Below, in pieces: positions 1 to 64,000 of a stretch of DNA of 64,000 nt (position 1 is the first letter of the stretch; the number at the start of each line of letters is the position of its first letter). Where the stretch lies: positions 1-64,000 of the forward strand of contig JAJDDT010000062.1 in NCBI GenBank assembly GCA_029260165.1, given 5' to 3'. Both the position numbers and the translations under genes were made by a program. A model generated the notes under the pieces. The model was given only the letters and a program-made list of their open reading frames with translations. It ran no database searches and was not told the DNA's origin. Source of the stretch: Phycisphaerae bacterium (GTDB lineage: Bacteria; Planctomycetota; Phycisphaerae; UBA1845).

Positions 1-2072
1 CGAATGATCGCAACCGCCAAGTCACCAGCCGAACCGTCCATGTTCTCGTTCAGGCCGAGAAGCAATTCCTCCCAACCATCGCCGTTGATGTCGCAGCAGG
101 TAGCCGCCGTTGCGTTCCACCAGCTCTCAGCATTCTGAGCACCACGGGCACCGTGGGTGACCGTCTTGCGACTGAAGAACGACGCGTTCGACGTGCTCTC
201 GGTGCTGTTCACCAGACCAAAGTGATTGGCCGTCGAGGACGCAAGGTTGACCCGCGTGTCCAACGTCGCGGGCAACGCCGTCTGAACGTGGAACGCAGCC
301 AGACCACCGGCAGGAGCCGACGCGACACTGGCAGCACCCGCGGACAACGCCGTCTGAGCGATGTAGGTACCACGGGCAGTGCTGGTTACGGCAACATTGT
401 CGTCAACCAGCGCACCATCGGTCGTCTCGGTCAGCGTCGTCGTGTTCAACGTTTGAACCGGCGTGAAATCGCTGACCAAAAAGGCCGTGTCAGCACCGGT
501 GATCGCACCACTCTGATTGAAGTCCAACGGAGCGACCGCCTGCGTGTTGTCAAACGCGTCACGCAGCGAGTACTCGAGTTGACCATTGACGAGCGGAAGA
601 ATCTTCACAGGAAGATTCAACGAATTCGGGGTAATCGTGTAATTCGTCAGGTTCTGCGGTGCATTGGCAAGACCCTGGAGCGAACCAGGTGTCGCCCCCG
701 CAGGAATCGCAAAAGCCGGAATCAGCGTGTGTGCGACCTCATCCATGGCGACCTGATTGGTGATGAGATCCTGCACGGTGATACGGAACATGTAGGTGCC
801 CGGAATCACCGTGTTCGTGTTCGATCCGGCAATACCCGTGTTGATGATCGTCGCCGCCGAGTTCGTCAGCGACGGGATGATCAGGTAGGTCATCGTCCGC
901 GCCCCGGAGTTCAGGACGGTGATGTCGTTGATGTCTGCACCGGTCGGAACGGAGATCACTTCCCAGTTCACGGAGATGTCAGAATCATTACCACGATTGA
1001 TAACACCAGTGATGGCTGGGACAGCCCCACCGCCACCCGACGTCAACTGCGAACCCGCAGCAAAAACGCCGCCGTTAAAGTCAGCACCTGCCGGGAACAG
1101 GATGCGGTCGGCACCTGCGTTCACGGTCAATGCCTGACCGGAAATCGTCACCGTGCACATGGCTTCGTCAGTTTCCGTGGTCGTCGTGTCATCGGTATCG
1201 TCGTCGGGCGTACCGTTGTCATCGGTCACCGTATCGGTGCCGGTGAGGGTCAACGTGACCGAACCCAACGCCGACGCACCGAGAGCGATCTGCGGTGTGG
1301 CGGACGTGGTGTCATCAATCACTCCCTGCGATGCATTAAACGAGTAGGTCACCGTACCGGACGCACCGGTCGAAGAGCCGGTCACACCAAAGGTGGCACC
1401 ACCAGTAACGGACTCGGGGCAATCAAGCGATACCGAGAATCCTGCCGGTGGAGGAGGCTCGCTGGCCGTTACACCCTGCGACGCGGAGCGTGTCTCACCG
1501 GCGCACTCAACATCGACGCTAACCGTCGTGTCGTCTGCGGCGGGCGTGTAGCTCGTCGTGCAGGCGTCTTCCGTCCCGTTCGGATCGAACGTACCAGCCC
1601 CATCCGCACTCCAGGTGCAGGTGCAGCCTTCGTTCTGCGCGAGCGCATCGAAGTCAGGAGCCGTCACGGAGACAGCCGTACCAGCCTCGAGACCAGCGAA
1701 ATCGACGTCCGCATTGGCGGCCTCAACCGCCGTCGGCGGCGGAGGTGGAACACACTCGTTGTTGGTGCAGGTCTCGCCCGCAGCACAATCAGCGTCCGTC
1801 GTGCAAGCCGGGGCAGGATCGACGCACGCACCATTGGTGCACACCTGATCACCCGTGCAATCCGCGTCCGTCGTGCACTCGGGTGCCGGCGGCGCTTCAC
1901 ACATCATCGTTCCTGCATTGCACACCTCGCCCTCCGCACAGTCGGCGACCGTCGTACAAGGCGTGGGCATCGGACAACCCGGAATCGCCAACGTCAGCAC
2001 AGCCAACGCGGCAAACAACGTGCCGGCACGCAGCGTAGTCGCAAACGTGGTTCGGCCTTTCGTAACATTCAT
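1..2072 (-). CDS. Cys-rich secreted lipoprotein, 3' end outside window
   Basis: The frame is open from the ATG at 2072 to the left edge (690 residues, no stop), so the C-terminus is missing. Residues 1-33 form a lipoprotein signal: basic start, hydrophobic stretch and lipobox AIPGC with Cys33. Three disulfide-type modules follow at about residues 37-100, for example CTTDADCTGDQVCTNGACV. After a Pro-rich linker come Thr/Ser/Val/Ala-rich stretches that resemble Ig-like beta-sandwich domains. The last visible residues include DINGDGWEELLLG, a FG-GAP/VCBS calcium loop, so a beta-propeller may continue to the left. It should be anchored at the cell surface; no enzyme motif is visible. A related Cys module is multiplied in the lipoprotein at 19092-23711. 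A GGG tract just before the ATG is the only ribosome-site candidate. Confidence 0.8.
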   Translation of the reverse strand, partial: MNVTKGRTTFATTLRAGTLFAALAVLTLAIPGCPMPTPCTTVADCAEGEVCNAGTMMCEAPPAPECTTDADCTGDQVCTNGACVDPAPACTTDADCAAGETCTNNECVPPPPPTAVEAANADVDFAGLEAGTAVSVTAPDFDALAQNEGCTCTWSADGAGTFDPNGTEDACTTSYTPAADDTTVSVDVECAGETRSASQGVTASEPPPPAGFSVSLDCPESVTGGATFGVTGSSTGASGTVTYSFNASQGVIDDTTSATPQIALGASALGSVTLTLTGTDTVTDDNGTPDDDTDDTTTTETDEAMCTVTISGQALTVNAGADRILFPAGADFNGGVFAAGSQLTSGGGGAVPAITGVINRGNDSDISVNWEVISVPTGADINDITVLNSGARTMTYLIIPSLTNSAATIINTGIAGSNTNTVIPGTYMFRITVQDLITNQVAMDEVAHTLIPAFAIPAGATPGSLQGLANAPQNLTNYTITPNSLNLPVKILPLVNGQLEYSLRDAFDNTQAVAPLDFNQSGAITGADTAFLVSDFTPVQTLNTTTLTETTDGALVDDNVAVTSTARGTYIAQTALSAGAASVASAPAGGLAAFHVQTALPATLDTRVNLASSTANHFGLVNSTESTSNASFFSRKTVTHGARGAQNAESWWNATAATCCDINGDGWEELLLGLNENMDGSAGDLAVAII

Positions 2073-2787
2073 GCTTGACCCTATCATTCGACCAAATCCT
2101 CCAGTACAACCTTCCGCGTAGTCCGTATGTCACGCTGCTTCGCTTGACGGACTTGCGCTCGACTCAATAAGACAAAATTCCTATGGACAGTCTCGACCGC
2201 AGCGCGCAGATCGAAACGCTTACCTCTTAATCACAACTGCAAATACGTTGGCTACAGGCCAAATACAACCGGATCCTCTTTCAAGCGTCGTTCAACACCC
2301 AACAACGCCAATATCTCTCAATCGCGAGTCCGCTAAGGCCTTCCCGAGCAGGGGAGGTGGTGGCTTCTCTGTTGCAACCGATTACGCGCCAGCCTCGGTT
2401 GCGACAAGCCTCCATGCTCCATGGCAAGAACGACCGCGTACAGTCGCGGGCAACTCACCATCTCCAACGCGGGCGAATTGTAGGTATCGCCAAGGCCTAG
2501 TCAACACCCTTTTTCGGAAAAAACCCGCATTCTTTCCGAGACACAAAATAATACCGGTGTTTTCCCGCACCGGTACACGCGATCCTACTTCTGGTCGCTA
2601 TCGGCGCTTGACGTTATTCGGCTTGAACTTTTGCGAAAACCGTTTTCTGACCGTCCTCGCAACGCCTACAACACCGTTCACCGCTGTTTGTCGACAATCG
2701 CACACCGAAACCCGCAGCGTCCCGATGATAATTCACAGGCCGTCGCGACAGCCTGTCTATCGACGCAAGATTATGGTTTACATAACG
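2073..2787. other. 715-base intergenic region without a convincing gene
   Basis: This lies between the start of the left-edge lipoprotein gene and the end of coaB, both read leftward. A 184-codon plus-strand frame (2248-2802) runs through it but has no recognisable domain, no clear ribosome site and overlaps the end of coaB, so I do not call it. It should contain the promoter of the lipoprotein gene; no strong -35/-10 pair stood out. A short palindrome is listed separately. Confidence 0.5.
2552..2575 (-). terminator. Possible terminator hairpin downstream of coaB
   Basis: TACCGGTG (2552-2559) pairs perfectly with CACCGGTA (2568-2575) across an 8-base loop. Read on the minus strand, the hairpin is followed by an A/T-rich stretch (TATTATTTTG) but not by a clean T run. 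It lies about 210 bases beyond the coaB stop and could end the coaB operon, or it may be a chance palindrome. Confidence 0.25.
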
Positions 2788-3417
2788 TTAGACGCTATTT
2801 AGAACGAGCGTTTCGACCAGGCGGATGATGCGATCTGCGACCCCTCTTTTTGACTGCGAAAACGGGCCTGTCCATTGGCCGTCTGACGACAGTATTTCCA
2901 CATGGGCATCGTCAGAACCGACGTTTTCAGGTCCGTTCAGGACGATCGCGTCACAATTCTTTCGGCGGAGCTTCTGCTCGGCGTGCGCGTGATGATCATG
3001 ATCCTCCATTGCGAAGCCGATTGTGATTCGGTGCTGTTTTATTTTTCCGAGAGAAGCCGCGATGTCACGCGTTGGCAGCAATGTGATGTGGCGATCCTGT
3101 GCCCGCTTCTGGAGCTTGTGGTTCATTTTTCGAGAAGGTCGATAGTCGCAGACGGCTGCCGTGAAGATCGCGGCGTCACAGTGCTCAAAAACGCCCACGC
3201 ACGCGTCCCACATTTCCCGGGCACTTGTCACGGAGACCACGTTGACACCGGCGGGCGGTTGGATGGCGACCGGTCCCAGGACGAGATCAACATCGTGATG
3301 ACGCTTTTTGGCCTGTTCGGCGATCAGGCAGCCCATTTTGCCGGACGACGGGTTGGAAATGAATCGGACCGTGTCGAAATATTCCCGGGTCGGGCCGGCT
3401 GTCACCAGTATTCGCAC
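2788..3417 (-). CDS. coaB: Phosphopantothenate-cysteine ligase (CoaB), stand-alone
   Basis: This is the CoaA-pathway enzyme that joins cysteine to 4'-phosphopantothenate using a nucleotide triphosphate. The N-terminus carries the family signature TAGPTREYFDTVRFISN, then SSGKMG, GFAMED and KNCDAIVLN, which match the nucleotide-binding and Lys/Asn loops of CoaB. It is 209 residues, the size of the CoaB half of the usual CoaBC fusion. The start chosen is the GTG at 3417, because GGGGAGG lies a few bases upstream and translation from it begins directly with VRILVTAGP. It begins 11 bases after the coaC stop (3429). The open frame reaches further upstream, but those residues are Arg/His-rich and unlike the family. 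Confidence 0.92.
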   Translation of the reverse strand: MRILVTAGPTREYFDTVRFISNPSSGKMGCLIAEQAKKRHHDVDLVLGPVAIQPPAGVNVVSVTSAREMWDACVGVFEHCDAAIFTAAVCDYRPSRKMNHKLQKRAQDRHITLLPTRDIAASLGKIKQHRITIGFAMEDHDHHAHAEQKLRRKNCDAIVLNGPENVGSDDAHVEILSSDGQWTGPFSQSKRGVADRIIRLVETLVLNSV

Positions 3418-3428
3418 AGGAGCCTCCC

Positions 3429-4022
3429 CTACGAACGTTTGAGCTTTGGAAGCGTCTGATCGATGGCGGCGATGATGTCGACAGGCTCTGCCATGCGTCC
3501 CCTGCCCGACGATCGACAAGCCAACCACCCCTCCACCGGTCCCACGAGGTGGTATCCGAATTCCTTCAAACGGGCGACATTGTTCCTGACGGCGGGGTGG
3601 TCCCACATCTGGTCGTTCATGGCGGGTGCAAGAAGAACGGGGCAACTCGCGGCGATGACCATGCAACTCACCAGATCGTCACACACGCCGTTGGCGATTT
3701 TTCCGATCATACTTGCGGTGGCGGGAGCGATGACCAAAAGGTCCGCACGGCGTGTCAGGCCTATGTGCTGGGGATCGGTGGCGTCGGGGCTTTGCCACAG
3801 GGTTGTCAGAACATCCCGACCGGACAAGGCTCGAAACGTGAGCGGTCCGACAAACCGCGTGGCGGACTCGGTCATGGCGACCGTCACGCCTGCGTCGCGC
3901 TGGACAAGCCCGGAGACGACATTCGCGACCTTGTACGCGGCGATACCACCGCAAACCGCGACGACAAACTCGCGTCCCTCGAGCGTGGGCGAGGCATCGG
4001 ACGTCGGATCAGTTGGCGTCAT
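3429..4022 (-). CDS. coaC: Phosphopantothenoylcysteine decarboxylase (CoaC), stand-alone
   Basis: This flavoprotein decarboxylates phosphopantothenoylcysteine in coenzyme A synthesis. Visible family features are the N-terminal flavodoxin-like AVCGGIAAYK, IAPATASMIGKIANGVCDDL and APAMNDQMW, and a substrate-clamp Cys in WLACRSSGRGRMAEP, where the usual Gly after Cys is replaced by Arg. At 197 residues it is only the CoaC half; the CoaB half is the next gene. The ATG at 4022 is used because the protein then starts MTPTDPT shortly before the conserved region. It overlaps the end of rpoZ by 14 bases, so the two are probably translationally coupled. Confidence 0.92.
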   Translation of the reverse strand: MTPTDPTSDASPTLEGREFVVAVCGGIAAYKVANVVSGLVQRDAGVTVAMTESATRFVGPLTFRALSGRDVLTTLWQSPDATDPQHIGLTRRADLLVIAPATASMIGKIANGVCDDLVSCMVIAASCPVLLAPAMNDQMWDHPAVRNNVARLKEFGYHLVGPVEGWLACRSSGRGRMAEPVDIIAAIDQTLPKLKRS

Positions 4023-4233
4023 GATCGTCGACGATTTCCTCCGGGAATACAGGCTCGATCTTCCCTTCGGCGATTTCCTGAACGACGACTTCCAGATCAC
4101 TCATCCCCCTGGTATCAACCATGGGTCTCGCCCCCTGCATGATTTGAAGCCAGCGTCGTTGGATGAGCGCGGTCAGCTTGAATCGCCCACCGCAAATTTT
4201 GATGATGTCGTCGTGTTTGAGAGGTTCGATCAT
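4009..4233 (-). CDS. rpoZ: RNA polymerase omega subunit
   Basis: A 74-residue protein of the size and pattern of the omega subunit, which helps fold and assemble the beta' subunit. The sequence contains KICGGRFKLTALIQRRW and a region matching the conserved N-terminal helix of omega; an acidic tail follows (EEIVDDHDAN). It starts two bases after the gmk stop, and the gmk-rpoZ-coaC order is a common bacterial neighbourhood, which supports the call for such a short protein. Confidence 0.85.
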   Translation of the reverse strand: MIEPLKHDDIIKICGGRFKLTALIQRRWLQIMQGARPMVDTRGMSDLEVVVQEIAEGKIEPVFPEEIVDDHDAN

Positions 4234-4235
4234 TG

Positions 4236-4850
4236 TTATTCTGTCTCCTTGCGTATGATGTCCAGGACATCCCGGACCGTCTCGTCGAGGTCGTCATTGA
4301 CCACAAAATATTGATAGCACCCTGAATCACGGGCGGCTGCAATCTCTCCGTCTGCCTCAGCCAATCGCTTTTTGAGCTGAGCGGCTGACTCGGTTTTTCG
4401 TCCCCGAAGTCGCGCTTCGAGCGTTTCACGCGTCGGCGGCAGAACGAACACCCGGATCGAGTCTGTCATCCGCCTTGCGACCTGAATCCCGCCCTGCACC
4501 TCGATTTCGACAATCACATGCTTTCCCTCGCCGATCGCCTTTTCGACAGGTACCCGCGGCGTCCCGTATTTGTGGCCCACATAATCCGCGGTCTCGAGAA
4601 AATCACCGCGATCGTCCATCGCCTGAAATTCCTCAATAGACAAATACTCGTAGCTGGCTTGCACGCCGGGGAGCAAGTCGCCACCTATTTCATGCTTGCG
4701 ACGAGGACGGGTCGTGGCTGACACACTCCAGACCGCATGGGGAATTCTGGCGAGAAGCTGATTGCAGATCGACGTCTTACCGGTCCCGGACGGACCACTG
4801 ATGACGATGACTTTTCCCTGTTTTGTGGTCGTCACGACATCACTCGGCAT
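4236..4850 (-). CDS. gmk: Guanylate kinase
   Basis: It phosphorylates GMP to GDP with ATP. The P-loop GPSGTGKTS is near residue 20, SATTRPRR of the GMP-binding domain follows, then VGHKYGTPRVPVEKAI and VEIEVQGG (usual DIDVQGA). The lid region has PPTRETLEARLRGRKTES. At 204 residues it is normal in length, but between the TTRP motif and the IEEF motif there are about six extra residues (around DLLPGVQA) compared with typical enzymes; whether this alters GMP binding is unknown. It overlaps the yicC end by 11 bases and is followed by rpoZ, as in many bacteria. Confidence 0.93.
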   Translation of the reverse strand: MPSDVVTTTKQGKVIVISGPSGTGKTSICNQLLARIPHAVWSVSATTRPRRKHEIGGDLLPGVQASYEYLSIEEFQAMDDRGDFLETADYVGHKYGTPRVPVEKAIGEGKHVIVEIEVQGGIQVARRMTDSIRVFVLPPTRETLEARLRGRKTESAAQLKKRLAEADGEIAAARDSGCYQYFVVNDDLDETVRDVLDIIRKETE

Positions 4851-5724
4851 TTTGAACCTGTTCCTTGATCCGATCGATGATCGCCTTCATTTCCACAACA
4901 CAACGGGCAATTTCACCATCGTTGCTCTTGCTGCCGATCGTGTTGGCCTCACGCAACATCTCTTGTGCGAGAAAATCGAGCCGCCGACCGACCGCGTCGC
5001 GTTGGCCGCAAATCTCGATGAAATGATCCACATGACTGCCAAGCCTCACAAGCTCCTCACTGATGTCACACCGCTCCGCAAAAATCGCCACCTCGCGCGC
5101 GAGAGCGTCCTTTTCCAGCTCAAATCGACCCTTGCTCATCAGCGATTCGACACGGCTGGCCAATCGCTCATGGTATTCGCCAATCACAACCGGTGCCCGA
5201 TCGGCGACTGTTTTCATCTGCACTCGGATGGCGTCGCAATGCGTCGCCAAATCCTTGAAAAGCGATTCACCCTCGCGCTGCCGCATGGCCGTCAGTTGAT
5301 CGAGAGACGTACCCAGCAGCGACATCACAATCGCACGCCACTGCTCGCGCTGATGCTCCGTGATTTCGGGTGGCTGACACACCCCGGGCAGGGACACCAA
5401 CGACCCCAGATCGACAGACACGCTCACCCCATCAGGAAGTCGAACCTTGCCGATCGACGCAACGTACGAGCTTAAAACCGCATGATTCACGTCGTAAGCG
5501 ACGTCGGCAGATTCGCATCGCATGCGCATCACCACCGACACGCTCCCACGAACCAGCCGACCCCGAATAACCTTTTCAACCTCGGTCTCGGCGAACTGAA
5601 CCGCTTCGGGAAGCTTGATCGTGCACTTCAGAAACCGATTGTTGACGCTGCGAATTTCGAGCGCGCAACGGACCCCCTCCGCGTGATGTTGGGCCTCACC
5701 ATATCCGGTCATCGACGCGATCAT
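4840..5724 (-). CDS. yicC: YicC family endoribonuclease-like protein
   Basis: A 294-residue protein starting MIASMTGYGEA, the hallmark N-terminus of the YicC/YloC family; it also has RSVNNRFLK and the C-terminal region DRLDFLAQEML-type motif (GRRLDFLAQEMLREANTIGSK). YicC proteins have been described as endoribonucleases affecting small RNA turnover; the exact role here is inferred from family membership. The family usually sits directly upstream of gmk, as it does here. It starts a few bases after the secG stop. Confidence 0.9.
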   Translation of the reverse strand: MIASMTGYGEAQHHAEGVRCALEIRSVNNRFLKCTIKLPEAVQFAETEVEKVIRGRLVRGSVSVVMRMRCESADVAYDVNHAVLSSYVASIGKVRLPDGVSVSVDLGSLVSLPGVCQPPEITEHQREQWRAIVMSLLGTSLDQLTAMRQREGESLFKDLATHCDAIRVQMKTVADRAPVVIGEYHERLASRVESLMSKGRFELEKDALAREVAIFAERCDISEELVRLGSHVDHFIEICGQRDAVGRRLDFLAQEMLREANTIGSKSNDGEIARCVVEMKAIIDRIKEQVQNAE

Positions 5725-5729
5725 GGTCG

Positions 5730-6128
5730 CTACGGGGTTTCCCCATCGCCATCGCCCTTCGCATCGCCCGATTCCGTGCCGATACCTGCATCTGTTTCAA
5801 TTCCGGTATCCGGTTCTGCCGGCGCGCTGCCATCCTCCCCGGCGGGCGGCGTTGCGATGAGCATCTGACCCGGACCCGTCCTTGGCTTGTAGGCGTAATT
5901 ACCCAAAACAGAAAGCATCAGGAAGCAAAACGCCAACCCGACCGTAATCCACGTGAACGCATCACCGGTGCGGGCACCAAACGCGGAACCACCGCCACCA
6001 CCAAACGCGCCAGCCAACCCGCCACTCGAGCCTGGTTGCCCCAGAATCACCAGAATCAACAGAAGGCAGACAAAAACCATGGCCAGCCCGATGGACCATT
6101 GCCAAAACGAAAATGCCAGTAAAGTCAT
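5730..6128 (-). CDS. secG: Preprotein translocase subunit SecG
   Basis: A 132-residue membrane protein with two hydrophobic helices (about residues 10-30 and 57-76) separated by a Gly-rich loop containing LGQPGSSGGLAGAFGGG, the SecG signature. It assists the SecYE channel in protein export. The tail after the second helix is Pro/Gly/Asp/Glu-rich and longer than in E. coli. It lies 77 bases downstream of tpiA; a tpiA-secG pairing is frequent in bacteria and supports the call. Confidence 0.9.
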   Translation of the reverse strand: MTLLAFSFWQWSIGLAMVFVCLLLILVILGQPGSSGGLAGAFGGGGGSAFGARTGDAFTWITVGLAFCFLMLSVLGNYAYKPRTGPGQMLIATPPAGEDGSAPAEPDTGIETDAGIGTESGDAKGDGDGETP

Positions 6129-6205
6129 CGAAGTTTTCCCGAAATACCCATTTTACCTGAATTTCACCTGACCCGGCAGCCCGGACACATATCCCGCTGA
6201 CCACG

Positions 6206-6973
6206 TCAGCGAGATACCGCCGCAGCCGACGCCAGTATAATACTCGCAAAGTCCTCCGCCACCAAGCTCGCGCCCCCCACCAGTGCGCCGTCCACATCCG
6301 GGCAGGCCATCAGCTCAGCCGCGTTCCCCGGTTTGACGCTCCCGCCATACTGAATCCGCATCGTGTTGCCCGCGTCGGCACCGAAAAGCCCTGCCATCCG
6401 CTCCCGGATAAACGCGTGGACCTCTTGAGCCTGATCGGGGGTCGCGGTCCTGCCGGTCCCGATCGCCCACACAGGCTCATAAGCGATGGTCAGCCTGCCA
6501 TGGTCCAGATCATCGCCAAGCCCCTCCGCCAACTGACGCCCGATCACATCGGTCGTACTCCCGGCGTCCCGCTGTTCAAGCAACTCCCCGACGCAATAAA
6601 TGACCGACATCCCACCGTCAAGGCAGGCCTTGACTTTTGATCGCAGCAAATCGCCCGATTCCCCGAAAATCTGCCGACGCTCGCTGTGACCGATGATAAC
6701 GTATTCCACGTTGGCTGCCTTGAGCATCGCAGCCGACGTCTCCCCGGTGAACGCGCCCTTGCTCTCGAAATAGCAATTCTGGGCACCAAGCTTGATATCC
6801 GTACCGTCAAGCTCCCTGCCCATTGGATACAAAAGCGTAAACGGGGTACAGACAGCCACGTCAACGGGGATCCCGGGTTGAACCAGTTTTCGCAGCCCGC
6901 TCATCAACTCGCGCGCTTCCACCAGCGTGCAATTCATCTTCCAGTTTCCGGCAACAAACGGACGTCGGCTCAT
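6206..6973 (-). CDS. tpiA: Triosephosphate isomerase
   Basis: It interconverts dihydroxyacetone phosphate and glyceraldehyde 3-phosphate in glycolysis. Catalytic residues are all visible: Lys12 in GNWKMN, His96 in IIGHSERRQ and Glu166 in AYEPVWAIGTG, with the phosphate-gripping GGSV and GGASL near the C-terminus. The chosen ATG at 6973 gives a 255-residue protein of normal length and has AGGGA about nine bases upstream; the frame is open further upstream but without conserved sequence. It is followed by secG. Confidence 0.95.
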   Translation of the reverse strand: MSRRPFVAGNWKMNCTLVEARELMSGLRKLVQPGIPVDVAVCTPFTLLYPMGRELDGTDIKLGAQNCYFESKGAFTGETSAAMLKAANVEYVIIGHSERRQIFGESGDLLRSKVKACLDGGMSVIYCVGELLEQRDAGSTTDVIGRQLAEGLGDDLDHGRLTIAYEPVWAIGTGRTATPDQAQEVHAFIRERMAGLFGADAGNTMRIQYGGSVKPGNAAELMACPDVDGALVGGASLVAEDFASIILASAAAVSR

Positions 6974-7107
6974 GGTGCATATTCCCTGTTCTGTCCTGCT
7001 CTGCCACCCGCCGCGATGTCGCCTCATGACATCCGCCGCAACGATCGTGGCCTCCCGTGACGGGTGACACATGGTGCCCGCTTTTTTCAATTGTTACAAG
7101 ACCCCTG

Positions 7108-8193
7108 CTACAAGACCTCGCGTACGCAGGGGTACGAGCCGAGCACCTTCAGATTGCTGCAAAACTGCTTCGCGTGCTCCAACGCCTCCGACAGTTTTTT
7201 CGACTCGCGATGCCCCTCAACATCGACAAAAAAGGCATATTCAAAACCCTTTCCCCGAGCAGGGCGGGACTGAATAAACGTCATGTTGATACCCAGTTGA
7301 CGAAACATGGCCAGCACCTCGACCAACGCCCCGGGGCGGTCCGCCGCGTGAAAATAAACGGCAGTCTTGTCATCGCCGGTCGGTTTTGCCACCGTCCGAC
7401 TCAGCACGAGGAACCGGGTCACATTGTTTGGATTGTCTTCAATACCGTCCGCGAGCCTGTCCAAACCGTAGATTTCGCCAGCCAACTCGCTACCGATGGC
7501 AGCCGACGCCGACTCCTGCGATGCCAGTTCGGCGGCTTTGCTCGTGCTCGTGACCGCTTGAGATTTGTCGATCAATCCCGTTTCGGTCAGCCACTGGCGA
7601 CACTGGGCGAAGGCTTCAACCTTCGAATAAACCCGTTCAATTTTTCCGAGCGGCCCATTTCCAAGAAGATGAAGATGCACGCCGAGATTGAGTTCACCGC
7701 AGACGATCACCTGTCGATCGACCAGCGCATCGAGCGTGTCAGCCACACCACCGCCCGTCGTGTTTTCAACCGGCACCAGACCGAGATCGACCCTGCCACG
7801 TTCAACCTCGTCGAAAACAGCGGTAATGCTCTGCAACGCTTCGTATTCCACGGTCGAGCCGAACTTGCGACGGGCAGCCAGATGCGAAAAACTACCCGGC
7901 GGACCAAGATACGCGATGCGCGGAGGCTGCTCGAGAACAAACGATCCGCTCATCAGTTCGCGATAAATCGCACGGATGGTCTGATCCGGAAGCGGGCCCG
8001 GGTTGATTTTGGAAACACGCTCGAGAACCTGCGACTCGCGATTGGGAACATAGGTACAGGTGCCATCAGTGCTTTTGGTCTTGCCGATTTTCAGAACGAC
8101 CTCCGCGCGCTCATTGAGCAACGAGACGATTTTTTCGTCCACCTCATCGATCTTCACACGCAACACGTCGAGTTGTTTTTCCGTCTCACTCAC
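7108..8193 (-). CDS. pheA: Bifunctional chorismate mutase/prephenate dehydratase
   Basis: The P-protein of phenylalanine synthesis. Residues 1-85 are a chorismate mutase helix bundle (LRVKIDEVDEKIVSLLNER). Residues about 92-270 form the prephenate dehydratase domain (YLGPPGSFSHLAA, VPVENTTGG, NNVTRFLVL). Residues about 280-355 form an ACT domain with GALVEVLAMF. In the ACT domain the phenylalanine-sensing ESRP motif reads QSRP, which may change feedback control. It is 361 residues, normal for the family. The first codon is GTG, without a strong ribosome site, and a 134-base gap separates it from tpiA. Confidence 0.95.
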   Translation of the reverse strand: MSETEKQLDVLRVKIDEVDEKIVSLLNERAEVVLKIGKTKSTDGTCTYVPNRESQVLERVSKINPGPLPDQTIRAIYRELMSGSFVLEQPPRIAYLGPPGSFSHLAARRKFGSTVEYEALQSITAVFDEVERGRVDLGLVPVENTTGGGVADTLDALVDRQVIVCGELNLGVHLHLLGNGPLGKIERVYSKVEAFAQCRQWLTETGLIDKSQAVTSTSKAAELASQESASAAIGSELAGEIYGLDRLADGIEDNPNNVTRFLVLSRTVAKPTGDDKTAVYFHAADRPGALVEVLAMFRQLGINMTFIQSRPARGKGFEYAFFVDVEGHRESKKLSEALEHAKQFCSNLKVLGSYPCVREVL

Positions 8194-8266
8194 AACAACA
8201 CAATCTCAAAATTCGTCGGCCCCTGAACCTTGTCAGCCAACACCGACGCAACTCCCTGCACCAATC

Positions 8267-8344
8267 TAGCGTCACCCCTTGTGGGTGGCGCGAACACCAA
8301 CCACCGTCATATTGCAATCGCGCCGCCCACAAGGGGTGACGCTA
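8267..8344. repeat. Long palindrome, 27-base arms
   Basis: Left arm 8267-8293 and right arm 8318-8344 are inverted copies with a single mismatch (T against C), separated by 24 bases. Both outer ends are TAGCGTCACCCCTTGTGGG in opposite orientation. It lies between pheA and moaB, upstream of the pheA start. The size and near identity suggest a mobile REP/MITE-like hairpin rather than a simple terminator, since no T run follows on either side. Confidence 0.75.
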
Positions 8345-8408
8345 CAGAACGGGCACCTGCAGGACACCACGACCGCGCCCGCCGATTCTGTCAGACACCC
8401 GGATCGAA

Positions 8409-8915
8409 CTATCCCTCCCGCAAAAGGTACACGAGATGACCGATTTCGGGGAGGATCAACGATTCCAAGGCCAACCTCACCGCCACCGTCGATCCCGGCA
8501 TGACGAACAGCACCGTATCGCCGACAAGTCCGCCCACGGCGCGACTCAGCATCGCTCCGGGACCAATCTGGTCGTAACTTTTCACGCGAAACAGCTCCCC
8601 GAATCCGTCGAGACGCTTTGTGATCAACCGTTCAGCCACGTCCGTCGTGACGTCCCGCGTCGCAATACCCGTCCCACCGGTGCACAGGATGACGTCACAG
8701 GCGGGATCATCACGGAGTTGCTGCAAATGACCCATAATCCCATCCGCGTCGTCCTTGATGATAACGTAAGAGTGAATCACATACCCCGCGTCGGTGAGGA
8801 GTTCCCTGATCAACGCCCCACTGCGATCATTATCCTCGGTCCGCGTATCACTGATCGTGCAAACCGCGCAGGAGACGGCGATCGACTTCTGGGCTGCATG
8901 TTGTGGAGCGGGCAT
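8409..8915 (-). CDS. moaB: Molybdenum cofactor protein MoaB-like (molybdopterin adenylyltransferase family)
   Basis: A 168-residue member of the MoaB/MogA fold. It shows AVCTISDTRTEDNDRSG near the N-terminus, then CTGGTGIATRDVTTDV, the nucleotide/molybdopterin-binding loop, FRVKSYDQIGPGAMLSRA, and VLFVMPGSTVAVRLALE. In E. coli the related MogA adenylates molybdopterin; MoaB-type proteins carry out the same step in some organisms. The start at 8915 is preferred over an in-frame GTG three codons upstream because GGAGAG lies eight bases before the ATG. No other molybdenum cofactor genes are nearby. Confidence 0.88.
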   Translation of the reverse strand: MPAPQHAAQKSIAVSCAVCTISDTRTEDNDRSGALIRELLTDAGYVIHSYVIIKDDADGIMGHLQQLRDDPACDVILCTGGTGIATRDVTTDVAERLITKRLDGFGELFRVKSYDQIGPGAMLSRAVGGLVGDTVLFVMPGSTVAVRLALESLILPEIGHLVYLLREG

Positions 8916-8981
8916 GGTCAACACTCTCCGGGCCTGACGACAATACGTCCTGCCTCTACATCGCTGTCAATTCAATATCCG

Positions 8982-9569
8982 TCAACGCAACGGCTTGCTG
9001 CCAACCTTGCGGCGAAGCTCGTTGACATGAGCGAGCATTTTCGTTTCGGATTTGATCAGACCAACAAGATTGCTGGTGGTCACGCCAAGGATATCCGCCG
9101 CTTCGGAAACCCGACCGTCCACAGCGTGAATCAAATCGAGCAATTCCGCGATGACCACGTTCATTCGGTGGTCCCTCCTGCCAACATGCAACTTCTGATC
9201 CTTCGTGATACAGGATGCCAACACCTCGCCCGGAACGTAGTCCGCAACATCCACCGGAAAGCGACAATCCAACGCCATCGTGCGTCGCAATCGTTTCAAT
9301 GCCCGGGCGCGATTTTCGTGCTGAGACCGGCTCTCAACAGCAGCCGCCATCAAACCGGACGGGCGATGTCGCAATCGGACAGCCGAGCTGGTCTTGTTCC
9401 GCTTTTGCCCGCCCGGACCGCTCGCACGATGCAGATCGACGTCGCACTGCCGCATCAACACCGCGTCGTCTGTTCCGATGGCGTCGTTGCGCTTTTCCGC
9501 ATTCTCAAATGTCACGTCACCAGCCACGCATTTCACCCATCCATCGCATATTTCCAACAGACCTGCCAC
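8982..9569 (-). CDS. Class I release-factor-like protein with GGQ motif and C-terminal helix-turn-helix-like tail
   Basis: Residues about 40-110 match the RF-1 domain (peptidyl-tRNA hydrolysis domain), with RASGPGGQKRNKT holding the GGQ at residues 53-55, and SRSQHENRARALKRLR. It lacks the codon-recognition domain of RF1/RF2, so it is probably a ribosome-rescue or related hydrolase (ArfB/PrfH-like), by inference. The C-terminal half includes VSEAADILGVTTSNLVGLIKSE, which resembles a helix-turn-helix and is not in ArfB. The start is uncertain: GTG at 9569 is used, and an in-frame ATG at 9455 would leave the domain nearly intact. Confidence 0.75.
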   Translation of the reverse strand: MAGLLEICDGWVKCVAGDVTFENAEKRNDAIGTDDAVLMRQCDVDLHRASGPGGQKRNKTSSAVRLRHRPSGLMAAAVESRSQHENRARALKRLRRTMALDCRFPVDVADYVPGEVLASCITKDQKLHVGRRDHRMNVVIAELLDLIHAVDGRVSEAADILGVTTSNLVGLIKSETKMLAHVNELRRKVGSKPLR

Positions 9570-9651
9570 GATTCGGGATCATTCCCTTCAGCTTCCTGCC
9601 AGTCCTGGCCGAAAAACAACGGAATATCGGACCGTTTTGAAAGGATTCATC

Positions 9652-9732
9652 ATGAACGTCTTCGCCCTGATCGTGGCCCTTGTCATTGGCTTGTCCTCCC
9701 TGATCGATCTCCTCATCGGCACAACGATTTAA
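9652..9732 (+). CDS. 26-residue hydrophobic peptide
   Basis: A short open frame starting MNVFALIVALVIGLSSLID and ending with IGTTI before TAA. Almost the whole peptide would form one membrane helix. AAAGGA lies seven bases upstream of the ATG, a better ribosome site than most genes here have. It is divergent from the release-factor-like gene. I recognise no family; it is either a real small membrane protein or a chance frame. Confidence 0.4.
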   Translation: MNVFALIVALVIGLSSLIDLLIGTTI

Positions 9733-9835
9733 CTCCTGCTTTAGTTATTCCTTCGCAGAGCGCTCGCGGATTGCGCAATTGTCGGCCATTCCAACGGCTG
9801 AGTGAGATGCACGTCCGATTCCGCCTTTCCTTTTT

Positions 9836-9855
9836 GACCGGGTTGCAACCCGGTC
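9836..9855. repeat. Perfect 20-base palindrome
   Basis: GACCGGGTTGCAACCCGGTC reads the same on both strands. It sits in the 286-base gap between the small peptide gene and the FG-GAP lipoprotein at 10019, and is preceded by TTTTT (9831-9835), so on the minus strand it has the look of a hairpin followed by an A/T run. It may be a terminator or part of the palindrome cluster here. Confidence 0.5.
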
Positions 9856-9933
9856 GACCAGTATATCGTAGTTTCGTCCCGTGCGACGGGTGAACATCTT
9901 CATCCACCGCATTCAGGGGGCCGATATATCCCG

Positions 9934-9955
9934 TGCCCGCCTCCATAGGCGGGCA
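9934..9955. repeat. Perfect hairpin, 9-base arms
   Basis: TGCCCGCCT (9934-9942) and AGGCGGGCA (9947-9955) pair perfectly around a CCAT loop. It lies about 64 bases before the start of the lipoprotein gene at 10019 and would be in its 5' leader if transcription starts upstream. No T run follows. Confidence 0.5.
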
Positions 9956-10018
9956 TGAAACCAGAAACAAGACGTGGGGTGCGTGGTGCCACACGTTCGG
10001 GTGAACGGAGATCGACCC

Positions 10019-11890
10019 ATGGCGTTGACAGCACGGAATCGGATAGTCCTCTACGCAGTTCTCGCGATTGTCGTCGGATGCGTCCCGCGGGCAACCACGC
10101 CTGACGTGCCCACGGACACCACGGCAGACGAACGCGGATTCGTCGACGGTGGGGGATTTTTCTCATCCGGAGACGCCGGCGACGCATTGCCGCCGCTGGT
10201 TCCGGAAGTCGAGGATGAACAGGAAACCGAGAGCTTTTTCCTGGCTCGATCGATCGACCCCGCGACCGAAGACAGTGCCGGGGCCAAATTCCTGGACTGG
10301 GGCGACTTCGACGGGGACGGGCTGCCTGATTTGGCGTCCGCGTGGAATCAATCACAGGTCATCCAGATACACCTCCAAAGACGCGACACCGACGGAACCG
10401 TTCGCTTTGAAAGCGTGCAGGTGTCGGGTACCTCGCCGATCGCGATCGTGGCCGGCCTGGAACTGGCGGACATGGACCTCGATGGCAATCTGGACATCGT
10501 GTTGGCGATCAAACACCGCGGGGCTGTTCCGTTTTGCTCGGGTAATGGTCTGCCGAATGAAAACGGATTCACCGGTGAGGTCCAGATTCTGTTCAATCCG
10601 GGGCCCCCGAACCTGATTCGTGGTGCAGCCTGGCCTGCTGTTGAAATCCTCGCGTCCGACGAGCCGAACCTGCGCGATCCCTGCCGAATTACCGCAACGA
10701 CAAGCGAATGCAACACGACGCTCGGGCAGGCGTGTGTGGTGTTTCCCCACACGTCGCCGCTTGGCTTGTGCGTCTGCGATAACGACTTTGAATGCGATTT
10801 TGGGCAGGTCTGCGATCGCGGGGTGTGCTCGTTTTCGCCCGCACGACATCCGGTGGGATCCCAGTCGGAGGGCACGGAGCGTGCGATAGACACGCCCGAA
10901 AATGGCGGCATTACCGCTTTGGGTGTGGGGGATATGAATGGGGACGGGTTTCCGGATATCGTGATCACCAGCAATCGACCCGACCCCCCCTGCGAGAACA
11001 GCGACAATGATCTGGAGCTGTACCTCAACCCCGGACCGGGATCGATCACCAACCCCCTCGCCTGGGCAGACAATCGCAATTACACCGATTGGCGAGGCAC
11101 CAGCGAGATCGTCCTGGAACGTAACATTCCACCACTCAAACACCTGCTGCTCGACGACGTCGATCTCGACGGTGATCTGGACATTATCTACACGCGCCCG
11201 ACGGCATCGAGCGCCAACATCTCGTGGCGGGCAAACCCGCTCGTCGAGGCTGGCGCCGGCGCGGTCAGCGCTCCCGGTATGTGGACGCGTTTCCCCGTCG
11301 GGCAGGTCGATGGCGGAGCGGACGTCATGACACTTGGTGATGTCGATCGCGATGGATTCAACGATATCGTCGTCCGATCCAATCAGGGTCAGGTCGTCGA
11401 GTGGTTCCGACGCCCCGGACCGGCGGACCAACTGAACAATGACGAGCTGCCCGGACAAAACCCGGCCGACGTTCGAACAAACGTGCCGTGGTCGGTGTTT
11501 GTGCTGATTGAGGTACCAGACCGCGTACCGCTGGGAATCGAGCTTGGTGATATCAATTTCGACGGCCAACCGGAGGTCCTCGTCGGGGCGGAGGGATCGG
11601 TTCTGTGGCTTGATTCCAGCACAGCTGAATCGGTGTTCGATTCATGGACGGCGAATCTGATCGCCGACGAGGGACAGTTGGACGACTCGCTGTTCGCCGC
11701 TGCCGGTCCCGCCTTCATCAATGACATTCTGGTACTTGATATCGATTGCGACGGAGCCAACGACGTGCTGGCCACCATCGACCGCCGTGAGCTGAGCGGG
11801 CTGGGAAGCGACGCCATCGTCTGGTTCAGAAACGTTCTGACCCCTGAAGACGTCGGGCTCGACATTGAACTCGTTCCAGGATGCCCGTAA
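10019..11890 (+). CDS. FG-GAP/VCBS repeat lipoprotein
   Basis: A 623-residue secreted lipoprotein: residues 1-21 are a signal ending in IVVGC with Cys21. At least seven calcium-loop repeats follow, such as DFDGDGLPDLAS, DMDLDGNLDIVL, DMNGDGFPDIVI, DVDLDGDLDIIY and DVDRDGFNDIVV, the pattern of a seven-bladed FG-GAP beta-propeller. A Cys-rich insertion (CVCDNDFECDFGQVCDRG) interrupts it near residue 265. GGAG lies eight bases before the ATG. The next gene is a shorter paralogue, and the two overlap only if the upstream start of the second is used. Its function, perhaps ligand binding at the surface, cannot be told from sequence. Confidence 0.82.
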   Translation: MALTARNRIVLYAVLAIVVGCVPRATTPDVPTDTTADERGFVDGGGFFSSGDAGDALPPLVPEVEDEQETESFFLARSIDPATEDSAGAKFLDWGDFDGDGLPDLASAWNQSQVIQIHLQRRDTDGTVRFESVQVSGTSPIAIVAGLELADMDLDGNLDIVLAIKHRGAVPFCSGNGLPNENGFTGEVQILFNPGPPNLIRGAAWPAVEILASDEPNLRDPCRITATTSECNTTLGQACVVFPHTSPLGLCVCDNDFECDFGQVCDRGVCSFSPARHPVGSQSEGTERAIDTPENGGITALGVGDMNGDGFPDIVITSNRPDPPCENSDNDLELYLNPGPGSITNPLAWADNRNYTDWRGTSEIVLERNIPPLKHLLLDDVDLDGDLDIIYTRPTASSANISWRANPLVEAGAGAVSAPGMWTRFPVGQVDGGADVMTLGDVDRDGFNDIVVRSNQGQVVEWFRRPGPADQLNNDELPGQNPADVRTNVPWSVFVLIEVPDRVPLGIELGDINFDGQPEVLVGAEGSVLWLDSSTAESVFDSWTANLIADEGQLDDSLFAAAGPAFINDILVLDIDCDGANDVLATIDRRELSGLGSDAIVWFRNVLTPEDVGLDIELVPGCP

Positions 11891-11919
11891 GCCATCAAAA
11901 CATCAACGGAGCCATGACT

Positions 11920-13440
11920 ATGGTCTTGTCCTATAGAAAAGGCGTGGGGATCACGCTTTCGACAGCTTGTCTGATCGTGGGATGCAATTTGATCGGCGGC
12001 ATCGCGCCGAACCGCATTACAAGGTTGTTTCTCGACGATTCAAGCGGTGCGGTCGGTGAAGGTCGGTTCACGCCGATTCAGATCGATCCGCAGAGCGAGG
12101 ACTCCGCCGGTCCGCAGTTGATCGCAACCGGCGATATCGACGGCGACGGTCTGGTGGATGTCGCCTCGGTGTGGAACCAGTCCAAACCGTTGCAGATTCA
12201 CCTCCAGCGCATCATCGACAACACGATCACGTTCGAGACGGTGACGCTCGCGGGCGATTTCCCGATCATCATCTCGGCGGGTATCGAGATCGCCGACATG
12301 GACGGCGACGGTCGAAACGACATCGTCCTGTTGATCAAGGAGACGGGTGTCTTCGCGCGCTGTCGGTTCACGGGCGAATTTCTGGACGGGCAGGACACAC
12401 CCGCAGGCATGATCGTTGTGTTCTATCAGCCTGATGACCCCGCAAGCATCAACAGCCCGATCGCATGGGAAGACGTGATCCTGCAACAGTCGCAAACCGC
12501 GGGCGGACCACCCGCCCTTCCCGAGGTGCCCGAGACGGGTGGATACACAAGCATGACCATCGCCGACATCGACGGCGTGAACGGACCGGACATCACTGTC
12601 GCGTTCAACGCCGACGAATGCGAAGGCGGACTCGGAAACCGCGTCGAGCTGTATACCAATCCCGGACCCGGCACCGCCCGCCAGTCCAACGCGTGGGCAC
12701 CTGTGGTCATCGATACCGATGCACCGGAGATCAAGGCGGTGACCGCGTTCGACGTGGACCGCGACGGTGATCTGGACCTTGTCTACACCTTCCCGACCGC
12801 TCGAGGCTCGAACATTCGCTGGTCGCGCAATCCCGTGATCGACATTCCCGACGCGTTCCACCTTACCGACGGCACATGGCAGCGCGGTGCGATCGGTCAA
12901 CTGTTCACCGGCGCCGACGTCATCGCTTCGGGCGACATCGACAACGACGGCATCACCGATCTCCTGGTCCGTTCAACCGACGGAAAGATCATTCAGTGGT
13001 ACAAAGGCCCGCAAAGACCAACCACCGCACCGGTCCGCAACGTAACGTGGCAGGTCTTCACCGTGGCCGAATTCCTCACACGAGAACCCCAGGCCGTCAG
13101 CCTCGGCGACCTCGATCTCGACGGACAGCTTGAGATTGTCGCGAGTGCACAAGGTGCGGTCATGTGGTTCGATCTCTTCGAGGACGGCACCGTGTTCGAC
13201 CAGTGGGAGGAAAACCTGCTGATCGATGACAGCCCTGTCGACTCCGCACAGACGCCCGCCGTCACCGATCCAAACGTCGATCAGAACGAAATCGAAACGG
13301 ACGCGACGATCATCAACAACGTCAGGGTCGTCGATCTGGACGGCGACGGTCTGCCCGACATCGTGGCGACGCTCGATCGCAAAGGCCAGTCAGGCCTGAC
13401 CAACGACGGAATCGTCTGGTTCAGAAACAACGGGCCATAG
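11920..13440 (+). CDS. FG-GAP/VCBS repeat lipoprotein, paralogue of preceding gene
   Basis: A 506-residue lipoprotein with signal residues 1-22 ending CLIVGC. Seven calcium-loop repeats are visible (DIDGDGLVDVAS, DMDGDGRNDIVL, DVDRDGDLDLVY, DIDNDGITDLLV, DLDGDGLPDIVA among them). It matches the upstream gene along its length, for example SEDSAG and WNQS-x-x-x-QIHLQR in both, but lacks the Cys-rich insertion, so the pair arose by tandem duplication. The ATG at 11920 is chosen because GGAG is eight bases upstream, the same spacing as in the neighbour; an ATG at 11914 is too close to that site. It starts 29 bases after the previous stop. Confidence 0.82.
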   Translation: MVLSYRKGVGITLSTACLIVGCNLIGGIAPNRITRLFLDDSSGAVGEGRFTPIQIDPQSEDSAGPQLIATGDIDGDGLVDVASVWNQSKPLQIHLQRIIDNTITFETVTLAGDFPIIISAGIEIADMDGDGRNDIVLLIKETGVFARCRFTGEFLDGQDTPAGMIVVFYQPDDPASINSPIAWEDVILQQSQTAGGPPALPEVPETGGYTSMTIADIDGVNGPDITVAFNADECEGGLGNRVELYTNPGPGTARQSNAWAPVVIDTDAPEIKAVTAFDVDRDGDLDLVYTFPTARGSNIRWSRNPVIDIPDAFHLTDGTWQRGAIGQLFTGADVIASGDIDNDGITDLLVRSTDGKIIQWYKGPQRPTTAPVRNVTWQVFTVAEFLTREPQAVSLGDLDLDGQLEIVASAQGAVMWFDLFEDGTVFDQWEENLLIDDSPVDSAQTPAVTDPNVDQNEIETDATIINNVRVVDLDGDGLPDIVATLDRKGQSGLTNDGIVWFRNNGP

Positions 13441-13466
13441 TGCTTCGCGACTCGTCGTTTGATGGT

Positions 13467-13550
13467 TGGGTGGCCCATGGCTTTAGCCGTGGGGGAGTCG
13501 AATCCAAACCAGCCATCGAGTCCCCCACCTCTAAAGAGGTGGGCCACCCA
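13467..13550. repeat. Compound palindrome, 35-base arms
   Basis: Left arm 13467-13501 and right arm 13516-13550 are inverted copies with 29 of 35 positions matching, around a 14-base loop. Each arm also contains its own small hairpin; in the right arm CCACCTCT and AGAGGTGG pair perfectly around AA (13524-13541). Outer ends read TGGGTGGCCCA. It lies in the 275-base gap after the FG-GAP pair and could double as a transcription end, but the nested structure suggests an interspersed palindromic element. Confidence 0.7.
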
Positions 13551-13715
13551 TGAAGGTGAGGCACCCATGGGTTGATGATGCATCAAAACATCTGTCAGGT
13601 CATACACAACGTGTCCGGGTCTCTCAACATGAAATAACCACACCGCCCGCGCGCTTGACCACGGTTGCAGACGAACTAGACTGTCCTTCGCGAATTGATT
13701 TACGGGACATCAGAC

Positions 13716-14534
13716 ATGAAATGCTTCGCCATACCTGCCTTGCTCCTGTCACTCCTCGTCCTCACGGGCTGCGAGACAACCTCCGGTGACGGCAAAGCCT
13801 CAGCTTTTGGCAAGACGTTTTATCTCGATGGTGCGGGCAACTGGGGATTCGGCGCGTCCGAGGTGCCGCAAGGTCTCAGAGACGCGGGATATCGCGGTAA
13901 TGTCGAAATCTACATCTGGACCACCTCCTTCACACCCCTGATCGATCAGTGGAACATCCCCGCCGCGAAGCTGCGTGCATCCGCGCTGGCCCGGCGAATC
14001 AAACAATATCGAAAAAAATACCCCGATAACGAGTTGAACATTATCGCGCTCTCCGCGGGGACCGGCGTCGCAATATGGGCCGTCGAGGAACTTGACCAGG
14101 ACACGCACATCAACAACCTCATCCTGCTCGGTTCGTCTCTCTCCCACGACTACGACGCTGCCAAAGCGCTCACCAACATGGACGGAAAAATATACACCTA
14201 CCACTCACCGCATGACCTTATCCTGGAGGGGGTGCGCGTTTTCGGAACCATCGATGGGAAACGCGGCGTCGATTCAGCCGGACTGGTTGGTCTCAAACCC
14301 CCACCGGGCATGCAACAGCGTGTCAAGAACATCGAGTGGAGTCGACGCTACGCTCAATATGGCTGGACCGGGTCGCACACCGACTGCACCACACGCAAAT
14401 TCGTCAGAAGCATTCTCGCAAAGCATGTTGTCGAATTAAACACCGACCTGCAAAACAGCCGAACACCGGCACCCCGACGGTCTGCCCGACTCACCAGACA
14501 CCAACCTGCAATCCCCGCTGTCGATCAGGATTGA
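13716..14534 (+). CDS. Lipoprotein with hydrolase-like LSAG motif
   Basis: A 272-residue lipoprotein: the signal ends VLTGC with Cys19. It contains LNIIALSAGTGVAIW, where A-L-S-A-G resembles the nucleophile elbow (G-x-S-x-G) of alpha/beta hydrolases, a downstream HSPHDLI with a possible catalytic Asp, and GSHTD near residue 220 with a possible catalytic His. The fold is therefore plausibly a lipase/esterase-like hydrolase tethered to the membrane; substrate unknown. ATG at 13716 begins the signal peptide. Its stop codon abuts the stop of the convergent minus-strand gene at 14535 with no base between. Confidence 0.7.
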   Translation: MKCFAIPALLLSLLVLTGCETTSGDGKASAFGKTFYLDGAGNWGFGASEVPQGLRDAGYRGNVEIYIWTTSFTPLIDQWNIPAAKLRASALARRIKQYRKKYPDNELNIIALSAGTGVAIWAVEELDQDTHINNLILLGSSLSHDYDAAKALTNMDGKIYTYHSPHDLILEGVRVFGTIDGKRGVDSAGLVGLKPPPGMQQRVKNIEWSRRYAQYGWTGSHTDCTTRKFVRSILAKHVVELNTDLQNSRTPAPRRSARLTRHQPAIPAVDQD

Positions 14535-15041
14535 TCACATCGTCTGTTGTCGCGCACGCGCCACGAACACACCCGCCGCAACAATCCCCAAACCCGCGAC
14601 CGTCGCGCTGATCTGTTGAATCCCGAAACCGGGCTCACTTCCAAGGTGAAGCCAGTCTGCAAGAATATCCAACGCTCCAAGAAAAACCCCGAACACCAGC
14701 AGCGTCTGCGCCCGCATCACCGCCCCAAGCAGAATCGAAACCCCCGCCACAATCAAACCTGCCTGCTGCTGCCAACCAAACTCCTCGCCTTCCCCCAGTT
14801 GAAGCGGGTCAGCCAAAACCGAAACCAGCGTCACCATAACGCCGAATGTGATCACCATCGCGGCAAAACCGGATCGCCTTCTACCCGACGGATGGTCCAC
14901 CTGAAACTCATCCGCGCACAACTGGCACAGATGATACACGACCCTTTCACCACCAACGATGTTGGTCACATGAACGTCCGCGTCACCACCACATTCCTGA
15001 CATATCACCCTTGACGAACCCATCGCATCTGCCTGCATCAT
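14535..15041 (-). CDS. Zinc-ribbon membrane protein in exosortase unit
   Basis: A 168-residue protein. Residues 10-45 hold VICQECGGDADVHV and YHLCQLCADEF, a four-Cys zinc site resembling the N-terminal finger of McsA. Residues about 65-165 contain three or four hydrophobic helices. The ATG overlaps the exosortase stop (ATGA), indicating translational coupling, so the protein probably works with exosortase; that link is an inference from gene order. I recognise no named family for the whole protein. Confidence 0.65.
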   Translation of the reverse strand: MMQADAMGSSRVICQECGGDADVHVTNIVGGERVVYHLCQLCADEFQVDHPSGRRRSGFAAMVITFGVMVTLVSVLADPLQLGEGEEFGWQQQAGLIVAGVSILLGAVMRAQTLLVFGVFLGALDILADWLHLGSEPGFGIQQISATVAGLGIVAAGVFVARARQQTM

Positions 15042-15934
15042 GACGCCGTGGAAGGCTGACCCGCAGACTCCTCCACAATCTCCAGTCGCGACAAAACCCA
15101 AAGCTCACCGGCAATCATCAGCACCGCGATCGGCATCATCGTCAACCCAGCAAAATCGTGGAAAAACTTCTCGGCAAGCTCCCCGTCGAACCACATAAAC
15201 AACATCGCCGTCGCCACAAGACGAATGATATTGCAAACGATCGCAATCGGCACGCTCGAAAACACCACAACACATCGCTGCCAGAACGGACGATCCACCA
15301 CCCCCGCCAACACGCACGCAACCACGACAAACGCGGTCAACATCCGCAACCCGCTGCACGCCTCCGCGACTGCCAGCTCGGTCACATCGTTCAACACGAT
15401 AACATGACCGCTCCGATCAACCGTGACACCCAGAAGCTCCAGCACAAACACCGCACCACCAGTCGCCTGACCCTGCAGGGGACCCGATATCATCGCGTGA
15501 ATGCGACCCGGAAGAGGCACCATCAGAAACAAAAACCCCAACAACCATTTCAACCGCCAGGTCACCTGCCAACCCGTCACCAGCAGCACGATGCCCACGA
15601 TCGTGAGAACCATCGCGTACCGCTCGCCCGATTCGAACAGCGTCACCATCCCCACCGTCCGGGCACCCTGGGCAAACAACAAAAACAACACACCCCACCA
15701 ACACGTCGTCGGCCTCAATCCCCGCAACCGATCCCGCTCGCTCCACAGAAGATACAACGCAGCCAACGGCACCAGTTGCCCCACCGAATAGTTGTCATTG
15801 ATCTGCCACTCACAATACAGCTCAACCAGCGTCGACCAGTGCGCCCACAAAAAAACAACCAACAACGCCACGATCGCTCCGACCGTCCCGCTCCAACCCC
15901 CACGTCGCGTGTTGTCCGCTGCCTCACCCATCAC
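15038..15934 (-). CDS. Exosortase (membrane transpeptidase-like sorting enzyme)
   Basis: A 298-residue polytopic membrane protein with the exosortase/archaeosortase catalytic set: Cys193 in AEACSGLRML, Arg238 in VCNIIRL and His259 in FFHDFAG. Exosortases process proteins bearing a C-terminal sorting signal (PEP-CTERM type) and usually sit near exopolysaccharide genes. It overlaps epsI by four bases (ATGA) and is itself overlapped by the zinc-ribbon gene, forming a three-gene unit. No protein in the window shows an evident C-terminal sorting signal, so its substrates lie elsewhere. I do not assign a subtype. Confidence 0.9.
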   Translation of the reverse strand: MMGEAADNTRRGGWSGTVGAIVALLVVFLWAHWSTLVELYCEWQINDNYSVGQLVPLAALYLLWSERDRLRGLRPTTCWWGVLFLLFAQGARTVGMVTLFESGERYAMVLTIVGIVLLVTGWQVTWRLKWLLGFLFLMVPLPGRIHAMISGPLQGQATGGAVFVLELLGVTVDRSGHVIVLNDVTELAVAEACSGLRMLTAFVVVACVLAGVVDRPFWQRCVVVFSSVPIAIVCNIIRLVATAMLFMWFDGELAEKFFHDFAGLTMMPIAVLMIAGELWVLSRLEIVEESAGQPSTAS

Positions 15935-16704
15935 CTGGCCAGGACCCCCTCCGACCCACCAGCCACCCCATCCCCCGACGCCCCATCCCCAGTCGCCTCA
16001 TCCCCAGTCGCCTCATCCATTGAATCCTCAACAACCCGCATGATCCCGTCACGAATCGGATTGGCTGCCAGAGACGCAAACCCCACCAGCATCTCCGCGT
16101 TGCGACCGGACATCTTCCCCGACGCGACAAGATGCACCTGCGCGGAATAGTGAGGCCCCTCATCAAACCGCCAGGCCGTCTTTCGCAACAGCGAAACGTC
16201 AGCACAGTACCTGCCATCCACGATGTAATAGTGCAACACGTTGATGTGTTCCTTCGCCATCGACCCGCGGCTAAACTCCTGCAACCGACATTGAAACGAC
16301 GTGCCGTCGTCCAGCGAAACCGTCCGCACCCGACCACCCTCCAGCGTCCAGCCCGCTCCGATATAGCACACCTCCGGACGGTGCGGAATAAGATCGCGAA
16401 TCCGAACCCCCATCGCCACATACAGACTCACCATGTCGCGACCCCGCGCGTACTCCCGATTGATGAGATCATCCGTGTCCGTCGCCTGAATAACGTTCGG
16501 ATCCAACGGAACATCAATACCGTCCCAGTCCGAAAAGCTCATCGGGATGACCGACAACGATCCGGGAATGACCCGAATCGAATCCGCCAGATCAGCATAC
16601 CGCCCCTGGAGATGACGATACCCACCCCCGGTACCAACCAGCAACACGACAGCCACGACAACCCCCGGACTCGAATTCCCCCGTCTTTTACCTACATCGC
16701 GCAT
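15931..16704 (-). CDS. epsI: EpsI-family exosortase-associated protein
   Basis: A 257-residue protein with an N-terminal hydrophobic segment (about residues 13-28) and then a DUF3485/EpsI-type domain; the motif HRPEVCYIGAGW is characteristic. EpsI proteins are encoded next to, or fused to, exosortases; the biochemical role is not settled. The C-terminal 35 residues are an odd low-complexity tail with repeats of DEATGDEATGDG type. A promoter candidate lies just upstream. The ATG at 16704 is preceded by AAGGTG. Confidence 0.85.
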   Translation of the reverse strand: MRDVGKRRGNSSPGVVVAVVLLVGTGGGYRHLQGRYADLADSIRVIPGSLSVIPMSFSDWDGIDVPLDPNVIQATDTDDLINREYARGRDMVSLYVAMGVRIRDLIPHRPEVCYIGAGWTLEGGRVRTVSLDDGTSFQCRLQEFSRGSMAKEHINVLHYYIVDGRYCADVSLLRKTAWRFDEGPHYSAQVHLVASGKMSGRNAEMLVGFASLAANPIRDGIMRVVEDSMDEATGDEATGDGASGDGVAGGSEGVLAR

Positions 16705-16730
16705 GGATCAACCCGCACCTTTCAAGATTG

Positions 16731-16759
16731 ATTATCGTGCCCAGCCCGTCAATCGCCAA
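16731..16759 (-). promoter_or_regulatory. Promoter candidate for the epsI-exosortase unit
   Basis: On the minus strand, TTGGCG (16754-16759) and GATAAT (16731-16736) are separated by 17 bases, giving a housekeeping-type promoter about 27 bases before the epsI ATG. The pattern is good but was found by eye only. Confidence 0.4.
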
Positions 16760-16846
16760 CCCATGGCCCGAAAACCCGGGTGCGCCGGTGAGAATGACGA
16801 CACTGTCTTTTCAATCGTCCACACGACGCGTATCCTGACCGGAAAC

Positions 16847-18883
16847 ATGACCAAATCACAAAACAGACAATCATTGGCGATCTTTTCGGACCCACCGTCG
16901 CCACCCGAACTCCGGGGTCTCCTGGCAAGCGTCTGCCTGACATCGGCCCTGGTCCTTGCAACCTGGGTGCTTTCAGGCGGTTGCTCGACGATACCAGCCA
17001 GCCCAAACGACGACGCCACCAACCATCCCAACGCCCCCGAGACGATCGACCCAACAACCGAAAGCGAAACAGATCCCGAACCGACCGACGCCCCCCCACC
17101 ACCCTCCGCGATCGAGGAACCGGAAGAATCCCCCACCAGCCCAATCATCGGAATCGCCCCAAATATAACGGTGTCAGGGTCCGTTTTCCGTGGCGACGAC
17201 AGAACAATTGCCAGCCGACGTCCAATAACCTTCAAAATTCGCGATGCAAACGACCAGTTGATCGAAACATTCCGAACCACCAACGGACAGTACGAACATG
17301 CGCTTCCAGTCGGGTTCACCGGGACCATCACACCGATCGCCGACAACGTTGTTTTTGATCCGCCGTTTCAATCCTTTGAAAACGCCGGAACCGATATCGG
17401 AGACGACCATCCCCCTGCATTTACGGCCTTTCTGACCTTTGTCGTGGACAGGGACGGGGTCGGTGGCACCGTAGGGATGGCCCGCAGCACTGGAACGTCG
17501 GGGTTTCCGTTGGCATCCATCCAGACCGCCACCGACCAGGCCCTTCCGGGCGACACCGTTCTCATCCGAAGGGGCACCTACACGTCCCCAGCCTCCGATC
17601 GGTTTGAAGTCGTCCCCGTTCTGGAATTGAAAACCAGTGGCCGACGTGGACGACCGATAACCATAAAAGCCTACGAAAACGAAACAGTCATCCTCGACGC
17701 CGAAAACGAACACAACGAGTGCATCCGTATCCGGAATCAATCACACCTCCATATTGAAGGACTGATCGCCGAACGATCCCGGGGTCGCAACATCCGCATC
17801 GAGGACAGCCAATATATTGAGGTCGTCCAATGCGTGGCGCGTGACAACCTGCTCGGAAATCTGCCGGGTTTCCTGTTACAGGGACGCTGTAGATATTGCG
17901 TGTTCGACCGATGCGTCAGCACGCGCAACGGGCGCGGGTTCCTTCTGTCAGGCCGCGTCGAGACAAACGACCCCACCGGCGAGCATCGCCCCAGATTCTG
18001 TACGGTCCGAAACTGTCTCGCCTACGAGAACACCCGGGACGCGGAGGACAGCGATGGGTTTCAGATGCTGGCGTCGTCCGATAACGCGCTTATCAGATGT
18101 GTCGCGCACGACAACGGCGACGACGGATTCGACCTGACGCGGGGGTCGCATCGAAACGTGCTGGTAGGCTGCGTCGCATACAATCACCCGTTTGACCCAA
18201 ACGGCGATGGGGACGGAAACGGGTTCAAGATCGGCGTCTGGGGACAGGCCCCGCCCGACAGCGATGGGGGCGGCGTGGACTGCGTGATCAGTCGATGCAT
18301 TTCGTTCGGCAACAAGATCGGGCTGAACAACAATGCCATCAGGCTTCGAATTTTCAACAACGTGTTTTTCGGAAACCGTCGGTTTGGCCTTGTTTTTGAC
18401 GAATCGACGGTCGCCACCTGCCGGCAGTCGCCCTCCTGCCACGGTGAAGCCATTGTGCGCAACAACATTACGTCCGATAATGGGGATGGTGACATCATCT
18501 TCAATCGCGCCCGTCGGAATCCGGTTTTGAATTCTGATTTTAATTTTATTGGTGACACAACATCCACGAACGATCACAATGACGAATCGGGCCATGAGTC
18601 CGCGTCGTTGTTTGGCCGCGACGTTGGTGGTCCTGGATTCGTTGATTCCGAGGCCGGGATGGTTGTGACTGACGTTTTGTCGGCGGAGTTCGGTCTCGTT
18701 CCGGGTTTTCGGCCTGGGGCCAACTCGATCGCGATCGATCGCGGGCGTCAAGTCACACTGGAGCTGCTCGGTCCAGTTTCCGCTGAACATCCCGATTATT
18801 CGGACCTTGTTGAGCTGATCACGTTGCGTTCCGCTTTAGAGTCCGCCCCGGTGGATATGGGCGCGTATGAGCACCAGCCTTGA
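16847..18883 (+). CDS. Lipoprotein with right-handed beta-helix, polysaccharide lyase family 9-like
   Basis: A 678-residue lipoprotein; the signal ends LSGGC with Cys46, followed by a Pro/Glu/Asp-rich linker. A carboxypeptidase-regulatory-like sandwich may occupy residues 105-180 (ISGSVFRGD-type start). The rest is a beta-helix opening with GDTVLIRRGTY. It has the order expected for family 9 lyases: Asp403 in SDGFQML, Asp425, Asp426 and Asp429 in GDDGFDL (calcium site), and Lys461 in GNGFKIG (catalytic base). By analogy it may cleave or bind uronate polymers. The downstream GFDQNNN motif of family 9 is reduced to GLNNN, so activity is unsure. It is strongly similar to the C-terminal part of the gene at 19092. 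The ATG at 16847 gives a proper signal peptide. Confidence 0.75.
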   Translation: MTKSQNRQSLAIFSDPPSPPELRGLLASVCLTSALVLATWVLSGGCSTIPASPNDDATNHPNAPETIDPTTESETDPEPTDAPPPPSAIEEPEESPTSPIIGIAPNITVSGSVFRGDDRTIASRRPITFKIRDANDQLIETFRTTNGQYEHALPVGFTGTITPIADNVVFDPPFQSFENAGTDIGDDHPPAFTAFLTFVVDRDGVGGTVGMARSTGTSGFPLASIQTATDQALPGDTVLIRRGTYTSPASDRFEVVPVLELKTSGRRGRPITIKAYENETVILDAENEHNECIRIRNQSHLHIEGLIAERSRGRNIRIEDSQYIEVVQCVARDNLLGNLPGFLLQGRCRYCVFDRCVSTRNGRGFLLSGRVETNDPTGEHRPRFCTVRNCLAYENTRDAEDSDGFQMLASSDNALIRCVAHDNGDDGFDLTRGSHRNVLVGCVAYNHPFDPNGDGDGNGFKIGVWGQAPPDSDGGGVDCVISRCISFGNKIGLNNNAIRLRIFNNVFFGNRRFGLVFDESTVATCRQSPSCHGEAIVRNNITSDNGDGDIIFNRARRNPVLNSDFNFIGDTTSTNDHNDESGHESASLFGRDVGGPGFVDSEAGMVVTDVLSAEFGLVPGFRPGANSIAIDRGRQVTLELLGPVSAEHPDYSDLVELITLRSALESAPVDMGAYEHQP

Positions 18884-19091
18884 TTTCAAGATACCCGCCG
18901 TCGGCCAATTGGCGGGGTAAGTTAACCGGACTTTTGAAATTTCTTTAATATCATGCCTGACAAGCAGTTATGAGCGCATATGTAGCGATAATCGACTCCC
19001 GCGCGTTTGACAAATCCTGTCGATATCAGAAATCAGGTTCGAGGGGAATTCAAACGCATCCCGGTCAGGATAACCAAAACGGAGTGGGATT
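18884..19091 (+). promoter_or_regulatory. Intergenic region with promoter candidate for the large Cys-repeat lipoprotein
   Basis: A 208-base gap between the two beta-helix genes. CCCGCC and GGCGGG (about 18895-18916) could form a weak hairpin after the upstream gene. TTGACA at 19007-19012 is a perfect -35 hexamer, but 17 bases on there is only AAATCA, so the promoter call is weak. GGAG lies seven bases before the ATG at 19092. Confidence 0.3.
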
Positions 19092-22000
19092 ATGAGGACG
19101 CTTGCGGTCTGCGGGTTTTACACGCGCGCCTTGCTCGTTGTGGCAGGAAGCATCGGGCTACTGGTGAATGCAGGTGGGTGTGGGACGCCATCGTCTGCGT
19201 TGGCGGGCACGGACGGATCGGGCGATACGGACCCGGGCCTGGTCGACGGGACGGGTGACGACGACGCGACCACGAACGTCGTGAACATCGACGATCTGGA
19301 CACCACGGATGGGTTGGATCCGGACGGTCTTTCTGACGACGATTTTTTCGGTGCGGCGGAATTTCCCTCGGCTGCGAGCGGCGACGATGTGCTGGCTTGT
19401 CCTGTCGGATTCAGTGCTCAGATAGCCGGGGACGAGCCTGGCGATCCTGTTCGCGGGGTGGCTCCGATGACGATCGTTTTGCGAGCGGTTCCCGGGATCG
19501 GCTCGTCGATTCCTGACGGAACGTATATCTGGACGGTGGATGCGGAAGAATTCGCCGGTTCGGCTGAAACGCATGGTGCCCTTGAGCTCGACCTTGAGGC
19601 ACCGGGTCGTTATTTCGTCGGCCTGCGTTTTCGCAACAGCGATGGTCGGGAGAGTCTGGGCTGCCTGACCGGAAGCGGCGGGAACATGATTGAGATCATC
19701 GCGGACGTTGATTCGTCCGGCATCGGTCTTGGGGGTGGTGGTGGTCCCGGTCCGGGTGGATCCGGGCCCGGCGGCGGTGACCCCGGGCCTGAATGTTCAT
19801 CGAACGCGGAATGCGACGACGGGTTGTTCTGCAATGGTGCGGAGCAGTGCTCGGGTGGATCGTGCACGGCGGGGGCTGCTCCCTGTGCGGCTGCCCAATG
19901 CAGTGAGTCGACGGACACCTGCGCGACCTGCGCGATCCATGCGGACTGCGATGACGGGAACTTCTGCAACGGTGATGAACTGTGTGTGGGTGGTTCGTGT
20001 GCATCGAGTGTTGCCCCCTGTGCGGGTCAGGTTTGCAACGAGGCTGGCGACACCTGCGTCGGCTGTCTGACGGATGGTGACTGCGATGACAACAATTTCT
20101 GCAATGGGATTGAGACCTGCAACGCGGGGTCGTGCGTGGCTGGCGGTGATCCGTGCGGGGGTGGGTTGTGTGATGAAACGACTGATGGATGTGTCGGTTG
20201 TCTTGCGAATTCTGATTGCGACGACGGGAAGTACTGCAATGGTGCGGAGACGTGCGTTGTCAACGTTTGCGTGAGCAGCCCTGACCTTTGCGCTGGTCAG
20301 TTGTGCAACGAAACAACGGACTCGTGCGTCGCGTGCCTGACGCACGATGACTGCAATGACAACACATTTTGCAACGGATTTGAATTCTGTTTTAACGGCG
20401 GATGCCTTGTCACCTCGGCACCGTGCGGCGGGCAGGTTTGCGACGAGACGGGCGATACCTGCGTGGAGTGCCTTGGCGACGGTGATTGCGACGACGGGGT
20501 TTTCTGTAATGGTGCGGAGTCGTGCAACGGCGGAACGTGTCAGGCAGGGGCTGCGGTTTGCGCAGGTCAACAGTGCAGCGAGGCGACTGACAGTTGTGTG
20601 GGTTGTCTGACCAACGGAGATTGCGACGATGGTGCGTTTTGCAATGGTGCGGAAACGTGCAATGCGGGGATCTGCACACCGGGCAGCGCCCCTTGCGGCG
20701 CGCAGGTGTGCGATGAGGCAGGTGATGCGTGTGTGACGTGCATCAACAACAGCGATTGCGATGACGGTTTGTTTTGCAACGGTGTTGAGACATGCGACAG
20801 CAACGCATGCATGATGGGGACGACTCCGTGTGTCGGTCAGATGTGCAATGAGGCGGCTGACGCGTGCGTGGACTGCCTGTCGAGCGGTGACTGCGACGAC
20901 GGTGCGTTCTGCAATGGTTCGGAGATTTGTGCGGCTGGTTTGTGCCTGAATGGTCCGGCGTCCTGTGCGGGGCAGCAATGCAACGAGGGGAGCGATGCGT
21001 GCGTGGACTGTTTGAGCAATGGTGACTGCGACGACGGAAAATTCTGCAACGGGCTGGAAATCTGTTTCGCGGGGAGCTGCATAGCCGGCTCGGTGTCCTG
21101 CAACGGTCAGATGTGTGATGAGGCGGGTGATTCGTGTGCGGATTGTCTGTCGAATGCGGATTGCAATGACGGATTGTTCTGCAATGGTGCGGAGACGTGC
21201 AGCGCCGGGACGTGCGTTTCGGGAGCGGGTGTCTGCGCCGGGCAGATCTGTCTTGAGGCGAGCGACAGCTGCGTCGATTGCATCATAGATGTTCAATGCA
21301 GCGATGGTGTTTTCTGCAACGGGTTGGAAACGTGCGTGGGTGGTTCGTGTCAGACGGCGTCGGTGCCGTGCACGGGACAGCAATGCAACGAAAATACTGA
21401 TCAATGTGCTGATTGCCTGGTGCATGCCGACTGCGACGATGGGGTGTTCTGCAACGGGGCGGAGGTGTGTTTCAACGGGGCGTGCGTGGGTGGTACGACG
21501 TCCTGTGCGGGGCAGTTCTGCGACGAGATTCAAAATGACTGCGACGAATGTATTAACGACGGTCACTGCGATGACGGTGTGTTCTGCAATGGTGCGGAAA
21601 CGTGTTCGAACGGGTCGTGTTTGGCGGGTTCGGCTCCCTGTACGGGGTTGTTCTGCGATGAAGCGCAGGACGACTGCGATGACTGTCTGAACGATGGGCA
21701 TTGCGATGATGGGTTGTACTGCAACGGTGCGGAGACGTGTTCGGGCGGCGTGTGCGCTGCGGGTGCCGGTCCGTGCGGTGGTGGTACCTGCGACGAGACG
21801 ACGGATTCGTGCAGCGGTGGCGGTGGTGGATTCAGTTATTCGGTGGCGGGTTTGCCGGTTGATCTGCGCGGCGCGACGCCTGAGAACGAAACGATGACGG
21901 TGACGATTGATTCGCTGCCGCCCGGGGCGACGGGGATCAACATCACGCTGACGGTTCTTGATGCAGATCACGACGAGGGTCGATTGGTGATCAACGGATC

Positions 22001-23711
22001 GAACACGATTCCGCTGTGGGGTGCGAACACGTCGGTTGCCAACGATGCGGTGACGCGAACGCTTGATCCGTATGCGACGCCGATCGGGTGGTATCAGATT
22101 GGTGCGAATTCGTTCCAGTTCTGGCATGAATCGACGGGCGGGTATGTGATTGAGCAGATGACGCTGAGCGTGGAGATTGATGCGGGGGCGGTGTGCAATA
22201 CGAATGCGGACTGCGATGATGGTGCGTTCTGCAACGGTGTGGAGACGTGCGTCGGCAATTCGTGCGTGGGTGGTTCGAGTCCCTGTCAGGGTGGTGAAAT
22301 CTGTGATGAAGCGGGTGACGCCTGCAACGCAGTTCAGGGCAATGTTTTCTATGTTGATGACAATGGTCCGTCTCAGCCTGGGTACAACGCGGGTGCTGCG
22401 CTGGGTTCGATCAATCATCCGTATGACAATATTCAGGCGGCGGTCGATCAGGTGGGTCCTGGTGACACAGTGCTGATTCGTGACGGTCGATATGTGAACA
22501 CGCATTTCCCGACGTTTGAGATATCGCCGGTGTTTGAGGTTCAGGCGAGCGGGGTGGCGGGGAATCCGATCACGATTCGCAATTTCGATCCTGCCAATGA
22601 GACGGTGATCGTGGACGCGGAGGGTATTCACAATGAGGCGGTCCGCATAACGGATCGTGAATACATTGTGATCGAAGGATTGATCGCCGAGCGGTCGAAG
22701 GGTCGCGTGTTCAAGATCACCGATTCGGACAATATCACGATTCGCGATTGTGTTGCGCGGGACAATATCCTGGGCAATCTTCCCGGGTTCGTACTGATCG
22801 GACGATGCCACTTCTGTTTGCTCGAGCGTTGCGTCAGCACGCGGAACGGGCGTGGGTTCCTGATGAGCGGAACGGTGGAAACGTCTGATCCTTCGCAGCA
22901 GAATCGTCCGCGGTTCTGCACGATCAGGAATTGTATTGCGTTTGAGAACACGCGTGATGAGGAGGACAGCGATGGATTTCAGATGCTTGCGTCGAGCGAT
23001 AACGAGTTCATCAATTGCCTTGCGTACTCCAACGGTGACGACGGGTTCGATTTCACGCGTGGGTCACACCGTAACAAGATGATTCGGTGCATTGCGTACA
23101 ATCATCCGTTCAATCCGGGTGGCGACGGTGACGGGAACGGGTTCAAGATTGGTGTCTGGGGTCAGGCGACGCCCGAGAGCGAGGGTGGTGGGGCTGACTG
23201 CGAGATGTCGCACTGTTTGGCGTTCGATAACAAGTATGGTTTGAACAACAACGCGGTTCGGCTGAAGGTGTCGCACAGCGTGTTTTATAATAACAGTCGC
23301 TGGGGCATCGTGCATGACGAGTCTACCAATCACGACGGACAGGCGACGGTCAGGAACTGTATCTCAGCCAACAGCGGTGATGGGGACGTTGGGTTCAACC
23401 TGCCACCAGACAATCCGATCGCGGAGTCGGACTACAACTACTACGGTGATGGATCGTCGGCAAACGACCACCCGGACGTATCGGGGCAGGACACGAACTC
23501 GTTGTTCGGGACGATCGTCGGCGCGCCGGATTTCGTGAGTCCGGGCAACGCGGGCATCGTGGCAGACCCGACGCTGCCGAACTTCCCGTATGCACCGGGG
23601 TTTGAATTGCGGAGTGATTCGCCGTGTCGCAATGCGGGTGTGGCGGACGGTCAGGGATTCCCGGCGGTGGGTGGTGCGTACGACATGGGGGTTTACGAGT
23701 TCACGCCGTAG
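19092..23711 (+). CDS. Giant lipoprotein: 15 Cys-rich repeats plus family 9 lyase-like beta-helix
   Basis: A 1539-residue protein. The signal ends VNAGGC with Cys30. A presumed sandwich domain (about residues 95-210) and a Gly/Pro-rich hinge lead to 15 tandem 45-residue repeats (residues 235-908), each with six or more Cys and the core DDGxFCNGxExC. A beta-sandwich (about 915-1035, VAGLPVDLRG to QMTLSVEI) and a sixteenth isolated repeat follow, then a beta-helix (about 1085-1530) nearly identical in motifs to the preceding gene: Asp1294, Asp1316, Asp1317, Asp1320 and Lys1352 fit the calcium site and catalytic Lys of family 9 polysaccharide lyases. The Cys array probably forms a disulfide-stiffened stalk holding the helix away from the membrane. 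Activity is inferred, not shown. Confidence 0.8.
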   Translation: MRTLAVCGFYTRALLVVAGSIGLLVNAGGCGTPSSALAGTDGSGDTDPGLVDGTGDDDATTNVVNIDDLDTTDGLDPDGLSDDDFFGAAEFPSAASGDDVLACPVGFSAQIAGDEPGDPVRGVAPMTIVLRAVPGIGSSIPDGTYIWTVDAEEFAGSAETHGALELDLEAPGRYFVGLRFRNSDGRESLGCLTGSGGNMIEIIADVDSSGIGLGGGGGPGPGGSGPGGGDPGPECSSNAECDDGLFCNGAEQCSGGSCTAGAAPCAAAQCSESTDTCATCAIHADCDDGNFCNGDELCVGGSCASSVAPCAGQVCNEAGDTCVGCLTDGDCDDNNFCNGIETCNAGSCVAGGDPCGGGLCDETTDGCVGCLANSDCDDGKYCNGAETCVVNVCVSSPDLCAGQLCNETTDSCVACLTHDDCNDNTFCNGFEFCFNGGCLVTSAPCGGQVCDETGDTCVECLGDGDCDDGVFCNGAESCNGGTCQAGAAVCAGQQCSEATDSCVGCLTNGDCDDGAFCNGAETCNAGICTPGSAPCGAQVCDEAGDACVTCINNSDCDDGLFCNGVETCDSNACMMGTTPCVGQMCNEAADACVDCLSSGDCDDGAFCNGSEICAAGLCLNGPASCAGQQCNEGSDACVDCLSNGDCDDGKFCNGLEICFAGSCIAGSVSCNGQMCDEAGDSCADCLSNADCNDGLFCNGAETCSAGTCVSGAGVCAGQICLEASDSCVDCIIDVQCSDGVFCNGLETCVGGSCQTASVPCTGQQCNENTDQCADCLVHADCDDGVFCNGAEVCFNGACVGGTTSCAGQFCDEIQNDCDECINDGHCDDGVFCNGAETCSNGSCLAGSAPCTGLFCDEAQDDCDDCLNDGHCDDGLYCNGAETCSGGVCAAGAGPCGGGTCDETTDSCSGGGGGFSYSVAGLPVDLRGATPENETMTVTIDSLPPGATGINITLTVLDADHDEGRLVINGSNTIPLWGANTSVANDAVTRTLDPYATPIGWYQIGANSFQFWHESTGGYVIEQMTLSVEIDAGAVCNTNADCDDGAFCNGVETCVGNSCVGGSSPCQGGEICDEAGDACNAVQGNVFYVDDNGPSQPGYNAGAALGSINHPYDNIQAAVDQVGPGDTVLIRDGRYVNTHFPTFEISPVFEVQASGVAGNPITIRNFDPANETVIVDAEGIHNEAVRITDREYIVIEGLIAERSKGRVFKITDSDNITIRDCVARDNILGNLPGFVLIGRCHFCLLERCVSTRNGRGFLMSGTVETSDPSQQNRPRFCTIRNCIAFENTRDEEDSDGFQMLASSDNEFINCLAYSNGDDGFDFTRGSHRNKMIRCIAYNHPFNPGGDGDGNGFKIGVWGQATPESEGGGADCEMSHCLAFDNKYGLNNNAVRLKVSHSVFYNNSRWGIVHDESTNHDGQATVRNCISANSGDGDVGFNLPPDNPIAESDYNYYGDGSSANDHPDVSGQDTNSLFGTIVGAPDFVSPGNAGIVADPTLPNFPYAPGFELRSDSPCRNAGVADGQGFPAVGGAYDMGVYEFTP
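19794..21815 (+). repeat. Tandem 135-base coding repeats (15 copies)
   Basis: Fifteen in-frame units of about 135 bases encode the 45-residue Cys-rich modules. The best conserved part of each unit is TGCGACGACGG followed by TTCTGCAATGGTGCGGAG or close variants. Copies differ enough at third positions to show they are not recent identical duplicates. Such arrays are prone to length change by recombination and to collapse in assembly. Confidence 0.9.
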
Positions 23712-23742
23712 TCATAATCAGGCGGGAACGGGGTTGGATGGG

Positions 23743-23789
23743 TCAGCGTGTGGCGTCGCGGATGGGCGGCGTCACACGCTGAATTTTTT
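23743..23789 (+). terminator. Rho-independent terminator after the Cys-repeat lipoprotein gene
   Basis: Arms 23743-23755 (TCAGCGTGTGGCG) and 23770-23782 (CGTCACACGCTGA) pair at 12 of 13 positions, the odd one being a G-U pair, around a 14-base loop, and are followed by TTTTTT (23784-23789). It lies 32 bases after the stop at 23711. The right arm and T run lie inside the last codons of the convergent amidotransferase gene, whose stop is at 23772. Confidence 0.85.
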
Positions 23790-25634
23790 GCACCAGTGTT
23801 CGAGGACGAGCAGTGCCCATATCTTGCGGCTGAGGTCGCGGCCTCCTTTTTGATGATCGTCGATGACGTCGCGAATCGCGTTGGGGGACAACCAGTTTTG
23901 GGCGCTTGCGTCGGACGACAGCAGCACGTCTTTTGCGTGTGATTGAAGGGAGCCTCTGAACCAATGTTTGATGGGGATACCAAAGCCCATTTTTTTTCGC
24001 TTCAGAAGCGGTTCGGGCAGACGTGCACCGATGCTCTGCTTGAGGACGTATTTGGAGACGCCGTTGCGGAGTTTCCAGTCGGCGCTAACGGCATTAACGA
24101 ATTCGACGAGGGTGTGGTCGAGAAACGGGACGCGAACCTCGAGGGAGGTTTTCATGGACATGCGATCGACCTTGACGAGGATGTCATCGGGCAGGTAGGT
24201 CTTCTGGTCGGCGTGCTGGAGCGCGGTCACGATGGATGAGCCGTTGCGGTTGGCGACATAGGGTTCGAACAGCCAGGGCGTGCGGTGGACAATTCGGTGA
24301 AATTCCGGGCGGAATAGCGTCGTACGTTCATTGAGGGTGAATTTGCACATCTGAGCGTAGTAGCGATTCGGGCCTGTGGCTGCGATGCGTTCCATGAACC
24401 CGCGCCCCGGGGTGTGCCTTGGCATCAGTTTCGGGACGACGGTGCAGAGTTGGCGGATACCGAGTGCAGTGAGACTGTCCCACTTCTCGTGCTGCTGTGC
24501 CTGTTTGTATCGGCTGTAACCGGCGAAGACCTCGTCGGCGCCGTCGCCGGAAAGGCAGACGGTGACGTGTTTTCTCGCTTCACTACAGACGTGGTAGGTT
24601 GGCAGGGCTGACGGGTCGGCGAAGGGTTCGTCAAGGTGGTAGACGAGGTCGGGCAGGATGGAGATGTCGCTGTCCTTGACGATGATTTCCTGATGGTCGG
24701 TGTCGTATTTTTCGACGACCATGCGGGCGTACTGCATTTCGTCGAAATCGGATTCCTGGAATCCGACCGAGAAGGTCTTTACTTTGCGACCTGACACCTC
24801 GCCGGCGAGGGCGACGATGGCGCTGGAGTCGATGCCGCCACTGAGAAAAACCCCCAACGGGACGTCGGAGCGCAGGCGAATTCGGACCGACTCGGCCAAT
24901 CGTTCGCCTAATTCCTCGACCCATTCGTTTTCATTGCGGACCGTCTGTTCTGCGAATGTTGCGTCCCAATAACGCTCGACATTGATTTGGCCTTCCTGCC
25001 ACACGAGTCGATGCCCGGCCTTGAGTTTGTGCACGCCTTCGATGATGCACCGGTCACCGGGCACGTATCCGTAGGCGAGGTAATCGTCGAGGGCGGTTGG
25101 TGACAGACGCCTTTCGATGCGTTTGTCGAGCACGACGGCTTTGAGTTCGCTGGCGAAGACGAGTCTGCCCGTTTTTTCGTCGTGGTGATAATAGAGCGGT
25201 TTTTCGCCGAGGCGATCGCGGGCGACGAGGAGCTTCTTGTTTTTTTCGTCCCAGATTGCGAAGGCGAACATGCCGTTGAGGTCGTCGACGCAGTGGATGC
25301 CCTTTTCGGCGTAGAGGTGGAGGATGACCTCGGTGTCGGAGGTGGTGGCAAACGAGTGGCCTTTCTTTTCGAGGTCGGCTTTGATTTCGACGTAGTTGTA
25401 GATTTCACCGTTGAAGGTGATGACGAGTGATTTGTCGTGGTTGTGCATCGGTTGGGCACCGCCGCCGAGATCGATGATGCTGAGTCGGCGATGACCGAGG
25501 ATGACATTCTCGCCCGTGTGGATGCCGTCGCCGTCGGGTCCGCGGTGCGACTGTGCGTCGTTCATGCGACCGACGAGTTGTTTGTCGTCGCTGGTGTTGC
25601 CTTGTTTGAATGCGATGCCGCAGATGCCACACAT
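23772..25634 (-). CDS. asnB: Asparagine synthase-type glutamine amidotransferase
   Basis: A 620-residue two-domain enzyme. The N-terminal glutaminase starts MCGICGIAFKQG with the nucleophile Cys2 and has SHRGPDGDG and NGEIYNY. The C-terminal synthetase has the PP-loop LSGGIDSSAIVAL, DEPFADPSALPTY and GDGADEVFAGY. It should transfer ammonia from glutamine to an activated carboxylate; in polysaccharide loci the target may be a uronic acid or another acidic group rather than aspartate (inference). It is the last gene of the polysaccharide cluster and a paralogue of 28463-30358. An exosortase-associated amidotransferase class of this kind is known in other bacteria. Confidence 0.88.
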   Translation of the reverse strand: MCGICGIAFKQGNTSDDKQLVGRMNDAQSHRGPDGDGIHTGENVILGHRRLSIIDLGGGAQPMHNHDKSLVITFNGEIYNYVEIKADLEKKGHSFATTSDTEVILHLYAEKGIHCVDDLNGMFAFAIWDEKNKKLLVARDRLGEKPLYYHHDEKTGRLVFASELKAVVLDKRIERRLSPTALDDYLAYGYVPGDRCIIEGVHKLKAGHRLVWQEGQINVERYWDATFAEQTVRNENEWVEELGERLAESVRIRLRSDVPLGVFLSGGIDSSAIVALAGEVSGRKVKTFSVGFQESDFDEMQYARMVVEKYDTDHQEIIVKDSDISILPDLVYHLDEPFADPSALPTYHVCSEARKHVTVCLSGDGADEVFAGYSRYKQAQQHEKWDSLTALGIRQLCTVVPKLMPRHTPGRGFMERIAATGPNRYYAQMCKFTLNERTTLFRPEFHRIVHRTPWLFEPYVANRNGSSIVTALQHADQKTYLPDDILVKVDRMSMKTSLEVRVPFLDHTLVEFVNAVSADWKLRNGVSKYVLKQSIGARLPEPLLKRKKMGFGIPIKHWFRGSLQSHAKDVLLSSDASAQNWLSPNAIRDVIDDHQKGGRDLSRKIWALLVLEHWCKKFSV

Positions 25635-25645
25635 GTCGGGAAATC

Positions 25646-26830
25646 CTAGGAGACGTTGACCATTTCGGGTGACGATGTCGAGTTTTTGACGTTGCCCACC
25701 AGGTTATTGAACACGGATTCGTAGTCATCGACAACGGGTCCGACGGCGTGGGTTTTTTCGTAGTGTTTGCGGGCGTTTGTTGAGCAGGTTTTCCACATGT
25801 CGGGGTCGGTTAACAACTGGTTCATTTTCCTGCCCAATTCATCGACGGAATCGGCGTGGACGCCCAGGTGCTTGTCTGTGATGGTTCCCTCCGCGTCCCA
25901 GCGGGTGACGACGGGGAGTGCGTTGGCCCAGCTTTCCAGAAAGGTGTTGGGAAACCCCTCGTAGTTGGACGTGCACAGCAATGCGGAGGCCTGTTGATAG
26001 TATTGGCTGACCTTGGTGTGCGGGACGTGGCCCAGCATTTTGACGTTGGCCATCGTGTTGGCGCGGTCAACGATAAGGCGGGCGTAGTTGGATCTGGTGT
26101 TGGGGGCACCGATGAGGTCGAAACGGATGTCGGGATGGGCGGCGGCGAGGTCGAGCAGGAAGTCGAGGCCTTTCTGTTCGGCGTATCGCCCCAACCATAG
26201 CAGGGATTTTTGTTCGTCGTTGGCGGGCGATTGGCGATTCTGTGGTCCCGGATCGGCGGTGCAACTGCGGATGATGGTTGAATCAAGATTGACGTTGTCT
26301 TTCAACATGCGTTGCTGATTCGGGGTTTGTGCGATGACGAGGTCTGCGGTTTTGAGGCCGAAGCGATACAGCCATTTTTCGCGACGTGCGGTGAAAAACC
26401 AGAGGTCTTTTTCGCATTCGGGGTCGCAAGCGACGGCGTAGATCATCTTGCGGCGACGGGACTTGCACCAGAAGGCGACCTGTCCCGTTTCCGCGCCGGC
26501 GGTTCGGTGGTAGTAGATGTCTGCGTTGGCGCGGGACATGGCGTTGTGGAGGCTTGTCCATCGCGGGTGGATGAAACGAACGATGGGCAGGCCATCGTCC
26601 CATGAGCACATTTTGTAGACGGTGATGCCGTCGTGTTCGATGCCGTCGGGTTGTCCATGGTCGGTGACGATGAAACTGACGCGGTATCCGCGGTGGACGA
26701 GTCCGCGGGCGATGATGGCGCGCTGGACCTCCGCGCCGCCGATGTGCGGAAGGTCGGATCGTCCGGAGAGGACAGCGTAGTTGTTTGGGGCAACGAAGCA
26801 GACACTGGGCTTGGGGGTCTTGCTTGTCAT
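25646..26830 (-). CDS. Glycosyltransferase, GT4-like
   Basis: A 394-residue GT-B enzyme. The N-terminal half has GGAEVQRAIIARGLVHRGYRV, the acceptor-side loop of GT4 enzymes, and the C-terminal half has LLWLGRYAEQKGLDFLLD and the donor-site stretch LCTSNYEGFPNTFLESWA (the E-x7-E motif). It should add one sugar to the lipid-linked repeat unit on the cytoplasmic face. Its start overlaps the flippase stop by four bases, so the two are coupled. Donor and linkage cannot be read from the sequence. Confidence 0.85.
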   Translation of the reverse strand: MTSKTPKPSVCFVAPNNYAVLSGRSDLPHIGGAEVQRAIIARGLVHRGYRVSFIVTDHGQPDGIEHDGITVYKMCSWDDGLPIVRFIHPRWTSLHNAMSRANADIYYHRTAGAETGQVAFWCKSRRRKMIYAVACDPECEKDLWFFTARREKWLYRFGLKTADLVIAQTPNQQRMLKDNVNLDSTIIRSCTADPGPQNRQSPANDEQKSLLWLGRYAEQKGLDFLLDLAAAHPDIRFDLIGAPNTRSNYARLIVDRANTMANVKMLGHVPHTKVSQYYQQASALLCTSNYEGFPNTFLESWANALPVVTRWDAEGTITDKHLGVHADSVDELGRKMNQLLTDPDMWKTCSTNARKHYEKTHAVGPVVDDYESVFNNLVGNVKNSTSSPEMVNVS

Positions 26831-28449
26831 TGCGTTGGCCTTTTGACGATGTTGCGCAGGAGTGGGAGTCGGGCAAGTCTGGATTTGAAGTCGTCGGGGA
26901 GGACGAATCGCCAGTAAAGCAGACCGATGACGAGACCGCCGACGACGCAGCCGGTGATCATGGCGACGAGTGGTTGGTCACCGAGGATGAATCGAATCAG
27001 GATCAGAACGGCGGCGAATGGCAGGACGAGCGCGAGCGGTTTGGCGCCGCTGTCGGACCAGTATTTGACGAAGGACATATCTGTTTTTCGGCAGGCGACC
27101 CATGGGAGGACGAATCCGTTGACGACGAGGAGTGGGATCGCCATCGAGGCGGCGGCTCCGAGGAGTCCCCAATCGGTGCGGGTCAGGAAGATGTAGCAGA
27201 GGATGATGCTTGCGATGGCGCCGATGAAGGAGGCGGCTGATGCGACGCCGTGGATACCAGCGCCAAGGAGGACGTGCCAGGTTGGTCGCTGGGCGAAGAA
27301 TGGGGTGAATCCGATGAGCAGGACGGTGAGGACGGCGGCGTGTTCGGTGAACTGTTTGTCATTCATCCAGACCTGCAGGGTTTGCCGGCCGAGAATGAAG
27401 AGAAAGGCTGCGAGGGGCAGGGTGAGGAGCAGGCCTGCCCTTGTGCCTTCGACGAGGAGTTGTCGGAGTTTCTCGCGATCGGCGTCTTTGGTGAGTTTTC
27501 CCGCATGGGGGACGAGAACGCGGGCGTATCCCATGAGGAATCGTGTGGCGAATCGGATAAGGGCGCGGGGTCTTGAGAGGATGGCGACGGCAACTTCGCC
27601 GTGCATATGGTAGCGAAGGAGCATCATGACAACGCCCTGGTTGAGGATGATCATTCCGGAGGAATTGACAAAATCCTTAAGCCCGTAGGCGGCGATTTCC
27701 CGGAATCGTTCGGTGTCGGACCATCGGAATGAGAGCTTCAAGTCCGGGCTTAGGTGGCGGGCGATGGCGCGTTTGGCGAAGAGTTCGATGAGGAACCGTG
27801 CGGCGACGAAAGCAGCCATCGCCTTGAGTCCCCATCCCGCGAAAAGTGCGATCATGACGCCTGCGACGACGAAGAATGATCCGCCGACTTCGACGTAGTT
27901 GAGCTGGACGAAACGGTGGTTACCAACGAGGACGCCACCGTAAACCATTGTCAGCATTTGGCAGACGGCTGCGATGCCCATGGCGGCGACCATCCATTGT
28001 GCGTCGACGACGAGGCGAGTGCCTGGGTCGTCCTGCATCCACCAGGGTAATCCGTAGATGATTCCGGTGGTGATGACGAGTGCGCCGATGGCTGCGTAGA
28101 GGACGAGCGTTGCGGTGGCGGAGAGCATTCGGTTGAGTTCGGACCAGTCGCTGGTGTGTCGCAGTTTGGCGACGTGGTGGTTGGCTGATGATCCGAATCC
28201 GAGTCCGCTCATGGAAATGATCGCGCTCATGGACCAGCCAAGGTCCCAGACGCCGAGTTCGGCGGTGCCGAGTTGGTCGTTGATCAATCGTGGCAGAACG
28301 AATCCGCTGACGACCATGATGAATTGAGATGCCCAGTTGGAGAGGACGTTTTTGGTGTCGCCGGGTTTTTTGGACGCGGGGGGTGACACGGGATTATTCG
28401 TGGGGGGTTGTTGGCCGGTGGGTTGTTGGCGGGCGATCGTGTCGGCCAT
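26827..28449 (-). CDS. Polysaccharide flippase (Wzx/MATE-like)
   Basis: A 540-residue membrane protein with about 12-14 hydrophobic helices, starting after a 35-residue Pro/Gln-rich tail with NVLSNWASQFIMVVSGFVLPRLI, the opening pattern of oligosaccharide flippases. It should move the undecaprenyl-linked repeat unit from the cytoplasmic to the outer face. It lies between an amidotransferase and a glycosyltransferase in the cluster, which supports Wzx function over a drug exporter. The coding strand here is C/A-rich at third positions, opposite to the genes at 42-50 kb. Confidence 0.85.
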   Translation of the reverse strand: MADTIARQQPTGQQPPTNNPVSPPASKKPGDTKNVLSNWASQFIMVVSGFVLPRLINDQLGTAELGVWDLGWSMSAIISMSGLGFGSSANHHVAKLRHTSDWSELNRMLSATATLVLYAAIGALVITTGIIYGLPWWMQDDPGTRLVVDAQWMVAAMGIAAVCQMLTMVYGGVLVGNHRFVQLNYVEVGGSFFVVAGVMIALFAGWGLKAMAAFVAARFLIELFAKRAIARHLSPDLKLSFRWSDTERFREIAAYGLKDFVNSSGMIILNQGVVMMLLRYHMHGEVAVAILSRPRALIRFATRFLMGYARVLVPHAGKLTKDADREKLRQLLVEGTRAGLLLTLPLAAFLFILGRQTLQVWMNDKQFTEHAAVLTVLLIGFTPFFAQRPTWHVLLGAGIHGVASAASFIGAIASIILCYIFLTRTDWGLLGAAASMAIPLLVVNGFVLPWVACRKTDMSFVKYWSDSGAKPLALVLPFAAVLILIRFILGDQPLVAMITGCVVGGLVIGLLYWRFVLPDDFKSRLARLPLLRNIVKRPTQ

Positions 28450-28462
28450 GGTTGTTTATCGT

Positions 28463-30358
28463 CTAGCTGACCGTAGCGAGGCTGCGGTTTTCGTTTTGTT
28501 TTCTGACGCCGCCGCGCAGAAACGTACGATGCCAGGATTCAAGTGCGAGGAGGATCCAGAGATCCTCCGCGTGATCTTCGGTGTTGTTGCGGTGCGTGTC
28601 GATCATGTGTTTGACGCCTGTGTTGTCGAACCATTGGGCGACGGCGGAGTCTGAATCGGTGAGCAGATCGAGTCTCGGGCTGAGGCCGCCATCGGCGCGG
28701 AACCATTCGCGGATGGGGACGGGGAAGCCCATTTTGGCGCGTTGGATGATGTCCATCGGGACGAGGTCCCGGGCGGCTTGTTTGAGGACGAATTTGCTGT
28801 GGCCGTTTCTGAGTTTGGTGTGGATGGGCCATTGTCCGACCATGTCGACGAGGGTGTGGTCGAGCATGGGGACGCGCGCTTCGACGGAGGCCCCCATGCT
28901 GACGCGGTCCTGTCGGTGGAGGACGGAGTTGAGGTAGACCTGCTGGTCCATGCGAAGCAGGGCTTCGATGGGTTCGAAGGCGGCGTAGCGGTCGATGATG
29001 GATTGGCGGACGGAGAGGTCGAGCGCGTGTCCGGTCGTCATGAGGCCGACGAGGTGGTCGCTGCCGAAGGCGCTGTTTCGGATGGCCATCCCGATGGGCC
29101 CGCGACGTTGCCATTCGGCGAGGGTGGACAGTTTTCCGATTTGCAACGCGTTGGGTAGTCCTGCAACGATTTTTCGGGCGGTGCCAGGTACGCCGATGAA
29201 TCGTTGGTAGACAGATTGAAAGTGCGCGTATCGGTGGTAGCCGCAGAGGGCTTCGTCGGCGCCTTCACCGGTGAGCATGACGGTGACTTCCTGTTTGGCG
29301 TGTTTGCAGAGCAGGTGGAGGAAGATGCTGTTGGGGTGGTCGACGGGGACGTCCATGAACCAGACGAGTTTGTCAAATTCGCGATGGAAGTCGGCGGCAG
29401 TGACGGGGATGGGGCAGTGGTCGGTGCCGACGGCATCTGCGACCTGTGAGGAGTATGGGAATTCGTTGTAGTCCTTTTCCTTGAAACCGACGGAATAGGT
29501 TTTGATGGGGTGTTTGGTGAGGTCGTTGGCGAATCTTGTGACAACGCTGGAGTCGAGGCCACCGCTGAGTTGGGTGCCGAGCGGGACGTCGCTCATCATG
29601 CGTCTTTTGACGCTGGCGTGTAGCGATTCGCGAAACTGGTTGATGAATTCCTCGTCGGTTGGCGCGGTGTCGAGCGGCTCCCTGACGGACCAGTAGCGTT
29701 GAATTTTGGTTTTCAGATCGCCGGTGACGGTCATGTGGTGACCTGGCATGAGTTGTTTGATTCCGGCGAAGAGGGTTTGCTCACCTGCGACGTGGCGAAA
29801 CAACAGATGTTCTGCGAGGACGGGGAAGTTGACGTCGCGTGGGCAGGCGGGGTGTTCGAGCAGGGACTTGATTTCGGAGGCGAAAGCGAAGACGCCCTTG
29901 TTGAGAAAATAGAAGAACGGTTTGATGCCGAGGCGGTCGCGGGCGATGAACGCGTCACCGGTGCGTTCGTCGAAGATGCAGAAAGCGAACATACCATTGA
30001 GGCGGTCTGCCAACTTCGGTCCCCATTCGCACCAGCCGTGGACGAGGACTTCGGTGTCGGTGTGGGAGTGGAATTTATATCCTTTGGATTCGAGCTGGGC
30101 GCGGATGTCGGTGTGGTTGTAGATTTCGCCGTTGTAGGTGACCCAGACATTCCGCTCGGTGTTGGCCATGGGTTGGACGCCGTGTTCGGAAAGATCAACA
30201 ATGCTGAGACGTCGATGTCCGAAGGCGTAGGTCTTTCCGACGTGGTCGCCGAAGCCATCGGGTCCGCGGTGGATCATCTCGTCGCGCATGCGGACGACGA
30301 GCGACCCTGCGTTGTCGGCGAGTGGTTCAGATTCAATGAAGCCGCAGATTCCGCACAT
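28463..30358 (-). CDS. asnB: Asparagine synthase-type glutamine amidotransferase, second copy
   Basis: A 631-residue enzyme with the same two domains as 23772-25634: Cys2 in MCGICGFIES, MIHRGPDGFGD and NGEIYNH in the glutaminase, then LSGGLDSSVVTRF, MDVPVDHPNSIFLHLL and LTGEGADEALCGYHRY in the synthetase. The sequence around the acceptor-side DEPFAD motif reads MDVPVDHP, unlike the other copy, so the two probably act on different acceptors. Ten bases separate it from the sulfotransferase upstream. Expected role: amidation of a sugar acid or of a precursor in the polysaccharide. Confidence 0.87.
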   Translation of the reverse strand: MCGICGFIESEPLADNAGSLVVRMRDEMIHRGPDGFGDHVGKTYAFGHRRLSIVDLSEHGVQPMANTERNVWVTYNGEIYNHTDIRAQLESKGYKFHSHTDTEVLVHGWCEWGPKLADRLNGMFAFCIFDERTGDAFIARDRLGIKPFFYFLNKGVFAFASEIKSLLEHPACPRDVNFPVLAEHLLFRHVAGEQTLFAGIKQLMPGHHMTVTGDLKTKIQRYWSVREPLDTAPTDEEFINQFRESLHASVKRRMMSDVPLGTQLSGGLDSSVVTRFANDLTKHPIKTYSVGFKEKDYNEFPYSSQVADAVGTDHCPIPVTAADFHREFDKLVWFMDVPVDHPNSIFLHLLCKHAKQEVTVMLTGEGADEALCGYHRYAHFQSVYQRFIGVPGTARKIVAGLPNALQIGKLSTLAEWQRRGPIGMAIRNSAFGSDHLVGLMTTGHALDLSVRQSIIDRYAAFEPIEALLRMDQQVYLNSVLHRQDRVSMGASVEARVPMLDHTLVDMVGQWPIHTKLRNGHSKFVLKQAARDLVPMDIIQRAKMGFPVPIREWFRADGGLSPRLDLLTDSDSAVAQWFDNTGVKHMIDTHRNNTEDHAEDLWILLALESWHRTFLRGGVRKQNENRSLATVS

Positions 30359-30367
30359 GGTCGCCCC

Positions 30368-31309
30368 CTATGTTGCCACCGGTTCTGCCGTCGGCACGCT
30401 GTTGTCGTATCCGAACTGCCGATTGAGCCACCCCCCGACGCGTTCGAAGGTAGCCAACTGCTCGTCGGTCAGTTCGCGGACCCATTTGGTGTCGAGCCTG
30501 ATCTCGGACGAGTTTCCGAAGCGCATGGCGTTACCGAGGATGTGATGATCGACAGCGCGGTAGTCCTTTTCGCCTGCGGCTGGATCGACGCCGACGAATT
30601 TGAAGAGGCGTTCCATGGTGGCATCGGTATCGTTGCACATATCCTCGTATTTGAGGACTGTTTTCTGATCGTCGTCCAGGGATCGCATCACCTCGCGAAT
30701 TTCCAGATGCGAACGAAGCCATTCACGGGTTGCAATTTCGGGCGACAGGTTTTCATGTTTCATGAATGACAGCAAGCCACCCCGTCCGTCGCGCACGAGA
30801 TGGATGGCTTTGACGCGCAGTCCGTCAACGCGTGACAGATATTTCAGGCGCATCGCGTCCTTGGAGGAATCGAGGAAGACGGACTTGCCGGTGATTTCAA
30901 AGACGGTCCTTGCGAAATTGACATTGGTCTGGTTGACACGCCTGAACATCCTGCGGTTGGCGGGTGACAGCGCCATGTAGACCGAACGGCACAGCTCGAA
31001 TGGCAGCGACCGGTGTCGCGTGCGAACGAGGCGATTGGTGAACGAGGCGTTTTGAACGCGGTAGCCACATTGCGTCCATTTGTCGGCCAGATCGAACGAC
31101 TCGCCTTTTTCGTGCATTTTGCGAACCACGCTGTTCCAGAAATCGCATTGGCCTATCGGTTCGCCGCAGGAGCATTGATAATTGACGACGTCCATGGAAT
31201 CGCCCTTTAGCTCGCCGATGGTGGCGATCTCCGGATGCGTGTTGAGCAGAAACGTCAACAGCGTCGATCCGGAATAGCTTGGCGAGGTGATGTAAAGAAA
31301 ATCGATCAT
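30368..31309 (-). CDS. Sulfotransferase
   Basis: A 313-residue protein starting MIDFLYITSPSYSGSTLLT; the SYSGSTLL loop binds the 5'-phosphosulfate of PAPS, and FLDSSKDAMRLKYL with HLVRDGRGGL corresponds to the 3'-phosphate site of the Sulfotransfer family. It should sulfate a sugar or lipid of the polysaccharide, using PAPS. The ATG at 31309 is selected because it gives the domain start at once and overlaps the ligase stop by four bases. Residues upstream in the open frame are not conserved. Confidence 0.82.
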   Translation of the reverse strand: MIDFLYITSPSYSGSTLLTFLLNTHPEIATIGELKGDSMDVVNYQCSCGEPIGQCDFWNSVVRKMHEKGESFDLADKWTQCGYRVQNASFTNRLVRTRHRSLPFELCRSVYMALSPANRRMFRRVNQTNVNFARTVFEITGKSVFLDSSKDAMRLKYLSRVDGLRVKAIHLVRDGRGGLLSFMKHENLSPEIATREWLRSHLEIREVMRSLDDDQKTVLKYEDMCNDTDATMERLFKFVGVDPAAGEKDYRAVDHHILGNAMRFGNSSEIRLDTKWVRELTDEQLATFERVGGWLNRQFGYDNSVPTAEPVAT

Positions 31310-32721
31310 GTTTGTCTCGCTGGAAATGGTTGTTGGACCATTGGTACGCGAACGTACACACGTCGCCTCGGCGCGACGGGGCGGAGCCTGGTGTTTCTGC
31401 CTGCCCACATGTGAACCGCGATACCCATGGCTGCGTAGGTACCGAGCATTCCCTGACTGGGCATGAGCACACCTCCGGACAGCGCATTGATCAAACATCC
31501 GGTCACATGCGCGAGACCGACCCCACCCACTGCGATGGCAAGGACATCCGTTCTGTTGCGAAGCAGTACGAGCGATGCAACACCGGTACCAAGATAGAAC
31601 GCAGCCACGATGAGCATGCCGACGGCACCACTGTTGACCATGACGTCGAGGAACCCGTTGTGTGGCGTGGTGGGCACATGCCCTTCGGTGTCTTTGATGG
31701 CTTCGTAGGCGTCTGTACGGAGCAATGCCAATCCGCCATGTCCGATGAGCGGAGACTTTCGAATTTCCTCAATCGTGGGAGGCCAGAGATTCCCGGTTCG
31801 ACCAGCCGTCACCTGGTTCATGTCCGTTTGGCCCGTTGCAGCGTTTTCGCCCATGTCCATGAGCATGCGTTCAGCCACGTTTGGGAACATGAAGACGATG
31901 ACCACCAGCGCGATGGGACCGATAAACAGGAGCTTTCGAAATCTCAGACACGCAAAGATAAACCCGATGCCCACGAAGGTGACGTATCCCGCACGAGAGA
32001 AGCAGAGGCCTGTTGCGAGCATGGTGATGATGGCAGACCCGACCGCAATCATTTTGTACTTCTTTTGAGGCCAAAGCCGGTGGGTCGCAAAAATGCTCCA
32101 AAAGGTCATGACCAGGACCTTGGCCATGTCGTTGGCGTGCAGTCCGATGAGTTTGTCGATTCGATTTCGCACGCCCATAAAATTACCGGGCGAGAAAAGA
32201 TGTGTGATTGATACGTTCTTGAGAACAAACGCGCCGTAGAACACGCCAAGCAGGACCACCGTCGTGACAGCAAGCCGCACACGTTCGCGTGTCGTGCACC
32301 CGTCGGCGAACATCAGGGCAGCCCACAGGTATTTCATCGGGTTGATCCAAAGCTCGGTGGTTGCGTCCATAAAGCTTCGGATCGGGTACTCGGGCGGTAA
32401 CGATCCCGTATCGACGGCGACGCGCAAATAGTTGACGAGCACGACCATGATGTAGAGGCCTGCAACGATAAACGCGGATATCGGAATCCCGATCGGACGC
32501 GGATGTCGAACACGATCAATCGCCCAACTGAGCGTTGTGATCGCAAGCGTGAAGTTCCACGGGTTAAGTCCCTGTATTCCCGCCATCGTGCGGGGCATGT
32601 CGTCGTTTTGCGTCAGGACAGTCAGTAAGATCAGGGCAGCCAGCGACAAAAACCAGTCGCGAAAGGCGTACACACAGATGCCCAGGATGAAAATCATCAG
32701 GATGAATTGACGAATACCCAT
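31306..32721 (-). CDS. O-antigen ligase/polymerase family membrane protein
   Basis: A 471-residue protein with about ten hydrophobic helices and a large outer loop containing LIGHGGLALLRTDAYEAI and PTTPHNGFLDVMVNSG, the Wzy_C/O-antigen ligase motif with its conserved His. It either polymerises the repeat units or transfers the chain to an acceptor. The ATG at 32721 is used; an in-frame GTG four codons upstream is inside a hairpin. It is followed by the sulfotransferase with a four-base overlap. Confidence 0.85.
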   Translation of the reverse strand: MGIRQFILMIFILGICVYAFRDWFLSLAALILLTVLTQNDDMPRTMAGIQGLNPWNFTLAITTLSWAIDRVRHPRPIGIPISAFIVAGLYIMVVLVNYLRVAVDTGSLPPEYPIRSFMDATTELWINPMKYLWAALMFADGCTTRERVRLAVTTVVLLGVFYGAFVLKNVSITHLFSPGNFMGVRNRIDKLIGLHANDMAKVLVMTFWSIFATHRLWPQKKYKMIAVGSAIITMLATGLCFSRAGYVTFVGIGFIFACLRFRKLLFIGPIALVVIVFMFPNVAERMLMDMGENAATGQTDMNQVTAGRTGNLWPPTIEEIRKSPLIGHGGLALLRTDAYEAIKDTEGHVPTTPHNGFLDVMVNSGAVGMLIVAAFYLGTGVASLVLLRNRTDVLAIAVGGVGLAHVTGCLINALSGGVLMPSQGMLGTYAAMGIAVHMWAGRNTRLRPVAPRRRVYVRVPMVQQPFPARQT

Positions 32722-32733
32722 TTTTCGCCACAC

Positions 32734-32752
32734 GCCCGGTCATCGACCGGGC
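32734..32752 (-). promoter_or_regulatory. Hairpin in the leader of the O-antigen ligase gene
   Basis: GCCCGGTC (32734-32741) pairs perfectly with GACCGGGC (32745-32752) around ATC. It fills most of the 39-base gap between the upstream CapK-type gene and the ligase ATG, ending 12 bases before that ATG on the minus strand, so it may influence ribosome access or mRNA stability. No T run follows, so a terminator is unlikely. Confidence 0.4.
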
Positions 32753-32760
32753 AACCCCTT

Positions 32761-34173
32761 TCATCTACCATCCACACCCACAGGCTCACCCGCCGCGGAG
32801 GTCTGCTTCTCTTCATTCAGAACCGTAACCAACTCTGGACACTCGTTGATCACGAACCGGTGCTTGCCGCTTGGCGTTGACTCGAACCGCTCGACGAATT
32901 CGACCTTCACGTCCGCTTTGGGACCGAGTTTTTCCCTGGCACCCTTGATCGCGTGGCCGAACTCACCCTCGTTGAATCCCTTGTCCTTCTGTACTTCAAA
33001 TATATACTGCGACATCGCCGTCTGTCGAAAAGTGAACAGTGCGACGCCTTTAACATCGTAAAACAGGTGCGTAAACCATTCGCCGTGGATGATCCTGCCA
33101 CCGGGGTCGACGATGTAGTCTCCGACGCGTCCGGTCAGATCGGAGATCGATGACAACGCCCGACCACACGGGCACTCCGTGTTGCCGACCGCACCCATGT
33201 CCCCGATGCGGTATCGAACAAAGGGAAACGCAAGGTTGTCAAGCTGCGTCACCAGCAGATGGCCGACACCTTTTTCGTCGGGATTCTCAACCTCGACGAT
33301 AATCCCCGTATCGTTGGCGTGCATCGTGCCATGCTCACATTCCATCCCGATCATGCCGACCTCGCGACTGCCATAGCGGTTGTACGCTTTGCAACCAAAA
33401 CGCGCTTCGATCAACTCGCGGTAGTGAGGCCAGAGCACTTCTGCGGAGCACAGAACACCTCGAGGCGGGTGGTCAAGCTCGACATCATGCCGCTGCATAT
33501 GTCGTGCGACGAGATAAGCCGCCGATGCGTAGGCAACAATCAACACCGGTTTACGCTTTCGGATGGTCGCGACGGCTTGTTCGAGCTTGCCATCGTCGAC
33601 ATCAAACGCATCGACGAGGAATCGGTTTTGCAACCAGTTTCGAAGTCGCTGTCGCCCCTTGCGATATCGTGCGAGGTCCGTCGGCGCCCCCCAAAGCAGG
33701 CACACAGGCTCACCACGTTTCCAACCCGTCCACTGGTCGAACAACGGTGCGGTCAGCATGGCTTCGCGATCGTAATCCTCGCCCTGATAGAACTGCAACG
33801 GAGCGCCGGTCGATCCGCCGCTGGCGTTCTTTCGCAACGTCGATCGGTCGAGGGCTTCGCTGATCATGCGTTCGCCCGCCGCCCGGATTTTCGTCTTGTC
33901 GAGAATCGGAAGGTCCGCCAAGGCGGCCACACTGTCGATGGCTTCGGGATCGAACCCGATGTCGGTAAACAGTTCGCGATAATATGGAACATGTCGCCCG
34001 GCGTGTCTGAGCAACGAGCGAAGGCGATCGAGCTGATAAGCTTCGACAGCCTCTCTTCCGGAGCGGAACAGCCCCTCACGGTTGCGGATGTCGCCATCTC
34101 TGCCAACCACGCCCGCCTTCGCGCGATTGGCGAAATACCGGCGAGACAGAAAATGTCGTATTGAACCTGCCAT
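32761..34173 (-). CDS. CapK-type (phenylacetate-CoA ligase-like) adenylating enzyme
   Basis: A 470-residue member of the AMP-forming family related to PaaK and CapK. It shows NASGGSTGAPLQFYQGEDYD (the phosphate-binding loop), YNRYGSREVGMIGMECE and FVRYRIGDMGAVG. A Cys cluster (GNTECPCGR) resembles the zinc knuckle of PaaK relatives. CapK-like proteins are frequent in capsule loci, but their acyl substrate is usually unknown. A second member sits at 37997-39454; they are only distantly alike. It precedes the ligase and follows the methyltransferase by ten bases. Confidence 0.85.
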   Translation of the reverse strand: MAGSIRHFLSRRYFANRAKAGVVGRDGDIRNREGLFRSGREAVEAYQLDRLRSLLRHAGRHVPYYRELFTDIGFDPEAIDSVAALADLPILDKTKIRAAGERMISEALDRSTLRKNASGGSTGAPLQFYQGEDYDREAMLTAPLFDQWTGWKRGEPVCLLWGAPTDLARYRKGRQRLRNWLQNRFLVDAFDVDDGKLEQAVATIRKRKPVLIVAYASAAYLVARHMQRHDVELDHPPRGVLCSAEVLWPHYRELIEARFGCKAYNRYGSREVGMIGMECEHGTMHANDTGIIVEVENPDEKGVGHLLVTQLDNLAFPFVRYRIGDMGAVGNTECPCGRALSSISDLTGRVGDYIVDPGGRIIHGEWFTHLFYDVKGVALFTFRQTAMSQYIFEVQKDKGFNEGEFGHAIKGAREKLGPKADVKVEFVERFESTPSGKHRFVINECPELVTVLNEEKQTSAAGEPVGVDGR

Positions 34174-34183
34174 CAGTGCTCGT

Positions 34184-35065
34184 TTACTTCTCCAACGTCA
34201 GCGTGTTGATATACTCCGCCGACGCGTTGCCTTTCACCGCGAACCCCACATGCGGGGCAAGATCGCCCATCCCGAAACCCGCCCCGAAAAAGATCGGAGG
34301 CCAGTCCTTGAGCACGTTCTCCCACAGATCACGATCGTAAAACGTCTGCATGACCTTGATGTACGCGACGTCGTGCGAGACGAATACGGATTTCTCCGGC
34401 ATCAAAGGCCACAACGGGACGATGCAGTCCCGAGCAGACGAGGCGATGTCCACATCGACAAACGCCATCGCGACGCATTGGGGCAGATTCTCATCCGTGA
34501 GCGAATCACAGAACCAGCCCTTCACAAATGAGCACACATCAACGCACCCGTATTGACGCACGTTGTCCTGAACCTGCTCCATGCGCGAGGCGTATCTGCC
34601 TGCGGTCCACGGCGTGACCCAGTCACTGCTCCGCCTCGCGTGAAAATCGTTCAGATTGTCCTCGTCAACCTCGGGCAACCCCTCGAAGCTGTCGCAAACG
34701 ACCAGCTTGCGACCCGTCACCTCCGCCACGATGGACAGCTTGGCACTGCTCCCGCCGGAAAAACATCCACACTCGACGACGTCGCCGGGGCAATCGAGAC
34801 TCAACATGATCTCAGCCAACATGAGCCCCTCGACGGGTGTACTCGCGATCGGGACCGATTCGTCGATCTTCTCGAACCGACGGACGATCTCCTCGCGTTC
34901 GCGCGCGTCGTGCTCAGTCGATTGGTTGTTCATGACAAAAAGGTCACGATAACGCTGGTACTCCCCCGATCGCGCCATGCGCTTGACAACATCGAGCTTG
35001 CTCGCCTTGCGGATAACCGGGTTGAGTACGCGGCGGGCCAATCCACTTCCTTTTCCTTGTGCCAC
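34184..35065 (-). CDS. TylF/MycF-type O-methyltransferase
   Basis: A 293-residue SAM-dependent methyltransferase. GDVVECGCFSGGSSAKLS is the cofactor loop, LVVCDSFEGLPEVDEDN the family signature, and AFVDVDIASSARDCIVP the metal-site region of macrocin-type O-methyltransferases. It should methylate a sugar hydroxyl, either on a nucleotide sugar or on the growing chain. It lies between the acetyltransferase-like gene and the CapK-type gene in the same operon. Confidence 0.85.
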   Translation of the reverse strand: MAQGKGSGLARRVLNPVIRKASKLDVVKRMARSGEYQRYRDLFVMNNQSTEHDAREREEIVRRFEKIDESVPIASTPVEGLMLAEIMLSLDCPGDVVECGCFSGGSSAKLSIVAEVTGRKLVVCDSFEGLPEVDEDNLNDFHARRSSDWVTPWTAGRYASRMEQVQDNVRQYGCVDVCSFVKGWFCDSLTDENLPQCVAMAFVDVDIASSARDCIVPLWPLMPEKSVFVSHDVAYIKVMQTFYDRDLWENVLKDWPPIFFGAGFGMGDLAPHVGFAVKGNASAEYINTLTLEK

Positions 35066-35087
35066 GCTTCACCTGCCTCCTGCTTGT

Positions 35088-35834
35088 TCACGCATTTCGC
35101 ACTGACTCGCTTTCCGCCTTGCGCTTGTCGACGGCAAGACTGTCAGACGCGCCGCTTTCGGACGACGCAGCTTCCGACCCAGCGTTCGACGCCCCGGCCA
35201 AATCCTCGTTTGGATTGGTCATTCCGTCGGGTGGCTTCATCCACGTTACCGGACGCTTGGGTGACGTCATGTTCTCTGTAAATCGGTCGGAAGGATCGCG
35301 AAAACGCCTTATTCTCGCCGGCGATCCGGTCACAATGGCGTCCCTCGGAATCGATCTGGTGACCAGACTTCCCGATCCACAGGCGACATTGTCTTCAATG
35401 ACAACGTCGCCGATAATCGTCGTCCCCGTGCCTGCGAAAAAATGATCCCCGATTTTCGGACCCCACCGACTCTTGGCCGTCACCAGACTGACGTTGTGGT
35501 ACAGCACCGCATTTTTTCCGATCGTCGTTTCGCGGGTGATCACAACACCGCCGAAATGCAGAATGATCAAACCAGGCCCGATCCTCGTCTGCGGCAGCAA
35601 TTGCACACCGGTGTAAATTCGGACAAACGGCAGAAACAGTAGATAGATCACCTGCCCCAGTTGTTTCAGAACCGGAATTTTTAGTTTCCAACTGGCGGAC
35701 CCAAACCGATACCACATCACCGCCAATGAAGCCGGATGCGCGTACAAGACGCGAAGCAGCACGGCCAAAAGCGACTTGTCGCGATAGCAGTACTGTGCGT
35801 AGTGTCGCAGGTCTTCACGGACGTTGTCGAACAT
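35088..35834 (-). CDS. Serine acetyltransferase-like left-handed helix enzyme
   Basis: A 248-residue protein. Residues 1-70 are helical with YRFGSASWKLKIPVLKQ, and residues 80-180 are hexapeptide repeats: TRIGPGLIILHFGGVVI, TTIGKNAVLYHNVSLV and KIGDHFFAGTGTTIIGDV, with the catalytic-type His (LHFGG) of the CysE/acyltransferase family. In this locus it more likely acetylates a sugar than serine (inference). The last 70 residues are a Ser/Ala/Glu-rich tail without homologues I recognise. It follows the two-domain oxidoreductase by ten bases. Confidence 0.82.
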   Translation of the reverse strand: MFDNVREDLRHYAQYCYRDKSLLAVLLRVLYAHPASLAVMWYRFGSASWKLKIPVLKQLGQVIYLLFLPFVRIYTGVQLLPQTRIGPGLIILHFGGVVITRETTIGKNAVLYHNVSLVTAKSRWGPKIGDHFFAGTGTTIIGDVVIEDNVACGSGSLVTRSIPRDAIVTGSPARIRRFRDPSDRFTENMTSPKRPVTWMKPPDGMTNPNEDLAGASNAGSEAASSESGASDSLAVDKRKAESESVRNA

Positions 35835-35844
35835 TCAGCCCTCG

Positions 35845-38031
35845 TTATGTTTCAACGGATTGATTCATGACATCGCACCGTTCCATCTGATTGGATACCA
35901 TCGACGTTGCAATCGCAAACGTCGCACGCGTGCACGCTGTCGCCTGATCGAATGTCAACGACGGCTCGCGACCCTCGCGAATCGCCCTGACAAACTCAGC
36001 CATTTCATGCTTGTGCCCCTTGCCCGAATTTCCGGGTTTCACCTTTTGCGTCTTGCCGCCCGCCGACAACAACGCATACCGCCAATTCTCGATCACGCCT
36101 GTCTTGTGCTGCCCGAAAACCTCAATCCGCTCCTTGTCGAAAAACGGGTCACCGTTGGCCAGGTAGGCAAGACTCGCGACGGAACCGTCCGCCATCTTCA
36201 GATTAACAATACAATTATCATTTTGTCGGCCCGACACACTGCCACCAACCATATTCGCGAAAACCGCCACCGGTGGACAACCACAAATGAACTGAATCAG
36301 GTCAACCCAGTGGCACCCTTCACTAACGATCCGCCAACCACCCTCCTCGGCATCCTGATACCACGAGTCAGCCTTGATCTCCCCCGCATTTACACGACAG
36401 ACAATCTCGATCGGGCTGGATCGACTCGCAAAAAAGTCCCGAACCGCAACGCTCAAGGGACTGAACCGTCGGTTGTACCCCGGCATCGCGACGCACGACG
36501 ACGCACCCTTCGCCGCAATGACCTCGTCAAGCTGTTCCACCGTCAACGCAAGCGGTTTTTCAACGAAAACGTGTTTTCCCGCACGCAGCGCGTCAGCCGC
36601 AAACTTCGAATGCGTGTCATGCCTCGTCGCAATCACGACCGCATCAACGGAATCGTCCGAAAGAACCTCGCCCATATCCGACGCGCAATACGCAAAACCA
36701 TGACGCCGCGCAGCGCTCCTGGCCGACAACCCACCCGCAGAGCAAATCGCCTGCAACCGCACACCTTCGCACGCCTTGAGCGCGGGGATCAGCGTCCCGG
36801 TTGCGAAATTCCCCGCACCGATCATCGCAACCCCGACCGATCCCGTCTTCCCTGCCACCGAACCGTTCGCACCCGATGTCACGCTCACACGTCGGCTCAC
36901 CGCCGGTGCATCATATTCAAACAAAATACCCGTTGCGTGCCTGCCCGGTGACTCGCGCAATTGTTCGTACGCAGTCGGAGCATCGTCAACCTTGAACAGC
37001 TCCGGCGCCATCACGCTCGGCTTGACAGACCCACTCTTAATCAGTTGCAGAAACGATTCCATGTTCCGCCGCTCGGTCCAGCGAACATACCCGACCGGAT
37101 AGTCGATCCCGCGCAGCTCGTATTGCCGATCATACCGACCCGGACCGTACGACCGCGACATGACCACCTGCAACTCCTTGTGGTAGTACGTCTGCCAATC
37201 CGCTTCGACAGGCACCATGCCCACGACGACCACCTTGCCACGATCACGAAGCACCTTCCCCGACAGTTCCATCGGATCGCTGCTCTTGGTGCTCGCTGCC
37301 ACATACGCAACGTCCGGACCGAATCCGCTGGTCACCTGCGCGATGATATCCTCCAACCCCGCGTCACCACGCGCGATCGCGACATCCGCTCCGCACGTCG
37401 TAGCCATCGCAAGTTTCGACGCATCAACATCCACGCCGATCACCGTACAACCCGCCGCCTTCAATATCTGAACCGCCAACAATCCAACCAGACCCAACCC
37501 AATTACAAGCACACTGTCACCAACCGTCACGCCCGCCTGCCGCACACCGTTCATCGCAATCGCGCCAACCGTTGTAAACGCGGCATCTTTCAGGTCCACG
37601 CCATCGGGAATCGGGGCACACAGGTTCCGCGGTACAAAAACGTATTCCGCATGACAGGCAATCCCCTCACCCGCACACGCCACCGCGTCGCCGATCGCAA
37701 ACTCGTCCAACCCGCCGCCAACCTCCTCAACATACCCCGCCAGGCTGTAACCCAACGGCGTCAGCGTATCGAGCCGTTCCGTGACCTTGTTGATCGTCTC
37801 AGTCAGCCCAACCTGTTTGACGGACTGCATGACCTGTTTGACCTTGTCGGGACGCGCCTTGGCCATCTGCAGCATGCTCATCTTCGCCTGCGTGACCTTC
37901 ATCCGCTCTGTCCCGGCGCTGACGAGTGAATACGCAGACCGCACCAGCACACCACCCGACCGACAGATCGGCACGGGCACATCATCAACGGTCAACTTAC
38001 CTGTTTTGTAATTCTGGACGACCTGTTTCAA
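35845..38031 (-). CDS. Two-domain oxidoreductase: zinc-type alcohol dehydrogenase fused to Gfo/Idh/MocA
   Basis: A 728-residue fusion. Residues 1-370 resemble medium-chain dehydrogenases (SLVSAGTERMKV, TPLGYSLAGYVEEVG, VIGLGLVGLLAVQILKAAG), and residues 390-720 a Gfo/Idh/MocA dehydrogenase (VAMIGAGNFATGTLIPALK, VFVEKPLALT). This fusion is known in bacterial polysaccharide loci; substrate unknown, probably a nucleotide sugar or sugar acid. The start chosen is TTG at 38031, where the family usually begins (KQVVQNYKTG) and GGAG is seven bases upstream; an in-frame ATG at 38049 is the alternative. Either overlaps the CapK-type gene. Confidence 0.85.
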   Translation of the reverse strand: MKQVVQNYKTGKLTVDDVPVPICRSGGVLVRSAYSLVSAGTERMKVTQAKMSMLQMAKARPDKVKQVMQSVKQVGLTETINKVTERLDTLTPLGYSLAGYVEEVGGGLDEFAIGDAVACAGEGIACHAEYVFVPRNLCAPIPDGVDLKDAAFTTVGAIAMNGVRQAGVTVGDSVLVIGLGLVGLLAVQILKAAGCTVIGVDVDASKLAMATTCGADVAIARGDAGLEDIIAQVTSGFGPDVAYVAASTKSSDPMELSGKVLRDRGKVVVVGMVPVEADWQTYYHKELQVVMSRSYGPGRYDRQYELRGIDYPVGYVRWTERRNMESFLQLIKSGSVKPSVMAPELFKVDDAPTAYEQLRESPGRHATGILFEYDAPAVSRRVSVTSGANGSVAGKTGSVGVAMIGAGNFATGTLIPALKACEGVRLQAICSAGGLSARSAARRHGFAYCASDMGEVLSDDSVDAVVIATRHDTHSKFAADALRAGKHVFVEKPLALTVEQLDEVIAAKGASSCVAMPGYNRRFSPLSVAVRDFFASRSSPIEIVCRVNAGEIKADSWYQDAEEGGWRIVSEGCHWVDLIQFICGCPPVAVFANMVGGSVSGRQNDNCIVNLKMADGSVASLAYLANGDPFFDKERIEVFGQHKTGVIENWRYALLSAGGKTQKVKPGNSGKGHKHEMAEFVRAIREGREPSLTFDQATACTRATFAIATSMVSNQMERCDVMNQSVET

Positions 38032-39454
38032 GGCCTTTCTCCACGGCATCTGCCAGTTCAGTGATCACGCGCAGCTGCTTGCCACGCTTTGTCTTTTGAA
38101 GCTCATCCACAACCCTGATTTTCACGTCAATCTGCCCCTGCAATCGTCTCGTCGCACCCTCAAGAATGTGCGCCAGTTCCCCCTCCGACAACGAACGGGC
38201 AGGCAATATCCGCAGCTCAGCCCGCCCGGGTGCGGACTGAAAAAACTGATAACCAACGACGTTTTCAAACGTATCGTCATGCACGTTGAACGTCGTCAGC
38301 GAAATCGATGAACCATCCGTCGCCACCAGAACCTCACTCGAAAACCGTCCCTCGACACTCCCGCTGACAATCGGGTGACGCCGACCACACGCCTTGCAAC
38401 CATGTCCAACGTAGGTGGCGTGATCGCCGGTTCGATACCGAACAAAAGGCACGATCGTGTTGATAAATCCCGTCCCGACAATTTCACCAACCTGCCCAGG
38501 CTCGGTCACCGGATCCCCGCACTCGTCCAGCAATTCAAAATAACCGTAGGTCGGATGCACATGATAGTCGTTGGTGTGCTCGCACTCGGAAGCGAGCACC
38601 AGTTTCTCCGAATGCCCATACCACGAGTAGTATCGCACACCAAACGCCTTCTCCACAAGCGCCCGGTCCTCGGGATAGACATTCTCCGATCCGCAAAGCA
38701 CACCCCGGATGTTGGCAGGGGCACCCTCGTTGTGCACCTCAAGAAATCGCGCCAACCTCACCGCAGACGACGGATAACCGTGAAAATAGCACGGACCCAC
38801 CGTGGCGATGTGATCCAGATACCGCCGAATGTCCTCCTCGGACGTGTGAAAATTGCTGTAGTAATGGCGACGCAGGACGGCGTCGTAAAAATGCCGCAAA
38901 CCCTGACGATTCTCGTTCACAATCGCCCCGCGAAGAATGACCTGCGGCAGCTCAAGGCGGTAACCAACACGCATCCAGCCCGCGACCAGATAGGCATATT
39001 CGATCGCCGACCGCCCCGCATCAATATAGAACTGCAGCGTCTGACCACTCGACCCACCGGTCGACACCAGATCAACGCCGCCACGATCCGGCGACACCGC
39101 ACACATCTCGTTCAGATGTCCCTGCACCGTATTCTTGTCGATCGTCGGCAGCCGGCGAATGTCCTCAGGCTCCCTGAAATCATTCGGATGAAATCCAGCC
39201 GAATCAAACGTCGCATGATAATAGGACGTATTCTGATACGCGGAGATCAGCACCCGTTGCAACTGTTGAAACTGATGGTCACGAATACGGTCATCAGACC
39301 AACGATCCGACTCATGAATAAACGCAAGATTCCTGCGAAACTGACCGCCCAGCAGGTACTGCGACGGAATCGCACCCAGCACCGAACCGACCCCCCGCTT
39401 CAACGAGTCGGGCATTTTCTCCCACAGGTTTTTTCGCGAAAATGCCGTTTTCAT
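37997..39454 (-). CDS. CapK-type adenylating enzyme, second copy
   Basis: A 485-residue member of the PaaK/CapK family. Visible motifs are VSTGGSSGQTLQFYIDAGRS, YSWYGHSEKLVLASECE and IVPFVRYRTGDHATYVG, and a Cys cluster (GHGCKACGRRHP). It should activate an acid with ATP. Its stop overlaps the start of the oxidoreductase gene by 35 bases. The ATG at 39454 is used; an open frame extends 36 codons upstream and overlaps the CapA-like gene, but has no clear start except the far ATG at 39562. Confidence 0.83.
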   Translation of the reverse strand: MKTAFSRKNLWEKMPDSLKRGVGSVLGAIPSQYLLGGQFRRNLAFIHESDRWSDDRIRDHQFQQLQRVLISAYQNTSYYHATFDSAGFHPNDFREPEDIRRLPTIDKNTVQGHLNEMCAVSPDRGGVDLVSTGGSSGQTLQFYIDAGRSAIEYAYLVAGWMRVGYRLELPQVILRGAIVNENRQGLRHFYDAVLRRHYYSNFHTSEEDIRRYLDHIATVGPCYFHGYPSSAVRLARFLEVHNEGAPANIRGVLCGSENVYPEDRALVEKAFGVRYYSWYGHSEKLVLASECEHTNDYHVHPTYGYFELLDECGDPVTEPGQVGEIVGTGFINTIVPFVRYRTGDHATYVGHGCKACGRRHPIVSGSVEGRFSSEVLVATDGSSISLTTFNVHDDTFENVVGYQFFQSAPGRAELRILPARSLSEGELAHILEGATRRLQGQIDVKIRVVDELQKTKRGKQLRVITELADAVEKGLETGRPELQNR

Positions 39455-39492
39455 CCGAATCCAATACCCCGCCAGGTCCTGTACCCCGCCAC

Positions 39493-40674
39493 CTACCTGT
39501 TTGAGAGTCTGCCCCAATAGTACTGCGCCGTGCGCCCAACCCCGACTCGCCGCACCATACAAAACGCACTGTCAATCCGCTCTTTCAAACGCGCACGCTG
39601 CGCAATTTTCGTCCGCCGACGCGCCGTCCGCTCGTCATGAAGCTCAAGCGACAGTCGCCGCAAATGCGCTCCAAAACTCGACGACGCCTCAGCGGTCATC
39701 GGCTCCGGCAACGAATTCTCACTCAACACAAACGGCTCGATGACAAGGTGCTGCAATCTCCCCTCCGACAACTCCGCCCGAACCGCGATCGTCCACGAAT
39801 TCTCCGGACGATATCTGTCCGCAGGATCAAACAAAAAATTTCCGACGCTGTGAAACACAACGCAGTCATCAAACGATTCGATACCCTGCACGACGTGCGG
39901 ATGATGCGAAATAATCAGGTCAGCCCCCGCAGCCGCAATGCGACGACACAACCGACGATCATCGGGATGCGGATAGGGACAATACTCAACACCATGGTGC
40001 AACACGACAGCCAACACATCAACACGCGACCGCGCAGACGCGACAGCCTCACAGATTTCACCCGCATCATGACGAACAATGTTGACGCGCGCGGTATCCG
40101 GCAACCGATGTGCACATCCTGAAAACGCCATGATTCCGATCGATCCATCCGCCGTCCGGCGAATGTCCGGTTGCCCGACCTCCCCGCCCACCACAACCCC
40201 CACCGCACCGATACCAAACGATTCCAAAGCCTTGATCGTGTCCGCCGCACCCTTCTCACCACGATCCAGAAAATGATTGTTCGCCACCGCTACGACACAC
40301 CGCTCCGGATGCGGAATCGCAGACAGGTTGCAACCGTCCCCCACCAGCATCACAGGCTTCGGTTCAAACATCTCCGCCGATTGCGTCAGACAACACTCCA
40401 GATTCAGACAGATCACATCGGCATCGAAAAAATCCGTCGGACACCTGGAAAAAACGCTACCAGGACCATCCTTTTCAATCCGCCGACCCGCCTCCTTCGT
40501 CAACGCAACATCACCGAGAAACAACACAGACGATCGCGACGCACTGTCAGACGCAGAATCCCCCAGACCGATCCGCCAGGGACCGGCTCCTTCGCCCAAA
40601 CCGGACACAATCACCTCATTCAACCGGCGGTTCGCATCCGCCTGCGATTTGGATGTCAACGTCGATACGATCAA
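39493..40674 (-). CDS. CapA/PgsA-type metallophosphatase-like protein
   Basis: A 393-residue protein of the CapA family (poly-gamma-glutamate capsule type). It has FLGDVALTKEAGRR, LNLECCLTQ, VVAVANNHFLDRGEKGAAD, HHGVEYCPYPHPDDRRLC, DLIISHHPHVVQGIES and FHSVGNFLFD, the metal-binding motifs of the calcineurin-like fold. Its role in polysaccharide making is unclear; CapA proteins are common in capsule loci. The start is uncertain: TTG at 40674 overlaps the upstream stop as TTGA, and the only ATG upstream (40731) would overlap that gene by 61 bases. Confidence 0.8.
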   Translation of the reverse strand: MIVSTLTSKSQADANRRLNEVIVSGLGEGAGPWRIGLGDSASDSASRSSVLFLGDVALTKEAGRRIEKDGPGSVFSRCPTDFFDADVICLNLECCLTQSAEMFEPKPVMLVGDGCNLSAIPHPERCVVAVANNHFLDRGEKGAADTIKALESFGIGAVGVVVGGEVGQPDIRRTADGSIGIMAFSGCAHRLPDTARVNIVRHDAGEICEAVASARSRVDVLAVVLHHGVEYCPYPHPDDRRLCRRIAAAGADLIISHHPHVVQGIESFDDCVVFHSVGNFLFDPADRYRPENSWTIAVRAELSEGRLQHLVIEPFVLSENSLPEPMTAEASSSFGAHLRRLSLELHDERTARRRTKIAQRARLKERIDSAFCMVRRVGVGRTAQYYWGRLSNR

Positions 40675-41909
40675 CCCACCAGCTCTTTCAATGCCCGATT
40701 CCAACGATCCGCAACACGCGGCAGTCCACACGTCTCGAACGCATCCTCCGCCGCACGCGTCGCCATCGACTTTCGCATGTCGTCGGCAGACAACAGCTCC
40801 AATAACCTGTCCGCCAAACTGTCCGCGTCACCCGACGGAACAAGAAACCCATTCCGACCATCCTTGACCAGTTCGCCCAGCTCACCAACATCCGTCACGA
40901 TCGCAGGCAACCCCGACGCCATCGCCTCCGCCAACGCAATCGACAACCCCTCGTCCCGACTCGTCATCACATAAATCCGCGATTCATGATGAAATCGCTC
41001 AACGTCATTCTGGACGCCGACAAACGACACATGGTCCGACAATCCCGTCCGCTCTGACAACGCCTCCAACCCGTCACGCTCAGGACCATCACCGACAATC
41101 ACAACGCGAGTCTCAGGACGCATTTCAACCACCTTCGCCGTCGCCTCCAGCAGCATCTCCAGTCTCTTCACGGGTGCCAACCGACACGCCGTCATCACAT
41201 CATAAATCGCAGCCCCATTCTGCCCCGTCTGCCCCGCTCGAAATCGATCAGGATCAACCGACCCCGGAATGACGCAAACCCGAGACCCCGAAAAATGCTC
41301 CTCAAAAAACGCGACAGCCTTCGCCCCACGAACCACGATCATGTCGAACGCCCCGATCGCGTCGTACAACAATCGCCCCAAAAATGGAAACCCGGGAATC
41401 ATGTGCTTTAGCAACACGTTATCCGATTCAGAACCGCATCGCGTAAACTCCCGAGGCCCACCACACACCTGGTAAACCGTCTTCACACCAAAAAACTGCC
41501 CCAACGCCAGCCCCCACAGCGCAGACGGACAAATGAAATAACCAACAATCACGTCAGGCTTGTGTCGCCAAACCATCACAAACGACCACACCAGACGCGC
41601 CCCGTGCCGACGCAACAATCGACGAAGCCACAACGGTGCAACGCACCACTGCACGCCGTCCATCGCAACCCCTTCCTGCCCCGTCACAACAAGCAACGTG
41701 TCGACAGCGTCCGCCGACGCGAGAGGCTTCAAGTGCGATTCGTACCAGTTGCGATGATAAAACGTCCCCATCGCCAGCACACGCAAACCCGACGACGAAG
41801 ACGACACCCGGCGACGAAAAATCGACAAAAATCGCCCCACAACCCGGCTCGCATGAACCATGAGCAGGAACACAAACACCGCCAACGTCGTTCCGAGGCG
41901 AATCAACAC
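40671..41909 (-). CDS. Glycosyltransferase, GT4-like
   Basis: A 412-residue protein: N-terminal membrane-like stretch (residues 5-20, LGTTLAVFVFLLMVH), then a GT-B fold with VKTVYQVCGGP, VIPGSVDPDRFRAGQ, LAPVKRLEMLLEATAKV, VGDGPERDGLE and the donor-site SRDEGLSIALAEAMASGLP. It should transfer a sugar onto the lipid-linked chain from the inner membrane side. A 365-base gap and promoter candidate lie upstream. It ends four bases past the CapA-type start (TTGA overlap). Confidence 0.85.
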   Translation of the reverse strand: MLIRLGTTLAVFVFLLMVHASRVVGRFLSIFRRRVSSSSSGLRVLAMGTFYHRNWYESHLKPLASADAVDTLLVVTGQEGVAMDGVQWCVAPLWLRRLLRRHGARLVWSFVMVWRHKPDVIVGYFICPSALWGLALGQFFGVKTVYQVCGGPREFTRCGSESDNVLLKHMIPGFPFLGRLLYDAIGAFDMIVVRGAKAVAFFEEHFSGSRVCVIPGSVDPDRFRAGQTGQNGAAIYDVMTACRLAPVKRLEMLLEATAKVVEMRPETRVVIVGDGPERDGLEALSERTGLSDHVSFVGVQNDVERFHHESRIYVMTSRDEGLSIALAEAMASGLPAIVTDVGELGELVKDGRNGFLVPSGDADSLADRLLELLSADDMRKSMATRAAEDAFETCGLPRVADRWNRALKELVG

Positions 41910-42274
41910 GTCGTCAAAACCTCACGCCACGCCCGACCTCACCCGTCCGCGGTCAGCCAACCTGACGCATCCAGCCCAACCAGGGGTGCGAACCGGAAAC
42001 CGAGCCGAAAACGCCCGCGACACCGATGCCGAAAAACACAACATCCCATGGTCCCGAACGCCCCAACAACACCTCCGCACCACGCACTTTTGCGCAGGCA
42101 CGAACTCATTATCGGTGACACGTCCGCCCCACACGATCGCGCGGTTTCATTATCGCTCCCAGGCCGATAACCCGCAATCGAACACCTTTTTTAACCATGG
42201 AATGACCGCTGAATCCCCCTCCACTCGCCCGCCATCGCCCCTTTCCGACACCACCCCAAACACCCCCGAAACCG
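41910..42274 (-). other. 365-base gap inside the polysaccharide cluster
   Basis: The only sizeable gap within the cluster besides that at 48875. A 70-codon minus-strand frame (41922-42134) shows no conserved motif and no ribosome site and is not called. A promoter candidate is listed separately; otherwise nothing recognisable. Confidence 0.5.
42149..42177 (-). promoter_or_regulatory. Internal promoter candidate upstream of the GT4-like gene at 40671-41909
   Basis: TTGCGG (42172-42177) and GATAAT (42149-42154) on the minus strand are separated by 17 bases. It lies about 240 bases before the glycosyltransferase ATG, so a long leader would result. Found by eye. Confidence 0.3.
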
Positions 42275-43585
42275 TCAAACATCCGGAAACGTCAACCCCC
42301 GCCAGCGCACCGTCGCAATCGTCCGCCGACCATCATGAACAACATCACACCCAAACGCCTCACCCTCAGCCATCCTCACCACCACATCATCACAACGATC
42401 AACCGCAAACGTCAGCCCCATCGCCTCGTCAGCCGACACCCACCGCCGACCAGAAACCTCGTCATCAACACCCTCAACCGTCACGGTGACGCGATCGCCC
42501 CCACGCCTCGCCGAATACGTCAGACAATCCCGAACCGACAGATACCGCAACAAACGGTGCGTCGTCGTCACGAAAATCGAGCCAGCCTCCCGCATCGCCG
42601 CCAACCGACGAAAACCCGCCACCGCCTCCACACCAAACGGACAACGCGGATCGCGCACCTTCCCAAGATGCGAATACAAAACGCAAACACCCCCTGACCG
42701 CAACAGATGATCCAGCATCCGCTGCGTCAACACATACCCAACCCCATCCCCCGTATCACCCTTCCCCGACCCACGCCAATACGGATTCGACCGCAAAAAC
42801 TCCCATACAGGCTGACCATCCCGCAAACGGCTCGACCGCAACACCCGGTTGTCCGCATACATCTCCCACCGCGGATGCCCCTTTCGCCCCAACCGAATCT
42901 TCACCGCCTCCTTCACCATCGTCCGCCCCGAACCAACCGGATGACGCCAATCAAACACATTCATCAACGACCGCGCACCGATCGGCACATCCTGACCCGT
43001 CACCCCCGTCGTCCGCCCCCGCCAGACAAACCGAACACCGTAATCAGTCGTCAAATCCGCGTGATAGGCCTCCGCCTCCGCCACATCCCCCGATCCAACC
43101 ATAATATCAGGCCCGAAATTCGTCACCGCCTTGGAATGATCCACCCACACCTTCAACCGCAAATCATGCCTGACCAGTTCATCGATGCACCGCTTCGCAT
43201 CATCACGCGACCTCGCAAAATCACCATACGAGTGCAACACATCAATATGCCCACTGCGTATCAACGCCCGCGCCATCTCCCGACCAGCCTCATCCGTCCC
43301 GAAATACGAATACTGATCGTCGGGCATCAGGAAATAAATCGAATTCCCCACCTCCAGATCAACCCCCGGACCCATCGCCGTCGTCTGCGACGTATTCAGA
43401 AACCGCGCGATCTCCGCATACACCCCCGCATCACGCGTCTTGTCCAGATCACTGCAAATCGCCATCGCAGACTTGAACGGATACGGATACGCCAGCAACT
43501 CCACCGCCACGTCCGTACCAACCGCACCGTCCACGTCAGCCTCGCGATTCATCGCACCCTGTTCCACCACAACCGACCCGCTCAC
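42275..43585 (-). CDS. Polysaccharide deacetylase-like protein
   Basis: A 436-residue protein that resembles the NodB deacetylase superfamily: FKSAMAICSDLDKTRD matches the position of the first metal Asp pair, and HIDVLHSYGDF holds a possible metal His. The fit is loose: the canonical TFDDG and H-x3-H are not intact. The C-terminal 110 residues form a separate beta-rich domain. It could deacetylate or otherwise modify the sugar chain, or be an inactive relative. It overlaps the formyltransferase gene by four bases. Confidence 0.55.
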   Translation of the reverse strand: MSGSVVVEQGAMNREADVDGAVGTDVAVELLAYPYPFKSAMAICSDLDKTRDAGVYAEIARFLNTSQTTAMGPGVDLEVGNSIYFLMPDDQYSYFGTDEAGREMARALIRSGHIDVLHSYGDFARSRDDAKRCIDELVRHDLRLKVWVDHSKAVTNFGPDIMVGSGDVAEAEAYHADLTTDYGVRFVWRGRTTGVTGQDVPIGARSLMNVFDWRHPVGSGRTMVKEAVKIRLGRKGHPRWEMYADNRVLRSSRLRDGQPVWEFLRSNPYWRGSGKGDTGDGVGYVLTQRMLDHLLRSGGVCVLYSHLGKVRDPRCPFGVEAVAGFRRLAAMREAGSIFVTTTHRLLRYLSVRDCLTYSARRGGDRVTVTVEGVDDEVSGRRWVSADEAMGLTFAVDRCDDVVVRMAEGEAFGCDVVHDGRRTIATVRWRGLTFPDV

Positions 43586-44397
43586 GAATGAACACCCCGC
43601 GCCCGTTCATTCGCATCACGACTTCCACCCATCCACACCTTGATGCGCCGACCCAACACCCGCAGATGCATCGTCAACCACTGTCGCAGATTCGGCGTGG
43701 TATACACCTTTCCCATGTCATCGTCGCTCAGATACACGCCCGCCTGCGAATCATCCGACAACAACGTCATCGCCTCAATCGCCAACCGATCGCTCACCGC
43801 ATACGCCCGTTCATACACCGTCGACCACGAATCCCCCAGCCCGATCGGCACCGACATCTCACGGATGATCGCACCCGCGTCCAACCGCTCGTTCAACCGC
43901 TGCACCGTCACGCCCATCTCCGACAGACCCCGATACACCTCCCAAAAACCAACAGGCTGCCCACGAACCTCGCGAAGGTCACCATGGTGATACGACAAAA
44001 CACCCAACGGCGACATCGACAACCAGGGCTCCCGAATGATCCCGAACGCCGATCGAAAAACAACGTCAGGCCTGCATTCCCGCGCAAACGATATTGCCTC
44101 CTCAGAACGAAAATCGTCACACGCGAGAAACCTCGCCGAACTGCCCGCGAAAAACGTAGCCGCATCAACCGAATCATCGCGTGATCGCCCGAACAGCTTG
44201 CCCAGGACCTGAACGAACACGAACCCACCACGTCCCCGCTTCAGCTCTCGCTTGATCTTCTTCCAACCCGATGCCCTGGGACGTGTGTCAATCAATCCAC
44301 CAACGATTTCAATGCCATCACTTGATAACAGATGCCCGAACACCTTCTGACGAAACCCGCTCAAGCTCGGATTGACAAGCAGAAACACACGCATCAT
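43582..44397 (-). CDS. Formyltransferase-like protein (Fmt/ArnA-type fold)
   Basis: A 271-residue protein with the formyl-transferase pattern: RPDVVFRSAFGIIREPWLSM followed by GVLSYHHGDLREVRGQPVGFW, matching the H-G-x-L-P-x-Y-R-G core, with Leu-Pro replaced. A terminal part has ERLDAGAIIREMSVPI, as in sugar and Met-tRNA formyltransferases. It likely uses 10-formyl-tetrahydrofolate to formylate an amino sugar (inference); no aminotransferase for such a sugar is in the window. A FolD-like gene lies two genes upstream. Four-base overlaps link it to its neighbours on both sides. Confidence 0.75.
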   Translation of the reverse strand: MMRVFLLVNPSLSGFRQKVFGHLLSSDGIEIVGGLIDTRPRASGWKKIKRELKRGRGGFVFVQVLGKLFGRSRDDSVDAATFFAGSSARFLACDDFRSEEAISFARECRPDVVFRSAFGIIREPWLSMSPLGVLSYHHGDLREVRGQPVGFWEVYRGLSEMGVTVQRLNERLDAGAIIREMSVPIGLGDSWSTVYERAYAVSDRLAIEAMTLLSDDSQAGVYLSDDDMGKVYTTPNLRQWLTMHLRVLGRRIKVWMGGSRDANERARGVHS

Positions 44398-45647
44398 TCG
44401 TCACCTGCCGTCGTCGTCGACAACTTCCGCATCTTCACCAGATTCCCCAGTTTCCCCAGTTTCAACCGCGCCGGCCGACCCGTCTTCCGTGCATGGGTCG
44501 CCTCATAATTGTCCCCGATCCGATCCGCCCACGTCCGCAGCGAATACCCCTGCTCCACCGTCACCCGCGCCAAACCGCTCGCCCGGGTCAAGCCATCCCG
44601 ATCCGCCAACATCCGACAGACCACCTTCGTCATCGCCGCATCGTCATCCAACCCCACCACCGTCCCACCGCTCGATTCGTTCAAAATAATCGCATTGTCC
44701 GCCACATCCGTCGCCACCACAGGCACCCCCGACGCCATCGACTCCAGCACAACATTAGGCGTTCCCTCCCGACGACTCGTCAGCAACGTCATATCACACG
44801 CCCGATACAACAACTCAACATCATCCCGATTCGTCAAAATCACCACCCGATCGCGAATATTCAATTCGTCCAGCAACCCATTCAGCGACGCCTGATATTC
44901 CCCAGACGTCCGATCACCCAACGGTGTATGACTGACACACAAAAACGTCGCATCAGGCACCCGTTTCAACACCTGCCTCGCCACCCGGAAATACATCGCG
45001 TGATTCTTCTGCGCTTTGAAACTCGCAAACATACCGACAACCGGACCACCTCCGGCCATCCCGATCCGTTCCCGAGCAGCCACTTTGTCTCCCGGAACAA
45101 ACCGCTCCGTATCCACACCGTTGTGCACGACCACCGCGCGATCATCCGCAAACCCCAAACGACCGCACGCATGCCGCTTTCCCGCATTCGAATTCGCAAT
45201 CACAAGGTCCACCATCGACCGCGTCGCACGCTGAAACCGATCCTTGATCGCCATCACCGGATAATCCGAATTACGCTCCGACGCGATCACCGCCGACACC
45301 CCCGTTAACCAACCCGTCAACCGACCGATCACCTCCGCATCAAACAAAAAACAATGCAGAACATCAATCGCCTCACGACGCAACGCACGACCCACCTGCC
45401 AAAACGGAATCGGATCAAACCGCGCCCGACGTTTCGCCATCAACACCCGCGTGTCGCTCGGATTCAGATCAAACAGCGTCCGCGTCCCATCCAGACAGCA
45501 CAAAATCGGCTCGAACCGCTCCCGATCCAATCGCCGAGCCAACTCCACAACCTGACGCTCCGCACCCCCATAGTGCAGACTGCTCGTCAGCAACATCACC
45601 CGCAGCCGTCGTCCCTCAAAAATCGCATCCTGTTCGCTGCATGACAT
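44394..45647 (-). CDS. Glycosyltransferase, GT4-like
   Basis: A 417-residue GT-B enzyme. LTSSLHYGGAERQVVELARR is the N-terminal acceptor loop, VVHNGVDTERFVPGD the linker, FASFKAQKNHAMYFRVARQ and LTSRREGTPNVVLESMASGVP the donor site with the E-x7-E pattern. It should add one residue to the repeat unit. The ATG at 45647 lies eight bases beyond the folD stop; an alternative ATG at 45707 would overlap folD by 53 bases. A four-base overlap links it to the formyltransferase gene. Confidence 0.85.
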   Translation of the reverse strand: MSCSEQDAIFEGRRLRVMLLTSSLHYGGAERQVVELARRLDRERFEPILCCLDGTRTLFDLNPSDTRVLMAKRRARFDPIPFWQVGRALRREAIDVLHCFLFDAEVIGRLTGWLTGVSAVIASERNSDYPVMAIKDRFQRATRSMVDLVIANSNAGKRHACGRLGFADDRAVVVHNGVDTERFVPGDKVAARERIGMAGGGPVVGMFASFKAQKNHAMYFRVARQVLKRVPDATFLCVSHTPLGDRTSGEYQASLNGLLDELNIRDRVVILTNRDDVELLYRACDMTLLTSRREGTPNVVLESMASGVPVVATDVADNAIILNESSGGTVVGLDDDAAMTKVVCRMLADRDGLTRASGLARVTVEQGYSLRTWADRIGDNYEATHARKTGRPARLKLGKLGNLVKMRKLSTTTAGDE

Positions 45648-45654
45648 GCCGGAC

Positions 45655-46533
45655 TCACACCTCGATCCGCCGCGGACCGCGCTGCCGACACGCCGCATCA
45701 ACCGCACTCCGCAACAACATCGCCACAGTCACAGGACCAACCCCACCAGGCACCGGCGTGATCGCGCCAGCCACCCCCACCACCCCCTCAAAATCAACGT
45801 CCCCAACGATTTTCGTCTCGCCACCCTCCTCAACCCGATTGATCCCCACATCAATCACCACCGCCCCACGTTTCACATGCTCCGCCTTGATCAACCCCGA
45901 AACCCCGACAGCCACCACCAACAAATCCGCTTGCGAAGTATGCGCCGCCAAGTCCCGCGTCGCCTCATGACACGCCGTTACCGTCGCCATCTCATGCTGC
46001 AAAAACAACGCAATGGGGCGACCCGCGATCGGACCAATCCCCACGACACAAGCGTTCATCCCCTTCGGATCAACCCCCGCCTCGGTCAATATCTCCATCA
46101 CCGCAAGGGCAGTACAAGGTGCCATAATCGGCGAATCATAAAACAACAACCCGATATTCGACGGATTCACCCCCTCAACGTCCTTGTACGGATCAATCCG
46201 ATACTGCACCGCCGGCGTATCAATCCCCTCAGGCAACGGCAGATTCAACAGAATCCCCGTCACCGCACCATCACGATTCAACCGCCCGATCAAACCCTCC
46301 ACATCCTCCTGCGTCGCATCGGTCCCCAACGCGTGCAACCGATACTCAATCCCCACCTCCTGACACCGTGTCTCCTGCGACCGCGCATAAATCGCCCCCG
46401 CCGACGGATCACCCACCATCACCGCATCCAGACGCACGCTCCCACCAGCCAACCGAACCTCATCAACCAACGCCGCCGTCTGCGTCTTCAACCGCTTCGC
46501 AACCGCCCGACCATCAATCAGTTTCGCCGACAA
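45655..46533 (-). CDS. folD: FolD-like methylene-tetrahydrofolate dehydrogenase/cyclohydrolase with substituted catalytic residues
   Basis: A 292-residue FolD homologue: VVGIGPIAGRP (NADP site), PGGVGPVTVAMLL, IMAPCTALAVMEIL. In known enzymes the reactive centre is Lys56, Gln98/100 and an Asp in KDVDG. Here the Lys position of the Y-x3-K motif is Gln (IYARSQETRC), the Gln of LVQLPL is Asn (LLNLPLP), and the Asp of KDVDG is Glu (PYKDVEG). Lys-to-Gln mutants of the human enzyme lose cyclohydrolase. So this protein may be a dehydrogenase only, or have another role. Its place next to a formyltransferase suggests it serves that gene, yet the substitutions argue against making 10-formyl-folate. Confidence 0.85.
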   Translation of the reverse strand: MSAKLIDGRAVAKRLKTQTAALVDEVRLAGGSVRLDAVMVGDPSAGAIYARSQETRCQEVGIEYRLHALGTDATQEDVEGLIGRLNRDGAVTGILLNLPLPEGIDTPAVQYRIDPYKDVEGVNPSNIGLLFYDSPIMAPCTALAVMEILTEAGVDPKGMNACVVGIGPIAGRPIALFLQHEMATVTACHEATRDLAAHTSQADLLVVAVGVSGLIKAEHVKRGAVVIDVGINRVEEGGETKIVGDVDFEGVVGVAGAITPVPGGVGPVTVAMLLRSAVDAACRQRGPRRIEV

Positions 46534-46542
46534 CCCGATCCC

Positions 46543-47481
46543 CTATACCGACAACGCTTCTCGAAAATAACCAACCGTCTTCGTCAATCCCGTCCGCAAA
46601 TCCACCGTCGGCGACCAGCCCAACCGCGTCGTCGCACGCGTGATATCCGGACACCGCTGCTTCGGATCATCCGCCGGCAACGGACACTTCTCAATCCGCA
46701 AACCGCAAACCACCACATCACCCAAACACGCCACCAACTCCGCAATACTCGTCTCGTGCGGATTCCCAATGTTCACAGGCTCAGACGCACCCTCACCCTC
46801 ATACGCCATCAACCGCACCAGCCCATCAACCAAATCCGACACATAACAAAAACTCCGCGTCTGCTCACCATCCCCATAAACCGTCACAGGCTCACTCCGG
46901 ATCGCACTCACCACAAAATTCGACACGACACGACCATCCCCCACCGCCATCCGGGGACCATAGGTGTTGAAAATCCGCGCAATCCGAATATCCACACCAT
47001 TCTGGCGGTGATAATCCATCATCAGCGTCTCAGCCACACGCTTCCCCTCATCGTAACAACTCCGCAACCCGATCGGATTCACATTCCCCCAATACGACTC
47101 CTCCTGCGGATGAACCGCCGGATCACCGTAAACCTCACTCGTCGATGCCTGCAAAATCCGCGCACCGATCCGCTTGGCCAACCCAAGCATGTTCAACGCC
47201 CCCATCACCGACGTCTTCACCGTTTTCACCGGATTGTACTGATAATGAATCGGCGACGCAGGACACGCCAGATTGAAAATCCAGTCCACCTCGACCAGAA
47301 TCGGAAGCACCACATCATGACGAACGAATTCAAAATCGTGGCGATCCAGGAGATGAACTATGTTCGCCTTCGATCCGGTAAACAGATTGTCCACCGCCAC
47401 AACATCATGACCATCCGCCAACAGACGGTCACAAAGATGACTCCCCAAAAACCCCGCACCACCAGTCACAAGCACACGCAT
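46543..47481 (-). CDS. UDP-glucuronate decarboxylase/NAD-dependent epimerase family
   Basis: A 312-residue extended short-chain dehydrogenase. The NAD loop [15 protein letters not shown] opens the protein, [20 protein letters not shown] is the signature of UDP-xylose synthases, and the catalytic Tyr-Lys is [11 protein letters not shown] with Ser in [10 protein letters not shown]. It should convert UDP-glucuronate to UDP-xylose, following the dehydrogenase encoded next. A related function (4-keto product) is possible. ATG at 47481 with AGGGA ten bases upstream. Confidence 0.85.
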
Positions 47482-47560
47482 CGTTGTTCATCCCTGACTT
47501 AAAATGCGCCAACATCGTTAAACAACCCAACCGCACACGCCGGACCGCAACACCACCGGA

Positions 47561-48874
47561 CTAAAAAGTCACCGAAGGCTTGCCGATCGGGTGATATTCC
47601 AGACCCGCCCGCTTCATCGCGTTCAACTCATACAAATTCCGACCATCAAACACGATCGGCTGCGACAAAACAGACTTCATCCGATCAAAATCCGGACTGC
47701 GGAAATTGTTCCACTCCGTACAAATCACCACCGCCGACGCACCTTCCAATGCCTCGTAGTTATCATCGTGATACGAAATCCTGTCGCCAAACTCACCACG
47801 CAAATGACCCAACGCCTCCGGATCATACGCACGCACCTTCGCACCCGCCCCCAGCAACTGCTCAATCAGCGTCAACGCAGGTGCCTCACGAATGTCATCC
47901 GTGTTCGGCTTGAACGCGATACCCCAGACCGCAACCGTCTTGCCCGACAGCTCTTTCCCAAACCGCCTGCTCACCTTCTCAAACAACACCCGCTTCTGAT
48001 CCTCATTCGTCTCATGCGACGACCGCAACATCCGCGGATCAACCCCAAACTGCGACGCCGTGTGCATCAACGCACGAACATCCTTCGGAAAACAACTGCC
48101 ACCATAACCCGCCCCCGGATACAGAAACTGAAAACCGATCCGACTGTCCGTCCCCATCACACGACGCACATCATCCACATCAATCCCAGCCGCATCGCAA
48201 ATGTTGGCCATCTCATTGATAAAACTGATCCGCGACGCCAAGATGCCGTTGCACGCATACTTCGCCATCTCCGCCGCTTTGCGAGGCATCATCAAAATCG
48301 GACGCTGATTCCGCACAAACGGCACATACAACTCATGCACAATCTCCGCCGCCTCACGGTTCTCATACCCGATCACCACGCGTTCGGGCTTCTGGAAATC
48401 CTGAACAGCCGCTCCTTCCTTCAAAAACTCCGGATTGCTGATCACCGACACCGGAAACTTCGCAGACTCCCGAATAATCCCCTCGACCCATTCGCACGTC
48501 CCCACAGGCACCGTGCTCTTGATCGTCACCACAATCTCACGCTTCAAAACCGGCGCCATCGCACGCGCAAACGACTCGATCCCCGACAAGTCCGCCGACC
48601 CGTCAGGCTGAGGTGCCGTCCCGATCGAAATGAACACCACCTGAGCGTGGTCCATCGCCTCGTTCAAATCCGTCGTAAAACGCAACCGACCCGCCTCGTG
48701 ATTCTGCACCACAAGCTCCGCCAGCCCCGGCTCAAAAATCGGGATGTTCCCGTTGTTGAGTGCCTCAACCTTCGCCGCGTCGATGTCATAACCGATCACG
48801 TCGTTGCCCGTGTCCGCCAGACACGCACCCGCCACCAATCCCACATATCCGCTACCTGCCACCGTCACGCGCAT
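47561..48874 (-). CDS. UDP-glucose 6-dehydrogenase family
   Basis: A 437-residue enzyme that oxidises UDP-glucose to UDP-glucuronate. It has GSGYVGLVAGACLADTG, the NAD loop, SNPEFLKEGAAVQDF, and YGGSCFPKDVRALMH holding the catalytic Cys, plus AVWGIAFKPNTDDIREAP. Product goes to the adjacent UXS-type gene. The 229-base gap upstream holds a hairpin (49025-49044). It is followed by UXS with 79 bases between them. Confidence 0.93.
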   Translation of the reverse strand: MRVTVAGSGYVGLVAGACLADTGNDVIGYDIDAAKVEALNNGNIPIFEPGLAELVVQNHEAGRLRFTTDLNEAMDHAQVVFISIGTAPQPDGSADLSGIESFARAMAPVLKREIVVTIKSTVPVGTCEWVEGIIRESAKFPVSVISNPEFLKEGAAVQDFQKPERVVIGYENREAAEIVHELYVPFVRNQRPILMMPRKAAEMAKYACNGILASRISFINEMANICDAAGIDVDDVRRVMGTDSRIGFQFLYPGAGYGGSCFPKDVRALMHTASQFGVDPRMLRSSHETNEDQKRVLFEKVSRRFGKELSGKTVAVWGIAFKPNTDDIREAPALTLIEQLLGAGAKVRAYDPEALGHLRGEFGDRISYHDDNYEALEGASAVVICTEWNNFRSPDFDRMKSVLSQPIVFDGRNLYELNAMKRAGLEYHPIGKPSVTF

Positions 48875-49024
48875 GGTTGTTCGCTCTTTCTATCTTGTAA
48901 TGTCTGCAAAATCACCCGACTCGCCCTAACCGCGACGATACCGGACCATCATGTCTATATCGACGCCAAACCTCGGAAAATTATAGACAAACAATCCCCC
49001 ACACGCGACCACACACCCCCGTAG

Positions 49025-49044
49025 GGCAGGTGCTCGCACCTGCC
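49025..49044. repeat. Perfect hairpin, 8-base arms
   Basis: GGCAGGTG (49025-49032) and CACCTGCC (49037-49044) flank CTCG. It lies in the 229-base gap between the WecG-type gene and UDP-glucose dehydrogenase. It resembles the small hairpins inside the compound palindrome at 13467-13550. Confidence 0.5.
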
Positions 49045-49103
49045 GTCACCATCAACGCCAAAACGTGGGGGCACGTCACCGCAGGCATACACCCTGCACA
49101 CAT

Positions 49104-49895
49104 TCAAACCGCCCGCACCCCGCGACGCCCATCATCCCCACCACCAAACCCCAACATCGCCACCAAAACCATCCACAAAAACCTCGTGTTCGTCACCAGA
49201 TACCGTCGCCACATCCGCCGTGGCTCCTGCACCACCCGATACATCCACTCCATCCCCAACTTCTGCCAAATCTCCGGTGCCCGCTTCACCTTCCCCGCAA
49301 ACACGTCAAACGACCCACCAACCCCATGACACACCGGCACCCTCAACGTCTCCGCCCAACGCGCCAGAAACTGCTCCTTTTTCGGCGGACTCATCGCCAC
49401 AAACAAAACGTCCGCCTCGCTCGCATTGATCGCCTCAATAATCCCCGCCTCGTCCGTTTCCTTGAAATACCCGTTGCGATAACCCGCCACGACCGCCCCC
49501 GGATACCGCTCGCCAATCCGCCTGACCACCTCAGCCACCACCTCTTCGGTCGCGCCAAGACAATAAAACCGATACCCCTTCTCACTGCCGACCCGCAACA
49601 GCTCAAACATCAGATCCACACCCGCCACCCGCTCCGGCAACCGCCTGCCCAACAACCGCGACGCCCAGACCACCGACATCCCATCCGCCAATATCATGTC
49701 CGACGCCAACACCGAATCACGCAGCAACGCGTCCGAACGCATGTTCACCAGCTTGGCTGCGTTGACCATCCCCAAATGCAACGACGTTCGCGCAGCGATG
49801 CACTCCTCAGCGCGCGACAACACCTGCGACATCGTCGCCATGTTCACCGGCACGCCGAACAAATCACGCGTTAAACTGCCGTCCACATTCACCAC
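49104..49895 (-). CDS. WecG/TagA/CpsF-type glycosyltransferase (GT26)
   Basis: A 263-residue protein with the GT26 core: NAAKLVNMRSDALLRDSVL, MILADGMSVVWASRLLGRR, LPERVAGVDLMFELL, YFKETDEAGIIEAI, VAMSPPKKEQFLARW and CHGVGGSFDVFAGKVKRAP. Members transfer an N-acetylmannosaminuronate- or N-acetylmannosamine-type residue to a lipid-linked sugar, so it probably adds the second sugar. The C-terminal membrane-like segment TRFLWMVLVAMLGFGG is close to the end. Its ATG is 20 bases beyond the previous gene's stop. Confidence 0.9.
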   Translation of the reverse strand: MVNVDGSLTRDLFGVPVNMATMSQVLSRAEECIAARTSLHLGMVNAAKLVNMRSDALLRDSVLASDMILADGMSVVWASRLLGRRLPERVAGVDLMFELLRVGSEKGYRFYCLGATEEVVAEVVRRIGERYPGAVVAGYRNGYFKETDEAGIIEAINASEADVLFVAMSPPKKEQFLARWAETLRVPVCHGVGGSFDVFAGKVKRAPEIWQKLGMEWMYRVVQEPRRMWRRYLVTNTRFLWMVLVAMLGFGGGDDGRRGVRAV

Positions 49896-49915
49896 AATTC
49901 ACCCCACCAGACACG

Positions 49916-51055
49916 TCAACCCTGCAACCGTCGCTCCGGAAACGCGTGCAGAATCCATCCCAAATGATAAGGCCGACTCTCAAAATCAATCTTCACAGGC
50001 GGAAAAACCGTCTTCATCCCTGGCACGCGAAACGCAGGGTGCGCCTTGCTCGCCAGCGCCTGAACGCCCCGCGACAACTTCCCAGGCTCACGCCTCGCAA
50101 CCTTCCGCCAGATCATCACCGACTCAGGATCCACCAGCGTCCCGTCAATCTCCGGCGAATGCATCAACCAACGCAAACCACGCTCGATACTCTCCCCATG
50201 CTCGAACCCGCACATGTCTTCTGCCGCAAACAACGCCATCGGTGCCATCGAATCCTGATGCACCGAATAAACCGGATAACCCTCAACCACCCTGCCCGAC
50301 CGCTTGTCGAAATGCCACCACCACTGACCCGCAGGCCCCTGACGATCACACATGAACTGCGCGCATTCCCTGCACAGCGCCTTCGATTCCTCATCCCCCG
50401 TCGCACGATGGTAATACGCCCACGCCTGCGTCGGATAGACCAGATCAGCAAAACACGAAACGTGCGACCGAAACGCCGGCACCGAAACGTCCACAGGCCA
50501 ATGACCCGGAACACCCGTCGATCGCTCAAACGTCCCCCGAAGACGACGATAAACCTCACGCGCCAACTGCTCGTCCCATCCGCACGACGGTTCCACCGAC
50601 AAACCCGTCAACGCCCACGCCAACTCAACCGTCGGATGCGACCCCCAAACCGGGTCCAACTCCCGAAGACGACCGTACGCCGCCTCAACACCGTCGTGAT
50701 TCAGCAACTTCGCCGCCCACAACATCAACGATACATCACCGAGATTCGTCACCCTTGGCAACTCGTCGATCATCGCACCGCAAACGTCCTCCGCCGACGC
50801 ACCGTGCAAAACCTCCCGAACAACCTCATCGCCCTCGGTCGCCAAACCAATCAACACAATCGCAGCGTACCGAAAGCTCCGCCCTTCAGGCTCGTCACCA
50901 TCCGCACCCCGACGGATGCAAAACACAAATCGCCGTTCATCAGGAACGTACATGCGCGACAACGACTCGACCGCCAACCTCCGCAGGTCACCGACGTACT
51001 TCGCAAGCTCACCGGTCACGATCCCCTCCGCCGCCGTCATCGTCTCCGACATCAA
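49916..51055 (-). CDS. Uncharacterised helical-toroid-like protein of the polysaccharide cluster
   Basis: A 379-residue soluble protein without signal peptide. It is Trp- and His-rich in the middle (GHWPVDVSVPAFRSHVS, GQWWWHFDKRSGRVVEG, YSVHQDSMAPMALF) and has repeated paired-helix stretches, as seen in alpha/alpha toroids (squalene-cyclase-like, glucuronyl epimerase C-terminal domains or six-hairpin glycosidases). I do not recognise the family. An enzyme acting on glycans is a guess from context. It lies between the Wza-type and the WecG-type genes. Confidence 0.6.
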   Translation of the reverse strand: MMSETMTAAEGIVTGELAKYVGDLRRLAVESLSRMYVPDERRFVFCIRRGADGDEPEGRSFRYAAIVLIGLATEGDEVVREVLHGASAEDVCGAMIDELPRVTNLGDVSLMLWAAKLLNHDGVEAAYGRLRELDPVWGSHPTVELAWALTGLSVEPSCGWDEQLAREVYRRLRGTFERSTGVPGHWPVDVSVPAFRSHVSCFADLVYPTQAWAYYHRATGDEESKALCRECAQFMCDRQGPAGQWWWHFDKRSGRVVEGYPVYSVHQDSMAPMALFAAEDMCGFEHGESIERGLRWLMHSPEIDGTLVDPESVMIWRKVARREPGKLSRGVQALASKAHPAFRVPGMKTVFPPVKIDFESRPYHLGWILHAFPERRLQG

Positions 51056-51072
51056 ACACCCCTTCTCGAAAT

Positions 51073-52245
51073 CTACGGAGCCGCCGCCGCCCCAAGACCC
51101 TGCAATGCCGCGTTTCGCGTCAGGAACCCAAAGGGATCAAACGAATCCTGCAATCCCTGGTTGAACTCCGCCCGCTCCGAGTTCGAATTCAAAAACTCGA
51201 TGGCCGTTGCATTGTAAGTCACTGTCGCACCAACCCTTACAAACACATTCTGCGCAACCCAGGCCTGAACACGGGTCTCGATCGTCTCCGGAACCCACAG
51301 AATATCCCCAGCCGCAAGCTCGATATTCTCGTCCTCGCCTTGCTGAATTCGATCCAGATCAAGCTTCACCTGAACATCGCTCCCGTCAGGCATCCGCCGA
51401 ATCAGCGTGCCATCCTTCGGGAAAACATCCGTTCTCAAACCACCCGCAGCCGCCAACGCCTGCAAAACCGACGTCTTCACCCCAGGCGGAAACGACAACG
51501 GAGCCGGACGATTCACCAACCCACCCACAAAAATCGTGTTGGGCTGAGCAGCCAACACCACCACCTGATCACCGTCCGCCAACGGCTCCATCGACAGGAC
51601 CGCCTCCAACTGAACGGGGTCCATCAAATCAAATGTCACTTCATTTGTTGGGTGCCGTACACGTCGAAGCGTCACCCAGCCACTGGCTTCGCTGGAAATC
51701 CCCCCCGCACCAAGAACCGCGTACAACAGATTCCGCTCGGTCCGCCGCAACAACACCAGTCCGGGCAGTTGCACCGCACCACTGACCACAACATCGGTCG
51801 TGTCAAAAACCGTAACGTCAATGTTGACAGTCAGTTGCCTCACCACGTTGGGGACATACGCAGTCTTGATCGCTGCCTCCGCCTCGATCTGATCCAACCC
51901 GCCTATCTTCACATCCCCGACCAGAGGCAGGTCTACCTTGCCCTCTTTGTTCACCCGAACCCGATAGGTTGTGGACGCAGTCGGCTCATCAAGCCCGGTC
52001 AGCCCGACGGTCAGCACATCGTCGGAACCAATCGTGTAGGGGGTGAGATATCGATCGACCGACAGGGTCGAGACGCCACCTTCCGTTTCGGCGGCGTCGA
52101 GTTCCTGAGCCTGCTGCTGCTGAGCGAGGAACGTGTTCAGATCGATTCGGTTATCGGACGCACATCCCGTCGTCAAAAAAACGGCAAAACCGACGATTGC
52201 GATGGGTCCGATAACGCGCGATCCACCAGCAAGGCCAGCGAGAAT
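51073..52245 (-). CDS. Wza-type polysaccharide export lipoprotein (SLBB domains)
   Basis: The conserved part starts with a lipoprotein signal (VIGPIAIVGFAVFLTTGC), then DRYLTPYTIGSDDVLTVGL, the polysaccharide export domain, and two SLBB domains (VVSGAVQLPGLVLL and VGGLVNRPAPLSFPPG). It should form the outer part of the export channel. The start is a problem: no ATG, GTG or TTG lies between the stop of the sugar transferase gene (52254) and the signal. The first candidate there is ATT at 52245, used here (390 residues). Otherwise the protein starts inside the upstream gene (ATG at 52449), giving an implausible basic leader. Confidence 0.8.
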   Translation of the reverse strand: MLAGLAGGSRVIGPIAIVGFAVFLTTGCASDNRIDLNTFLAQQQQAQELDAAETEGGVSTLSVDRYLTPYTIGSDDVLTVGLTGLDEPTASTTYRVRVNKEGKVDLPLVGDVKIGGLDQIEAEAAIKTAYVPNVVRQLTVNIDVTVFDTTDVVVSGAVQLPGLVLLRRTERNLLYAVLGAGGISSEASGWVTLRRVRHPTNEVTFDLMDPVQLEAVLSMEPLADGDQVVVLAAQPNTIFVGGLVNRPAPLSFPPGVKTSVLQALAAAGGLRTDVFPKDGTLIRRMPDGSDVQVKLDLDRIQQGEDENIELAAGDILWVPETIETRVQAWVAQNVFVRVGATVTYNATAIEFLNSNSERAEFNQGLQDSFDPFGFLTRNAALQGLGAAAAP

Positions 52246-52253
52246 TGAACCCG

Positions 52254-54029
52254 CTAAGCTGTCTGAATTCCCCCAGCCTCGGTTCCGGCGGGGTTGGCGG
52301 GATCGATGTCGTTGGCCTGATTTCCGAGAACAAGCCACCTGTGCGGCACATTCCACAGCCCCCCCAGCGTCAGAACGGTGGCCAGGACGATCCTCAGATC
52401 GAGACCGAGTGACAGATGACGGACGTACATAATGTCGTAGGCGATCCATTGGTGAAAATCTCCCTCTGATCGCTGATCTCGGCAAATTTGCCAGAGACCT
52501 GTAATACCAGGCCTGACGGAAAGACGCGCCCGGCGCCACGGAACACAAATCTGGTTCTCGCGGAAAGGAGAAGGTCTGGGACCAACCAGGCTCATCTGCC
52601 CAAGGAAGACATTGATAAGCTGAGGCAGCTCGTCAATGTTGGTCGCCCGCAACCAGGCTCCCATCCGCGTCACACGGGGGTCATTATGCAGCTTGAATTG
52701 CGGTCCGTCGACACTATTCGCAGAATACAATTCGCGTTGCTTTTGATGGGCGTCCCGGCACATCGTGCGAAACTTGAGGCATTGGAAGATTTTGCCGTCC
52801 CTGCCCTCCCGGCCATGGCCAAAAAAGACCGGACCAGCCGAGTCGAGTTTGACTGCGATCGCCACCACCGCCATCAGGGGCGCGAGCAGCGTCAATGAGA
52901 CGGCTGCGATCGTCACATCGAGAATCAGTTTCAATTTGGGATAGATGGAGCGTTTGGCGTTGGCACCCCCGGCCCCCGCATCATCCATGCCGAGACGCAG
53001 GAGACGTCGCTTGACCGGATCAAACGAGCGATGCGAGTCAACGCGTCCGTCACCGGCCGACGAACGATTCCATTTTCCGAAGGCCACGCTTTGACGTACG
53101 GGATATTGCCCCGTCACCGTGGTTTTTTCCCAGAGGACGGATTGTGCGACCAGGGCACCTCGCGCCACACGACATTCCCGGCCCAAGACGGAAGGCCCGA
53201 GGATCGTCGCATTCTCCCCGACGGTCGCTCCTGCCTGAACCACGACCGGACCCACGATCTTCGCCGACGGGTGAATTTTCACATCGGGAGCAACCAGAAC
53301 CCCGGGGGCGTGCACCCGAATGGATTTGTTCGATGGGGCAGAGCCGACCTCCTGCAGCGCGCATTGTTCGTTCAGCAGCAACAGCCCCTCTTCATCGGAG
53401 AGATCGACCACCCCCCCCTCCAGGGGCCAATCCCGACTCAAAGCTGACCGTGAAGCCAACGACGACCTCAACGACGACAGCGATCGGCTGGACACACCTC
53501 CAACGCTCGCGAGCGGGACCAGCGAAAACGCAATGGCATCGATCTGGGTCCAGGTCACCTGGTTGTAGTAGCGTCCAATCCGCCGCACCTGTCCACGATC
53601 ATCGCACTGCACAAACTCCTGGGCGGACTGATTGGCAGTACCGATCGACACGGCATGCAACGCCCAGCGAGCGTTCTGGCTTTCATTCATCGCCCTTTTG
53701 ATATCGTACCCTGCCACAGGCCAACAGGCTGGATCGACAACAAGCAGGACATCCGACAGTTCGTGCGTTTCGGTCAGCGCACTCCAGGATTGAACATCAA
53801 TAACCTTGACATGCCCGCCTCCAACATCCCGCAGTGTTTTTTCGTAACGCTCGTTGGAGGTGAACCCGGGCAATACGAAGAAATCCTCGCTGCCGGCCTC
53901 TTCGGCGGTTTTGATCAGGTGTCCCAGGACGGTGCCTGACCCGAACGGCATGGTGAGGAGCGATGCGTTTTCGGGTGCATCGGCGAGGTAGTGGGGACGA
54001 GAATCAAATACAAGCGTGATCAGGTCCAC
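52254..54029 (-). CDS. Fusion: nucleotidyltransferase-like, left-handed helix and initiating sugar transferase
   Basis: A 591-residue protein. Residues 1-190 resemble a sugar nucleotidyltransferase fold, but the usual G-x-G-T-R-l loop is missing. Residues 245-320 hold hexapeptide repeats (VLVAPDVKIHPSAKIVG, ATVGENATILG). Residues 365-590 are a bacterial sugar transferase: one membrane helix (VTIAAVSLTLLAPLMAVVA), CLKFRTMCRDA, NIDELPQLINVFLGQMSLVG, GPRP and RPGITGLWQ. It should attach the first sugar phosphate to undecaprenyl phosphate. Fusion of such transferases to a nucleotidyltransferase/helix module is unusual. A stand-alone homologue of that module is at 56382-57545. Confidence 0.82.
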   Translation of the reverse strand: MDLITLVFDSRPHYLADAPENASLLTMPFGSGTVLGHLIKTAEEAGSEDFFVLPGFTSNERYEKTLRDVGGGHVKVIDVQSWSALTETHELSDVLLVVDPACWPVAGYDIKRAMNESQNARWALHAVSIGTANQSAQEFVQCDDRGQVRRIGRYYNQVTWTQIDAIAFSLVPLASVGGVSSRSLSSLRSSLASRSALSRDWPLEGGVVDLSDEEGLLLLNEQCALQEVGSAPSNKSIRVHAPGVLVAPDVKIHPSAKIVGPVVVQAGATVGENATILGPSVLGRECRVARGALVAQSVLWEKTTVTGQYPVRQSVAFGKWNRSSAGDGRVDSHRSFDPVKRRLLRLGMDDAGAGGANAKRSIYPKLKLILDVTIAAVSLTLLAPLMAVVAIAVKLDSAGPVFFGHGREGRDGKIFQCLKFRTMCRDAHQKQRELYSANSVDGPQFKLHNDPRVTRMGAWLRATNIDELPQLINVFLGQMSLVGPRPSPFRENQICVPWRRARLSVRPGITGLWQICRDQRSEGDFHQWIAYDIMYVRHLSLGLDLRIVLATVLTLGGLWNVPHRWLVLGNQANDIDPANPAGTEAGGIQTA

Positions 54030-54038
54030 AACATCGCC

Positions 54039-56333
54039 CTATCCGACGCTTCTGACGATGGCTCGAACCGCGTTCGGGTCACCATACTCTGCGTATCCAC
54101 CGTAAATATACCCGCGATGGTTGTCGGCGCCCACGAGGATGGTTCCGATCGGACGTCCGCCACTGGCTGTCAGCAGTTCGACGGCTTCGACAGCGTCTGC
54201 GCGACGACAATGGGCTGCGCGAACGGTGAGAATCGTGCTGTCCACCTGACCCGCCAATATGCGCGCATCCGCAACGGGCAGAACGGGCGGACTGTCCAGA
54301 ATGACGAAATCGTAATCACGTTTCCATTGACGTAACGTTTTGCTGAACACGCCGTTGGCCAGCGTATCGCGCACGCGTTCCTCTTCTCCGACACCTGCGG
54401 GAACGACGTCCACGCGTCCCAGTTGATCCCTTGCGATCGTGTTTTCGACGGTCCCATCCCCGGCGAGAATGTTTTTCAACCCCGGATGATCCATCACGCC
54501 GATTCGTTCTGACAGACTCGCTCGTCGCAGATCCGCATCAACAAGAAGAACGTTTTTGCCGAGTCCAGCCAGACTCTTGGCCAGCAGAATCGAAACACTG
54601 GTTTTGCCCGCCTTGGCACCCGAGCTGGTGACAAGAACAGACGCGCCGCCTCCGCTCGGAACCCGATCGAGCAGGGCTGTCCGAATCATCCTCATGCTCT
54701 CAGCCAGTTGCGGCGAGGAGTCGTCGAGCAATTCGCTTTCAAACCGGACACGCGGCAGGTAACCGAGCAGCGGAATGGGCATCGCGCCGGCTACGTCGCT
54801 CGCCTGGCGAATCGACGGGTCCATGAACGCCCGCAGGAATGCCGCTCCGACACCCGCCATCAAGGCTGCCCCGATCGCCATCACCGTCATCATGATTCGC
54901 CGATCGCTGTGCGGCTCGTGCGGCATGATCGCATCTGCGGCGATACTGATCCGAGCCGGCGCTTTCAATTCGATGCTTCGTCGGTGATGCTCGTCTCTGA
55001 ACTGGGTGATCGTGTCGCGTTTTCCGGCGATGTCGCGATCGAGTCGGGCCAGCTCCTGAGCATCATCGCTGACGCGATTCATCTTTCGGCGCTGATCTTC
55101 GATATCCTCCTCAAGCAGCGCGATTCGTTGCTTTGCTTCGGCGATGGCAAACTCCATGGAGCGCTCGGTCAGGTAGTTGCCCAACTCGCCGGCGCCTGCG
55201 GGTACGATCGGTTCGATGGCAAGCCCCCCTGCGTCGATCAACTCCTGCTCGCGTCGTTTCATCTTCGACAATACGAATTCGATCGTGGAACGAAGCTTCA
55301 CGATGGTCGGATGAGAGTCGCCGTAGCTCGCCAGCGCCAGTTTCAGATCGTGACTGGCTTCCTCGAGACGATCGTTGTGGTGACGCCATTCCGGGTCTTC
55401 AACGTACCTGATTTCGTCCTCCTGATCCTGTTCGTTTTCGCTCGCCGAGGCATCATCATCGGATTGTTCAAGATTCTCCGGCGCGATGGTCCCCATACGC
55501 CACAACCCCATGCTAAGCTCGCGTTTGGCTTCGCGACGCTGTTCCTCGAGATCGCTGAGATTGGTGGCCAGACTGGAGCGGAGGTCTTCGAGCGACTCGG
55601 TCCCCAGTTGCTTCGAGATAATCTCCTTTGTCGTCATCAGCCCGTCGATTTCCCGAACCAGAACCGTGATTTCGGTATTCAGCCTTCTGATGGCGTCCGT
55701 ATTGCCTTCCTTGGTGACCGACTCGTTGTTTTTGAGATATTCCTGTACCACCGCATCGACAATGGTCTTGGCATCTTTGGGATTGCTGGTGTACATGGCG
55801 ATAGTGATCAATTCCGTGCCTCTGCCCGGACTGACCGACAGCCGTTTTCGAAGCCTTTGAAGGTTTGGTACCGGCCTGCCGGAAAATCCACTTTCCTTCG
55901 TCATGTACCATGCGGTCTCCTGCACCCCTTTGTTGTCCAGAACACGATCCAGGATTCGCGGGCTTTTGATGATCGTGACCTGCGTGTTCAGATAGGCCTT
56001 GTAGAACGGTATCGTCTCGTCCCGACCAATCAGCGGCGTGTACACGGGCGCGACCCGGACCGTGGCGGCTGCCTTGAACTCGGGAACCGAAAACATCCAG
56101 ACCAGAGGAACCGTTCCACCCGCGATAAGCACCGTCACGATGAGAAACGTCCATTTTCGTCGCAGGATCGCCCGAAGCGAAATCTGCATCGACGGTGACT
56201 GCGGTCCCCGCACGTCCCCGAGTCCCGGATCCTCACCATAGACAACCGTGGACGGGTACCCCGGGTGCGACGCCATCAACGCCGAATTGTTTCCGTCGTC
56301 GGCGGACACGGGCGGCGGGAACTGTGGATTCAT
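54039..56333 (-). CDS. Wzc-type tyrosine kinase/chain-length determinant
   Basis: A 764-residue membrane protein: first helix at about residues 60-80 (WTFLIVTVLIAGGTVPLVW), a Wzz domain and long coiled coil (about 215-480), second helix near 500 (MMTVMAIGAALMAGVGAAF), then a BY-kinase domain with Walker A TSSGAKAGKTSVS, Walker A' VLLVDADLRR and Walker B VILDSPPVLPVADA. The C-terminus has a Tyr cluster (GYIYGGYAEYGD) for autophosphorylation. It regulates chain length and export together with the Wza-type protein. The acidic stretch in the coiled coil (SDDDASASENEQDQEDE) is an unusual insert. Confidence 0.9.
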   Translation of the reverse strand: MNPQFPPPVSADDGNNSALMASHPGYPSTVVYGEDPGLGDVRGPQSPSMQISLRAILRRKWTFLIVTVLIAGGTVPLVWMFSVPEFKAAATVRVAPVYTPLIGRDETIPFYKAYLNTQVTIIKSPRILDRVLDNKGVQETAWYMTKESGFSGRPVPNLQRLRKRLSVSPGRGTELITIAMYTSNPKDAKTIVDAVVQEYLKNNESVTKEGNTDAIRRLNTEITVLVREIDGLMTTKEIISKQLGTESLEDLRSSLATNLSDLEEQRREAKRELSMGLWRMGTIAPENLEQSDDDASASENEQDQEDEIRYVEDPEWRHHNDRLEEASHDLKLALASYGDSHPTIVKLRSTIEFVLSKMKRREQELIDAGGLAIEPIVPAGAGELGNYLTERSMEFAIAEAKQRIALLEEDIEDQRRKMNRVSDDAQELARLDRDIAGKRDTITQFRDEHHRRSIELKAPARISIAADAIMPHEPHSDRRIMMTVMAIGAALMAGVGAAFLRAFMDPSIRQASDVAGAMPIPLLGYLPRVRFESELLDDSSPQLAESMRMIRTALLDRVPSGGGASVLVTSSGAKAGKTSVSILLAKSLAGLGKNVLLVDADLRRASLSERIGVMDHPGLKNILAGDGTVENTIARDQLGRVDVVPAGVGEEERVRDTLANGVFSKTLRQWKRDYDFVILDSPPVLPVADARILAGQVDSTILTVRAAHCRRADAVEAVELLTASGGRPIGTILVGADNHRGYIYGGYAEYGDPNAVRAIVRSVG

Positions 56334-56381
56334 TGCGGCACCTCTCTACCTGACAGTTGCGTCAACCTTGCGATCCGCGAT

Positions 56382-57545
56382 TCAGACCTGGGTCGCCCGC
56401 GCCCGGCCTATTCCGGGAACCACGGTTTCGCGACGCTCGTTGTCGCGGCGGCCCCACCCGCGAAACCATCGCCCGACGGAACGCCGACGATTCTGCTCCT
56501 GGGCAAACACCCTGTTACGGTGTGCGGCGGTGCTGGTCGCACACATGCCGGCTGTCACAATGCAACGGTCGAGCACCGCGTCTTCATCCGCGGAACTGTC
56601 GTCCCACATTGACGAGCGCGTAATCACCGAACCAGCGCCCAATCGACAGCGGCGACCAATCGTGGTCGGTCCGACAATCGTCGCACCAGGCCCGATGACC
56701 GAATCCGCACCTATCAGGATCGGTCCGATCAATGTCGCGGATTCGTCAACTTGTGCTGTTTTGTGAATAACACATTCGCCACCGTTCCGATAAGCATCCG
56801 AAAACCCGTTTCCAGCCAACCGTCCCACCAGCGCGACATCGTTGACCGCAAGGTATGAATCGGCACCGGTCACGCGAAGTGGTGGCGCGTTGGTCCGATA
56901 AATCTGAACCATCTCGCCCTGACTGTAAAGCGCAGGTATCAGCGTTTCCTTGATGTCCTGATATCCCAACGGGGGAACGTGCCCGATTGCACGTCGAGAG
57001 AAAATGTAAATACCAATCGGCGAAATGAGTTCGCCGGACTCGTCTCCAACGGCTGCTTCACTTGACACAACAACCGTCACCGCAGCCTCTGCCTTCGCGT
57101 GGGCATCGAGAAGCCTGGCGAGATCAACCTGAGGCAGGATGCTCCCCTCGGCGACTACGAAGGTATCGGAAGGATCGTCGCAGGCAGCGTCACGAACGCA
57201 GCCGGCAGGGCCCCGGGGGGCGATGTCCTGGTAGAATTCGATGCGAACGTTTTGCGGCAGTTGCGTCCTGACATAACCCCGCGAAAGACGATGTCGCAGA
57301 ATGCTGGTCTCAACGTTTCCACAAATGGCGACGGAGTCGATACCGACGCGACTGAACCAGTCGAGGGCGTATTGAATGAGCGGCCTGTTGACCACCGGCG
57401 CAAGCGACCGCGGAATCACCCGCTCGAGCGCACACGCCCCCCAACTGTGACTGCCCGCGAGAATAACCCCACGAACCGTCGACATTGCGCGCGGTTGGCG
57501 CGCGATACGTTCCCCATTTTTGCTCGCACCCGCCAGTGTTCCCAT
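56382..57545 (-). CDS. Sugar nucleotidyltransferase-like protein with left-handed helix domain
   Basis: A 387-residue protein. The N-terminal half has VRGVILAGSHSWGACALERV with PRSLAPVVNRPLIQYALDWF, a GlmU/RfbA-type nucleotidyltransferase pattern. Around residues 260-330 are hexapeptide repeats (ATLIGPILIGADSVIGPG, TTIGRRCRLGAGSVI). It may make a nucleotide sugar for the cluster, or be a regulator-like relative, since the usual G-x-G-T-R loop reads GSHSW. The ATG at 57545 is chosen (GAGGG five bases upstream); another ATG at 57485 would begin right before the domain. Confidence 0.75.
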   Translation of the reverse strand: MGTLAGASKNGERIARQPRAMSTVRGVILAGSHSWGACALERVIPRSLAPVVNRPLIQYALDWFSRVGIDSVAICGNVETSILRHRLSRGYVRTQLPQNVRIEFYQDIAPRGPAGCVRDAACDDPSDTFVVAEGSILPQVDLARLLDAHAKAEAAVTVVVSSEAAVGDESGELISPIGIYIFSRRAIGHVPPLGYQDIKETLIPALYSQGEMVQIYRTNAPPLRVTGADSYLAVNDVALVGRLAGNGFSDAYRNGGECVIHKTAQVDESATLIGPILIGADSVIGPGATIVGPTTIGRRCRLGAGSVITRSSMWDDSSADEDAVLDRCIVTAGMCATSTAAHRNRVFAQEQNRRRSVGRWFRGWGRRDNERRETVVPGIGRARATQV

Positions 57546-57611
57546 ACCGACCCTCAACCCACCAGTTATTCCAGGAACCCAACACCGCGCGCCACGATCG
57601 CCTGCTGTCCG

Positions 57612-59726
57612 TCATCCCTCGTTCGCGACCGAGGCCACTGATGCTGATTCCGCGCCATCATGATCCGGCGCTGACTGTCCCACGAGAATCCGAGTCGTGA
57701 TTCGCGTCCGACCGATGCACTCGCGCTGCGCGACCAACGTCGTGATCGCCTCTTTGCGATGATACCCTCGGCTGACCCAACCCATGATCGGATCCTGACT
57801 TCCCCACGATGGCGAAACATGGCAACCATCGTCCACATGTATGGTACCCAATCCCGCCTGATAGTCCACAGCCCAAATATGATTCGTTTCGGATTTCAGG
57901 GTACAATTTTCCCCAAAGTGCCAATAAAGAACAATCTGGTGCTTTCCAGCCGCAACGATGTCATCATGGATGACCAGTTCGCGACGATCCGCGTGCAGTT
58001 CGACCGTCCGGCGATGCGTCACCGGGTCGGACAATCGTCGGTACCCAAAATGTTCACCGATGAATACACCACCGTTATCGGTCGGTCTCCATTCGACACA
58101 GCGAGACACCGCACGCGTCCCCCATAGAAACAACCCCTGCATCCGGGACTGATCCTGGCCGTCGATCTCAACGGTGTTGTGCGCTTTGGTACTGCGAAAA
58201 TAGGCTCGATACTCCGGATGGGTGAAATAATCGTAGGTACCCGGATCGACGAGAACATCAAACCCGCCCACGCGAAGGGTCATGCTCAGGGCGTCGGCGT
58301 GACCGTGAGCAGCGATGGATTTGAAACCAAGCGGTCCACAATCGATGATCGCGCTGATCGCATTTCGGGCATCCGACTTGCCCGCCTGCAACAGGTAGTA
58401 GCCCGTCTGAGATAACGATGTCGATGCGAGACTCCGGGGCTCTTCTATTTTTGGAATGCCGTGAAATTTGTTCGTGGATTCAGGTCCGATAAACCAATAC
58501 GCCCACTCGCTTGCCTGACCGGCAATATCCCTAAATTCACCTCTATTAAACAAAATAGCCCCAACCCCTAGCAGCGATCTCGCACTCGCGGGCGATCCTC
58601 CGAGATCGAGCACATACCCATCGTCAGCGTCACCGAACTGGGGTGACTGCTGACCTCCTTCAATAAGGATGGCCACGAATTCGAACATTTTTTCGAGACG
58701 CGTGTAGAATGGTGGTGGAAAATCTTCACCCCTGCTTCGCGCCGCAAGCAGCGACGCCAGATAGAACTGCAACACGAAGAGATGGTAGCCAAACGCCTGC
58801 TCGCGCGTGCCGCCGTCCTCGTGGGTTTGCTCGATGATTTCGTTGATCAGGATTTCCTGGGCCTGCCGTCGCCATCGTTCTGATTCCGGAAATCCCGCAA
58901 AATAACAGGCACCGACATACACACCCGCAGCTTCGCCGATCAGGTGGTTGTTGGCGGAGGAGTATTTGGAGAATTTGCGTGCGATGTCCCACATGTGTCG
59001 ATAGGCGGAACCGGCGATGCGGTCGAGTTTGTCTTCGGTCAACAAGCCCGACGGTTTGATCAGTTCGAGCGCCCACACCCAATTGATGACGCGGATGCCG
59101 AGTTCGAGCGGGCTTCGCCAGTTCATGGTCGTGCCAAACGGACACTGGTCCATCCAACTGTTGAGTTGGTCGAGGACAGCCTGGGCGAATTTGACCTCTC
59201 CGGTGGCGCGGTAGGCGCGGGCGAGGACGACGAGTTGGTGATGGCGATTGGGTTCCCAGACGAATTTGCAATCACCGGTGGAGGCGTGGTCGCGGTAATC
59301 GATTTTCCCGACGAAACCGGTCGGCGTTTTCCTGTTGGCTTTTTGCTCGTGGTTCCAGTGGATCGGTTGGCCGTGATCGACGTCGACGAGGTCGAAATAG
59401 GACAGACGCCCTTCGATCGCTTTTTCGGCTTTGGTGAGAAGCGCATCGCGCCACGTCGGGTCGTAGTCGGACAGCGCGCCGACGGCTAATTCCTGGACAT
59501 GGTCACCGACCGCGCGGGCGTCGAGGGTCTCGGCGATGTAGCCGTTGATGAGCGAAGACGCTTTGAAATCAGGCAGACGGTTTTTGTAAACCAGATGGTC
59601 CGCCTTGTCTCGTGCAAGCCCCTGGACACGCCAGACGATTTCGGCCGGCGACATGGACTTGAGGCGACGGAGATACCACTGAAATGACTGCAATTCTCTT
59701 CTCCGACAGGGTGACACGACCCACAT
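57612..59726 (-). CDS. Heparinase II/III-type polysaccharide lyase family protein
   Basis: A 704-residue protein. Residues 1-400 are an alpha/alpha toroid (WYLRRLKSMSPAEIVWRVQG, SANNHLIGEAAGVYV, DADDGYVLDLGGSPAS), and residues 420-700 a beta-sandwich domain with AAHGHADALSMTLRVGG, DVLVDPGTYDYF and KAHNTVEIDGQDQS. Asn, His and Tyr positions in these motifs match the catalytic set of heparinase/alginate lyase families. Members are common in exopolysaccharide loci, perhaps trimming the product. No signal peptide is visible. It is the first gene of the 36-kb cluster. ATG at 59726 fits the promoter candidate just upstream; GTG at 59741 is the alternative. Confidence 0.85.
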   Translation of the reverse strand: MWVVSPCRRRELQSFQWYLRRLKSMSPAEIVWRVQGLARDKADHLVYKNRLPDFKASSLINGYIAETLDARAVGDHVQELAVGALSDYDPTWRDALLTKAEKAIEGRLSYFDLVDVDHGQPIHWNHEQKANRKTPTGFVGKIDYRDHASTGDCKFVWEPNRHHQLVVLARAYRATGEVKFAQAVLDQLNSWMDQCPFGTTMNWRSPLELGIRVINWVWALELIKPSGLLTEDKLDRIAGSAYRHMWDIARKFSKYSSANNHLIGEAAGVYVGACYFAGFPESERWRRQAQEILINEIIEQTHEDGGTREQAFGYHLFVLQFYLASLLAARSRGEDFPPPFYTRLEKMFEFVAILIEGGQQSPQFGDADDGYVLDLGGSPASARSLLGVGAILFNRGEFRDIAGQASEWAYWFIGPESTNKFHGIPKIEEPRSLASTSLSQTGYYLLQAGKSDARNAISAIIDCGPLGFKSIAAHGHADALSMTLRVGGFDVLVDPGTYDYFTHPEYRAYFRSTKAHNTVEIDGQDQSRMQGLFLWGTRAVSRCVEWRPTDNGGVFIGEHFGYRRLSDPVTHRRTVELHADRRELVIHDDIVAAGKHQIVLYWHFGENCTLKSETNHIWAVDYQAGLGTIHVDDGCHVSPSWGSQDPIMGWVSRGYHRKEAITTLVAQRECIGRTRITTRILVGQSAPDHDGAESASVASVANEG

Positions 59727-59753
59727 GCTGCCGACGGCCACTCAACGGAATCC

Positions 59754-59782
59754 ATTAACTCCGTTTTCGAGATGAAAGTCAA
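59754..59782 (-). promoter_or_regulatory. Promoter candidate at the head of the polysaccharide cluster
   Basis: On the minus strand TTGACT (59777-59782) and GTTAAT (59754-59759) are separated by exactly 17 bases, about 28 bases before the ATG at 59726. This is the expected position for the promoter of the first gene. Found by eye only. Confidence 0.45.
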
Positions 59783-59814
59783 ACCGCCATCGTCGTTGGG
59801 GCCGTGACAAAATC

Positions 59815-59839
59815 GGCCGGGTGGCCGGGTGGCCGGGTG
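59815..59839. repeat. Three direct copies of TGGCCGGG
   Basis: CGGCCGGGTGGCCGGG continues to a third copy, giving three tandem 8-base units between the heparinase-like gene and the zinc-ribbon gene. Probably slippage-derived; no function seen. Confidence 0.5.
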
Positions 59840-59909
59840 CGCAACAAAGCGCCCATGTGGGCTGCCTGGGGACAGCGGCACGCGGGCGGGGTTTGTTGAA
59901 TCCACGTCG

Positions 59910-60335
59910 TCAGACGAGCGGTAATTTATTCGTCTGGTCGTCGCGGGGTTTGTTCCTGGGTTCGCGGTTCCACCACTTGAAGCCATCTGGACGCCATTGT
60001 TGCCACAGGCGCGCGCTTTCGGCTCGTGAGAAACCGCACTCGGCGCAGACCGGCGTATCCACAGCCTGCATGTCCGTGCGGTAATGACACTCGAAACAGC
60101 GTTCGTGTCCCTGCTCGCGTTCCGAGGATATTCGATCGAAGAACCGTCGCTCGTACCTGGTCGAAATGACGATATCGACTGCTACCAAGACAGGCAGGAG
60201 TGCGCAGATGGGTCGCAACAAATAGGTCACCTCAGTGGCCAGGATAAGGAATGAAAGATAGACACCAATCATCATGAACCTCATCACACGAAAACGCCGC
60301 ATGCGACCTGGTGTTGATGAAAATACTGAGAACAT
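59910..60335 (-). CDS. Small zinc-ribbon membrane protein
   Basis: A 141-residue protein with two hydrophobic segments (about residues 17-55, MRFMMIGVYLSFLILATEV and RPICALLPVLVAVDIVIS) followed by a zinc site, RCFECHYRTD and PVCAECGFSR. The ATG at 60335 is preferred because AAGGG lies seven bases upstream; two ATGs lie further upstream (60353 and 60410). It follows the secreted-protein gene by 59 bases and lies outside the polysaccharide cluster. No family recognised. Confidence 0.55.
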   Translation of the reverse strand: MFSVFSSTPGRMRRFRVMRFMMIGVYLSFLILATEVTYLLRPICALLPVLVAVDIVISTRYERRFFDRISSEREQGHERCFECHYRTDMQAVDTPVCAECGFSRAESARLWQQWRPDGFKWWNREPRNKPRDDQTNKLPLV

Positions 60336-60394
60336 GTCTTCGCCCTTCGCCATGAGCAACAAGATTCGTAATATTCCTCCAAACCCACGAAACG

Positions 60395-61762
60395 TCAACC
60401 TGGTCCGCATCCTCCCTCTCTGATGCAACATGCGTTCAAAGTCGCCTCCGCATGCAGCACGTCCCCGTTAAACTCGAAGGTCGAGCCGCTGATGCAGCTA
60501 TTGAGGTGGCGCCTTTGCAAGTGAAACCCTACCCCTCCACAAACAATACCCGCAAGAATGCAAAATGGGCCTGAGATGGCACAACAACCAACCGCCGCGG
60601 TGAGAACAGCAAGTGTGAAGACAGTCCTGTTTCCTTCACAGGTTGAGAGCCGATTCAAATGCCGGCCAAGGATTTTTGCGATATCACCGGAAAACTCGAT
60701 CACGCAGACACGTCCTGCCGCGAAGGGGTCGTGCGCGACGTGTTGCTGTGCGGCGGTGACGGCGGTTTCTATCAGGCAGGCGGTTGAGGCGGTGGCGGTT
60801 TGGGTTGTGCGCGGCAGTTCATAGATGTTCATGTCGTCGGACAGAGCCATCTCTTTGGCAATCGCGTCGGCGTCGGCCAGCGTGAGATCGGACGTCGGCT
60901 CAACGTATCGCGTGAGACGCACACCGTTGATCGAGAAGCGGATACTCGCAACTCCGCAGGCGGTCTGGTCATTGGCATCGGTGGTGTCATAAGCAAAAAT
61001 CATGTCGTCCGGATCGTTTTGGCCTCGGTGGAGCCCCGGGATTTCGATATCCTCGTCACGGCAACTGTCGTCCTTGATTAGTTTCAATTGATCGAAATAT
61101 TTAGTCGCGATGGATTCCTGCTCGACGTAACCTGTTGTGTGGAAATAGCGAATCGTGCCGAGGTCCTGGGTTTCCGGCAGGCCCTGGATATTGGATGTTG
61201 AAATAACTGTTGTGGCTTCGAGAACTCTACCTATAACAGTCATGCCATCGTCGGACGTTAATCTCACAACTTTTGTTTTCATGGTCATCGAGCCGTCTTC
61301 GGTTTCAACATTGAGGGATTGTCCCTCCGTGAATTCATCTTCCATGCGAACGTGTACGGTGTCAACAGCCAGGAATTCGAGGACCTCGTCGGCAGATGTC
61401 GCACCGCTCTCAGCCAGCGCGTTCAGATCGATTTGTTCGGTCTTGAGAAACGATTCCAGACTGTTTTCATCGACCGCGACGATTTCACTGCCGCTGGTCC
61501 GGATCCAGTGGAGATTCCATTTGTTATTGACAATGGGCGTTAGAATGGCGACGTCGCCCTCGTGCCATTTTGCGTCGGGCAGGGCAAACAGGGTGGCTGG
61601 TGTTTCCATATTGGGGATGCGGGCGTTCTGGAATTTGCGAATTGTTTCGGCGATCCGATGAGCGGGCAGTTCGTGGATGGATTCCTGTGCCCGGGCAACG
61701 GGGGCAGCGACGATCAACACGGCTGACAATACGCGAAATGAACAATTGATTGAGCGATTCAT
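60395..61762 (-). CDS. Secreted protein of unknown function with Cys-rich hydrophobic C-terminus
   Basis: A 455-residue protein with an N-terminal signal (residues 1-25, ending APVARA before QES). The middle is rich in Asp/Glu/Thr, and the C-terminal quarter has a hydrophobic Cys/Gly-rich stretch (TLAVLTAAVGCCAISGPF, then CILAGIVCGGVGF), followed by more Cys (NACCIREGGCG). GGGAGG lies six bases before the ATG at 61762, one of the best ribosome sites in the window. No domain recognised. The C-terminus could be a membrane hairpin or be held by disulfides. Confidence 0.6.
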   Translation of the reverse strand: MNRSINCSFRVLSAVLIVAAPVARAQESIHELPAHRIAETIRKFQNARIPNMETPATLFALPDAKWHEGDVAILTPIVNNKWNLHWIRTSGSEIVAVDENSLESFLKTEQIDLNALAESGATSADEVLEFLAVDTVHVRMEDEFTEGQSLNVETEDGSMTMKTKVVRLTSDDGMTVIGRVLEATTVISTSNIQGLPETQDLGTIRYFHTTGYVEQESIATKYFDQLKLIKDDSCRDEDIEIPGLHRGQNDPDDMIFAYDTTDANDQTACGVASIRFSINGVRLTRYVEPTSDLTLADADAIAKEMALSDDMNIYELPRTTQTATASTACLIETAVTAAQQHVAHDPFAAGRVCVIEFSGDIAKILGRHLNRLSTCEGNRTVFTLAVLTAAVGCCAISGPFCILAGIVCGGVGFHLQRRHLNSCISGSTFEFNGDVLHAEATLNACCIREGGCGPG

Positions 61763-61791
61763 GGGTAACCTCCCTGTTTCCATGATAAACG

Positions 61792-61797
61792 TGACAA
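61792..61797 (-). promoter_or_regulatory. Possible -10 element for the secreted-protein gene
   Basis: TATCAT on the minus strand (61792-61797) lies 30 bases before the ATG at 61762. No good -35 hexamer is 16-18 bases upstream; TTGACA occurs further up. The region 61763-61983 must hold the promoters for both this gene and trpS. Confidence 0.2.
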
Positions 61798-61983
61798 AAT
61801 GCAACAGCGATCAGAACAGTCGTTCTGCCCCCCCGTTCAACTTGTCAAGAGTTTTTTGATAAAAAACCGGAGAATTTTTCGATATTCGTGGTTTGTTGCA
61901 GCGCTTGCAAGACCCCGAGCCTGTCGCAGCGACACCTTGACAGAACCCTCCAACCGACCGACCTTTCTCGCCGGAGGCAATAC

Positions 61984-62973
61984 ATGCGCGTTCTGTCAGG
62001 CATACAACCAAGCGGCAAGCTCCACCTGGGCAACTATCTGGGCGCGATCAGGCAGCACATCGAGCTGCAGCACGAGCACCCCAACGACGCCCTCTACTTC
62101 ATCGCCAACTACCACTCACTCACCACCGTCCGCGACCCCGAACTGCTTCGCCAGCTCACCCGCGACGTCGCCCTCGACTACCTCGCGCTCGGACTCGACC
62201 CCACCAAGGCTATGCTGTTCAGACAATCCGACATCCCCGAGGTCACCGAACTCGCGTGGATTCTCGCCACCGTCACGGGTAAAGGCCTGCTGGAACGGGC
62301 ACACTCCTACAAAGACAAAATCGCCAGAGGCATCGCACCTTCGATGGGACTGATGAGTTACCCGCTCCTGATGGCCGCTGACATTCTGATCTACCGCAGC
62401 AATCTCGTCCCCGTCGGCAGAGATCAGGTCCAACACATCGAAATGACCCAGGACATGGCTGGCTACTTCAATAACACTTACAAATGTGATATACTGGTAC
62501 GCCCCGAGCCGCGACTCAACAATGCCCATGTTGTACCGGGCATCGACGGTCAGAAAATGTCCAAGAGCTACGGCAACACGATCGACCTGTTCGACGCGCC
62601 GAAACCGACGCGAAAACGAATCATGAGTATCAAAACCGACAGCACGTCTGTCGAGGATCCCAAGAACCCGGAATCGTGCAACGTCTTTGCCCTGCTGAGG
62701 TTACTGGCTTCGAAAGATGAAATCACCGAGTGGGAACAGCGCTATCGAGCCGGTGGGATGGGTTACGGCGACGCCAAGAAAAGGGTGGCTGAGCTTTACG
62801 AGGAAACATTCGGACAGGCCCGCGACCGCCGGGAGAAACTGGCGTCCGACCCCGATTCGGTTGAGGATATTCTCGTCGAGGGTGCCAAACGCGCCCGCAC
62901 GATCGCGAGAGAGGTCATGCACGACGTTCGCAACGCCTGCGGACTCGTCATCGCCCCGGAACTGCACCCATGA
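61984..62973 (+). CDS. trpS: Tryptophanyl-tRNA synthetase
   Basis: It charges tRNA-Trp. A class I synthetase: SGKLHLGNYLGAIRQ carries the HIGH-type motif (HLGN) and GQKMSKSYGNTI the KMSKS loop. GRDQVQHIEMTQDMA follows the family. At 329 residues it is typical of bacterial TrpRS. The start at 61984 is supported by GGAGG six bases upstream; the open frame continues upstream without conserved sequence. It overlaps scpA by four bases (ATGA), so both are translated together. Confidence 0.96.
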   Translation: MRVLSGIQPSGKLHLGNYLGAIRQHIELQHEHPNDALYFIANYHSLTTVRDPELLRQLTRDVALDYLALGLDPTKAMLFRQSDIPEVTELAWILATVTGKGLLERAHSYKDKIARGIAPSMGLMSYPLLMAADILIYRSNLVPVGRDQVQHIEMTQDMAGYFNNTYKCDILVRPEPRLNNAHVVPGIDGQKMSKSYGNTIDLFDAPKPTRKRIMSIKTDSTSVEDPKNPESCNVFALLRLLASKDEITEWEQRYRAGGMGYGDAKKRVAELYEETFGQARDRREKLASDPDSVEDILVEGAKRARTIAREVMHDVRNACGLVIAPELHP

Positions 62974-63848
62974 CCGAAGAACAAGCTGACAACAAACTTT
63001 CTGGTGCCAACCTGGCTGACAACAACCTGCCTGACGGGGATCGGGATGATGGGTATCGCGTTGATCTGGATTCCTACAACGGCCCGCTGGAGTTGTTGCT
63101 GTATCTGATCCGGCGGGATGAGGTTGATATTTACGATATCCCGATCGCCAGGGTGACCGAGCAGTACATCGCGTTTGTCGACATTCTCAAGGCTGTCGAT
63201 CCAAACGTGGCGGGCGAGTTTCTCGTCATGTTGGCGACGCTGTTGGAAATCAAGTCACGAGCGATGCTCCCACGACATCTCGCCGTGGAGGACGAGGAAG
63301 ACGAATTTGAAGACCCGCGTATGGAGCTGGTCCGGCAACTGTTGGCCTACAAAGGGGTTAAGGACGCCGCACAACAACTGGACATGTCCGCCCAGGTTTT
63401 TCACCTGCGACACCCGCGGGCACCTGTCGCGCCACTGCACGATCCGGACGAAATCGACATGGAGGATGTCAACGTCTGGACCTTGATGCAGGCGTTTGGG
63501 AGTCTTTTGGAAGCGACCGGCAGGTCCAGGCCTGTCCACGAGGTCGTCTACGACGACACGCCGATCACGATGCACGCGGATGATCTGGTCGATCAGCTTG
63601 GCCGGATGGGCGGATCGATGCGTTTTGAGGACGTTTTTGAGGGTCGCAGCAAGGTCGAGATGATTGGTTTGTTTTTGGCATTGCTGGAGCTGATTCGCAA
63701 TCATCGTGTTCGCGTTTCGCAGGATCAGGCTTTTTCGTCGATTACGGTCCATTTGTTGGGGGTCGAGGCGGAATCAGAGGACATCGACGAGGATCGGTAT
63801 CTGCGGGCTGACGAGGCTGACGGCGGCTTGACATATCACGGAGACTGA
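62970..63848 (+). CDS. scpA: Segregation and condensation protein A
   Basis: A 292-residue kleisin of the SMC-ScpAB condensin, which compacts and segregates chromosomes. After a charged leader (residues 1-30) it begins VDLDSYNGPLELLLYLIRRD, the kleisin N-terminus, then VDIYDIPIARVTEQYI, LATLLEIKSRAMLP, and the C-terminal winged-helix region DVFEGRSKVEMIGLFLALLEL. The leader of about 30 residues is longer than usual. Its ATG overlaps the trpS stop. Confidence 0.93.
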   Translation: MTEEQADNKLSGANLADNNLPDGDRDDGYRVDLDSYNGPLELLLYLIRRDEVDIYDIPIARVTEQYIAFVDILKAVDPNVAGEFLVMLATLLEIKSRAMLPRHLAVEDEEDEFEDPRMELVRQLLAYKGVKDAAQQLDMSAQVFHLRHPRAPVAPLHDPDEIDMEDVNVWTLMQAFGSLLEATGRSRPVHEVVYDDTPITMHADDLVDQLGRMGGSMRFEDVFEGRSKVEMIGLFLALLELIRNHRVRVSQDQAFSSITVHLLGVEAESEDIDEDRYLRADEADGGLTYHGD

Positions 63849-63851
63849 TTG

Positions 63852-64000
63852 ATGAAAGCGTCTGAAAACCTTGCCAAACTCGGGATCGAATTACCCGCGG
63901 TGGCAACGCCGGTGGGCAGTTATGTGCCAGCCATTCGCACGGGCAATCTGGTGATCACGAGTGGTCAGTTGCCCCTGAAAAACGGTGAATTGACATTTCA
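63852..64000 (+). CDS. RidA/YjgF-family protein, 3' end outside window
   Basis: Only the first 49 residues are present: MKASENLAKLGIELPAVATP, then VGSYVPAIRTGNLVITSGQLP. This matches the N-terminus of the RidA/YjgF family variants that start ENLAKLGIELP. Such proteins hydrolyse reactive enamine/imine intermediates or have related roles. It starts three bases after the scpA stop, so it belongs to the trpS-scpA operon. Confidence 0.8.
   Translation, partial: MKASENLAKLGIELPAVATPVGSYVPAIRTGNLVITSGQLPLKNGELTF

Follow-up and report, generated by a model that had tools for sequence, protein, structure and literature searches.

What does a FolD homologue do when its catalytic residues have been replaced and its gene lies among polysaccharide genes? 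Annotation usually treats FolD as a bifunctional enzyme, and strict conservation of the catalytic residues among orthologues has been claimed (PMC3338484). We examined such a gene in a 64,000-nucleotide stretch of a Phycisphaerae genome (contig JAJDDT010000062.1, positions 1 to 64,000; hereafter the window). The gene (45655..46533, minus strand) encodes 292 aa from a TTG start, also the start codon in the sister genome within the genus. Its product matched PF00763 and PF02882 above their cut-offs (1e-27 and 1e-58), its closest PDB relatives were the FolD proteins of P. aeruginosa and E. coli, and its AlphaFold model (mean pLDDT 93.9) had FolD structures as top PDB matches (TM about 0.9). Both domains, the full length and the FolD fold thus place the protein in the FolD homology family. 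None of the 25 NCBIfam models listed was passed, and the best score (277.5 bits) fell short of the curated bifunctional-FolD equivalog cut-off of 355. Comparison with the copy in the sister genome gave a dN/dS of about 0.08, which indicates purifying selection and rules out degradation of the gene; the domains and the model likewise agree with the initial annotation, which had described an intact fold. Stop codons within FolD matches of relatives, considered as possible recoding, were only read-through beyond the true end.

The initial annotation had also proposed that all three classical catalytic positions were changed, and this holds in an alignment to E. coli FolD (1b0a) that needs no shifts. 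On the minus strand, Gln53 (46375..46377), Asn97 (46243..46245) and Glu120 (46174..46176) occupy the positions of E. coli Lys54, Gln98 and Asp121, that is, human Lys56, Gln100 and Asp125. The protein therefore has Tyr-x3-Gln in place of the Tyr-x3-Lys of bifunctional FolD, and Asn and Glu (the latter in KDVEG) in place of Gln98 and Asp121. Misalignment was rejected on a second look, as no shift brings Lys, Gln or Asp onto the motif positions. In characterized FolD proteins, the glutamine positions the catalytic lysine and the aspartate touches the folate (PMC3338484; PMC6443876). The E. coli K54N variant retained about 19% of dehydrogenase activity with undetectable cyclohydrolase, and Q98H retained 8% and about 1%, respectively (PMC5688156). 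Once the lysine is lost, cyclohydrolase activity should go and position 98 should be free to drift. The Asp-to-Glu change is conservative, since the carboxylate is retained, and may re-seat the pterin.

We further compared 203 distinct FolD sequences, drawn from relatives, from the phylum and from named genomes, and found 60 with the canonical K/Q/D triplet (K type), 142 with Q/x/E and one with Q/T/D from Armatimonadota (together the 143-member Q type), and none combining Lys with Glu. Gln53 was present in 143/143 clade members (Lys in 60/60 K-type sequences), Glu120 in 142/143, and the two together in 142; substitutions this consistent exceed chance. Position 98 behaved as expected from loss of the lysine: it was Gln in 60/60 K-type sequences, whereas the Q type carried Q (53), N (43), H (32), S (7), L (4) or T (3). 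The claim that all three positions are replaced thus stands for the window protein and only in part for its clade, where Gln98 is kept in 53 members and the change at Asp121 is conservative. Further clade marks included Gln110, Tyr132 and, at codons 142-144 (46102..46110, minus strand), Ala-x-Ala in place of the Pro-x-Gly of the K-type PCTPxG motif; Ala142 occurred in 135/143 Q-type sequences (Pro in 60/60 K-type) and Ala144 in 138/143 (Gly in 58/60 K-type). A tree of 124 rows, built with the three trait columns removed, by a quick search and with SH-aLRT support only, separated 75 Q-type from 49 K-type rows on a single branch with support 100, and the K/Q change occurs once on this gene tree. 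The Q-E type was found in the Phycisphaerae genomes read so far and in many other Planctomycetota families, as well as in four further phyla (Chloroflexota, Omnitrophota, Elusimicrobiota and Armatimonadota). That the protein is degenerate or catalytically dead, as the alteration of all three catalytic positions might suggest, is highly improbable given the low dN/dS, the clade-wide conservation of the altered residues and the gene's standing as the only FolD in a genome rated complete.

Several individual sequences within the Q type deserve mention. The Q/T/D sequence of Armatimonadota (L152:5903-6757) has Gln at position 54 and Asp at 121 (YARSQ, KDADG), is the sole intermediate among the 203, and branches on the tree as the sister of two Q-E sequences. 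The conserved Tyr50 is also lost, to Phe or His, in some Q-type proteins with the motifs HQRGQ, FQRGQ, FLRHQ and FIKNQ (L245:913-1773, L255:473-1339, L261:967-1824 and L151:6001-6870). Two Q-type copies were found on different contigs in each of G211 (L268:922-1770 and L269:963-1811) and G362 (L262:823-1701 and L270:963-1841), reflecting either recent duplication or mixed bins.

The cofactor site also differs between the two types. The position contacting the NADP 2'-phosphate, which we take to be human Arg173, is Ile166 in the window protein (46036..46038, minus strand), with Arg in 53/60 K-type and 12/143 Q-type sequences. The position of human Ser197, whose role is described in PMC9173628, is Glu190 (45964..45966, minus strand), with Ser in 53/60 and 6/143 sequences, respectively. 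Because Ile166 and the acidic Glu190 replace the Arg and Ser of the 2'-phosphate site, the window protein probably favours NAD.

We then searched the genome to which the window belongs (119 contigs, completeness rating 100%) family by family. Apart from the window gene, the FolD search returned one 31-bit match, which reads as a chorismate mutase/prephenate dehydrogenase and was rejected as a second folD. The check for a second, canonical folD that had been suggested with the initial annotation thus found none, and the window gene, as the sole FolD, must serve housekeeping. The PurN, Fmt, PurU and MTHFR families, all of which use folate one-carbon units, were present, and PurN and Fmt require 10-formyl-THF. 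Formate-THF ligase was absent by family search, and was discarded as a bypass in this genome. The split arrangement calls for a separate FchA gene, and one FTCD_C/FchA-family gene was found (G000:C5:148962-149471; FTCD_C, 2e-32; 200 aa). Its closest PDB entries were 1o5h and 7vg4, the methenyl-THF cyclohydrolase structure (1.4e-10 for 7vg4). The FchA model NF045657 was its closest named model, at 59 bits against a cut-off of 275, so that the protein is too divergent for the model's name. It keeps the PxPGGG loop, Asp76, Asp139 and Asn161, and several of the columns at which it departs from other FchA proteins also vary within its own family. The initial annotation would have been overturned if this were the only folD of the genome and had normal cyclohydrolase activity; it is the only folD, but the separate FchA-family gene would make a cyclohydrolase activity of FolD dispensable.

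These results suggest, with a probability of about 0.8, that the window gene encodes a housekeeping monofunctional methylene-THF dehydrogenase, probably NAD-preferring, and that the cyclohydrolase step is carried out by a separate FchA. With NAD as its probable cofactor in preference to NADP, FolD would oxidize 5,10-methylene-THF to 5,10-methenyl-THF but would lack the lysine-dependent hydrolysis to 10-formyl-THF; the FchA-family product would perform this hydrolysis, and the two proteins would jointly furnish 10-formyl-THF for PurN and Fmt. We infer the FchA activity, the cofactor preference and the loss of cyclohydrolase, the last from FolD residues together with co-occurrence across genomes. 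Thus, of the earlier proposal that the protein is intact, has lost cyclohydrolase and has kept dehydrogenase activity, the first part stands, and both the loss of the one activity and the retention of the other are probable in the light of the clade's residues, the FchA co-occurrence and the E. coli K54N variant.

The co-occurrence was assessed in 80 Planctomycetota genomes with a FolD type read (54 Q-type and 26 K-type). FTCD_C genes were found in 52/54 Q-type and 4/26 K-type genomes, and all four K-type matches carry an N-terminal formiminotransferase domain, which identifies them as the FTCD of histidine degradation. Standalone FchA occurred in 41/53 Q-type genomes (one unclear case left out) and 0/26 K-type genomes. 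Ten Q-type genomes had the FTCD fusion alone, and two (G252 and G370) lacked an FTCD_C gene and had formate-THF ligase (Fhs). In 26 genomes beyond the phylum, FTCD_C/FchA was present in 7/8 Q-type and 0/18 K-type genomes, the exception being G484, a Q-type Anaerolineae MAG (completeness not stated) that lacks both FchA and Fhs. Fisher tests gave P = 1e-13 within the phylum and 1e-5 in the other phyla, values that overstate the evidence because the single K/Q split on the gene tree means that the genomes are not independent; the weight of this genome-level association lies in the rule holding across phyla. The rule is directional, with the Q type going with FchA, since K-type FolD and FchA coexist elsewhere, for example in acetogens. 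In one Omnitrophota genome (L306, G490:C151:1848-4116) and one Armatimonadota genome (L307, G485:C384:2000-4329), the standalone FchA gene adjoins that for formate-THF ligase.

The same data bear on whether the Q-E protein might still be bifunctional, with a rebuilt site (Gln53, Glu120 and PCTAxA) that hydrolyses otherwise and an FchA-family gene that serves something else. The changed residues are conserved as a coherent group and are not scattered, Glu retains the carboxylate, and both G484 and the ten fusion-only genomes would suit such an enzyme; we nevertheless consider it unlikely, as Q-type FolD and FchA-family genes occur together across phyla, the residue at 98, on which placement of the lysine depends (PMC3338484), is relaxed in the clade, and the equivalent lysine is essential for E. 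coli cyclohydrolase (PMC5688156). The Q-E FolD is a real conserved class, and strong comparative evidence predicts that it lacks cyclohydrolase. Counting against a monofunctional FolD working with FchA are the divergence of the genome's own FchA, the fusion-only genomes, G252, G370 and G484, the single K/Q change, and the fact that methenyl-THF also hydrolyses spontaneously (PMC5688156).

Many family members carry a second FolD, of K type, and in several it lies within about 0.1-1.2 kb of an FTCD domain. Examples with the canonical K/Q/D residues near an FTCD gene in relatives from the family and order are L065:4797-5630, L068:5447-6280, L070:5911-6747 and L092:5571-6407. Among 38 hand-tabulated genomes, 21 had both the second FolD and FTCD, 12 had neither and 5 were mixed, so gain or loss of one tends to accompany that of the other. 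This fits a division within the family in which the bifunctional-type FolD, where there is one, goes with histidine degradation, and the copy never missing is of Q type and is paired with FchA.

Finally, we considered the polysaccharide neighbourhood, from which a specialised folate function in making the polysaccharide had been proposed. The epimerase gene lies upstream of folD with a gap of about 10 bases, and folD may be co-transcribed with the polysaccharide genes here while its role is general. The gene order Ugd-epimerase-FolD-glycosyltransferase-formyltransferase was common only to the sister genome, and the window's polysaccharide neighbours were absent at the other Q-type loci examined, many of which had only 1.5 kb of flank. 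An M48 peptidase gene adjoins folD in two other family members. A dedicated polysaccharide enzyme would be expected to keep its neighbourhood across relatives; here the neighbours are not conserved beyond the genus, and with the gene being the sole FolD, the proposed specialisation was rejected. A related alternative is that the substrate is a different pterin (tetrahydromethanopterin), or that the enzyme is dedicated to supplying C1 units for formylated polysaccharide sugars. The locus itself, in which a single gene separates folD from the formyltransferase-like gene, would suit this, and some planctomycetes carry methanopterin-linked C1 genes; we regard it as very unlikely, because PurN, Fmt, PurU and MTHFR of the THF pathway have no other FolD to serve them, the neighbourhood is confined to the genus while the clade spans several phyla, and identical residues are already found in relatives lacking polysaccharide neighbours.

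The formyltransferase-like gene of the locus (43582-44397) matched only the second part of Formyl_trans_N (E = 2e-10) and fell under every NCBIfam cut-off; its product may be a sugar N-formyltransferase or a related protein that uses a different donor. Two long products of the polysaccharide locus, from 42275-43585 (436 aa) and 37997-39562 (521 aa), gave no Pfam match at a threshold of 0.001. If the glycosyltransferase ORF (44394-45707) begins at its first GTG, it shares 53 bases (45655-45707) with the end of folD; a later start is likely.

A monofunctional FolD paired with FchA has counterparts in known systems. The window protein shares the two-domain fold, the catalytic-cleft Tyr and the PGGVGP loop with bifunctional FolD/MTHFD (E. 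coli 1b0a, P. aeruginosa 4a5o and human MTHFD1) at about 42-47% identity, but differs from these in the replaced catalytic and NADP 2'-phosphate residues, in PCTAxA for PCTPxG, and in having FchA separate. Clostridium perfringens, from a different lineage, reportedly has the same division of labour between a monofunctional FolD (dehydrogenase) and FchA (cyclohydrolase), as described by Aluri et al. in 2016, a study that PMC7219735 cites. Yeast MTD1 is a monofunctional NAD-dependent dehydrogenase without cyclohydrolase activity, and its structure (1edz) is a distant PDB homologue of the window FolD (E = 1.2e-5), eukaryotic and far more divergent. In Methylobacterium, the separate dehydrogenase MtdA works with a separate FchA, a similar split in which MtdA belongs to a different dehydrogenase family. 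The split mode itself is thus already known in other bacteria. In the openly accessible literature searched, we found no earlier description of a Tyr-x3-Gln FolD clade and no assay of a Q-E FolD; the sequence-defined clade appears undescribed there.

If this reading is true, checking just two residues (Tyr-x3-Gln and KDVEG) would allow annotation and models of one-carbon flux to be corrected in Phycisphaerae and several other lineages, and the predicted cofactor balance would shift from NADPH to NADH. With Gln53 and Glu120 tightly paired and position 98 released, the clade would also serve as a natural experiment in how a single active site supports two reactions. More speculatively, and with considerable doubt on our part, FolD may comprise two deep branches, of which the Q-E branch, monofunctional, largely NAD-dependent and tied to FchA, may match the bifunctional one in age. 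Were the tree rooted between these branches, the second activity may be a gain of the K branch rather than a loss in the Q branch.
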